Shown: piece by piece, positions 1 through 32,956 of the stretch | Position numbering within the stretch: position 1 is the stretch's first letter | How the letters are laid out: each line of letters begins with the position of its first letter | DNA from: an uncultured Clostridia bacterium | GTDB taxonomy: Bacteria > Bacillota > Clostridia > Christensenellales > Borkfalkiaceae | Reading direction: 5' to 3' | Assembly (NCBI GenBank): GCA_944343275.1 | Contig: CALVMH010000019.1 | Coordinates: 1-32,956 of the forward strand | Length of the DNA stretch: 32,956 nucleotides | Position numbers and translations under genes: made by a program | Notes under the pieces: generated by a model | Told to the model about the DNA's origin: nothing | Databases searched by the model: none | Seen by the model: only the letters and a program-made list of their open reading frames with translations

Positions 1-653
1 GCAAAGGAGGTCTGGCGGCGCTTGTTCGCGTCGAACGGGGAAATGCGCACGAGGCGGTGCACGCCGATCTCGGCTTTGAGGTACCCGTAGGCGTTTTCCC
101 CTTCCACCTTGAAGTCCACGGATTTGAGCCCCGCGGAATCGCCCGGGAGGCGATCGATCTCCGTCACTTTATAGCCGCTCTTCTCCGCATAACGGCAGTA
201 CATGCGGTAGAGCATCTGGCACCAATCGCACGCCTCCGTGCCGCCCGCCCCCGCGTGCAGGGACATGAGCGCGTTGGAAGAATCGTACTTGCCGCGCAGA
301 AGTGCGCGGATGCGCATCTCCTCGATGTCCTTTTCCGCCGCCGACATCATCTTATCAAGTTCGGGAACGAGCTCTTCCTCCCCCGATTCCTCAATGAGAT
401 CGATGACTTCGCTCGCATCGTCCAATGCCTTTTTGCCCTTCTCGTATGCGGCGATCTTGTTCCCGATGGTGGAAATTTCCCGTCCGATCTTTGCAGAACG
501 TTCGAGATCCTGCCACACCTCGGGTTTTTCCTGTTCGGCTTTCAGCTCTTTGAGCTGCACGGAAATATTGTCGATGTCGAGCGCATATTTCGCCTCGCCG
601 AGCGTTTCTGCAAGATCTTTGATACGCAATCTGTAATCGTCTGCTTTGAACAT
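1..653 (-). CDS. prfB: Peptide chain release factor 2 (RF2), N-terminal 217 residues, cut by window edge
   Basis: RF2 recognises UAA and UGA stop codons on the ribosome and triggers peptide release. The visible part holds the helical N-terminal domain (about 1-125) and the start of the codon-recognition domain, with HAGAGGTEACDW at about 133-144. The stop-reading tripeptide SPF sits at 205-207, the position it has in E. coli RF2, and separates this from RF1. The GGQ motif would lie beyond the window edge. The start is ATG at 653 with AGGAAA just upstream. In E. coli and many bacteria codon 26 is an in-frame UGA needing a programmed +1 frameshift; here codons 25-26 are CTC GAC (Leu-Asp) and the frame runs straight through, so the autoregulatory frameshift is absent. 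It lies downstream of secA on the same strand, separated by a hairpin-bounded repeat element. Confidence 0.96.
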   Translation of the reverse strand, partial: MFKADDYRLRIKDLAETLGEAKYALDIDNISVQLKELKAEQEKPEVWQDLERSAKIGREISTIGNKIAAYEKGKKALDDASEVIDLIEESGEEELVPELDKMMSAAEKDIEEMRIRALLRGKYDSSNALMSLHAGAGGTEACDWCQMLYRMYCRYAEKSGYKVTEIDRLPGDSAGLKSVDFKVEGENAYGYLKAEIGVHRLVRISPFDANKRRQTSF

Positions 654-676
654 GATATTTCCTGATTTCTCTTTTC

Positions 677-932
677 TCACGGAATTTTTTCGCGCCTTTG
701 CGCGAGAAAATTCACGAACAACCTAACCCGCACCGCAAGGAACATCGCGCCCTTGCGCAGCGGTACCCAATTTGCCGACCTCTCGGCTTCTGCGGAAAAA
801 GGAGCCGCCGCGTGCTAAAATGTTGCCAAAAAGCGGCGGCGGAAAAAACCGAACGCAGAGCCGAAGGCGAACGTTGGGTTTACCCTAAAATCACGGAATT
901 TCTTTTTATCGGTTTGAAAAGAAATTCGTGAA
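677..932 (-). repeat. Hairpin-bounded intergenic repeat element, diverged relative of the 21-kb tandem repeats
   Basis: The secA-prfB spacer is a copy of the same kind of element as the tandem repeats at 20917-21632, read here on the minus strand. Both ends are inverted repeats (891-932 and 677-717) that on the minus strand begin TTCACG or TTCGTG and finish CCGTGA, like the ends of the 312-bp units. The 677-717 hairpin has the same AAAG loop between GC and GC as the 21-kb hairpins. The interior has a core matching the 21-kb units: a GCCGA-4 nt-TCGGC hairpin followed by AAATTGGGTACCGCTGCGCA (760-779 region) and then a CTTGCGG segment. The rest of the interior differs, so this is a related family member and not a recent copy. 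No convincing coding frame is present. Confidence 0.7.
891..932 (-). terminator. Probable secA terminator hairpin
   Basis: Just past the secA stop codon the minus strand carries a long AT-rich inverted repeat: TCACGAATTTCTTTT, an 8-nt loop region, then AAAAGAAATTCCGTGA, followed by TTTT. The arms pair over about 15 bp with one bulged base. It could end secA transcription, but it is also the outer hairpin of the repeat element, so its primary role is uncertain. Confidence 0.5.
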
Positions 933-936
933 TGAT

Positions 937-3870
937 TTAGTAGGGTCTCCCGTGGCACTTTTTATACTTCAAGCCGCTGCCGCAGGGACAGGGATCGTTG
1001 GGTCCCACTTTCTTGTCCTTTTTCATGGTGGCGGGATTGAACTTGACTTCGCCGGAAGTGCGCAGCGAATTGACGTCTACTTCCTTGGGCATCGTCTCCT
1101 GTCCGACGGATGCGGCGCCCTGCGCGCTCTGTGCGTTCTGTGCGGGCACGGGAGCGGGCGCATTCTGTGCGGGCGCGCCTGCGGCAGGCTGCGCGGGTCT
1201 GTTCGCCGTGGGGAAAATGCGCTGCACGGGTCGGGGCTGCGCCTTGATCTGGCATTTGAGCAAAAAGCGGATGGTGCGTTCCTGAATGCGTTCGACCATC
1301 TCGTCGAACATCGCAAAGCCTTCCTGCTTGTAGGCGATGACGGGATCGGTCTGACCATAGGCGCGCAGCGTGATCCCCTTGCGCAGCTGATCCATCGCGT
1401 CGATGTGATCGATCCAATTGCTGTTGACATAGGAAAGGAGCACGTCGCGCTCGATCTTTCCGAAGTCTACCTGCGGCATCTCCTCTTGGATGCGGGCAAT
1501 TTTTTCCTCGTAACACTTTGCCGTCTTTTCGGAAATCTTCCGGATGGCGACGTCGAAATCCCATTTTTCCAGCTTTTCCTGCGTGATGAACGCGGAGCCC
1601 TCAGGGATGAGATAACGTTCGAGCGCCACATTGAGGTCTTCCGCATTCCACTTTTCGGGCATATCGTCGGCATTGACCGCCTCGCGCACCACGCCTTCCG
1701 CATAGCCGGGAATGTACTTTAAGACCTGTTCGTGCACATTTTCGCCGCGGATGACGCGCATCCGCTCCGCATACATGATGGTGCGCTGCTTGTTCATGAC
1801 GTCGTCGTATTGCAGGACGTTCTTACGGATGGCGAAGTTTCTGCCTTCGATCTGCTTCTGCGCATACTCGATGAGGTTGGTGAGCAGCTTGGATTCGAGG
1901 CTCTCGTCCTCCTCCATCTTGCTCATTTCATAGATACGCTTCATGCGCTCGCCGCCGAAACGCACCATGAGATCGTCTTCCAAAGAAATGAAGAAGATGG
2001 AGACGCCGACATCGCCCTGACGTCCGGAACGTCCGCGCAGCTGATTGTCAATACGGCGGGATTCGTGACGCTCGGTGCCGATGATGCACAGCCCGCCCGC
2101 CTCGATGACCTGCTGCTTTTCTTCATCCGTCTTTTCTTTATAGGATCTGTAGAGTTCGTTATAGTGCTCGCGCACGCGCTGCGCCTCTTCGTTGCCGTCG
2201 AGATCGACATAGGACGTGGCAAGTTCGATCATCTCATGTTCGACGCCCTCTTCCCGCAGCCGCTTCTTGGCAAGGTATTCGGGATTGCCGCCCAACAGAA
2301 TATCGGTGCCGCGGCCCGCCATGTTCGTTGCGATGGTCACCGCGCCGAACCTGCCCGCCTGCGCAACGATCTCCGCCTCGCGCTCGTGGTTCTTGGCGTT
2401 CAGGATGTTGTGCTTGACGCCGTTGCGGATCAAAAGACGGGAAATTTCCTCCGACCGTTCGACGGAGACAGTGCCCACAAGAATGGGCTGCCCCTTCTCG
2501 TGCCGTTCGACGATCTCGCGGACGATCGCCTTCTTCTTCCCTTCGACGGTGGCAAAGATCCTGTCGTGCATGTCCGCGCGGCGCACGGGCTTGTTGGTGG
2601 GGATCTCGATGACGTCAAGGGAATAGATGGTGCGGAATTCCCCCTCCTCCGTCTTGGCGGTACCCGTCATGCCGGAGAGCTTTTTATAGAGACGGAAATA
2701 GTTCTGGAACGTGATGGTCGCGTAGGTCTTGTTTTCCTCGCGCACCTTGACGCCTTCCTTTGCCTCGATCGCCTGATGCAGCCCGTCCGAATAGCGGCGG
2801 CCGATCATGAGGCGCCCCGTAAATTCGTCGACGATGACGATCTCGCCGTTGTTGATGATATACTGCTCGTTCAGGTGGAAGAGATGGTGCGCTTTGAGCG
2901 CCTGCTGGATGTGGTGATTGAGCGTGGCGTTGGTGACGTCCGCAATGTTCTCCACGCCGAAGAATCGCTCCGCTTTCTCGGCGCCGAACTCGGTGAGCCG
3001 CACCTGGCGGTCCTTGCGTTCGACGACGAAATCCCATTCGAGCGCCTCCGCCGCGGCGATCTTCTGCGCGGAAGAGACCCCCTTCTTTCTGCGGGAAACT
3101 TCCTCGGCGTCCTTCAATTCTTCGTCAAATCCGCCGTGCAGCGTGCGAACGAACTTATCCACGCGCTCATAGAGATCGGAAGATTTGTCGCCCTTGCCCG
3201 AGATGATGAGCGGCGTTCTCGCTTCGTCGATGAGGATGGAGTCCACCTCGTCGACGATGGCGAAATTAAGTTCGCGCTGGACCATGAGCTTCAAGTCGTT
3301 TTTGAGGTTGTCGCGCAGGTAGTCGAACCCGAACTCGTTGTTGGTACCGTAGGTGATGTCGCATTGATAGGCGGCGCGCTTTTGCTCGTCGTTCATGCCG
3401 GGGACGACGACGCCCACCGTAAGCCCCATGAATTTGTGGACCTTTCCCATCCATTCCGCGTCGCGGCGGGCGAGGTAATCGTTGACCGTGACGATGTGCA
3501 CGCCCTTTCCGGAGAGCGCTTCAAGATATGCGGGAAGCGTGGCGACAAGCGTCTTGCCTTCGCCCGTCTTCATCTCGGCAACGCGCCCCTGAAAAAGGCA
3601 GATGCCGCCGACGATCTGAACGTGGAAGTGCTTCATGCCGAGCACCCTTCCGCTCGCCTCCCGCAGGGCGGCAAAGGCGTCTGGAAGGATGTCTTCGAGC
3701 GTCTCGCCCTTTTTGAGGCGCTCCTTTAAGATGCCCGTCTGCGATTGCAGTTCGGCGTCCGTCATCTTCTCGTACTTGGGCGCAAGCGCCTCCACCTCCA
3801 AAGCCGCCTTGTTCAGCTTTTTCAGGCTTCTGCGGCTGTCACCGCTTAAAAGATAGCGAATCAAACCCAT
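937..3870 (-). CDS. secA: Preprotein translocase ATPase SecA
   Basis: SecA is the ATPase motor that drives unfolded preproteins through the SecYEG channel at the inner face of the membrane. The 977-aa product has the whole architecture: helicase-like NBD1 with KTGEGKT at 101-107 and DEVD at 207-210, the preprotein cross-linking region, NBD2 (GRGTDILLGG, then RGRSGRQGD), the helical scaffold, and a Pro/Ala/Gln-rich linker. It ends in a zinc-binding SEC-C tail with Cys961, Cys963, Cys972 and His973. Length is slightly above the E. coli protein. The ATG is preceded by GGAG seven bases upstream. A consensus-like promoter lies about 60 nt upstream, so the gene starts its own transcript, and prfB follows on the same strand. 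Confidence 0.98.
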   Translation of the reverse strand: MGLIRYLLSGDSRRSLKKLNKAALEVEALAPKYEKMTDAELQSQTGILKERLKKGETLEDILPDAFAALREASGRVLGMKHFHVQIVGGICLFQGRVAEMKTGEGKTLVATLPAYLEALSGKGVHIVTVNDYLARRDAEWMGKVHKFMGLTVGVVVPGMNDEQKRAAYQCDITYGTNNEFGFDYLRDNLKNDLKLMVQRELNFAIVDEVDSILIDEARTPLIISGKGDKSSDLYERVDKFVRTLHGGFDEELKDAEEVSRRKKGVSSAQKIAAAEALEWDFVVERKDRQVRLTEFGAEKAERFFGVENIADVTNATLNHHIQQALKAHHLFHLNEQYIINNGEIVIVDEFTGRLMIGRRYSDGLHQAIEAKEGVKVREENKTYATITFQNYFRLYKKLSGMTGTAKTEEGEFRTIYSLDVIEIPTNKPVRRADMHDRIFATVEGKKKAIVREIVERHEKGQPILVGTVSVERSEEISRLLIRNGVKHNILNAKNHEREAEIVAQAGRFGAVTIATNMAGRGTDILLGGNPEYLAKKRLREEGVEHEMIELATSYVDLDGNEEAQRVREHYNELYRSYKEKTDEEKQQVIEAGGLCIIGTERHESRRIDNQLRGRSGRQGDVGVSIFFISLEDDLMVRFGGERMKRIYEMSKMEEDESLESKLLTNLIEYAQKQIEGRNFAIRKNVLQYDDVMNKQRTIMYAERMRVIRGENVHEQVLKYIPGYAEGVVREAVNADDMPEKWNAEDLNVALERYLIPEGSAFITQEKLEKWDFDVAIRKISEKTAKCYEEKIARIQEEMPQVDFGKIERDVLLSYVNSNWIDHIDAMDQLRKGITLRAYGQTDPVIAYKQEGFAMFDEMVERIQERTIRFLLKCQIKAQPRPVQRIFPTANRPAQPAAGAPAQNAPAPVPAQNAQSAQGAASVGQETMPKEVDVNSLRTSGEVKFNPATMKKDKKVGPNDPCPCGSGLKYKKCHGRPY

Positions 3871-3936
3871 CTCGTTGCTCCGTTCGCGCGCATTGACCCG
3901 TCATGGCAAAACGCACCATTGTTTTCTAACTTTTCC

Positions 3937-3965
3937 ATTTTACTATGATTTTCGGAAAATGTCAA
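3937..3965 (-). promoter_or_regulatory. secA promoter
   Basis: On the minus strand TTGACA (3960-3965) and TAAAAT (3937-3942) are separated by 17 nt, giving a predicted start near 3930 and a leader of about 60 nt before the secA ATG. The rest of the 3871-4181 spacer is GC-rich and shows no gene I can support. Confidence 0.75.
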
Positions 3966-4146
3966 AGCGATTGCGGCATTTTTTCAAAAAGTTCACGCGT
4001 TCTTCATGTGTTTTTCCGTCGGAACGGCGGCAGGCGCGCCGCAGCGCATGGCGGAGCCGAACGCCCGCAGCCCGCCCGCACCGCGGTCCGCTTGCAATCC
4101 CCTTCACTTTTTCCCGAAAAACCATGAAAATATACGCCGATCCGCG

Positions 4147-4181
4147 TTTTTTCGGCACCGCGGACGTGCTATCATACAGCT
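4147..4181 (+). promoter_or_regulatory. Extended -10 promoter directly abutting the start codon at 4182
   Basis: TGC-TATCAT (4167-4175) is an extended -10 box. It is followed by exactly six bases and then the ATG at 4182, which would place the transcription start on the A of the start codon. The -35 region is only a T-run (4147-4152), so the call leans on the extended -10. No Shine-Dalgarno sequence is present. The same ACGTGCTAT context occurs before the radical SAM gene at 26391. Confidence 0.4.
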
Positions 4182-4424
4182 ATGCTGCTCTCCGTTCAGG
4201 CGCTCGGCGCGCTGTATTCCTTCCTCACCTTCCTCATCTGCATCCTGCTCGTGTTCGGATTCCGCCTCGCGCGCATCGGCTGGCGGACGCTCTTCAAAAA
4301 GCTGCCCCCCGAACCGCCCCCCAAGACAGAAAAGCCGACGGAACCCGTCTACTTCCTCGTCGAGCGCAAGAAAAAACGCGCCCGCGCGGAATACTCCGCG
4401 CCCAGGCGCATCGATTTCAAATAA
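4182..4424 (+). CDS. Small predicted membrane protein, 80 aa
   Basis: I do not recognise this protein. It has one hydrophobic segment (about residues 5-28), a proline-rich stretch (PPEPPPKTEKPTEP, about 42-55) and a very basic tail, the shape of a small single-span membrane protein with a cytosolic basic domain. It lies alone on the plus strand between the divergent secA promoter and the convergent rsfS gene. The start is supported by an extended -10 box six bases upstream and no ribosome binding site, which would mean a leaderless mRNA. An antisense frame covers much of the same stretch but is Arg/Ala-rich with no start signal. Existence of the gene is likely, not certain. Confidence 0.5.
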   Translation: MLLSVQALGALYSFLTFLICILLVFGFRLARIGWRTLFKKLPPEPPPKTEKPTEPVYFLVERKKKRARAEYSAPRRIDFK

Positions 4425-4543
4425 CAGGCAATCCCGCAGGCGCGCCGCGTTGGCGTGCGCACCGGGAACGCGGACGCGCACACTGCCCGCCGCGTGAAAA
4501 AACGCGGCACAGAGCAGGCAGGAAAGGCGCTGATTCGGAGCGC

Positions 4544-4894
4544 TTATTCCTCATAGCGCTCGATGTTGCGCCCCGAATCCCACAGCCGTTCCAGATAGTA
4601 ATAGAGGCGGGATTCCTCGTTGAAGATGTGGACGATGACGTCGCCGTAATCAAGGACGCCCCATCTGCCTTCGCGCAGACCTTCCTTGCGGACGGGCAGC
4701 AGTCCCTCGTCCTTTTCGAGCTTTTCCTCCACTGCGTCGCCGAGGGCGCGCACCTGCGTGGTGCTCCTGCCGCTGGCGATGACGAAGTAGCTGCAGACGA
4801 CCGTCTGCTCGTGCACGTCCAGGATGACGATGTCCTGCGCCTTCTTGTCGGAAAGTGCCTTTGCACATGCGAGCGCGAGTTCGTGACCTTCCAT
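4544..4894 (-). CDS. rsfS: Ribosomal silencing factor RsfS
   Basis: RsfS (Iojap/YbeB/YqeL family) binds ribosomal protein uL14 on the large subunit and blocks 30S-50S joining when nutrients are scarce. The 116-aa product is of normal length and has the family features: the DIVILDV and YFVIASG strands with the ST pair (about 22-46), and the C-terminal WGVLDYGDVIVHIF...YYYLERLW signature (about 78-105). The ATG at 4894 has a strong AAAGGAG six bases upstream. It follows the nadD-yqeK fusion by 60 nt on the same strand, the order seen in Bacillus (nadD-yqeK-yqeL), so it is very likely cotranscribed from the nadD promoter. A 21-bp palindrome lies in the spacer. Confidence 0.95.
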   Translation of the reverse strand: MEGHELALACAKALSDKKAQDIVILDVHEQTVVCSYFVIASGRSTTQVRALGDAVEEKLEKDEGLLPVRKEGLREGRWGVLDYGDVIVHIFNEESRLYYYLERLWDSGRNIERYEE

Positions 4895-4934
4895 AATGAT
4901 CTCCTTTTTTGATTGAAAATTGGCATGATTGCTT

Positions 4935-4955
4935 GTATTATGTCTGACATAATAC
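4935..4955. promoter_or_regulatory. Perfect 21-bp palindrome between nadD-yqeK and rsfS
   Basis: The core TATTATGTCTGACATAATA, with one further G/C pair outside, is a perfect inverted repeat around a central T. It covers the end of the nadD-yqeK stop codon. A nearly identical sequence (two differences in 21) is at 6943-6963. Such dyads are typical of dimeric repressor sites, but neither copy sits on a promoter I can see, so a role as a repeat or an RNA element is as likely. Confidence 0.45.
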
Positions 4956-6088
4956 TATGCTTTCTTGTTGAGTTTTTGCTTTATCCAGCGATATGCCTGT
5001 TCCGTGAGCGGATAAACGGGCTTTTTTGTATGCTTCAAATACACAAGCTGTTCTTCGAGCGAACGCAGAAAACACCCTTCGAGATCGGTCCAAAACAGGG
5101 CGCGCAGCTCCTCTACGCCCGCAAAATCCCGCCCTTCTTCGAGCAGGTCCGCAAGATAGATCAGCATGCCGAGCGGCGACATCTCCGCCCTTCCGCTCGT
5201 GTGATAGCGGATGGCGTCGAGCACGTCCTCCTCTTCGATGCCGAAAGAGTGCCGCGCAAGATACGCGCCCGTGTATTGGTGCATGACGGGAGCGGGAACC
5301 TGTTCGGGCGGCGTAAAATCTTCCAGCAGCGGCGAATCGTGCGGAACATATTTTCCGCAGTCATGCAGGGCCGCCGCAAGCAATGCCTTGGGCTCGGGAA
5401 TGCGCAGGGAATGCGCCCGCTCCACCGCCATGCGCGCCACGCGGTAGCTGTGTTCCCTGCGCGCTTCCTTTTCGAGCGCGAGCGCAGGCGCAATGGCGGG
5501 ATGGGTATACAGCCCGTTTTTCCGGATATAGTCCATCACGCCGCCGTCCACTCCCTCCGAAGGCTTGCCGAACGCCAGCGCCGTGCGCAGCATGCGCGAA
5601 GAGACCGCCTCCCCCGTAAACGGCACCGTGACAAAGTCCCGCTGAAAGCGCGCACGAAAACGCGCATGCAGCGCGTCGGGCGCCCTGTCTCCCCTGCCGC
5701 AGGCGGCAAGCGTTGCGTGGGCAAGGATGTCGTCCGGCTCCTTCCATGAGAAGAAGTCTTCCAGCATATCCTCCCCCACCAGAAAAAACAGCTGCGCTCC
5801 GGGATACAGCTGCGCAAAATGCCTGCAAGTGAGATAGGTATAGCTCCTCCCGCCCTCGTTCACTTCAAACGGGCTGACTTCCGCCCACGGAATGCCGGCA
5901 AACGCGATGCGACACATCGCAAGCCGGTCCTCTCCCGACGCGAACGCCCCGCACGGTTTATGCGGCGCGACCCCCGCGGGGAGAACGATGAGCCTGTCCA
6001 GCCCCAGCGCCGCCCGCGCAGCCTGCGCAAAGCGGACGTGCTCCGCATGAACGGGGTCAAACGACCCCCCGAACAGTCCGATCTTCAT
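4955..6088 (-). CDS. nadD: Fused nicotinate-nucleotide adenylyltransferase and YqeK-type HD hydrolase (NadD-YqeK)
   Basis: The N-terminal half (about 1-195) is NadD, which makes deamido-NAD from nicotinate mononucleotide and ATP. It has the nucleotidyltransferase motif GGSFDPVHAEH (7-17) and the second motif SSRMLR (163-168), then YIRKNGLY at 187-194, where separate NadD proteins end. The C-terminal half (about 200-377) is an HD-domain protein of the YqeK type, a family that splits diadenosine tetraphosphate: His213, His242-Asp243 (ALHDCGKY), His270, His296 and Asp314 are in the expected order. In Bacillus these are two adjacent genes; here they are one 377-aa frame. The start is taken as MKIGLFGG because the family begins there; an upstream ATG at 6148 would run through the promoter. 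There is no ribosome binding site and the -10 box ends six bases before the ATG. Confidence 0.93.
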   Translation of the reverse strand: MKIGLFGGSFDPVHAEHVRFAQAARAALGLDRLIVLPAGVAPHKPCGAFASGEDRLAMCRIAFAGIPWAEVSPFEVNEGGRSYTYLTCRHFAQLYPGAQLFFLVGEDMLEDFFSWKEPDDILAHATLAACGRGDRAPDALHARFRARFQRDFVTVPFTGEAVSSRMLRTALAFGKPSEGVDGGVMDYIRKNGLYTHPAIAPALALEKEARREHSYRVARMAVERAHSLRIPEPKALLAAALHDCGKYVPHDSPLLEDFTPPEQVPAPVMHQYTGAYLARHSFGIEEEDVLDAIRYHTSGRAEMSPLGMLIYLADLLEEGRDFAGVEELRALFWTDLEGCFLRSLEEQLVYLKHTKKPVYPLTEQAYRWIKQKLNKKA

Positions 6089-6094
6089 ACCGTT

Positions 6095-6123
6095 ATTATA
6101 CAATAGTTTTTTGCCCTTTGCAA
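6095..6123 (-). promoter_or_regulatory. nadD promoter with start site on the ATG (leaderless)
   Basis: On the minus strand TTGCAA (6118-6123), a 17-nt spacer and a perfect TATAAT (6095-6100) are followed by AACGGT and then the nadD ATG. The usual seven-base distance puts the transcription start at 6088, the A of the ATG. No Shine-Dalgarno sequence could fit in the transcript. Confidence 0.75.
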
Positions 6124-6158
6124 GTTTAATCGGAAAAAAATGCGGCAAAAATCATAGC

Positions 6159-6917
6159 ATGAGAAAATTCGACTTTCCGCTCGCCGCCGACGTCCTCTTT
6201 TACTCCGCCGCCGCATGGCTGGTCCTCGTCGGCATCTTCCGCTTTGCGCGCCTTCCCGCCGCCGTCTGCTTTACCGCCGCAACGCTCCTGTCCCTCGCGC
6301 TTGCGGGGGTCCTGCTGTTTGCGCTCTCCGCGCGCCATCAGAAGCGTGCGCGCAGCAGACGTGAGCAGGCGGAACGGGAAAAACTCATGCTGCACCTCGC
6401 CCTCGAAAGGGACGAACGCGTGCGCGCCCTGCTGCTCGGCGCGCTCGTTGCAGACGGAAAGGAGGCGCACTGCGAAGGCGACGTTCTCTCGGCAGACGGC
6501 ACGCCGCTCATCCCGCTCTTCACCATGCAGCCCGTCTCGGCAGACAGCATCGCGCAGCTTTTGAAGCGCTACGGGACGCGCACCTTCTGCATCGCCTGCA
6601 ACGCGCTCACGCCGGAAGCGGAAAAACTGCTTGCGACCTTCTCGCGCACGGCAATGACGCAGGACGACGTCTACGCTCTTCTCGTCCGCACGCAGACGCT
6701 GCCCGAACACTATATCTGCGGCGAACTGCCCCGCAAAGACCTGCGCCGTACCCTGCGGCGCGCCCTCTCCCGCCGCAACGCATATCCGTTCTTTGTGAGC
6801 GGCGCGGGACTGCTCGTCATGAGTCTGTTCGTCATTTTCCCCGTCTATTATCTGGTTTCGGGGAGCATCCTGTTATCCGCCGCCATCCTCATCCGCGCCT
6901 TCGGATATGCCGCCTGA
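6159..6917 (+). CDS. Predicted membrane protein of unknown function, 252 aa
   Basis: I do not recognise the family. Two hydrophobic segments near the N-terminus (about 10-28 and 34-54) are followed by a short charged helix rich in Arg, Lys and Glu (about 56-85). A cytosolic domain (about 85-205) includes VADGKEAHCEGDVLSADG and CIACNALTPEAEKLL, and two more hydrophobic segments close the protein (about 208-250). The cytosolic part faintly resembles a degenerate restriction-endonuclease-like or regulatory domain between membrane anchors, but I see no complete active-site motif. The gene is divergent from nadD (70 nt apart) and convergent with the nnr operon. No clear ribosome binding site precedes the ATG; an in-frame ATG further upstream at 6111 lies inside the nadD promoter and is less likely. 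Confidence 0.75.
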   Translation: MRKFDFPLAADVLFYSAAAWLVLVGIFRFARLPAAVCFTAATLLSLALAGVLLFALSARHQKRARSRREQAEREKLMLHLALERDERVRALLLGALVADGKEAHCEGDVLSADGTPLIPLFTMQPVSADSIAQLLKRYGTRTFCIACNALTPEAEKLLATFSRTAMTQDDVYALLVRTQTLPEHYICGELPRKDLRRTLRRALSRRNAYPFFVSGAGLLVMSLFVIFPVYYLVSGSILLSAAILIRAFGYAA

Positions 6918-6942
6918 ATGCCATAAAAGGGCGGAAAACAGC

Positions 6943-6963
6943 GTATTACGTCTGACATAGTAC
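6943..6963. promoter_or_regulatory. Second, imperfect copy of the 21-bp palindrome
   Basis: TATTACGTCTGACATAGTA with flanking G and C matches the 4935-4955 palindrome at 19 of 21 positions; both changes break dyad pairs. It lies between the stop of the membrane protein gene and a strong terminator, in a convergent spacer. Confidence 0.4.
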
Positions 6964-6975
6964 TGTATGAAACGT

Positions 6976-7004
6976 AAAAAATCCCTCTTCGCGAGGGATT
7001 TTTT
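6976..7004. terminator. Bidirectional intrinsic terminator
   Basis: Six A, TCCCTC, a short TTCGC loop, GAGGGA and six T form a compact stem with a U-tract in either direction. It sits in the convergent spacer between the plus-strand membrane protein gene and the end of the minus-strand nnr operon, so it should stop both. Confidence 0.9.
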
Positions 7005-7018
7005 GCAATTTTTTTTGC

Positions 7019-8458
7019 TCAGAGCGTGCACACGGCATCTGCAAGATAACGAATGACGTCGGTGGCGTCCGGCGCATATTCTCCCATCTCACGCGCCGCG
7101 ATCTCGCCCGCACGCCCCAACAGAAAACTCGCAATGCACGCCGCCTCAAAGGGCGCGACGCCGCGCGCACAGGCCCCTGCAAGCAGCCCGGAGAGAACGT
7201 CGCCGCTGCCGCCCTTTGCGAGCGCAGGCGACCCCGTCGGATTGATGGCGACCCGCTCGCCGTCCGTAATGACGGAACGGTTGTTTTTGAGCACCACCAC
7301 CGCGCCGCACCGCGCGGCAAACGCCTTCGCTTCGCGGACGGCATCCGAGAGTACCTCCCCCACGGGCTTGCCGACAAGACGGGCAAATTCCTTGGGGTGC
7401 GGCGTCAGGATGACGTTGCAGGACTTCCTGTCCAGCACCTCCGTTCCGTAGGCGGCAAGGGTGTTGAGCGCATCCGCATCGAGCACCAGCGTTCCCGTAT
7501 AGGCGCGCAGCAGCTCCGCAAGGTACACATAGAGCCGCTCGGAGACTCCCGCTCCCATGCCCGCCGCAATGCAGTCGGCGCTCAGGATGTCGCCGTCGAT
7601 CGCCGTGAACCGCCGCAAAACGACGGCGGGGAGTTTGCCGACACAGGCAGAAAACAGTTCATCCGGAACGCACAGCTTGGTGTATCCCGCGCCCGACTTC
7701 AAACAGGCACCGGCGGCAAGAAACGCCGCGCCGCTGTACGCGCCGCCCGCCAGAATGCATGCCGCCCCATAACTGCCCTTGTGCGTATTCGAACGGCGCG
7801 GCGGGAAAAAACCTGCTACATCCGCATTTTCCCAAATCTCGGCGCCCCGTTCCGCGGCGGGAATGCCGATGTCCGCCGCCGTCACTTTTCCCGCGCAGTC
7901 GACCCCGTCCGCCATAAGAAGCGCCGTTTTGAGCTGCCCCATGGAGAGCGTTTCGTCGGCACGCACGCACACCTCGGGCGCGACGCCGCACTCCGAAAGC
8001 CCGCTCGGCAGGTCACAGGCGATGACATACGCCCCGCAGGCGTTGATAAAGGAGACAAGCTCCCGATTTTCTCCGTCGAGAGGACGGGACAGCCCCGTTC
8101 CGAACAGGCAGTCCACGACAATGCCGTACCGCCTGCGCGGGATGCGTCCGAGCACTTCTCCCGTATATTTTTCGCGCATGGCGGCGCAGTCGGGGGAAAA
8201 TTTTTCGGCAAGGCACAGCACGCTCACATCCTCGCCCGCCTCCGACAAAATCCGCGCGGCGGCAAATCCGTCGCCGCCGTTGTTGCCGCCCCCGCACACG
8301 AAGAGCACATCGAAAACGCCCTTTTTCTGCATCGCGTCCGCAACGGCACGCGCCAACGCCTGTCCCGCGCGCTCCATCAGCACCACGGACGGCGTTCCCG
8401 CCGCGATCGCCGCGCTGTCTGCGCGGCGCATCTGTTCGTTGGAAAAAGCATACTTCAT
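7019..8458 (-). CDS. nnr: Bifunctional NAD(P)HX epimerase / ADP- or ATP-dependent NAD(P)HX dehydratase (Nnr)
   Basis: This enzyme repairs hydrated NADH and NADPH. The N-terminal domain (about 1-205) is the epimerase, with the Rossmann-type motif CGGGNNGGDGF near 55-65, DCLFGTGL near 116 and DLPSGL near 149. The C-terminal domain (about 220-479) is the ribokinase-fold dehydratase, with LDADALN, LTPHPKEFARL and the nucleotide-site motif NPTGSPALAKGGSGDVLSG. The 479-aa length is normal for the fused form. The ATG at 8458 overlaps the recX stop by four bases and has GAGGAG upstream, so it is translationally coupled. It is the last gene of the minus-strand operon, followed by the strong terminator at 6976-7004. 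Confidence 0.95.
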   Translation of the reverse strand: MKYAFSNEQMRRADSAAIAAGTPSVVLMERAGQALARAVADAMQKKGVFDVLFVCGGGNNGGDGFAAARILSEAGEDVSVLCLAEKFSPDCAAMREKYTGEVLGRIPRRRYGIVVDCLFGTGLSRPLDGENRELVSFINACGAYVIACDLPSGLSECGVAPEVCVRADETLSMGQLKTALLMADGVDCAGKVTAADIGIPAAERGAEIWENADVAGFFPPRRSNTHKGSYGAACILAGGAYSGAAFLAAGACLKSGAGYTKLCVPDELFSACVGKLPAVVLRRFTAIDGDILSADCIAAGMGAGVSERLYVYLAELLRAYTGTLVLDADALNTLAAYGTEVLDRKSCNVILTPHPKEFARLVGKPVGEVLSDAVREAKAFAARCGAVVVLKNNRSVITDGERVAINPTGSPALAKGGSGDVLSGLLAGACARGVAPFEAACIASFLLGRAGEIAAREMGEYAPDATDVIRYLADAVCTL

Positions 8459-9078
8459 ATCAGCTCCTCGTCGGCGCCTGCGCGCACGTCTTCCAGCGCG
8501 CCGCGCGCCGTGTCATAGTCAAACCCCTTTGACAGGAGATGCGCATACGCTTTGCGCACCGTCTTGTCGTCCATGCTTCTGCCGCGAAGGTACTTTTCCA
8601 GCACCGCCCGCGCCGCGCCGCGTTCGTCCGCGCCCCCGTCCAGCGCCGCGTCGATGTCGCCGTCCGCAACGCCTTTGCGCCGCAGCTCCGCACGGATGAG
8701 ACGGCTGCCCTTGCGCTTGCCGGCGCTCTCCGCATAGGCGCGCGCGTATGCCCCGTCGTCGAGAAAGCCGTATCCCTTCATCTTTTCCACGACATAATCC
8801 GAAACGTCCTGCAAATACCCCTTGCGCCGCAAGAAATCGCGGATATCCTTTTCCGTCTTCATGGACGAGGAAATGTGCGAGAGCGCCTTGTCGAACGCCG
8901 TCTGCTTTTCCCCTTCGAGCTGGAGGCGGGAAAGCTCCTCTTCCGTGACGACGCTGCCCACTTTCAGGCGCTGCTCCATGACGGTCAGAAGCTGCATTCC
9001 GCAAAAGAACCTGCCGTCCACTTCGATATTGCAGCGCTTTGTATCGTGCCTTTGCGGCGTGATGGCGGTGATCTCCAT
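8455..9078 (-). CDS. recX: Regulatory protein RecX
   Basis: RecX binds RecA filaments and limits recombinase activity. The 207-aa protein shows the tandem three-helix repeats of the family: KALSHISSSMKTEKDIRDFLRRKGY (about 64-88, shown here only as landmarks), GFLDDGAYARAYAES (about 104-118) and then ELRRKGV. It is a good match in length and spacing to the Bacillus-type protein. It starts one base after the stop of the upstream MBL-fold gene and overlaps nnr by ATGA, so it is part of the same operon. Its pairing with nnr and a ComEC-like protein does not by itself suggest a new function. Confidence 0.93.
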   Translation of the reverse strand: MEITAITPQRHDTKRCNIEVDGRFFCGMQLLTVMEQRLKVGSVVTEEELSRLQLEGEKQTAFDKALSHISSSMKTEKDIRDFLRRKGYLQDVSDYVVEKMKGYGFLDDGAYARAYAESAGKRKGSRLIRAELRRKGVADGDIDAALDGGADERGAARAVLEKYLRGRSMDDKTVRKAYAHLLSKGFDYDTARGALEDVRAGADEELI

Positions 9079-9079
9079 G

Positions 9080-10333
9080 CTATTCCCCGTTCCAGGTGCG
9101 GTTTTTTTGGAACCACTCAGTGTCTTTCAGGACGGTCGTATTGTTGGAACACCAGAGCTTCAGGCTCTTTTGCGTCTCCCCCTCGCCCGCGCCGTAATAG
9201 AACACGATGTCGCCGTTCATGGAGGTAACACCTTCCGAAGAATAATCTTCCCCGAGAATCCCGAGAGAGGTGACATAAATATTTTCGGTGTATTTCGCCA
9301 TGCGGTCGAGTGCTTCCTGCGTCGGGAACGTATTCAGATAGTTCTCCGGCTCTTCGTCCGTAGGCTTATCGGCATACTCATACGTCCCCGCACAACAGCA
9401 TATCGCAATGTTTTCAGGAGTGATCTTGCTTAAAAGAACATCATTCGAGGAAGTTGAAGAACCGTGATGCCCGCCCTTGAACAGAACACAGTGCGGAAGA
9501 TCCGGATTGTTCTCCGCCAAGGATTCCTCGCCCGATTTTTCAAGATCGCCCGTAAAGAGATAGTTATTCTCTTTTCCGCCCTCCAACTCCTGCGTCAGGA
9601 GCATACAAACGGAATTGTTGTTTTCGCCGCTGCTCGCCGCCTTGGAGTAATACTCCTGATAGAGGATATTCATGGAGATGGTCTGTGCTTCATCGAGATA
9701 GTATGTACTCTTGGCTCCGTTCTTTTCCTCCGTACACTCCAACGCGTCGTATACATTTGTGCCCTTTTCCCTGCAATACTCCACGGCGTCCACATAGTCG
9801 TTATAGATTCCGCTCGTGGTTTTGTGTTGAGAAAATTGAATGATCGTTCCGATCTCATACTGATAGAGGAACCCCGTGCGCGTATTCCCCTTTTCCTGTC
9901 CGACAAGCCCCGCAATGTGATCTTCATGCGCGTGCGTCGCAATCACATATTCGAGCACGCCGTCCGTGCAATACTTCGCAACATACTCCTGCATGATCTG
10001 CGTGGGCGCCGAGTTCTTTTTCGCCCCTGCGTCGATGAGCACTTCGGTGTTACCGACTTTGATGAGCGTGCAATCCCCCGTATTTACAACGCCCAACTCC
10101 AAAAAGTGGATGGACAGATCGGCGGAGACGATCTCGGAGAGTTCGCCGCTGCCGAGGGGCGTTCCGCCGGAAGAATTGGGATGATCCTGCTTTTTGTAGA
10201 CGAGAAAATACCAGCACGCCGCCCCGACGAGCACCAGCACGAGGAGGATCGCCACGGCAGTAAAAAATGCCTTGGGATGCTTTTTTGCCGCTGCGCGCGC
10301 GGCGCGTTCCGCCTTTGAACGCCTGCTTGCCAT
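9080..10333 (-). CDS. Membrane-anchored ComEC-like metallo-beta-lactamase-fold hydrolase
   Basis: The protein has a basic N-terminus, one membrane span (about 23-46) and an extracytoplasmic metallo-beta-lactamase-fold domain. The metal site is THAHEDHIAG (His134, His136, Asp138, His139), followed by FTGDLE and GGHHGSS, the pattern of the free-standing relatives of the ComEC/Rec2 C-terminal domain. NTGDCTLIKVGNTEVLIDAG near 84-103 is the equivalent of the ComEC DVGQGDA strand. ComEC itself has a multi-span channel, which is absent, so this is a stand-alone hydrolase, possibly acting on nucleic acids or phosphodiesters outside the membrane; the substrate is not known. The ATG has a doubled AGGAG upstream. 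It lies mid-operon, 17 nt after a 115-aa gene. Confidence 0.85.
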   Translation of the reverse strand: MASRRSKAERAARAAAKKHPKAFFTAVAILLVLVLVGAACWYFLVYKKQDHPNSSGGTPLGSGELSEIVSADLSIHFLELGVVNTGDCTLIKVGNTEVLIDAGAKKNSAPTQIMQEYVAKYCTDGVLEYVIATHAHEDHIAGLVGQEKGNTRTGFLYQYEIGTIIQFSQHKTTSGIYNDYVDAVEYCREKGTNVYDALECTEEKNGAKSTYYLDEAQTISMNILYQEYYSKAASSGENNNSVCMLLTQELEGGKENNYLFTGDLEKSGEESLAENNPDLPHCVLFKGGHHGSSTSSNDVLLSKITPENIAICCCAGTYEYADKPTDEEPENYLNTFPTQEALDRMAKYTENIYVTSLGILGEDYSSEGVTSMNGDIVFYYGAGEGETQKSLKLWCSNNTTVLKDTEWFQKNRTWNGE

Positions 10334-10350
10334 ATCCTTCTCCTTGCTCC

Positions 10351-10698
10351 TTATACGAGCCCGACCGCTGCGGCGATATTCACCACCGCTTCATCGATAT
10401 TGTGCAGAAATTTATTGATCGCCTTCTGCGCGGCGTCGTCGATGACGCCGTCCTGCGTGGTGCGCAGCAATTTTACGATCATGTCAAAATTTTCATAGAT
10501 GACGACGCATTCGGGATCGAGCGCCTGCAAGACCTTGTCGCCGCTTGCGCGCTGCACGGCATGCATCTGTTTGATCGCCTCGTTCATCTCGGTGAACAGC
10601 GCGACATTTCCCGATGAAAACAGTTCCGCCATCGTCGCGTTCAGCCGCACGAGCTGCGCCAAAAACTCCGCCGTCTCCTTGCTGACTTCGTTATCCAT
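10351..10698 (-). CDS. Hypothetical 115-aa helical protein
   Basis: I do not recognise this protein. It is predicted to be soluble and almost wholly helical, with no cysteine pair or signal peptide. The sequence is acidic overall, and the last part (KFLHNIDEAVVNIAAAVGLV) is amphipathic. Its ATG overlaps the stop codon of the upstream UDP-sugar pyrophosphorylase as TAATG, so it is translated by coupling, and the MBL-fold gene follows 17 nt later. The tight spacing on both sides supports a real gene. A four-helix or coiled-coil accessory protein is plausible, but only from composition. Confidence 0.75.
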   Translation of the reverse strand: MDNEVSKETAEFLAQLVRLNATMAELFSSGNVALFTEMNEAIKQMHAVQRASGDKVLQALDPECVVIYENFDMIVKLLRTTQDGVIDDAAQKAINKFLHNIDEAVVNIAAAVGLV

Positions 10699-11918
10699 TA
10701 CAGTTCCACTCCGTTTTTTGCGAGCAGGACGCGCGCGGTCTCCACGCTGTCCTGCCCCGTTCTGTTTTTGATGGGCGCAAATTCCTTCTCACGGTCGATT
10801 TCGAAGGGAAGACAGCTCCCCGCGCAACGCACCATATCGAGAATGAGCGTCTCGAACTTGCAGGCGTTCTCCGTCTGCGGCTCGACAAGCTCGCCCGCAT
10901 CGTTGAGGAAGGGCACCTTTTTCCGTGCGACATGGATGGGAAGGCTGGATTCCGCGACATTCCGCACCACATCGGCGCGGAAGAGATAGTTGAGCGTCAC
11001 GCCGCAGCCGTAGACGAGTTCACCTTGTTCATCGCGCAGGTTCGCCATCTCCTTGTCGAGCTCGTAATATTCGATAACGCTCGGCAGTCCGTCTTCCAGA
11101 CACAGCGCGCCGACGCGCTCTTCGGGATACGCCTTGCGCACAAATTTAGCGCCGCACGCCCTGCCGCTCAGAACGGTCGCCCCAAGGAACACGGGATCCG
11201 CCATGCGCTGCAAGACGTTATCCACGGAAAAGACGTTAAACCACTCCACACCGCGCGATCGCAGCGCCTCTGCAAGCCCCGCATGCACGAGGGAGGCATA
11301 CCAGCCGCCGTTCCCGTTGGGAGACAGCGCAAGGCTGTCCTTGGCGGACATCAGCAGTTTCCCGTCAAACCCGACGGCGGGCGCAAGCGACTGACGGAAA
11401 AAGTGCACTTCCCCTGCGGGATAGCCGAAATATGCGTGCTCTTCAAAGAACGCGCGGGTGGCGGCGTCGTTGCCCGCGCTCGTCATCACATACAGCGGAA
11501 CGTAAGCGCCGCACTGCCGCACGACATCCTGCAAGTTGCGGATGAGCTGTTCGAAAATATACAGCGGGCGGGTGATGCCGATGTCCACCGTCCCCTTCGG
11601 CGTTTCGCTCCCCAGCCGCGTGCCCTGCCCCCCCGCAAGCAGCACGAGGGCGAGCTTGCCCGCCCGAATCTCCCGTTTTCCGCAGGCAAAAAAATCCTCC
11701 CTGCGCGCCGCGATCTCCCGCAGGGAGAGCCCGTCAACGGGTTGGATATGCCCGCGCTCGCGCACGGGCTGCGCCTGCGCCTTTAAGAGCATCTCCCAAT
11801 CGATGCGGCGCACCTGTTCCGCAAGCCGCGCGCGTGCCTCCTCGTCAAGTTCGTTCCACCACCGGAGCACATGAAGCTGTGCGTGGTCTTTGAGTTCCTC
11901 AAAAATATCGTCGTACAT
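10698..11918 (-). CDS. UDP-sugar pyrophosphorylase (UTP--hexose-1-phosphate or GlcNAc-1-phosphate uridylyltransferase family)
   Basis: The enzyme family joins UTP and a sugar 1-phosphate to give UDP-sugar and pyrophosphate. The active-site loop LAGGQGTRLG is at 94-103, followed by SETPKG, which is the form found in the eukaryote-type UDPGP family (UGP/UAP) and not in bacterial GalU. Further family landmarks are YVMTSAGNDAATRAFF, FNVFSVDNVLQ and a late KFETLILDM segment. The substrate cannot be fixed from sequence; UDP-N-acetylglucosamine, UDP-glucose or UDP-galactose are all possible, and the neighbouring alpha-galactosidase makes galactose 1-phosphate a reasonable guess. It starts 30 nt after the GH127 stop with AAGGGG upstream and overlaps the next gene by TAATG. 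Confidence 0.85.
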   Translation of the reverse strand: MYDDIFEELKDHAQLHVLRWWNELDEEARARLAEQVRRIDWEMLLKAQAQPVRERGHIQPVDGLSLREIAARREDFFACGKREIRAGKLALVLLAGGQGTRLGSETPKGTVDIGITRPLYIFEQLIRNLQDVVRQCGAYVPLYVMTSAGNDAATRAFFEEHAYFGYPAGEVHFFRQSLAPAVGFDGKLLMSAKDSLALSPNGNGGWYASLVHAGLAEALRSRGVEWFNVFSVDNVLQRMADPVFLGATVLSGRACGAKFVRKAYPEERVGALCLEDGLPSVIEYYELDKEMANLRDEQGELVYGCGVTLNYLFRADVVRNVAESSLPIHVARKKVPFLNDAGELVEPQTENACKFETLILDMVRCAGSCLPFEIDREKEFAPIKNRTGQDSVETARVLLAKNGVEL

Positions 11919-11948
11919 TTCTTTCCCCTTAGTATGTCCGCAGGCGTG

Positions 11949-13748
11949 TTATAAAAACCATACCTGCATGTCGTTTTCGCCCCGATTCGCCCACAGATAA
12001 TAGGGAATGAGGGTGAGTGTGAAGCTGCGTGTTTCGGGCGGGAGATAGGAATAGAGCGCGCCGTCCGCGACCGTGCGCCTTGCAGGGAGCCTGACGCAAA
12101 TCCCCGCCTGCGTGCGCTGCACTTGGGCATGTTCCAATGAGGGTATCTCCACGCCGAACAGCCCTTTCCCGTTGTCCGCTTCCTCCGCGCACAGCACGAA
12201 GGGACCGTATTCCACCGCCTTTTTTCCGCTGTCCGCGCGCACATGCGCGTTCGCATACACAAACCGCGGCTGCATGCCGAAGGTCACGTCCACGGCGGTC
12301 TCGCCGTCGACGTCAAAGAACAGATAGTCGTCTTTTGCCGCGGGCTGCACGTCCCGCCCGTTCACCTTGCAGGAGATGTCCGTCTGCCAGACGGGGATGC
12401 GCAGTGCGATCCGCCCCCTGCCCTTTGCCGTGAGCCGCACCTCGCCTGCATACGGCATCTGCGTCTTGAATGATAAGTCGATCCCGCAGGCGGATACGGA
12501 GGAGGAAATGAATTGATCGACAAAGAGAACGCCATCCTCTTCCCGGTAAATGCACCCGCCGATCTGCCCGAAAAAGCGCACGAGATTGGGCGGACAGCAG
12601 GAACAATCGAACACCTCCGGGCGCACCGAAAGCGGCTTGAAGGGCATCCCGGGAACGGTACGCGCATATGCCGCATACCGCGCATCCGCTTCCAGGGGGT
12701 TGACATAGAAAAACCCTATCCCGTCCGCGGATTCGCCCGCCAAAATGTTATTATAGAGCGCGCGTTCCAGCACCGCGTGATATGCCGCGCGGCTGCCCGT
12801 ATCCGCAAGCCGCCCGCAAAAGAGGGCGAGCGCAATGGCGGCGCACGTTTCGGCATACGCCTCGGCGTTGGGCAGATCGTAAGCAAGGGTGAACCGCTCG
12901 CCGTACCAGCCGGAACCGACGCCGCCCGTGAGATACAGTTTGCTGCGGACGATGTCGTCAAAGAGCGCGCGGCAAGCGGAGAGCAGTCCTGCGTCCCCCG
13001 TCAGCCGCCCGACATCCGCCATGGCGATATAGAGATAGAGCGCACGCACCGCATGCCCCACCGCCTCGCGCTGTTCGCGCACGGGCAGATGGGATTGGTC
13101 GTATGCCCTGTCCATGACGGGATAGACCTCCTCGGCACGCCTGCCGCGTTCATCGAGAAAGAACTTCGCAAGCGAAAGATACGTCTCTTTCCCCGTGTGT
13201 TCATACAGGCGGACGAGGGCGAGTTCGATCTCCGGATGCCCGCAGGTGACAAATCCCGCATCGCGCCGCACAAAAAAGCGCTCGCGGATGTAGTCCGCAT
13301 ATCGCTCCATGGCAGGCAAAAGCTCCCTGTTCACGCCGCACTTGTCGAGCGCGACCGCCGCCTCGATGAGGTGCCCCGCGCAATAGAGTTCGTGCTCGGT
13401 GCGTTCCGTAAAAATTTTATCGGGCTTATAGACCTGATAAAAACTGTTGAAATACCCGCACGGGAGCTGGTTTTTTACGATGGTGCGCACCGTTTCGCCG
13501 ATGATCGCCTGCACTTCTTCGTCGGGAAACTCCGCCTGCAGATATGCTGCGGCTTCCAGCCATTTGGCGACGTCCGAATCGAAAAAGATATGGGAAGGCG
13601 GATCGCTCCTTTCGCAGCGGAGCGCCGCAAAACGTCCCGTCTCCTCAAAGCGCCTGTAAATGTTTTTCAGCGAGACGCGCGCGTTCTTTTCGCGCAGCCG
13701 CTGCCAGAACCCGTCTGTGAGCGTTACGCGCTCGTATCCGATATGCAT
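11949..13748 (-). CDS. GH127-family beta-L-arabinofuranosidase
   Basis: This family removes beta-L-arabinofuranose from plant arabino-oligosaccharides and hydroxyproline-linked arabinan, using a zinc-held cysteine nucleophile. The 599-aa protein has the (alpha/alpha)6 barrel features: PNAEAYAETCAA with Glu300, the Glu328 of HAVLERALYN, and the DCSCCPPN cluster (Cys382, Cys384, Cys385), in which Cys384 matches the nucleophile of the Bifidobacterium enzyme. The C-terminal part is beta-rich (LRIPVWQ, VEYGPFVLCAE). No signal peptide, so it should act on imported sugars. The ATG at 13748 has GGGGGG three bases upstream and its own promoter. It leads the operon that runs to nnr. Arabinose released here would feed araA, araB and araD just upstream. 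Confidence 0.93.
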   Translation of the reverse strand: MHIGYERVTLTDGFWQRLREKNARVSLKNIYRRFEETGRFAALRCERSDPPSHIFFDSDVAKWLEAAAYLQAEFPDEEVQAIIGETVRTIVKNQLPCGYFNSFYQVYKPDKIFTERTEHELYCAGHLIEAAVALDKCGVNRELLPAMERYADYIRERFFVRRDAGFVTCGHPEIELALVRLYEHTGKETYLSLAKFFLDERGRRAEEVYPVMDRAYDQSHLPVREQREAVGHAVRALYLYIAMADVGRLTGDAGLLSACRALFDDIVRSKLYLTGGVGSGWYGERFTLAYDLPNAEAYAETCAAIALALFCGRLADTGSRAAYHAVLERALYNNILAGESADGIGFFYVNPLEADARYAAYARTVPGMPFKPLSVRPEVFDCSCCPPNLVRFFGQIGGCIYREEDGVLFVDQFISSSVSACGIDLSFKTQMPYAGEVRLTAKGRGRIALRIPVWQTDISCKVNGRDVQPAAKDDYLFFDVDGETAVDVTFGMQPRFVYANAHVRADSGKKAVEYGPFVLCAEEADNGKGLFGVEIPSLEHAQVQRTQAGICVRLPARRTVADGALYSYLPPETRSFTLTLIPYYLWANRGENDMQVWFL

Positions 13749-13783
13749 GTTCCCCCCTCGGCGCCCGACGGCACCTTTCTATT

Positions 13784-13812
13784 ATTATATAGAATACGGA
13801 CGGGAATGTCAA
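13784..13812 (-). promoter_or_regulatory. Promoter of the GH127 operon, -35 inside an inverted repeat
   Basis: On the minus strand TTGACA (13807-13812) and TATAAT (13784-13789) are 17 nt apart, with a predicted start near 13777 and a leader of about 28 nt. The -35 box lies in the loop of GGACGGG-10 nt-CCCGTCC, an inverted repeat that could be a repressor site or the terminator of the upstream alpha-galactosidase gene; it has no following U-tract, which favours an operator. Confidence 0.7.
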
Positions 13813-13827
13813 TCCCCGTCCCGAAAT

Positions 13828-15906
13828 TTATTGCGCCTTTTGCAGAAGGAATGCGCCCGCGCGGAACAATGTGCCGCCGTCCGGTTCTTCCTCTTTGCAG
13901 CCGATGTGAAGGACACCGTCCTCCATGCGGTAGGGAAGGTCGCAGAAGGCGCGCACGAGCCGCCAGCCTTCGGCGGGAACGCACACCTCCTCGCGCGAAT
14001 TGAGCGCATGGACGAGCACGAGACGCTCGCTTCCGAGCTGCTTTTCAAAAATCTGCCTGCCGCAGGGAGCGCGGTAGTATTCGACGTTGCAGTCGATGTT
14101 CACGATGTCCCCCTTCGCCACGATGGCGCGCACGGCGCGGTAGAAGTTAAGCCCCTCGCAGATGAGCCGCATCTTGTCGGGCGGTATGGCAAGCACGTCG
14201 CCCGACAGACATATCCTGCCCATCATGGCAGCGCACAGCGAATAGACGGTACGCGCGGGCGTATCCTTTTCGCGCAGCACCGCCCATATCTGCAACTGCC
14301 TTGCGGGAACCACGCGCGAAACATTGGCGGCAACGAGCGGAAGTTCGGGACATTCGTGCGCATCCGAAAAGGAACACATTGAGACCATGTTCATACGCCC
14401 CGGCTCGATGCGGCAGCCGCCCGAAGCGCAGTTTTCCATGACGATGCCGGGCACCGCCGTCCTGATCTTTTTCAGCCACGCAAGGCTCTCCTCCGCGACC
14501 TGCCGCCCGCCTTCGCCGAGGCTCTCCGCCCCGTCCGCGCCGATGCCGTAGGTATCGTTATAGTCAATCTTGATATACCCGAACCTGTTCTTCACGAGAA
14601 AATCGATCATGCGTTCGGAGATGTACGCTTTGACTTCCTCCTTGCGGAGGTCAAAGAAACGGCGGTTTTTGTTGGTGATGGTATAACCGTCGCGCGTCAG
14701 AAAGAGGTCTTCCTGGTAAAATATCTCCGAATCGCGCCCCGCGTTTTCAAACTCGAACCAGATGCCGGGCACCATACCCTCGGCGCGGATGGCGTCAGTG
14801 ACCGCCTTCACGCCGTGCGGAAAGAGCGCGGCGCTCTCCTTCCAATCGCCGACGGCGTTGCACCAGCCCTTGCCGTCCGGCTTGTACCAGCCGCAGTCGA
14901 TGACGAAATAGCCGATGCCGAAGGGCTTGACCGCCTGCAAAACGGCGCGGATATTCTCCTCCGACGGCACGCCCCACGTCGTGCAGTATTCATTGAACAC
15001 AACGGGCATCTCCCGCTCGCTTTCGGGAACTTCGAGGCGGGCGTCCTGCTCGTGCACGAGGGCGTTGCACGCTGCAAGCACATCCCCCCTGCCAACATAT
15101 AAGAACGCCTTGTTTGTCTCAAAAACCGAACCTGCGGGGATATTTTTGCGCCAATGAGCAAATGCAAAGTCCCCCGCGCCGCAGGTAAGCGAACAACTCT
15201 CCTGCTCCTGATACAGTTCCATCTGCCAGGAGAAGGGCGCCTCAGCCTGCACCGCCCACACGATGCCCGCCCGTTCGTCCTCGATGGCGGCGAAGGGATA
15301 GTAGCCGCGGTTGGACATACCGCCGACCTCACCCCACATTTCCACCTTGACGCCGTAGCGCGCCCAGCTCATGTCCATGCCGAGCTGCGAAAAGGTATCC
15401 GACCGCATGCGGCACTCGCGGCTCCACGCACTCGTCATGCGATGAAGCGTCATGCCTGCCGTATTGCCGCCCGCGCCCGCGATCCCGCTCAGCGAAAGGC
15501 TTGCGAGCATTTCCAGCGTGCGCATGCCGCCCGTCCCGTTTTCATAGCGCACCCATACGGTGAATACGCCCGCCCTTGCGCAGTATTCGAGAACATGCGT
15601 GTAAAAGTTGCCGCGCCCGTCCGTAAGACGGGTGACGACGCTCTCGCCGCGGCGCGTCTGCTCCGTGACATGCAGAAGCGTCCCCGCACGGTTGCGCATG
15701 GTCACCCCCTGCGTATAGTCGATGAGCCCTTCGCCCCCCGTGAAGGCGACCTGCACAAGACTGTCGCAGTGCAGGTCGCGCGTGTCGACGGGAACGTCGG
15801 CGGGGTACATCGCAAGTCCGACCATCGTCTTGCCCTCGTGTCCCTCAACGGCGCTTTCGACATAGTAAACGGCAATGTCGCCGAACAGATATTTCCGGAA
15901 AAACAT
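13828..15906 (-). CDS. GH36-family alpha-galactosidase
   Basis: The 692-aa protein has the GH36 order: an N-terminal beta-sandwich (about 1-290), a TIM barrel with YFVIDCGWY (333-341), FEFENAG (384-390) and YIKIDYND (444-451, Asp448 the expected nucleophile), then SFSDAHE (512-518, Asp515 the expected acid/base), and a C-terminal beta domain. It should release terminal alpha-galactose from raffinose-type sugars or galactomannan. Some GH36 members prefer other galactosides, so the substrate is inferred. It has no signal peptide and probably acts in the cytoplasm. It follows araA in the arabinose operon after a GC hairpin. The ATG at 15906 is the first possible start (an in-frame stop lies three codons upstream) but there is no ribosome binding site. 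Confidence 0.92.
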   Translation of the reverse strand: MFFRKYLFGDIAVYYVESAVEGHEGKTMVGLAMYPADVPVDTRDLHCDSLVQVAFTGGEGLIDYTQGVTMRNRAGTLLHVTEQTRRGESVVTRLTDGRGNFYTHVLEYCARAGVFTVWVRYENGTGGMRTLEMLASLSLSGIAGAGGNTAGMTLHRMTSAWSRECRMRSDTFSQLGMDMSWARYGVKVEMWGEVGGMSNRGYYPFAAIEDERAGIVWAVQAEAPFSWQMELYQEQESCSLTCGAGDFAFAHWRKNIPAGSVFETNKAFLYVGRGDVLAACNALVHEQDARLEVPESEREMPVVFNEYCTTWGVPSEENIRAVLQAVKPFGIGYFVIDCGWYKPDGKGWCNAVGDWKESAALFPHGVKAVTDAIRAEGMVPGIWFEFENAGRDSEIFYQEDLFLTRDGYTITNKNRRFFDLRKEEVKAYISERMIDFLVKNRFGYIKIDYNDTYGIGADGAESLGEGGRQVAEESLAWLKKIRTAVPGIVMENCASGGCRIEPGRMNMVSMCSFSDAHECPELPLVAANVSRVVPARQLQIWAVLREKDTPARTVYSLCAAMMGRICLSGDVLAIPPDKMRLICEGLNFYRAVRAIVAKGDIVNIDCNVEYYRAPCGRQIFEKQLGSERLVLVHALNSREEVCVPAEGWRLVRAFCDLPYRMEDGVLHIGCKEEEPDGGTLFRAGAFLLQKAQ

Positions 15907-15921
15907 ATCGGTTTACAAACT

Positions 15922-15951
15922 GCGGGGCGGCGCCCGATCGCACCGCCCCGC
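15922..15951. other. GC-rich hairpin between araA and the alpha-galactosidase gene
   Basis: GCGGGGCGG (15922-15930) and CCGCCCCGC (15943-15951) form a perfect 9-bp stem with a 12-nt loop. There is no U-tract after it on the minus strand. It may protect the upstream araBDA message or reduce readthrough into the alpha-galactosidase gene, whose start codon is 16 nt further on. Confidence 0.55.
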
Positions 15952-15964
15952 TCCTTTCAACAAT

Positions 15965-17440
15965 TTATTTGCGCTTCCAGATGACGTCCGACCACATGAG
16001 CTGCTTTTTGAACTCTTCGATCCCGGTGTTCTCGTCGATGACGACGACTTCGATGCCCCACATATTGCCGAGATCCGCCATCTCCTGCACCGTGATCCCG
16101 GAGGAGACGACGGTGTGGTGCGCGCCGCCCGCATAGAGCCATGCCGCAACGCCGTCCTTGAAGTTGGGCCGATACTTCCACATACAGCCCGCCACGGGCA
16201 GGTTTGGCATCTTGTGCGGATACTTCACGAGCTCGATCTTCTGCACGATGAGGCGCAGCCTGTCCCCCATATCCACCATGGAGACGGCGATGGCTTCGGG
16301 CGCCGCGATGCCCTCGAACACGAGGCGCGCGGGATCGGATTTTCCGCCGATGCCCAGCGGGTGCACCTCGATCCGCGGCTTTGTCGAAGCAAACTGCGGC
16401 GAGACTTCGAGCATGTGCGCGCCGAGGCACAGCCCGTCCGCCATGTCGTAGGTATAGTCCTCCATGAGCCCCGTGCCCGTCTCGCCCGCCATATACTGCA
16501 TGACGGCGCCCAGCGCGGCAATCTTCCAATCACCCTCCGCGCCGAACCCGTAGCCCTTGCCCTGCAAGTCCTGAATGGCAAGTCCGGGAAGCTGATTCAA
16601 GCCGTGGAGCGCGCCGAAGTGATCGACGATGCCGAGGTAGCCGCCCTTCTCCTCGCAGAACCTGTCGATGGCGATCTCGTATTTTGCCTGTTCGCGGACG
16701 ACGTCGATGCGCTTGGTGCCCATCGTATACTTCTTTTCATATTCCGCCATCAGGGCGTCCACTTCCCTGTCCGTGACCCGATCGATATACTCGACGAGGT
16801 CACCGACGGGATAGTAATCCACCTGCCAGCCGAGATCGATGTGCGCCTCCACTTTGTCGCCCTCGGTGACGGCGACGTCGCGCATATTGTCGGAGAAGCG
16901 GCAGACTTTGACGTCCTTGGAAAAGGCGAACCCTGCGGCGACTTTGCACCACGACGCGAGCTGCGCAAGCGTCTCCTCGTCCTGATAGTAACCGACGATG
17001 ACCTTGTTGTCCATGCGCAGCCGCGCGACGATATAGCCGAATTCCCTGTCACCGTGCGCCGCCTGGTTCTCGTTCATGAAGTCCATGTCGATGGTATCAT
17101 AGGGCAATTTTTCATTGTACTGCGTGGCAAAGTGGCACATGGGCTTTTGCAGCAGTTTCAAGCCCTTGATCCACATCTTGGCGGGCGAAAAGGTGTGGCA
17201 CCAGGTGATGATGCCGATGCAGTCGTCGTCCGCGTTGACCTTTTTGACCGCCTCGATCACTTCCTCCGACGACTTGCACGTCGTCAGATATTTGACGGTG
17301 ACGGGCATCTTTTTGTTGAGATACTCCGCCATCTCTTCGGAGTGCTGCGCGACGTGCGCAAGAACGTCGTCGCCGTACAGGGTCTGCGACCCCGTGAGCC
17401 AATAGACGACGCAGTCCTTCATGTTTTTGAGTTGTTTCAT
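15965..17440 (-). CDS. araA: L-arabinose isomerase
   Basis: AraA converts L-arabinose to L-ribulose, the first step of arabinose breakdown, and needs a divalent metal. The 491-aa product matches the family length and shows the active-site set: AEGDWK (Glu302), LMEDYTYD (Glu327), AHMLEVSP (His342) and the GGAHHT pair near 441. The C-terminus runs through MADLGNMWGIE, as in other AraA proteins. The ATG at 17440 has a GAGGT six bases upstream. It is the third gene of the araB-araD-araA set, 55 nt after araD, all on the minus strand from the araB promoter. No arabinose transporter or AraR regulator gene is present in the window. Confidence 0.97.
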   Translation of the reverse strand: MKQLKNMKDCVVYWLTGSQTLYGDDVLAHVAQHSEEMAEYLNKKMPVTVKYLTTCKSSEEVIEAVKKVNADDDCIGIITWCHTFSPAKMWIKGLKLLQKPMCHFATQYNEKLPYDTIDMDFMNENQAAHGDREFGYIVARLRMDNKVIVGYYQDEETLAQLASWCKVAAGFAFSKDVKVCRFSDNMRDVAVTEGDKVEAHIDLGWQVDYYPVGDLVEYIDRVTDREVDALMAEYEKKYTMGTKRIDVVREQAKYEIAIDRFCEEKGGYLGIVDHFGALHGLNQLPGLAIQDLQGKGYGFGAEGDWKIAALGAVMQYMAGETGTGLMEDYTYDMADGLCLGAHMLEVSPQFASTKPRIEVHPLGIGGKSDPARLVFEGIAAPEAIAVSMVDMGDRLRLIVQKIELVKYPHKMPNLPVAGCMWKYRPNFKDGVAAWLYAGGAHHTVVSSGITVQEMADLGNMWGIEVVVIDENTGIEEFKKQLMWSDVIWKRK

Positions 17441-17495
17441 ACCGTTACCTCATTCCTTCTATATAGTTTTTTCTCCGTTGTCCGACGGAGTGCGG

Positions 17496-18197
17496 TTACT
17501 TTTTTGTCTGCCCGTAATAGGCGTTCTTGCCGTGCTTGCGCATGTAATGTTTTTCCATCATGAACTGATCGGCGCGCTGCACATCGGGATCGATCTGCTC
17601 GGTGAGGAACGCCATTTTTGCGACCTCCTCGATGACCGTTGCATTGTATACGGACCCTGCGCCGTCCTTGCCGAAGGCAAACACGCCGTGGCTCTTGATG
17701 AGCACGCCGGGCACTTCCAGGGGCTTCATGTTGTCATGTTTGAATTTTTCGATGATGGCAAGCCCCGTGTTCTTTTCGTACTCCCCTTCGATCTCCTCTT
17801 TGGTCAGAGCGCGCGCGCAGGGAATATCGCCGTAGAAGTAGTCGGCGTGCGTCGTTCCGTAGAAAGGAATGCTGCGCCCCGCCTGCGCCCATGCCGTTGC
17901 AAACGTGGAATGCGTGTGCGTCACGCCGCCCACATCGGGAAACGCCTTGTAAAATTCGATGTGCGTGGGCGTATCCGACGACGGGCGCAGGTCGCCCTCG
18001 ACGACCTTGCCGTTCAGATCGACGACCACCATGTCCTCCGCCTTCATCTCGTCATACCCGACGCCCGACGGCTTGATGACGACGAGCCCCGTCGCCCTGT
18101 CGATCTGAGAGACATTGCCCCATGTGAACAGGACGAGCTTGTTCTTGACGAGGTCGAGGTTTGCTTTGAGCACCTTTTCCTTTAACGCTTCCAACAT
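17496..18197 (-). CDS. araD: L-ribulose-5-phosphate 4-epimerase
   Basis: AraD turns L-ribulose 5-phosphate into D-xylulose 5-phosphate for the pentose phosphate or phosphoketolase route. The class II aldolase fold is clear: FTWGNVS near 24-30, IKPSGV near 41-46, SSDTPTH near 73-79, the zinc ligands His94 and His96 (THTHS) and His170 (SHGVFAFG), and THADYFYG near 116-123. The start [10 protein letters not shown] is chosen because it matches the E. coli protein and has GGAGG upstream; an ATG at 18221 that overlaps the araB stop as TGATG would add eight residues and is the alternative. The 233-aa length and the C-terminal YYGQ end are typical. Translation is probably coupled to araB. Confidence 0.96.
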
Positions 18198-18220
18198 CGT
18201 TTTCTTTCCTCCGGGATCCA

Positions 18221-19819
18221 TCAGTATTTTAACGAACGTGCCGCCTCGCGCACGATGGGCAGCCCCGCGACGTAGCGCTTTTTATACTCCTCGAAGCCCG
18301 CAACGTCCGCGGGGTCGGGCGCAAGCGTCACGCCCTCCTGCCCCGCGAAGACGCGTTCGTCGAGGTACGCTTCGAGCGATTCGCCCGCGCGCTTCGTGAT
18401 TCGGTAGTTGGCGAGGATCGCCATCCCCCATGCGCCCCCTTCGCCCGCCGTCTGCATGACGGTGACGGGCGCGTTGATGGCGGCGGCAAGATAGCGCTGC
18501 CCGACGCGCTCCGTTTTGAAGAGCCCGCCGTGCCCCGTGATACGGTCAAGCCCGACACCCTCCTCTTTGAGCATAATGTCGCACCCCACTTTGAGGGCGC
18601 CGAATGCCGAATACAGGTGGGTGCGCATGAAGTTGGCGAGGTTGAATTTCCCCTCCGCCGTGCGCACGAAGAGCGGTCTGCCCTTCTCCACGCGGGTGAC
18701 GTGCTCGTTGGAGACATAGTTATAGGCGAGCAGCCCGCCGCAGTCGCAGTCCCCCTTTTCCGATGCAAAGTAGAGCATGTCAAAGAGCTTCCACTTGGGA
18801 ATGTCCACGCCTGCGAGCCTGGCAAATTCCCCGAACAGATTGACCCAGCCGTTGATGTCCGACGTGCAGTTGTTGCAGTGCACCATGCCGACGAGGTCCC
18901 CCACGGGCGTGGTGACGAGGTCGATTTCGGGATAGGGCTTGGAAAGCGCCTTTTCGAGGACGATCATCGCAAAGACGGACGTCCCCGCCGAGACGTTTCC
19001 CGTGCGCTTTTTGACGGCATTGGTGGCAACCATGCCCGTACCCGCATCCCCTTCGGGCGGGCAGAGCGGGATGCCGGGCTGCAAGTTGCCCGTCGGATCG
19101 AGCAGCCTTGCCCCCGCTTCGGTGAGCCGCCCCGCATCCTCTCCCGCAAGCAAAATCGCAGGCAGGATGTCCTCCAACCGGAAGGGCACCCTACCTGCAA
19201 CAAGATGATCGAATTTTGCGAGCAGTTCCCGATCGTACTGCTTCGTCGCGGGATCGACGGGGAACATGCCGGAGGCTTCCCCGATGCCGATGACCTTTTT
19301 GCCCGTCAGAAGCCAATGCACATAGCCTTCGAGCGTCGTTTGGAAGGCGATGTCCCTGACGTGCGTTTCGCCGTTCAGGATCGCCTGATAGAGATGCGCG
19401 ACGGACCAGCGCGCGGGAATATGGTAGTTGAACAGCTCCGTGAGCCGTTCCCCCGCCTCCGCCGCCGTGTTGTTGCGCCATGTACGGAAGGGAACGAGCA
19501 GCCTGTCCTGTCTGTCGAACACCATATATCCGTGCATCATGGCGGAAATGCCGAGCGCGCCCACCGTTCTGAGCGGAACGCCGTACCGCTCCGCGACATC
19601 CTTCGCAAGCTGCGCATAGCAATCCTGCAAGCCGCAACGGATGTCCTCCAAGGTATACGTCCAGATGCCGTTATCGTGACGGTTTTCCCATTCGTGACTG
19701 CCCGACGCGACGGGCACATTGCGCTCGTCCACGAGGATCGCCTTGATGCGCGTGGAACCAAATTCAATGCCGAGCGCAGTCCGACCCTGCGCAAGGCATG
19801 CCTTCACATGATCTTGCAT
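18221..19819 (-). CDS. araB: FGGY-family L-ribulokinase
   Basis: This sugar kinase phosphorylates L-ribulose with ATP, the second step of arabinose breakdown. The FGGY fold begins with [16 protein letters not shown] (17-32) and includes [10 protein letters not shown] near 91-100, [17 protein letters not shown] near 267, and the C-terminal ATP-site segment [15 protein letters not shown]. The 532-aa length fits the ribulokinase group. Naming it araB and not xylulokinase rests mostly on its place ahead of araD and araA. The ATG at 19819 has AAGGA upstream, following a G-run. It is the first gene of the operon, with a promoter and a possible operator in its 5' leader. Confidence 0.9.
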
Positions 19820-19835
19820 GTATCCTTCCCCCCGT

Positions 19836-19852
19836 TACAGTTTCCTGTACAG
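19836..19852. promoter_or_regulatory. Possible operator in the araB leader
   Basis: The stretch TACAG-TTTC-CTGTA (19836-19849) is an inverted repeat starting at the predicted transcription start, and overlaps a CTGTACAG palindrome (19845-19852). The TGTAC half-site is like that of the Bacillus AraR box, but the spacing differs, so the regulator is not identified. Confidence 0.35.
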
Positions 19853-19856
19853 CTAC

Positions 19857-19885
19857 ATTATAAAAGATTGCTGCAAAAAATTCAA
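19857..19885 (-). promoter_or_regulatory. araBDA promoter
   Basis: On the minus strand TTGAAT (19880-19885), 17 nt and TATAAT (19857-19862) give a predicted start near 19850 and a leader of about 30 nt, followed by a G-rich ribosome binding site before the araB ATG. Confidence 0.7.
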
Positions 19886-19941
19886 GGGCAAACGCAAAAA
19901 AAGTTTGCATTTTAGCCAACTTTTTTCCGCAGACGCTTCCG

Positions 19942-19966
19942 AAAAACGCCCGCCGTGCGGCGGGCG
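19942..19966 (-). terminator. Terminator of the suf operon
   Basis: On the minus strand CGCCCGCC, a four-base loop and GGCGGGCG form an 8-bp GC stem followed by TTTTT. It lies 15 nt after the stop of the SufB/D-like gene. Confidence 0.85.
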
Positions 19967-19981
19967 CTGCGGATACGAGCG

Positions 19982-20902
19982 TCAGCTCAAGAATCCTTTG
20001 ATGATCTGCTCCTCCGCTTCCTGTTCGGTCAGTCCCAAAGACATGAGCTTCAAGAGCTGCTCGCCCGCGATCTTGCCGATGGCTGCCTCGTGAATGAGTT
20101 CGGCATCCACGTTGTTCGCCGCCAACGCGGGAATGGCGACCACCTGCGCCCCGTCCATGATGATGGCGTCACACTCGCTGTGTCCGTGGCACTTTTTGTT
20201 GCCGTCGATGCGCAGGTAAAATTCCTGCCGCGAATGCTCCGCCGCCACCGAACGGGACACCACGTCCGCACTCGCGCCGTCGCCGTCCAGCATGACGGAA
20301 AAATCCGACTTGGCGAGCTGCTTCCCGTGCGTATAAATTTTTTCGCGGATGACGAGCTCGGCATCCGCCCCAAGCCGCGCGCGGGTGGTGCGCACGGTGG
20401 AGTCGACGCCCTTGATCTGTGTCGTCTCCATTTCAAGGCGGCTGCCCTCTTCCATGCGGATGTCCGTAGTGGGATTCATCACGTTCTCGCCGTTGCCGTC
20501 GCCCGAAGCGTAGTGCTTTTCCACATACTTCACTTTGGCGTTTTTGCCGATGTGAAAGGTGTGCACGCCGCTGTGCTCGCTCGTCGCCTGCCCGCAGTTG
20601 TGGATGCCGCAGCCCGCGACAATGAGCACGTCCGCCCCGTCCTCCACATAGAAATCGTTGTAGACCGTCTCACGATAGTCTGTTTTTGTGATGACGACGG
20701 GAATGTGCACACTCTCCTTCTGCGTCTCGGAAGAGATGAAGATATCGATGCCCGCCTTGCCGTCTTTGCGGCTCTCGATGCGGATATGCGGCGTGCTGCG
20801 CCTGCCGCCTGCCTCGCCGTCCTTGCGGATATTGTACGCCCCGTCGGGCACGCCATGCAGATCGGCGATCTGCATCAACAGCATTTTTTGAAGTTCGTCC
20901 AT
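19982..20902 (-). CDS. SufB/SufD-family Fe-S cluster scaffold protein (short form)
   Basis: SufB/D proteins form the beta-helix scaffold on which Fe-S clusters are built, driven by the SufC ATPase. The 306-aa product is shorter than E. coli SufB (about 495 aa) and covers the beta-helix core: NDFYVEDGADVLIVAGCGIHNCG (landmark near 122-144), the HGHSECD segment near 225, and the diagnostic C-terminal end AIGKIAGEQLLKLMSLGLTE (about 275-294). With SufC as the only partner nearby, this fits the minimal SufBC-type system known from archaea and anaerobic Bacillota. The start is the ATG at 20902, six bases after AAGGAG; a TTG two codons upstream is less likely. It is separated from sufC by 816 nt filled with tandem repeats. 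Confidence 0.88.
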   Translation of the reverse strand: MDELQKMLLMQIADLHGVPDGAYNIRKDGEAGGRRSTPHIRIESRKDGKAGIDIFISSETQKESVHIPVVITKTDYRETVYNDFYVEDGADVLIVAGCGIHNCGQATSEHSGVHTFHIGKNAKVKYVEKHYASGDGNGENVMNPTTDIRMEEGSRLEMETTQIKGVDSTVRTTRARLGADAELVIREKIYTHGKQLAKSDFSVMLDGDGASADVVSRSVAAEHSRQEFYLRIDGNKKCHGHSECDAIIMDGAQVVAIPALAANNVDAELIHEAAIGKIAGEQLLKLMSLGLTEQEAEEQIIKGFLS

Positions 20903-20916
20903 ATACAACTCCTTAA

Positions 20917-21632
20917 TTCACGTAAATCTTTTTGCAAAGGCAAAAATCTTTGCCGTGATCTGAGAGAAAACACCGCCGCGACTGTGGCTGCGGCTCGTTT
21001 TCTCTCTGCGGGCGCGCCTCAGGGCTTTACATTTTATCGCGCCCGCATTCACTCTTTCTCCATAAGCGCAGGTATGCGCAAATTGAGTCCCGCGGCGCAG
21101 GGAAACCCTGCTTGCGTCATGATTGACAGTACGCTGCGGCTTCACTTTTCCGACTAAGCCGAGGGATCGGCAAATTGGGTACCGCTGCGCAAAAGCGTGA
21201 TTTTGCTTGCGGCGTGATTGATCGCCCGTTCACGCAAATCTTTTTGCAAAGGCAAAAATCTTTGCCGTGATCTGAGAGAAAACACCGCCGCGACTGTGGC
21301 TGCGGCTCGTTTTCTCTCTGCGGGCGCGCCTCAGGGCTTTACATTTTATCGCGCCCGCATTCACTCTTTCTCCATAAGCGCAGGTATGCGCAAATTGAGT
21401 CCCGCGGCGCAGGGAAACCCTGCTTGCGTCATGATTGACAGTACGCTGCGGCTTCACTTTTCCGACTAAGCCGAGGGATCGGCAAATTGGGTACCGCTGC
21501 GCAAAAGCGTGATTTTGCTTGCGGCGTGATTGATCGCCCGTTCACGCAAATCTTTTTGCAAAGGCAAAAATCTTTGCCGTGATTTGAGAGAAAACACCGC
21601 CGCGACTGTGGCTGCGGCTCGTTTTCTCTCTG
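20917..21632 (+). repeat. 312-bp tandem repeat, 2.3 copies, inside the suf operon
   Basis: Two complete units (20917-21228 and 21229-21540) and the first 92 bp of a third (21541-21632) are almost identical; I see one change in the opening of unit 1 (T for C) and one in unit 3 (T for C). Each unit opens with a hairpin, TTCACG through TTTTTGC-AAAG-GCAAAAA to CCGTGA, followed by the inverted repeat GAGAGAAAAC...GTTTTCTCTC. Near the end each unit holds two related sub-copies of CAAATTGNGTNCCGCNGCGCA, the second after a GCCGA-GGGA-TCGGC hairpin. Unit length and structure exclude a CRISPR array. The frames inside the repeat have no ribosome binding site. It lies just 14 nt upstream of the SufB/D-like start. 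Confidence 0.95.
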
Positions 21633-21647
21633 TCTCGAAGGGACGGA

Positions 21648-21709
21648 TGAGGGGGAAAGAACGGGAATTGTTTTTTGTTTGCCCCCTCAGCCGTCGCCGT
21701 TGACGACGG
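21648..21709. other. Two further hairpins between the tandem repeat and sufC
   Basis: TGAGGGGG (21648-21655) pairs with CCCCCTCA (21682-21689), and CCGTCG (21691-21696) pairs with CGACGG (21704-21709). They lie directly after the sufC stop on the minus strand and could act as a weak terminator or mRNA stabiliser, though there is no clean U-tract. Confidence 0.45.
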
Positions 21710-21718
21710 AGGCGCGCG

Positions 21719-22432
21719 TTAATTTTGCAGTGCGGGGCAGATACGGCCCGCAAGCAGGTTGGGAAGCACCTCGTCCCGCGTTCCCTCTTTCGTCACTTTG
21801 CCGTTTGCAATGACGACGATCTTGTCCGCGATGCTCAGGATGCGTTCCTGATGGGAGATGATGAGAATGCTCCCCTTGGTGCGCGCATGCATCTTTTCAA
21901 AGACGGTGATGAGGTTCTGAAAGCTCCACAGATCGATGCCCGCCTCAGGCTCGTCAAAGACGGAGAGCTTGGTCCCGCGGGCGAGGACGGTGGCGATCTC
22001 GATCCGCTTCAACTCCCCGCCCGAAAGCGACGCGTTCACCTCGCGCCCGATGTAGTCGCGCGCGCACAGCCCCACCTCGGAGAGATAGTTGCACGCCTCC
22101 CCCACGGTGATATCCCTGCCCGCGGCGAGGGAAATGAGGTCCTTCACCGTCAGACCCTTGAAGCGGACGGGCTGCTGAAAGGCATAGGAAATGCCCCGCT
22201 TTGCCCGCTCCGTGACGGAGAGCCCCGTGATATCCTCGCCATCCAGAAAGATTTTTCCCGACGTGGGCGTCAGGATCCCCGCGATGAGTTTGGCGAGCGT
22301 GGATTTCCCGCTGCCGTTCGGACCCGTAATGGCGACGAACCGCTCGTTCACTTTGAGCGAAACGTCCTCCAAAATTTCTTTATTGCGATCGCCTTCTGCG
22401 GCAGCAAAACTGACATGACGCAATTCCAACAT
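21719..22432 (-). CDS. sufC: Fe-S cluster assembly ATPase SufC
   Basis: SufC is the ABC-type ATPase that works with SufB/D in Fe-S cluster assembly. The 237-aa product has the Walker A motif GPNGSGKST (37-45), Q-loop FQQP near 85-88, signature LSGGE (136-140), Walker B SVFDEPEAGID (157-167) and H-loop His194. The DEPEAGID form differs from the E. coli DETDSGLD but is usual for short SufC proteins that pair with a single SufB/D. The start MLELRH has GGAG eight bases upstream; an ATG two codons earlier is too close to it. It has its own extended -10 promoter. The partner gene follows after an 816-nt spacer full of repeats, which is unusual for this pair. Confidence 0.9.
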   Translation of the reverse strand: MLELRHVSFAAAEGDRNKEILEDVSLKVNERFVAITGPNGSGKSTLAKLIAGILTPTSGKIFLDGEDITGLSVTERAKRGISYAFQQPVRFKGLTVKDLISLAAGRDITVGEACNYLSEVGLCARDYIGREVNASLSGGELKRIEIATVLARGTKLSVFDEPEAGIDLWSFQNLITVFEKMHARTKGSILIISHQERILSIADKIVVIANGKVTKEGTRDEVLPNLLAGRICPALQN

Positions 22433-22459
22433 ACACATTACTCCGTATTTCTGCGCGCT

Positions 22460-22489
22460 ATTATACCATATCCGCCGTGAAAAGTCCAA
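22460..22489 (-). promoter_or_regulatory. sufC promoter (extended -10)
   Basis: On the minus strand TGG-TATAAT is an extended -10 box (TATAAT at 22460-22465), with TTGGAC (22484-22489) 18 nt upstream. The predicted start is near 22453, giving a leader of about 20 nt that carries the CGGAG ribosome binding site. Confidence 0.7.
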
Positions 22490-22502
22490 TATTTCAGGGC
22501 AC

Positions 22503-22528
22503 AAAAAAGAGGGAGCGCACTCCCTCTT
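22503..22528 (-). terminator. Terminator after the two-component operon
   Basis: AAGAGGGAG, a four-base loop and CTCCCTCTT form a perfect 9-bp stem, with six T following on the minus strand. It lies 9 nt after the stop of the secreted protein gene and insulates sufC. Confidence 0.92.
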
Positions 22529-22536
22529 GCCCCCCC

Positions 22537-24063
22537 TCATGGCTCGTTCCGATCGTGTCCGCCGCCCGGAAGCCTGCCGACCTGCGCCCTGCCGCGGGAA
22601 AGCTGTTCGGTGAGCTGCCGCCTGCTGCGGCGCTGGACGAGCAACACCGCGGCAATGACCGCCGCCGCAATGAAGATGACCACGCCGAGCAAGATGAGCG
22701 CCGTGACAAAGGGCGGCGACACAACGTCGTAGGGATCGTAGATCATCGCCGTGCCGGCGCTCTTGCTGATGGTGAAGGAGAGATCGCACATCGGCAGGGA
22801 ATCCTTTGTGAAGACATATCCCCCATCCTCCTGCGTGAAGCTCAAAGAGCTTCCGGAAAGGTGATAAGGCGTCTCCACGCGGATGGTGATGTCGCCGAAG
22901 TCCGCCCAATAGAGCGCGGGCGAGAGCAGATACTCATAGGTGTAATCGGGACGGGGACCTTCAATGCCCGGATAGAGCGGCGCGGTGACGGCGTTGACGA
23001 GCGTCCCGCGCGCGGGAATGTCGAGCGAATATTCGCACCATAACATCAGATAGTCGAGCAGCGGACGCCCTTCATCCAGGAAGAGCATGCCGCTCTCTCC
23101 GTCCGCAAGCATGGAGACCACGGCGTTATACCAATCCATCCTGCTGACGCCGCCGTATTCCGACACGAACGCGGAACGGGCGTTCTCCACAAAATCTTCA
23201 AAGCGCAGGGAGCTTTCGCTCGCCTTCGCCTGCGAAAAGTTTTCCACCGTTTCGGCGGTGCTGCCTCTGCCCACGCACAGCTTGGTGCGGATGTCGGAAA
23301 GTTCGGGCTGCTGCCCCACCGCATAGAAGGAGACTTCCCGCTCCTCCCCCGCGCGCAGATAGGCGTAGGCAATGCCCCTGCCGTCCGGCGTCGTCCCCGT
23401 GACGCCGCTTGCGCAGATCACGCGCGTTTTGAGCGGATTGCAATCATACATGAAACAGAAGGTGTAATAGTCCCCCTCGGACGGCGCTTTCAGGCGGTAT
23501 GTGTACCCCGTCACGCGCATATCCCGCCGGTAGAACGCCGTTTCGAGATATTCGTCGGAAGGCAGGGCGGCAAGCACGCCCGCGTCACCGAAATCAAAAC
23601 TGCGGCTGCCCGAATAGGTATACCGGAAGGAGATGTCCGCCTCCCGCTGCACATTCTGCGACGCCACCGTGACGGCGAACGCCTCCGCACCCGGAAACTG
23701 CACGCCGCCGTTTGCATTGCTGTCGTAATAATCGGGACGGAACCCCACGGGGAAAAACAGCGTGAGAGAGACGTCCTCCTGCGTCGGATTGAAAAGAACG
23801 TATTCCGCCGTTACATCCGACCGATAGCCCTCCCCGTCCAGGGGAAGATCGGGAATGCGGAAGGTGAGCGTCTCGCTGCGCACTTCCACGGGACAGCTGC
23901 CGCCGTCATACACGGCGACGACGCCGGAGCCGTCCGTCCCCGACCAATAGGCGGGCGCGGAGTTGGCGGACGCGGAAAGGCGTTCCGGCAGCAGTGCCAT
24001 CCCGCCCGCAGTCACGGGCAGTGCCAACAACATTGCTCCGAGCTTATGCTTCATATTGCCCAT
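22537..24063 (-). CDS. Secreted, C-terminally membrane-anchored protein of unknown function
   Basis: I do not recognise a named family. The 508-aa protein has a signal peptide (about 1-32, ending near SASANSA), a long extracellular region of mostly beta character, one membrane span near 452-477 and a short basic cytosolic tail. The layout fits a cell-surface sensor or envelope protein with large loops outside. Two starts are possible: ATG 24063 is only two bases from AAAGGAGG, ATG 24054 is eleven bases from it. The gene follows the histidine kinase by 21 nt on the same strand and ends at a strong terminator, so it is very likely the third gene of the two-component operon, perhaps its target or input. 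Confidence 0.8.
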   Translation of the reverse strand: MGNMKHKLGAMLLALPVTAGGMALLPERLSASANSAPAYWSGTDGSGVVAVYDGGSCPVEVRSETLTFRIPDLPLDGEGYRSDVTAEYVLFNPTQEDVSLTLFFPVGFRPDYYDSNANGGVQFPGAEAFAVTVASQNVQREADISFRYTYSGSRSFDFGDAGVLAALPSDEYLETAFYRRDMRVTGYTYRLKAPSEGDYYTFCFMYDCNPLKTRVICASGVTGTTPDGRGIAYAYLRAGEEREVSFYAVGQQPELSDIRTKLCVGRGSTAETVENFSQAKASESSLRFEDFVENARSAFVSEYGGVSRMDWYNAVVSMLADGESGMLFLDEGRPLLDYLMLWCEYSLDIPARGTLVNAVTAPLYPGIEGPRPDYTYEYLLSPALYWADFGDITIRVETPYHLSGSSLSFTQEDGGYVFTKDSLPMCDLSFTISKSAGTAMIYDPYDVVSPPFVTALILLGVVIFIAAAVIAAVLLVQRRSRRQLTEQLSRGRAQVGRLPGGGHDRNEP

Positions 24064-24084
24064 GACCTCCTTTTGAAACGCTGT

Positions 24085-25509
24085 TTATTCTTCGGAAAGC
24101 GCAAATTCCACCCAGAAACAGCTTCCCTTTCCCGTCTCCGAAATGACGCCGAACGGACAGCCGTGCCGCAGCAGAATATTTTTGACGATGGAAAGCCCCA
24201 GCCCCGTTCCGCTGACGGGCCGCTTGTGCGACGCCCCCGAACGGTAGTACCTGTCCCAGATGGTATCCAGCTCGTCCGCGGGGATCCCCTTCCCCGAATC
24301 GATGACCTCAAACCGGGCGTTCGAGCCCTTCCGGAAGAGCCTGACGCGCACCGTCTTGTCCTCCCCCGTATAATTGACGGCATTGCCGATGAGGTTGTAG
24401 AACACCTGCGCGATGCGCGCCTTGTTTGCCCGTGTGTAAAGCCCGCTCTCGACATCCGTCCGGAGGACATATCCCTCCGTCTCCGTCAGATAAGAGAAGC
24501 GTTCCGCCACGGCGCACACCTCTTCCGAAAGGTCGAACACGGTGTGTTTTTCCTCGCCGTCCACGCCTGCGCGCAGCTTGGAGAGGTCTAAAAGATCGCT
24601 CACGAGCATGGTGAGGCGGTCGCATTCGTCGATGATGACCTTGGCATTCGCATCCCGCTTCTTCTTGTTGTCGCCCGAAATTTCCACGATCATGGACGCG
24701 TACGCCTTGATCATCGTGAGCGGCGTCTTGAAGTCGTGCGAGACATTGGCGATGAGTTCCTTCTGCATGGTGTCCGCCTTGGCGATCTCCGAACGCGCAT
24801 GGTCGAACGCCTCGGAGAGCTCGCGGATCTCTGCACAGTAATAATCTTTGCGAAAGGTGATCTCATAATTGCCGCGGGCAAGCTCCTGTGCGCGCACGGT
24901 CACCTCCGTCACGGGACGGGTGATGAAGTTCGCCACAAACCCGCTGACGACAAAGGCAAGCACGACGGCGACGAGCGCCGTGATGACGGACATCCACCTG
25001 AGCCCCGCTTCCAGACCGAGCGGTCCCTGCATGGAGGCGGTCAGGTACAAAAATGCGGGTTGCCCGCCCACCGCCGTTACGGCGGCATACGATACCGAAC
25101 CGTCCCGCTCGTTCATGAACACAAAGGACATCTGCCCCGCATCCCGCTGTTCGCGCAGGGATGCCGCAAGCGCGCTGTAATCGGACTGTCCCGTCAGTTC
25201 AAAGACGTTCTCGCCGTCCTCATAAAAGAGCGCGACGGAGAACCCGTAATCGTTGGCGATGTCGATGAGCCGCCCTTCCAGCCGCTGGGAGGGACCCGCG
25301 GAGAGCGCGATCTCCTCCGTCATGGAAGCTCCCGCGTCTTCGAGCATGCGGAACATGCTCTCGCGGTATTGCCGCACGACGAGCGCGTTCTGGACGAGCA
25401 CGAACACGACGACGACCAGCAGCGCGAACAGGGAAAAGGCAAACCATAAAATGAGGTTCAGGCTCTTGCCCGTCCTCTCCCGCTTTTTCCGTTCCGCGCG
25501 CTTTTTCAT
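24085..25509 (-). CDS. Sensor histidine kinase (PhoR/ResE-like)
   Basis: This membrane kinase senses an outside signal and phosphorylates the response regulator encoded just upstream. Segments in order: basic N-terminus, membrane span 1 (about 17-41), an extracytoplasmic domain (about 45-168), membrane span 2 (about 171-196), HAMP (about 191-245), HisKA with the phospho-acceptor His258 in ANVSHDFKTPL, and the ATPase domain with the N box NLIGNAVNYT, G1 DSGKGIP and G2 GTGLGLSIVK. The 474-aa length is typical. The ATG has GGAG nine bases upstream. It is 22 nt downstream of the response regulator. The signal is not known; the extracytoplasmic region is PAS-like in length but has no clear ligand motif. 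Confidence 0.94.
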   Translation of the reverse strand: MKKRAERKKRERTGKSLNLILWFAFSLFALLVVVVFVLVQNALVVRQYRESMFRMLEDAGASMTEEIALSAGPSQRLEGRLIDIANDYGFSVALFYEDGENVFELTGQSDYSALAASLREQRDAGQMSFVFMNERDGSVSYAAVTAVGGQPAFLYLTASMQGPLGLEAGLRWMSVITALVAVVLAFVVSGFVANFITRPVTEVTVRAQELARGNYEITFRKDYYCAEIRELSEAFDHARSEIAKADTMQKELIANVSHDFKTPLTMIKAYASMIVEISGDNKKKRDANAKVIIDECDRLTMLVSDLLDLSKLRAGVDGEEKHTVFDLSEEVCAVAERFSYLTETEGYVLRTDVESGLYTRANKARIAQVFYNLIGNAVNYTGEDKTVRVRLFRKGSNARFEVIDSGKGIPADELDTIWDRYYRSGASHKRPVSGTGLGLSIVKNILLRHGCPFGVISETGKGSCFWVEFALSEE

Positions 25510-25531
25510 AAGCCACGGCTCCTCTCAAACG

Positions 25532-26200
25532 TTACGCTTCGAATTTATATCCGAGCCCCCGCAATGTCACGATGAATTTGCGGTACTCCTTCAGGTTTCC
25601 GCGCAGCATCTTGACGTGCGTGTCCACCGTTCTGTCGTCCCCGTAAAAATCATAGCCCCACACCTTGTTGAGCAGCCGCTCCCGCGTGAGCGCCACGCCG
25701 TTGTTCTGCACAAAATAGAAGAGAAGTTCGTACTCCTTGGGGGTCAGCTCCGCCTTCTTCCCGTCCACGGTGACGGTACGGCCCGCCATGTCGACATGCA
25801 GACCCTCAAAATCATAGACCTGCCCGCTCCCCTCGCGCGCGGGCTTTCCGCGCTTCATGACGGCATGGATGCGCGCCATCACCTCCTTGGGCGAGAAGGG
25901 CTTTGTGACATAGTCGTCCGACCCCATTTCAAATCCGAAGAGCTTGTCGTATTCCTCTCCGCGGGCGGAGAGCATGATAACGGGCGTCTGACTGAACTTC
26001 CTGATCTCCTTTACGGCGGAAAACCCGTCAAGGCGCGGCATCATGACATCCATGAGGATGACGTCGTAATCATTTTCGCGGCACAGCTTCACGGCGTCCA
26101 TGCCGTCGCAGGCTTCATCGGCTTCGCCGCCTTCAAATTCGATGTATTCGCGCAGCACGGCGCGGATCATCTCTTCGTCGTCAACGATCAGTATCTTCAT
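25532..26200 (-). CDS. OmpR/PhoB-family response regulator
   Basis: The N-terminal receiver domain has the acidic pair Asp7-Asp8, the phosphoacceptor Asp51 (DVILMDVMMP) and Lys100 in TKPF, and the C-terminal winged-helix DNA-binding domain has LTPKEYELL, VWGYDFYGDDRTVDTHVKMLR and RGLGYKF. Length 222 aa is standard. It is the first gene of the operon, followed by the kinase and the secreted protein. The ATG at 26200 has GGAGG five bases upstream. Two candidate promoters lie in the 190-nt divergent spacer: a good one at 26294-26322, and a lone TATAAT at 26223-26228 with no matching -35, of the kind used by activator-dependent promoters, so autoactivation is possible. Confidence 0.94.
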   Translation of the reverse strand: MKILIVDDEEMIRAVLREYIEFEGGEADEACDGMDAVKLCRENDYDVILMDVMMPRLDGFSAVKEIRKFSQTPVIMLSARGEEYDKLFGFEMGSDDYVTKPFSPKEVMARIHAVMKRGKPAREGSGQVYDFEGLHVDMAGRTVTVDGKKAELTPKEYELLFYFVQNNGVALTRERLLNKVWGYDFYGDDRTVDTHVKMLRGNLKEYRKFIVTLRGLGYKFEA

Positions 26201-26293
26201 GGGTTCCTCCTTCGTTTGGAAAATTATACACGATTTCCTTTAATATCCCTTTATCAACGGGTGAAATTCATGTGAAAACGCAACATTACATTT

Positions 26294-26322
26294 AGTATAC
26301 CATGTTCCGCAGCAAATGGCAA
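26294..26322 (-). promoter_or_regulatory. Promoter of the two-component operon
   Basis: On the minus strand TTGCCA (26317-26322), 17 nt and TATACT (26294-26299) predict a start near 26287 and an 87-nt leader to the response-regulator ATG. Confidence 0.6.
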
Positions 26323-26355
26323 CCTGATTTTTTACAAAATAATACGAACGAATGT

Positions 26356-26384
26356 TTGACTTTTTTGCCGAGACGTGCTATACT
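26356..26384 (+). promoter_or_regulatory. Radical SAM gene promoter with start site on the ATG (leaderless)
   Basis: TTGACT (26356-26361), a 17-nt spacer ending TGC, and TATACT (26379-26384, an extended -10) are followed by GTTGCC and the ATG at 26391. Seven bases from the -10 end falls exactly on the A of the ATG. No ribosome binding site is present. Confidence 0.75.
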
Positions 26385-26390
26385 GTTGCC

Positions 26391-27638
26391 ATGATCGCGG
26401 AAGAGACGCTGCGCATCCTGACGGAGAGCGCAAAATACGACGTATCCTGCTCTTCATCGGGGAGCGGCAGGCGGAACGCGGGCGGCATCGGGAACGGCAT
26501 GCCCGACGGCTGCTGCCATTCCTTTACGCCGGACGGCAGGTGCGTCTCCCTGCTGAAGATCCTTCTGAGCAACGACTGCGTGTTTGACTGCAAATACTGC
26601 ATGAGCCGCCGCAGCGTCGACGTTCCGCGCGCCACCGCCACGCCCGAAGAGATCTGCGAACTGACCGTGGATTTTTATAAGCGCAACTATATCGAGGGGC
26701 TGTTCCTCTCCTCCGCCGTCCACGTCTCCCCCGACGCGACGATGGAACAGCTTGTCCGCACCGTGCGGCTGCTGCGCACAAAGTACCGTTTTTTCGGATA
26801 CGTCCATGTAAAAGGCATCCCGAAAGCCGACCCGCTGCTCGTTACGGAGGCGGCGAAGTACGCCGACAGGATGAGTTATAATCTGGAGCTGCCGAGCGAA
26901 AGCAGCCTGAAACTGCTTGCGCCGCAGAAGGACAAGGCAAGCCTGCTCGCCCCCATGAAGCAGCTGCAGCGAGAACGCGCCGTGTTCCGCGCAGAAAAGC
27001 GCAGGGGCAGTCTTCTCCCCGCGGGGCAGACAACGCAGATGATCGTGGGCGCGTCCCCCGAACGGGACGGACACATCCTGCGCCTCGCCGAACGGCTGTA
27101 CCGCGCAACGGGATTGAAACGGGTATATTTTTCCTCCTATACGCCCGTCGTGCAGGACGGGCTGCTCCCCTGCGTGCAGAGCCCCGCCATCCGCGAACAC
27201 CGCCTCTATCAGGCGGATTGGCTGCTGCGCTTTTACGGCTTCGATGCGGACGAACTGCTCCCCGCCGAAGAAGACCTCCCCCCCGACATCGACCCGAAAT
27301 GCGCATGGGCGCTCAGGAATCTGCACCTGTTTCCCGTGGAAGTCAACCGCGCGCCCCTCGAAACGCTGCTGCGCGTCCCGGGCATCGGCGCAAGAAGTGC
27401 GCAGAACATCTTATCCGCGCGGCGCTATACCGCGCTCTCATTCGAACATCTCAAAAAAATGCGCGTTGTTTTGAAACGCGCACGCCATTTCATCACGGCA
27501 AACGGCAAATTTTACGGCGCAGGGGACATGCGGACCGTGCGCGGGCTGCTCGCCGCGGGCGAATGCGCCGCGGGCGCGCGCCAGCTCTCCCTGTTCGATG
27601 CAGAAGCGGCGCTCACGGCAAGGACGGGAGAAGTATGA
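26391..27638 (+). CDS. Radical SAM protein, putative DNA modification/repair family, with C-terminal helix-hairpin-helix
   Basis: The protein belongs to the radical SAM family annotated as putative DNA modification or repair proteins (TIGR03916 type). The cluster-binding motif is CVFDCKYC (Cys63, Cys67, Cys70). The family-specific N-terminus ESAKYDVSCSSSGSG (about 12-26) fixes the start as the ATG at 26391 and not an earlier in-frame one, which would lie inside the promoter. The C-terminal third has a helix-hairpin-helix DNA-binding segment with RVPGIGARSAQNIL near 323-336. The reaction is unknown. Translation is coupled to the next gene by ATGA overlap; the two are usually found together. 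The 415-aa length is normal. Because there is no leader in the predicted mRNA, translation would start by the leaderless route. Confidence 0.9.
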   Translation: MIAEETLRILTESAKYDVSCSSSGSGRRNAGGIGNGMPDGCCHSFTPDGRCVSLLKILLSNDCVFDCKYCMSRRSVDVPRATATPEEICELTVDFYKRNYIEGLFLSSAVHVSPDATMEQLVRTVRLLRTKYRFFGYVHVKGIPKADPLLVTEAAKYADRMSYNLELPSESSLKLLAPQKDKASLLAPMKQLQRERAVFRAEKRRGSLLPAGQTTQMIVGASPERDGHILRLAERLYRATGLKRVYFSSYTPVVQDGLLPCVQSPAIREHRLYQADWLLRFYGFDADELLPAEEDLPPDIDPKCAWALRNLHLFPVEVNRAPLETLLRVPGIGARSAQNILSARRYTALSFEHLKKMRVVLKRARHFITANGKFYGAGDMRTVRGLLAAGECAAGARQLSLFDAEAALTARTGEV

Positions 27639-28441
27639 CCTACTTTTTCGACGGAAGCAAAGACGCCTTTTTGACGGCGTTCCTGCTCGCCTACCGCGAC
27701 GAAGATGCCTTTTTGACGGCGGGCAGCCGCCAGCTCGCGCTGGGGCAACAGAGCGTGTTTGTATGCGCAGATACGCAGAAGGCGCGCAAATGCGAAGCGC
27801 GCCTGCGCGGATTCGACACTGCCTGCATGCACGATCTCGACATGCTGCTGCGCAGCGGCGAGGATGCACGCGGTCAGATCGCCTTTTTGTATTTCCGCCT
27901 GATCGCCGCACGCCGCCGCGCGGTGCGCGGAGAACTTGCCGAAGACGCCGTATCGGAAGCGATCGGGTGTATCCGACGCGTCGCTTTGGAAGCGCACCGG
28001 CTCAAAGGGTTCGTCCGCTTTATGGAATGCGCCGGCGGCGCGCTCTATGCCCCGATCTCTCCCGACAACGACGTGTGCGATCTCCTGCTCCCCCATTTCC
28101 GCGCGCGCCTTCCGCAATTGCCCTTCGTCCTCCACGACGTCCGCCGCGCCAAGGCGGCCGTCTGGGACGGCGCGCACGCCTTCACCGCCCCGCTCGCCCG
28201 CGCGGATGTCGTGCTCTCCGCGGACGAGGAAGGCTGGCAGGCACTCTGGCGCAGGTATTATGCGAGCGTCAACATCCCCTCCCGCAGGCGTCTTCAACAG
28301 ATGAAGGGCTATATGCCCGTTCGCTATTGGAAGTTCCTCCCCGAATGCCCCGCGCAGACGGCGGACGCCCTTACAACGCAGAACGCATCTCCTGCAAGAT
28401 GCGCAGATGCCCCTCTTCCTCCGCACGGATCGGCTCGATAA
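27635..28441 (+). CDS. Partner of the radical SAM protein, putative DNA-metabolism protein with a C-terminal extension
   Basis: This is the DUF4130-type protein (TIGR03915) that neighbours the radical SAM gene in many genomes and is in some fused to a uracil-DNA-glycosylase-like domain, which suggests a shared DNA repair role. Landmarks are YFFDGSKDAFLTAFLLAY (about 3-20), RVALEAHRLKGFVRFMECAGG (near 112-132) and the conserved end MPVRYWKFLPE (about 228-238). In this family the protein normally stops close to that point. Here about 30 further residues follow, rich in Ala, Pro and Ser, which are encoded opposite the 3' end of the convergent ferritin-like gene. The extension probably reflects a lost stop codon. 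The ATG overlaps the upstream TGA. Confidence 0.85.
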   Translation: MTYFFDGSKDAFLTAFLLAYRDEDAFLTAGSRQLALGQQSVFVCADTQKARKCEARLRGFDTACMHDLDMLLRSGEDARGQIAFLYFRLIAARRRAVRGELAEDAVSEAIGCIRRVALEAHRLKGFVRFMECAGGALYAPISPDNDVCDLLLPHFRARLPQLPFVLHDVRRAKAAVWDGAHAFTAPLARADVVLSADEEGWQALWRRYYASVNIPSRRRLQQMKGYMPVRYWKFLPECPAQTADALTTQNASPARCADAPLPPHGSAR

Positions 28442-28832
28442 CGGCACGCACGTCGGGATTTTTCACCGCGTCGAGAATGCGCGTGTAACAGGCGATCGCC
28501 TCCTGTTCCGCACGGATATCCGCCGCGAGCATCTGCGCGACGGGACGGCTGTAATCCACGTTCGCCGCCGAATAATAGGCGACGGGATAGGGCGGACATG
28601 CCGTGAACACGGGCGGAACGCCCAGCTTCACCAACAAGGCGCCCAGCTTTTCGAGATGGTGCATCTCCTCGACCGCAATGCGGATGAGCTGCTTTGCCTC
28701 GGCATCCCGCCCGCATCCGCTCAGCAAAACGGACTGATACACATATTGCAGAACGGCGGTCAGTTCTCCGTTCCTTCCCGCATAGGCGGGCGAGACCGCC
28801 CGCAGCGCCTGCAGATCTTTCTTCTCTCCCAT
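28371..28832 (-). CDS. Ferritin-like di-iron protein (manganese catalase/rubrerythrin superfamily)
   Basis: A 153-aa four-helix protein with a complete ferritin-like metal set: Glu23 (NGELTAVLQY), Glu56 with His59 (EEMHHLE), Glu109 (RAEQEAI) and Glu139 with His142 (AEEEGHL). This is the pattern of bacterial ferritin-like proteins whose metals may be iron or manganese. A role in handling oxygen stress is usual for the group but not shown here. The start is taken as the ATG at 28832, five bases after GGGGG, not the weaker ATG at 28847. Its last 71 bases overlap the 3' end of the plus-strand radical SAM partner gene, tail to tail. It stands alone on the minus strand. Confidence 0.82.
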   Translation of the reverse strand: MGEKKDLQALRAVSPAYAGRNGELTAVLQYVYQSVLLSGCGRDAEAKQLIRIAVEEMHHLEKLGALLVKLGVPPVFTACPPYPVAYYSAANVDYSRPVAQMLAADIRAEQEAIACYTRILDAVKNPDVRAVIEPIRAEEEGHLRILQEMRSAL

Positions 28833-28889
28833 CTTCACCCCCTTCACGCCTTCATCCTATGCGCCGATGGCGCGGCGGGGTGAAATCGC

Positions 28890-28918
28890 TTGCAAAAATT
28901 TTTTTGCCGTGATACAAT
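28890..28918 (+). promoter_or_regulatory. tRNA-Ser promoter
   Basis: TTGCAA (28890-28895), 17 nt and TACAAT (28913-28918) preceded by TGA (extended -10) predict a start near 28925, about 30 nt before the tRNA. Confidence 0.7.
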
Positions 28919-28954
28919 GAGAATGTATGCGCACCGCGTCCGGAGGACATTTAC

Positions 28955-29042
28955 GGAAGGCTGGCAGAGCGGTCGAATGCGGCGGTCTTGAAAACCGTTG
29001 AGGTGCGAGCCTCCGGGGGTTCGAATCCCTCGCCTTCCGCCA
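28955..29042 (+). tRNA. tRNA-Ser(UGA)
   Basis: An 88-nt class II tRNA with acceptor arms GGAAGGC (28955-28961) and GCCTTCC (29032-29038), discriminator G, and an encoded CCA. The anticodon loop CTTGAAA (28987-28993) has anticodon TGA, and the long variable arm follows as in serine tRNAs. The T-loop is GGTTCGAATCC. The tRNA has its own promoter and a terminator. Its 3' end is next to a sharp drop in GC content. Confidence 0.98.
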
Positions 29043-29076
29043 AAGCCCTGCATTTTTCAGGGCTTTTTATTTTTTT
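29042..29076 (+). terminator. tRNA-Ser terminator
   Basis: AAAGCCCTG, a 7-nt loop and CAGGGCTTT make a 9-bp stem followed by a T-rich run. It starts inside the CCA end of the tRNA. The stop codon of the convergent 247-aa gene is located within the loop and stem, so this element also marks the junction with the AT-rich segment. Confidence 0.9.
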
Positions 29077-29800
29077 GAATTTCAATTAGTCCACTCGCAA
29101 CAAAACTATGTTCAAAAAGAAAAGATGATATGTTTTTTGCTATGATTTCATTCTTTCTGCGTTCACCAATAGATCTCCTAGAAATATAAGACTGATATAG
29201 ATTATCCGTATTTCCCGTCATCGAAAACAATGCAAAATCTAACTTACTTGATTGTTCAAAAATATCCAAAAATTCTTTTGTTTGTAATAAATCCAAACAA
29301 CACATTTTATAATTATTATTCAAATAAAGACTGCCCAAAGGGCTAGCGTCTTCAATTAAGAATCCCATATAAATATTTTTGAAATCTTTTTTTAACTCTT
29401 TCTGCATTTCAGTTTTATAATCATCGATTTTGTCATAATGCGATATAAACTGTGCTAGAAAATTTTCGACGTAGTAGATACCTTTCTTTTTTACATCTTC
29501 ATCTAAAACTGCAAAATCTCCATCTTTAACAAGTTTCTTCTTAAATTCCTGTTCACTTTTAGCTGCGACTTTATGTTGTTCGCTTCCTTTTTTCGTGGTT
29601 CTCGTATTATCGAACTGAAAATGCTCAAGTAAAAGCATATCGCTCTCAATGACTGCATAGGCATCAGGTCGCCTTGGAGCTTCTTTAAGTTGAGAAAAGA
29701 ATTGATTGTACTTATGAATCGATGGACTATCTTCTCCTAAGCAATTAACACCTTGCGGACAAATTGTCATACAATAAATAGTTCTTTCAAAATCTGTCAT
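29057..29800 (-). CDS. Unknown 247-aa protein at the AT-rich segment edge
   Basis: I do not recognise this protein. It is soluble, lysine- and acid-rich, with no membrane span or signal peptide. The first third has several cysteines (CMTICPQGVNCLG near 10-22) and VIESDMLLLEHFQFD followed by KKGSEQ (about 50-75), which might be a nuclease-like or nucleotide-binding core, but I cannot place a known motif. The middle is helical and charged. The gene is AT-rich, unlike the GC-rich genes left of the tRNA. It has its own promoter 28 nt upstream and AAGGTG before the ATG. Its stop codon is inside the tRNA terminator, which suggests the end of the gene was set where foreign DNA joined the core chromosome. 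Confidence 0.8.
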   Translation of the reverse strand: MTDFERTIYCMTICPQGVNCLGEDSPSIHKYNQFFSQLKEAPRRPDAYAVIESDMLLLEHFQFDNTRTTKKGSEQHKVAAKSEQEFKKKLVKDGDFAVLDEDVKKKGIYYVENFLAQFISHYDKIDDYKTEMQKELKKDFKNIYMGFLIEDASPLGSLYLNNNYKMCCLDLLQTKEFLDIFEQSSKLDFALFSMTGNTDNLYQSYISRRSIGERRKNEIIAKNISSFLFEHSFVASGLIEIQKNKKP

Positions 29801-29827
29801 ATTCTCACCTTAGATTTGATTTTATAA

Positions 29828-29856
29828 ATTATACCATATAATAGTTTTTTTAACAA
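29828..29856 (-). promoter_or_regulatory. Promoter of the 247-aa unknown gene
   Basis: On the minus strand TTGTTA (29851-29856), 17 nt ending TGG and TATAAT (29828-29833, extended -10) predict a start near 29821, with a leader of about 20 nt carrying the AAGGTG ribosome binding site. Confidence 0.7.
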
Positions 29857-30133
29857 GGTTTACATCTCCATATCCTTTGACTTTCGCGGTGCTTTTGCAG
29901 GCGTTCTTGAAAGTCGAGATATTCAAAGTATTCGTCAAGCGTTTCCAAACCGAGCCGCGACATTTCTTCTTTCGCTTTTTTGAATACAGATAAATCGTCG
30001 GCATTATCGGGCGCGGTATCTTGCGAAACTTCCACTCAATGGGTTCGTCGTCCTGATCCAACACCTCAAAAGTCTGCAAATGATTTTCGTTTGCAGACTT
30101 TTCTATTTCCGCCGTCGAAAATATTTTCTGCAT
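29850..30133 (-). pseudogene. Small gene broken by a frameshift
   Basis: The sequence reads as one small acidic protein split between two frames. From ATG 30133 the first frame gives MQKIFSTAEIEKSANENHL and on to DQDDEPIEWKF. Near 30030 the protein-like signal moves to another frame, giving DTAPDNADDLSVFKKAKEE, SRLGLETLDEYFEYLDFQE and then a stop at 29850. The two parts fit one antitoxin- or accessory-like protein of about 95 aa after a one-base loss. The first frame, continued, becomes Lys/Arg/Cys-rich and unlike a protein. There is no strong ribosome binding site. A sequencing error, decay or programmed frameshifting are all possible; I cannot name the family. It is 26 nt downstream of the methyltransferase fusion on the same strand. 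Confidence 0.5.
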
Positions 30134-30159
30134 AGTCTCTATCGTATCGGGCGATCCAT

Positions 30160-32574
30160 TTAATATAGAAACTTAAATTTCACCTTTGCATACTCTAAAC
30201 GCTTTTTGGTTACGGTTCGGCAAATATCGCTTTCACGGTTGTTGACGAGAATAAAGCGACGTTTCCCACCGTCTTCATCATTGAGTGATTTGACGGCTTG
30301 CCCCAGCGTGCCGCTTCCTGCGAAGAAATCCATTACGATGGAATTTTTATCGGTCGTCGCACGAAGCAGTTCTTTGATAAGTTTTACGGGTTTCGGCGTT
30401 GAAAAATATTCTCGCTTGCCGAAGATATCCGCAATTTCATCTTTGGCGGAAGAGGTGGTTCCGAAACAATCGAAGTCGTCAGGGAACGGAACTTCCATTT
30501 CTTTCCATACGCCATTGTCCAAATACGGCTGACGTATATTTTTCAGAATACTTGCAGAACGCTTTCTGCAAACGATGATATATTCATAATCCGTTTGAAT
30601 TTTATGCGGATTGAGCACCACGCGGTTTTGATCAAACAACGGATTTTTCTTTTTCCATCGATGAAGGGAAACCATTTCTGATCCGAATATTTTTTTACAT
30701 AGTAACATTAAATTAGCTACTTCGCCTTCATCAATATTGATGACCATAAAGCCTTTTTCGGAAAGAAGAGGATATGCTTTTCGCATCCTTTCAGACATAT
30801 ATCCGAGATAGCCGCTCTCAAATCCTGCATCCTGATAGCCGATATAATCGATATTGGAGTTATACGGCGGATCGATGAGAATCGCGTCGATCATTCCAAG
30901 GTAATGATTTTGCATTGCCGCAAGAGTATAGATATTATCCGATTCAATCAAATAATTCTCCGGAGTTTTTCGAACGGTAATCTTTGGACTCGCGTTTGAA
31001 AAGGCATTGTTATCAATGATCGTATCCTTGCCGACCGAAATCTCATTCAGGCTACAACAATATGCAAAAGCCCATTCGCCGATGTATGTTATAAGATCCG
31101 AACAATGTACTTTTTGCAGCGCTGCGCAATTCGTAAAGCATGATTTGTTGATAACATTGACATTATGAAGATGAATTACTGTCATTTTATTACAGCCGGA
31201 AAAAGCGCCGCGCTCCAACGTGATGACCGAATCCGGTAAATGTACTTCTCCTATTGCTTTCCATGCAGGACAGCAAATCAACTTTGAGCAATCCTTATTA
31301 AATAATATATCGTCTTTTACCTCAAAAAGCGGTGAGTGGCTTTCAAATCGGATGTTTGAACAACCTACAAACGGATTATATCCGATATCTTCAAGCGTTT
31401 TCGGCAATACGATCGTTTGTATTCCTGTGCAGTTCCAGAAGGAATTGCGGTTGATCGTTTTTACCCCTTCAGGAATAACAAGCCGTGCTGTTTTGATCTT
31501 ATTCAAAACGCCTACGACGGCTGTATTATAACGGTTGTAGATCACGTCGTCTTTCACATTGTATGCGGAAGATTTACAGATCAATTCCAATTTGGAGCAA
31601 CCGGAAAAAGGATTGTTCTCCATTTTGAGAAGAGACGACGGGAGCGTGATCCTTTCAAATCTGTCACAAAGATAAAATGCGTGCTTCCCTATGATTTTGA
31701 CCCCTTCGGGAATCGTCAATTCCGCATCGATTCCTATAATAGAACAGTAAATGATGCTGTCTTTTTCCCGATTATACAAAATACCGTTTTCATAAACAAA
31801 AAACGGGGACTGATTTTTCAATTTAAGACGAGGACATCCTGCAAACGGATTATTCCCCATGAAACGGACATTCTTCGGGATGTTGATCGTTTGTAGATTA
31901 CGGCAATTATAAAATGTATCCCCGCCTAAATTTACGACAGTATCGGGAATAACTACTTCTTCGATGAATTGATTGTCCCAAAAGGCCGATGATTCGATTT
32001 CTTCCGTTCCGTCCGGAATTACAACGACCTTCTCTTTGCCGGTATATTTCATCAAACGATTTTCGCAATAAATAAAATCCGGTGATGAAAACTGATTGCG
32101 CTTACGAACGGAGAACCGGAATCGATCATATTCTTCAAACGCGCCGTAATCATAGGTTTTTCCGTCGAAACGTATTTTGGACTGATACTCCAAAACACCG
32201 CTGACCAATCTTGATTTGTACGAAATCTCTCTGTCCGATGCGGGGTAATCTATTACATCATCCCACACATGACAATAAACGCTAAAATTACGGAATTGTA
32301 CCCGCGTTCCTGCAACACGAATATCCTTTTGCGTGTAATCAAGTAAAAACAGCCTGTCAAGAAGTTCCAAAACGACAAAACTTTCATGCGTATTCATAGA
32401 CAATTTCGTCTTGCCGATAAATGCCGTTTGCCTTTCTGCATCGATCTCCACGCATGTACCGTTTTTATATTCTTTACGGTATAAATCGGGCGCGTACTCA
32501 TAAAACCGCATCGCCCAATACAGAGCCGTATATTTCATGTTTTTGCTGAGGCGCAAATCACTTAATGACGTCAT
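30160..32574 (-). CDS. Fusion of BspA-type leucine-rich repeats with a type III Mod-like N6-adenine DNA methyltransferase
   Basis: The 804-aa protein has three parts. Residues 1-180 are of unknown fold. Residues about 183-535 are BspA-type leucine-rich repeats (LRR_5 class), with repeated units of the pattern IPEGVK-I-AF-C-I-LP and a larger ~75-residue period carrying NPF-GC and D-(I/V)-(L/I)-YN. Residues about 538-804 are a beta-class DNA methyltransferase: ESDNIYTL, the catalytic IDPPYNSNIDY (567-577), STPKPVKLIKELL (725-737) and the SAM-binding DFFAGSGT (749-756) in that order, as in type III Mod subunits. The usual Mod N-terminal region and large target-recognition insert are not seen. 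The chosen start ATG overlaps the upstream stop as ATGA. No restriction subunit is in the window. Such a repeat-methyltransferase fusion is not one I know. Confidence 0.88.
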   Translation of the reverse strand: MTSLSDLRLSKNMKYTALYWAMRFYEYAPDLYRKEYKNGTCVEIDAERQTAFIGKTKLSMNTHESFVVLELLDRLFLLDYTQKDIRVAGTRVQFRNFSVYCHVWDDVIDYPASDREISYKSRLVSGVLEYQSKIRFDGKTYDYGAFEEYDRFRFSVRKRNQFSSPDFIYCENRLMKYTGKEKVVVIPDGTEEIESSAFWDNQFIEEVVIPDTVVNLGGDTFYNCRNLQTINIPKNVRFMGNNPFAGCPRLKLKNQSPFFVYENGILYNREKDSIIYCSIIGIDAELTIPEGVKIIGKHAFYLCDRFERITLPSSLLKMENNPFSGCSKLELICKSSAYNVKDDVIYNRYNTAVVGVLNKIKTARLVIPEGVKTINRNSFWNCTGIQTIVLPKTLEDIGYNPFVGCSNIRFESHSPLFEVKDDILFNKDCSKLICCPAWKAIGEVHLPDSVITLERGAFSGCNKMTVIHLHNVNVINKSCFTNCAALQKVHCSDLITYIGEWAFAYCCSLNEISVGKDTIIDNNAFSNASPKITVRKTPENYLIESDNIYTLAAMQNHYLGMIDAILIDPPYNSNIDYIGYQDAGFESGYLGYMSERMRKAYPLLSEKGFMVINIDEGEVANLMLLCKKIFGSEMVSLHRWKKKNPLFDQNRVVLNPHKIQTDYEYIIVCRKRSASILKNIRQPYLDNGVWKEMEVPFPDDFDCFGTTSSAKDEIADIFGKREYFSTPKPVKLIKELLRATTDKNSIVMDFFAGSGTLGQAVKSLNDEDGGKRRFILVNNRESDICRTVTKKRLEYAKVKFKFLY

Positions 32575-32956
32575 ACCGTTTCCCATACTTTTAATATTAT
32601 ACCGACAACTTCATCGGGTGTTAATTTGCTTGTATCTATAACGACATGCGGCAAAGCAAATTTTTCGCAGAAGAAAATCATCCGTTCGCTGACCGTTTTT
32701 GTTTTAACCGCTTTTTGAATATCGCGGTCATTCGGATCGCGCGATTTCAATCGCTCTATCACCGTTTGCTCATTCGCAGTCAAAATGACGGTCAAACGGG
32801 GCTTCCCGAGCTTTTTAAGCAGAAGTTCATATACGTCTTCGTTCGTTTCTGTTCCGCTCCATGCGTAATTAGATGCGAAATGGCGATCGGTGATAATGTT
32901 TTGATCCTTGTATATTTCATAGAGATAAAGACTTCCGAGCCCATAAAAAAGCGCCG
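32571..32956 (-). CDS. P-loop nucleotide-kinase-like protein, C-terminal part, cut by window edge
   Basis: The visible 127 residues are the C-terminal end of a small kinase-fold protein. IITDRHFASNYAWSG is the DR-H/Y-xxS motif of thymidylate-kinase and deoxynucleoside-kinase folds, followed by the core strand PRLTVILTAN, a lid-like RLKSRDPNDRD and the final strand HVVIDTSKL. The P-loop would be beyond the window edge, so the family assignment is tentative; a nucleotide or nucleoside kinase, or a kinase-fold ATPase, all fit. It overlaps the start of the LRR-methyltransferase gene by four bases and so is in the same operon. Its composition matches the AT-rich segment. Confidence 0.65.
   Translation of the reverse strand, partial: ALFYGLGSLYLYEIYKDQNIITDRHFASNYAWSGTETNEDVYELLLKKLGKPRLTVILTANEQTVIERLKSRDPNDRDIQKAVKTKTVSERMIFFCEKFALPHVVIDTSKLTPDEVVGIILKVWETV

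Follow-up and report, generated by a model that had tools for sequence, protein, structure and literature searches.

Type III restriction-modification systems are built on Mod methyltransferases such as EcoP15I, Mbo45V and 6k0w, which carry a target-recognition domain (TRD) insertion of more than 100 aa between their motif blocks, and BspA-type leucine-rich repeats (LRRs) of the LRR_5 kind are found in surface proteins (4gt6, 4fs7, 4h09). The window, by which we mean the whole stretch of 32,956 nucleotides analysed here, encodes a protein with features of both. It is like Mod in its methyltransferase fold, in having DPPY before FAGSGT and in its best sequence matches, but it has no TRD insertion of that kind; no Res gene was seen in the operon or in the assembled parts of the island, and the protein has an LRR and a dead nuclease instead and belongs to a reductase operon. 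It is like the BspA-type proteins in its LRR_5 repeats, but differs from them in its nuclease-like N-terminus and in an operon whose enzymes are expected in the cytoplasm; no secretion signal or wall anchor is visible by eye in the fused protein sequence. Judged from sequence comparisons, the operon would best be read as a modification system that derives from a restriction enzyme, does not cleave and is linked to a deoxynucleotide supply of its own; the gene set may take part in conflict with viruses or with mobile DNA of other kinds.

Domains of the fused protein

The fused LRR-methyltransferase gene lies on the reverse strand at 30160..32574 (ORF list, Pfam, AlphaFold model). Its longest ORF is 30160-32586(-), of 808 aa; the real start is probably Met5 (32574), since its codon shares bases, as ATGA, with the stop of the kinase gene upstream, which ends at 32571, and since the alignments of several homologues begin there. 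From the N- to the C-terminus the protein comprises an N-terminal domain, the BspA-type LRRs and a compact Mod-like beta-class methyltransferase. A sequence-only reading of the window had described an LRR array of about 350 residues joined in one frame to a methyltransferase with DPPY before FAGSGT, and had called for domain searches and structure prediction: Pfam matches both LRR_5 (8e-51) and N6_N4_Mtase (1.2e-35) in the single frame, AlphaFold gives a coherent structure (mean pLDDT 91.3, pTM 0.85), and the LRR span comes to 353 aa. That some 170 N-terminal residues form a separate, restriction-type domain had not been spotted.

This N-terminal domain (approximately residues 17-180; 32047..32538, reverse strand) is assigned by profile search, Pfam and hhalign as a degenerate PD-(D/E)XK domain of the HsdR_N type. 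The profile search returned two matches, with E-values of 1e-8 and 8e-8 (per genome), both of which carry Pfam HSDR_N_2, and comparison with the HsdR_N-type PD-(D/E)XK domain gave an hhalign probability of 98.3 over 127 columns; a third, weak match (G612, 4.8e-4) lies at the LRR edge of the profile. On these alignments the domain is homologous to the HsdR-type PD-(D/E)XK nuclease domains of restriction enzymes. The catalytic ExK has been lost, being missing from 35/35 rows ([ED]xK kept in 0/35). It was the profile search that tied the domain to restriction enzymes: Foldseek with this domain against PDB and BFVD found nothing at E <= 0.001, and the type IIB enzyme BsaXI, at PDB rank 12 with a TM of 0.35 in the fold search, is too weak a match alone.

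The LRRs occupy residues 181-533 (30988..32046, reverse strand; Pfam LRR_5 and AlphaFold model) and are under strong purifying selection, with dN/dS of 0.05-0.13 in five pairs; mean identity is 59% for the LRR, 60% for the methyltransferase and 63% for the anaerobic reductase NrdD of the same operon. The earlier suggestion that the repeats might sense phage proteins sits poorly with such slow evolution, unlike that of a diversifying sensor, and the strength of the selection argues against a sensor engaged in an arms race.

Residues 540-808 (30163..30969, reverse strand) form a beta-class N6/N4 amino-methyltransferase domain, Mod-like without the TRD insertion (Pfam, structure and sequence comparison). 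The DPPY catalytic motif (residues 572-575; 30862..30873, reverse strand) and the FAGSGT SAM-binding motif (residues 755-760; 30307..30324, reverse strand) were located in the sequence and the family alignment; DPPY and F(A/G)GSGT are intact in 38/38 family methyltransferases, which supports the sequence-only reading. At the site of the TRD insertion the fused protein has 31 residues against about 142 in EcoP15I Mod, so the view that the domain is too compact for a TRD holds in comparison with type III Mod; it fails as a bar to DNA reading, since free-standing DNA methyltransferases (M1.HpyAVI, MboIIA, M.BceJIV) are of similar size to this domain of about 268 residues. That the substrate is DNA is assumed from the methyltransferase family.

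The operon and its variants

Upstream of the fused gene lies a dTMP-kinase-like dNMP kinase (32571..32954, reverse strand; Pfam Thymidylate_kin 1.6e-8), the kinase-fold neighbour noted from the sequence, whose 5' end is cut by the contig end. The upstream half of the operon is on another contig of the same genome (C22 of G000); neither this nor the contig end at the gene had been spotted earlier. One general gene order is common to 62 loci: NrdG, NrdD, a phosphoesterase (in half of the loci), the dTMP-kinase-like enzyme, and the LRR protein with its partner. NrdD is a class III ribonucleotide reductase, and NrdG its radical-SAM activase. To view the protein as an orphan or type III-like methyltransferase is therefore too narrow, given the operon and the dead N-terminal nuclease domain; it is one element of a reductase/kinase/LRR/methyltransferase operon.

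NrdD is encoded in 57/62 loci; the remaining five lie on contigs that break off upstream of the LRR gene, within about 1 kb of it. Its thiyl Cys, second Cys, formate-site Asn, glycyl-radical Gly and four zinc Cys are each present in 50/50 aligned sequences, and the one member tested against TIGR02487 scored 355.8 bits (cut-off 326.35). It is a short form of about 564 aa, and Pfam reports no ATP cone in the three members scanned. The NrdG motif CxxxCxxC is kept in 49/49, and the radical-SAM protein matches TIGR02491 at 1.1e-26 versus 1.3e-6 for viperin; a viperin-type operon is excluded, as this gene is NrdG-like. The kinase P-loop fits the pattern in 52/55 (the other three read GMDGIGKST), and the kinase is matched by the PADLOC model VakA (VakA/PDC-M51B), which we take to be the viperin-associated kinase. 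The calcineurin-like phosphoesterase is present in 30/62 loci; with poorly chosen motif patterns, GNHD/E was found in 29/29 and two others in 17/29 and 26/29. An HTH_3 regulator accompanies 11/62 loci and a WYL regulator cluster lies near five; CARF-like matches near the operon fall below the Pfam cut-off.

The window's host has its own NrdD besides that of the operon. Across 151 genomes of the window's order, the NrdD matches above 50% identity, among those listed, come from genomes with the LRR gene (G145, G146, G124, G041, G000) or from G069, where the contig ends inside NrdD, after HTH-NrdG; the next-best matches are at most 42% identical. In an NrdD tree calculated by a quick method, one branch separates the operon NrdDs from six other NrdD rows (SH-aLRT 90), a weak support since two of the six have absurdly long branches. 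The fused label requires 4 changes on this tree and the glycosyltransferase label 3, indicating some reshuffling between partner types.

The 62 loci comprise 27 with the fusion, 15 in which the LRR protein and the methyltransferase are separate neighbouring genes, 13 with a glycosyltransferase-LRR partner instead, and 7 that could not be assigned. Many genomes thus have the fusion together with the same partners, a recurrence that the sequence-only reading had looked to for support; the fused forms are one clade, with 26 rows from fused loci or the window grouped with full support. In one clade the methyltransferase is replaced by a GT4 glycosyltransferase that has an LRR of its own, and one intermediate locus (L078) has both enzymes. 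This exchange and its intermediate suggest that methyltransferase and glycosyltransferase act on a similar kind of substrate. The LRR protein is also kept in loci whose methyltransferase is encoded separately or has been replaced. Programmed frameshifting or phase variation between the two parts, as a general rule, is contradicted by the 15 split loci, whose frames stand in all three relations with spacing from -44 to +52 bp.

Distribution and genomic island

The operon occurs in several bacterial phyla, in archaea and in one phage, NatCom_17901, which carries the core operon. Its presence is patchy: 7/297 genomes of the window's order have it, the window's own included, and searches of 391 genomes from the class and 299 from the phylum revealed no further operon. 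Matches spanning 80% or more of the window protein were found in 0/72,556 plasmids and 1/50,697 phages, and IMG/VR pattern scans with the window protein and with A1 returned no relative; with these scans empty, a general phage nucleotide-metabolism cassette is not favoured. Serine recombinase genes are present at five loci (full length at L018, L031 and L035; fragments at L038 and L053), and neighbour clustering, in which most clusters were not annotated, brought up no conserved companion of the operon with a role in replication or transfer.

In the window, the island is bounded by a 57-bp direct repeat, the left copy of which is the 3' part (28987-29043) of a tRNA-Ser (tga) gene (28955..29042, forward strand; ARAGORN) and the second lies at 4218-4274 of contig C22; the copies share exact stretches of 30 and 17 bp, with 3 mismatches between. 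Two further reading frames (ORF list, Pfam) lie on the reverse strand: a 247-aa island gene (29057..29800), for which operon membership is not implied and no match was found in phages or plasmids, and, outside the operon, a 103-aa ORF (29822..30133), possibly a broken remnant, with a weak resemblance to a phage tail-assembly chaperone (PF08890, E 0.12, below the cut-off). As the sequence-only reading had it, the gene lies in an AT-rich accessory segment (its GC is 0.34-0.42, that of the rest of the window 0.50-0.65) and has no restriction subunit in the assembled parts of the island. No Res helicase-nuclease was found there, nor does one recur beside the operon; ResIII-domain proteins of any type give 10 matches elsewhere in the window's genome, and HsdR genes lie near L039 and L067. 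The island's cargo includes an AbiE-type toxin-antitoxin pair (AbiEii and a DUF6088/AbiEi-like gene), and AbiEii is also found beside the operon in G069. This pair and the tRNA-Ser direct repeats give the setting the look of defence or mobile DNA.

Flanking ORFs of at least 250 aa were searched with PADLOC at E <= 1e-15: 241 from the family loci, 105 of them sampled and 101 submitted (four running off the locus end were dropped), and 155 from control loci L092-L109, 102 sampled and 98 submitted (four from L095, a family fragment, were dropped). Counted as members per model over the best 25 models, not as distinct proteins, the family flanks gave up to 3 each for PDC-S01, pVip and mad3, 2 each for REase_I and AriA, and several with 1; the control flanks gave 3 for mad3 and 1 each for mad6, mad2, PD-T4-6 and MkoA. 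The defence-gene enrichment around the operon is modest. No system model in PADLOC 2023 covers the operon, which has single-protein matches only (MTase, VakA/PDC-M51B, HTH and radical-SAM models), and no model for NrdD or the phosphoesterase matched at E <= 0.01.

Interpretation and comparison with known systems

We tentatively favour the explanation that the fused gene encodes the recognition-and-modification subunit of a mobile operon of anaerobes that links the making of deoxynucleotides with base modification, most likely for conflict with phages or other mobile elements. The dead nuclease and LRR would stand in for the part of a restriction enzyme that recognises the target, and would bind either a conserved partner or a nucleic-acid target; amino groups of adenine or cytosine, or some other site, would then be marked by the methyltransferase or glycosyltransferase, either on DNA built from the operon's own dNTPs or on bound invader DNA. 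Phosphoesterase and kinase may tune the deoxynucleotide pool, and nearby HTH, WYL or CARF-like regulators could restrain the operon until it is required. Among the family loci no cleaving subunit was found to be conserved in the operon. We counted in favour the shared gene order, the regular presence of NrdD and its link with the LRR gene, the intact active sites, the restriction origin of the N-terminal domain, the island setting, the WYL and HsdR genes near some loci, the spread across phyla and domains and the exchange of partners; against it stand the modest defence enrichment, the slow LRR, the incomplete occurrence of phosphoesterase and HTH_3, the sub-threshold CARF-like matches, the reshuffling in the NrdD tree, and a single phage with the operon, though the IMG/VR scans found no relatives. 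A bolder version is possible, though we lean against it: an unnamed, domain-crossing immune system of anaerobes, a restriction enzyme minus its scissors and specificity domain, plus an LRR platform and a private reductase and kinase, whose exchangeable effectors would mark new deoxynucleotides or DNA.

It seems unlikely that the operon instead makes, by analogy to viperin nucleotides, a methylated or glycosylated free dNTP that would poison or mark phage DNA synthesis, with kinase and phosphoesterase processing the modified nucleotide and the LRR and N-terminal domain covering the reductase as a lid or giving it a docking platform. The 31-residue TRD site, the nucleotide enzymes sharing the operon, the VakA match and the swap of methyltransferase for glycosyltransferase would suit such a role, but the domain is about as large as small DNA methyltransferases, the PD-(D/E)XK-derived domain points to nucleic acid, and we know of no beta-class DNA methyltransferase acting on free dNTPs. 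Likewise improbable is a cassette serving a mobile element, in which reductase and kinase would supply dNTPs for replication or transfer and the LRR-methyltransferase would be an orphan methylase shielding it from host restriction. Phage T4 has a reductase without an ATP cone, and the T4-type chain 1h78 was matched here; the phage-borne operon, the serine recombinases and the direct repeats also fit, but the lack of a conserved replication or transfer gene in the neighbour clustering, the near-absence from plasmids, phages and IMG/VR, the AbiE cargo and the location of most copies on contigs of cellular genomes do not.

The intact metabolic active sites, the purifying selection on the LRR-methyltransferase and the HTH regulator would also accord with a physiological operon for anaerobic dNTP supply in repair or stress, with an LRR scaffold, a regulatory methyltransferase and no conflict role; this we consider quite improbable, given that the host has its own NrdD, that the distribution is so patchy within order, class and phylum, and that the operon spans bacteria and archaea and sits in a mobile-type island. 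An ordinary orphan type III-like methyltransferase with an accidental LRR fusion would fit with Mod proteins being, among solved structures, the nearest relatives that the C-terminal domain has, yet it is very improbable, being already contradicted by homologues in which the LRR protein is conserved where the methyltransferase is separate or replaced; the 27 fused loci and their single, fully supported clade rule out an assembly artefact.

If the favoured modification operon is immune in function, it would link dNTP synthesis to modification-based defence, use an LRR in the place of a target-recognition domain, and keep one platform across bacteria and archaea while its effectors, methyl and glycosyl, are exchanged. 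To our knowledge no system combines ribonucleotide reduction with an LRR protein and an enzyme that modifies bases, and none was found in the libraries and literature searched. The type I/IIG-like fusion enzymes at L143 and L144 (HSDR_N_2, N6_Mtase and Methylase_S, about 1250 aa) likewise set a homologous N-terminal PD-(D/E)XK-type domain alongside recognition and methyltransferase parts; unlike them, the family protein has no ExK, an LRR in place of the specificity domain, and a beta-class (N6_N4_Mtase) rather than an N6_Mtase methylase. With prokaryotic viperins (pVip/VakA) the operon shares a radical-SAM enzyme together with a VakA-like nucleotide kinase, but its radical-SAM protein is an NrdG-type activase, not a viperin. 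The reductase itself is like class III (anaerobic) NrdD/NrdG in its above-cut-off TIGR02487 match and fully conserved active-site residues, and unlike the usual class III NrdD in its short form without a reported ATP cone, which is confined, by its close matches in the 151 genomes, to LRR-linked loci.

The fused gene and its protein

The frame at 30160-32586(-) of the window encodes 808 amino acids. Met5, at 32574, is judged the better start, as in the sequence-only reading, because its ATG overlaps the preceding gene's stop codon (ATGA) and because several homologs start there. That reading had placed leucine-rich repeats and a methyltransferase in one frame, and the observation is confirmed: besides the open frame itself, Pfam finds LRR_5 (8e-51) and N6_N4_Mtase (1.2e-35), and an AlphaFold2 model built from 46 sequences (mean pLDDT 91.3, pTM 0.85) has BspA-type LRR proteins as PDB neighbors, with Mod subunits and small β-class DNA methyltransferases as those of its C-terminal part. 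The interpretation attached to it is partly supported and much enlarged here. Its view of a compact methyltransferase without room for a target-recognition domain agrees with the 31 residues between the motif blocks, compared with ~142 in EcoP15I Mod, but is tempered by the comparable size of small DNA methyltransferases that stand alone.

Residues 1-180 drew no Pfam match. Profile A3, which reached this N-terminal domain, matched two proteins of ~1250 aa (E 1.1e-8 and 8.0e-8 per genome), both fusions of HSDR_N_2, N6_Mtase and Methylase_S, and a single profile-profile comparison, spanning 127 columns, gave a probability of 98.3 (E 1.2e-14). All 35 family rows retain the helix Glu (E74) and the Trp that follows the active site (W108), and none retains the catalytic [ED]xK; by these alignments the domain is a dead relative of the PD-(D/E)XK nucleases.

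The repeats evolve slowly. Within the fused set their mean pairwise identity is 58.7%, next to 60.0% for the methyltransferase, 63.2% for NrdD, 57.8% for the kinase and 39.9% for the N-terminal domain; dN/dS of the LRR lies at 0.05-0.13 in five pairs (synonymous change is saturated for the window pair), and W203, K301, H302, R380, W384, R459 and W505 are among the conserved positions. Such rates disfavor the suggestion that the repeats sense phage proteins, and an invariant partner or target would fit better than arms-race sensing.

The operon, its partners and its hosts

Scanning one genome of each species with a pattern yielded 79 loci; identity and range placed 61 of them (L031-L091) in the family, and phage record L018 (PV036423.1) brings it to 62. 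L092-L109 resemble generic LRR loci except for L095, a fragment of the family that lies at a contig end. In 27 loci one gene encodes both LRR protein and methyltransferase (25 by translation table 11; L058 and L059 by table 4), and in 15 they are neighboring, mostly overlapping genes, so that the fusion recurs in many genomes and the two halves do not occur only separately. In 13 loci the partner is instead a GT4 glycosyltransferase with LRR, followed in 11 of them by a further LRR protein; both of the two such partners scanned contain Sel1 repeats. A contig end cuts six of the remaining seven (L060, L076, L077, L082, L083, L090), and the seventh, L055, is a Mycoplasmataceae copy (9986-11623) in which the LRR frame closes after ~540 residues (table 4) with no full methyltransferase. 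Large LRR proteins follow the glycosyltransferase at L024 16081-18111 and L023 14225-16630, with a weak, below-cut-off match to the AAA_14 ATPase before the repeats.

In a tree of the LRR proteins with 54 rows, the window's among them, fused forms group in a single clade (26 rows, 100/100) and glycosyltransferase forms in another (13 rows, 99/96). Sister to the latter is L078 (287-6125), from a methanogenic archaeon, whose operon has both a methyltransferase and a glycosyltransferase-like protein, each in its own gene, a plausible intermediate between the partner types. The loci were recovered from Bacillota, Mycoplasmatota, Spirochaetota, Bacteroidota, Fibrobacterota and Patescibacteria, and from Promethearchaeota, Thermoplasmatota and other archaea; phyla are intermingled on the tree, implying wide horizontal transfer. 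The hosts would mostly be anaerobes, to judge by what they are called and by the oxygen sensitivity of the reductase.

Upstream of the LRR gene lie genes for NrdG (51/62 loci), NrdD of ~564 aa (57/62) and a dTMP-kinase-like enzyme (58/62), at the thresholds used; the five loci without NrdD are all cut off by a contig end no more than ~1 kb ahead of the LRR gene. Less constant are a calcineurin-like phosphoesterase (30/62), an HTH_3 regulator (11/62) and a small protein marked by the motifs CGHVG and RVKHxHK (27/62); the last, exemplified by L024 6775-7203, has no Pfam family and mostly stands directly upstream of NrdG. In an alignment, the NrdD thiyl Cys, second Cys, formate-site Asn, glycyl Gly and four zinc Cys are each kept in 50/50 sequences, and the CxxxCxxC of NrdG in 49/49. 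The one NrdD tested passes TIGR02487 (355.8 against 326.35 bits), and the one NrdG tested falls under the TIGR02491 cut-off (93.6 against 126.1). Pfam reported no ATP cone in three NrdD members; T4 NrdD has none either. Among the matches listed from 151 genomes of the order to which the window belongs, NrdD proteins above 50% identity belong to the LRR-operon genomes G145, G146, G124, G041 and G000 (that of the window), and otherwise only to G069, whose contig breaks off inside NrdD after HTH-NrdG; the next best listed are 36-40% identical, with frames mostly >700 aa, and one partial at 42%. The window's genome has its own NrdD elsewhere. The operon reductase looks like a dedicated one. Two kinds of recurrent gene a few kb upstream, sequence clusters c5 (e.g. 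L066 2351-3160; 17 loci) and c7 (e.g. L045 2208-3650; DUF4238, 13 loci), are possibly a second module traveling with the operon.

An island at a tRNA gene and the mobile-type setting

The window's contig, C19, breaks off inside the kinase gene. On a second contig of the genome, C22 (L112), the left end holds the start of NrdD (85% identity to that of the G145 operon), NrdG (74%) and HTH (71%), oriented to match, and beyond these a gene for an AbiEii toxin (PF08843, 1.4e-38) and a DUF6088 gene that weakly matches AbiEi; we infer that the two contigs are neighbors. The 3' part of tRNA-Ser, a gene beginning at 28955, is directly repeated at 28987-29043 of the window and 4218-4274 of C22 (57 bp, 3 mismatches), bounding an AT-rich island estimated at roughly 9-10 kb, contig gap included. 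No integrase gene was recognized in the island parts on C19 and C22. Its 247-aa gene at 29057-29800 has no relatives in phages or plasmids and no above-cut-off match in Pfam or NCBIfam; the short ORF at 29822-30133 weakly resembles a phage XkdN-like tail-assembly chaperone and is seemingly continued by a second overlapping frame, which suggests decay of a phage gene. In four further loci (L052, L066, L070, L073) of 41 scanned, a tRNA gene is no more than 300 bp away from the operon.

Several neighbors point to conflict with mobile DNA. AbiEii genes with AbiEi-like partners stand upstream of the operon's HTH in two genomes, the window's own (L112 2273-3885(-)) and G069, where AbiEii adjoins the operon start (L145 1-1473(+)). 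Members of a WYL-regulator cluster occur in five loci; PADLOC recognizes that of L039, and the one in L024/L079 exceeds the Pfam cut-off. CARF-like regulators adjoin L087 and L089 (Pfam matches below cut-off), and HsdR genes lie near L039 and L067; WYL and CARF proteins are familiar as regulators. Five loci have serine recombinases, three of them at full length. The core operon is present in one phage: of 50,697 phage records, one contains a place that covers 80% of the window protein, and of 72,556 plasmids none does. Serine recombinase genes of that phage (190-1989, 12568-14145, 14138-15418) flank the operon on both sides, so it may be a mobile insertion within the phage. PADLOC matches in the operon flanks exceed control to no more than a modest degree, and no PADLOC system model covers the operon.

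A proposed function and known systems

Gene order, intact reductase, kinase and methyltransferase motifs, the dead nuclease, the single fusion clade, partner exchange and the mobile-type setting are established at the level of sequence comparison; for the operon's function we offer a hypothesis. The LRR and dead nuclease would direct the methyltransferase, or glycosyltransferase, to its substrate, which could be DNA or the deoxynucleotides produced by the operon, and the modification might serve defense or competition between elements. No title or abstract opening in the literature covered describes this combination; subscription papers and most preprints lay outside that scope, and absence there is not proof, but the constellation appears new. 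The two HSDR_N_2 fusions matched by the N-terminal profile are type I/IIG-like restriction enzymes. With a dead nuclease, an LRR in a position that some other recognition part could occupy and a terminal methyltransferase, the protein reads as a non-cleaving restriction enzyme.
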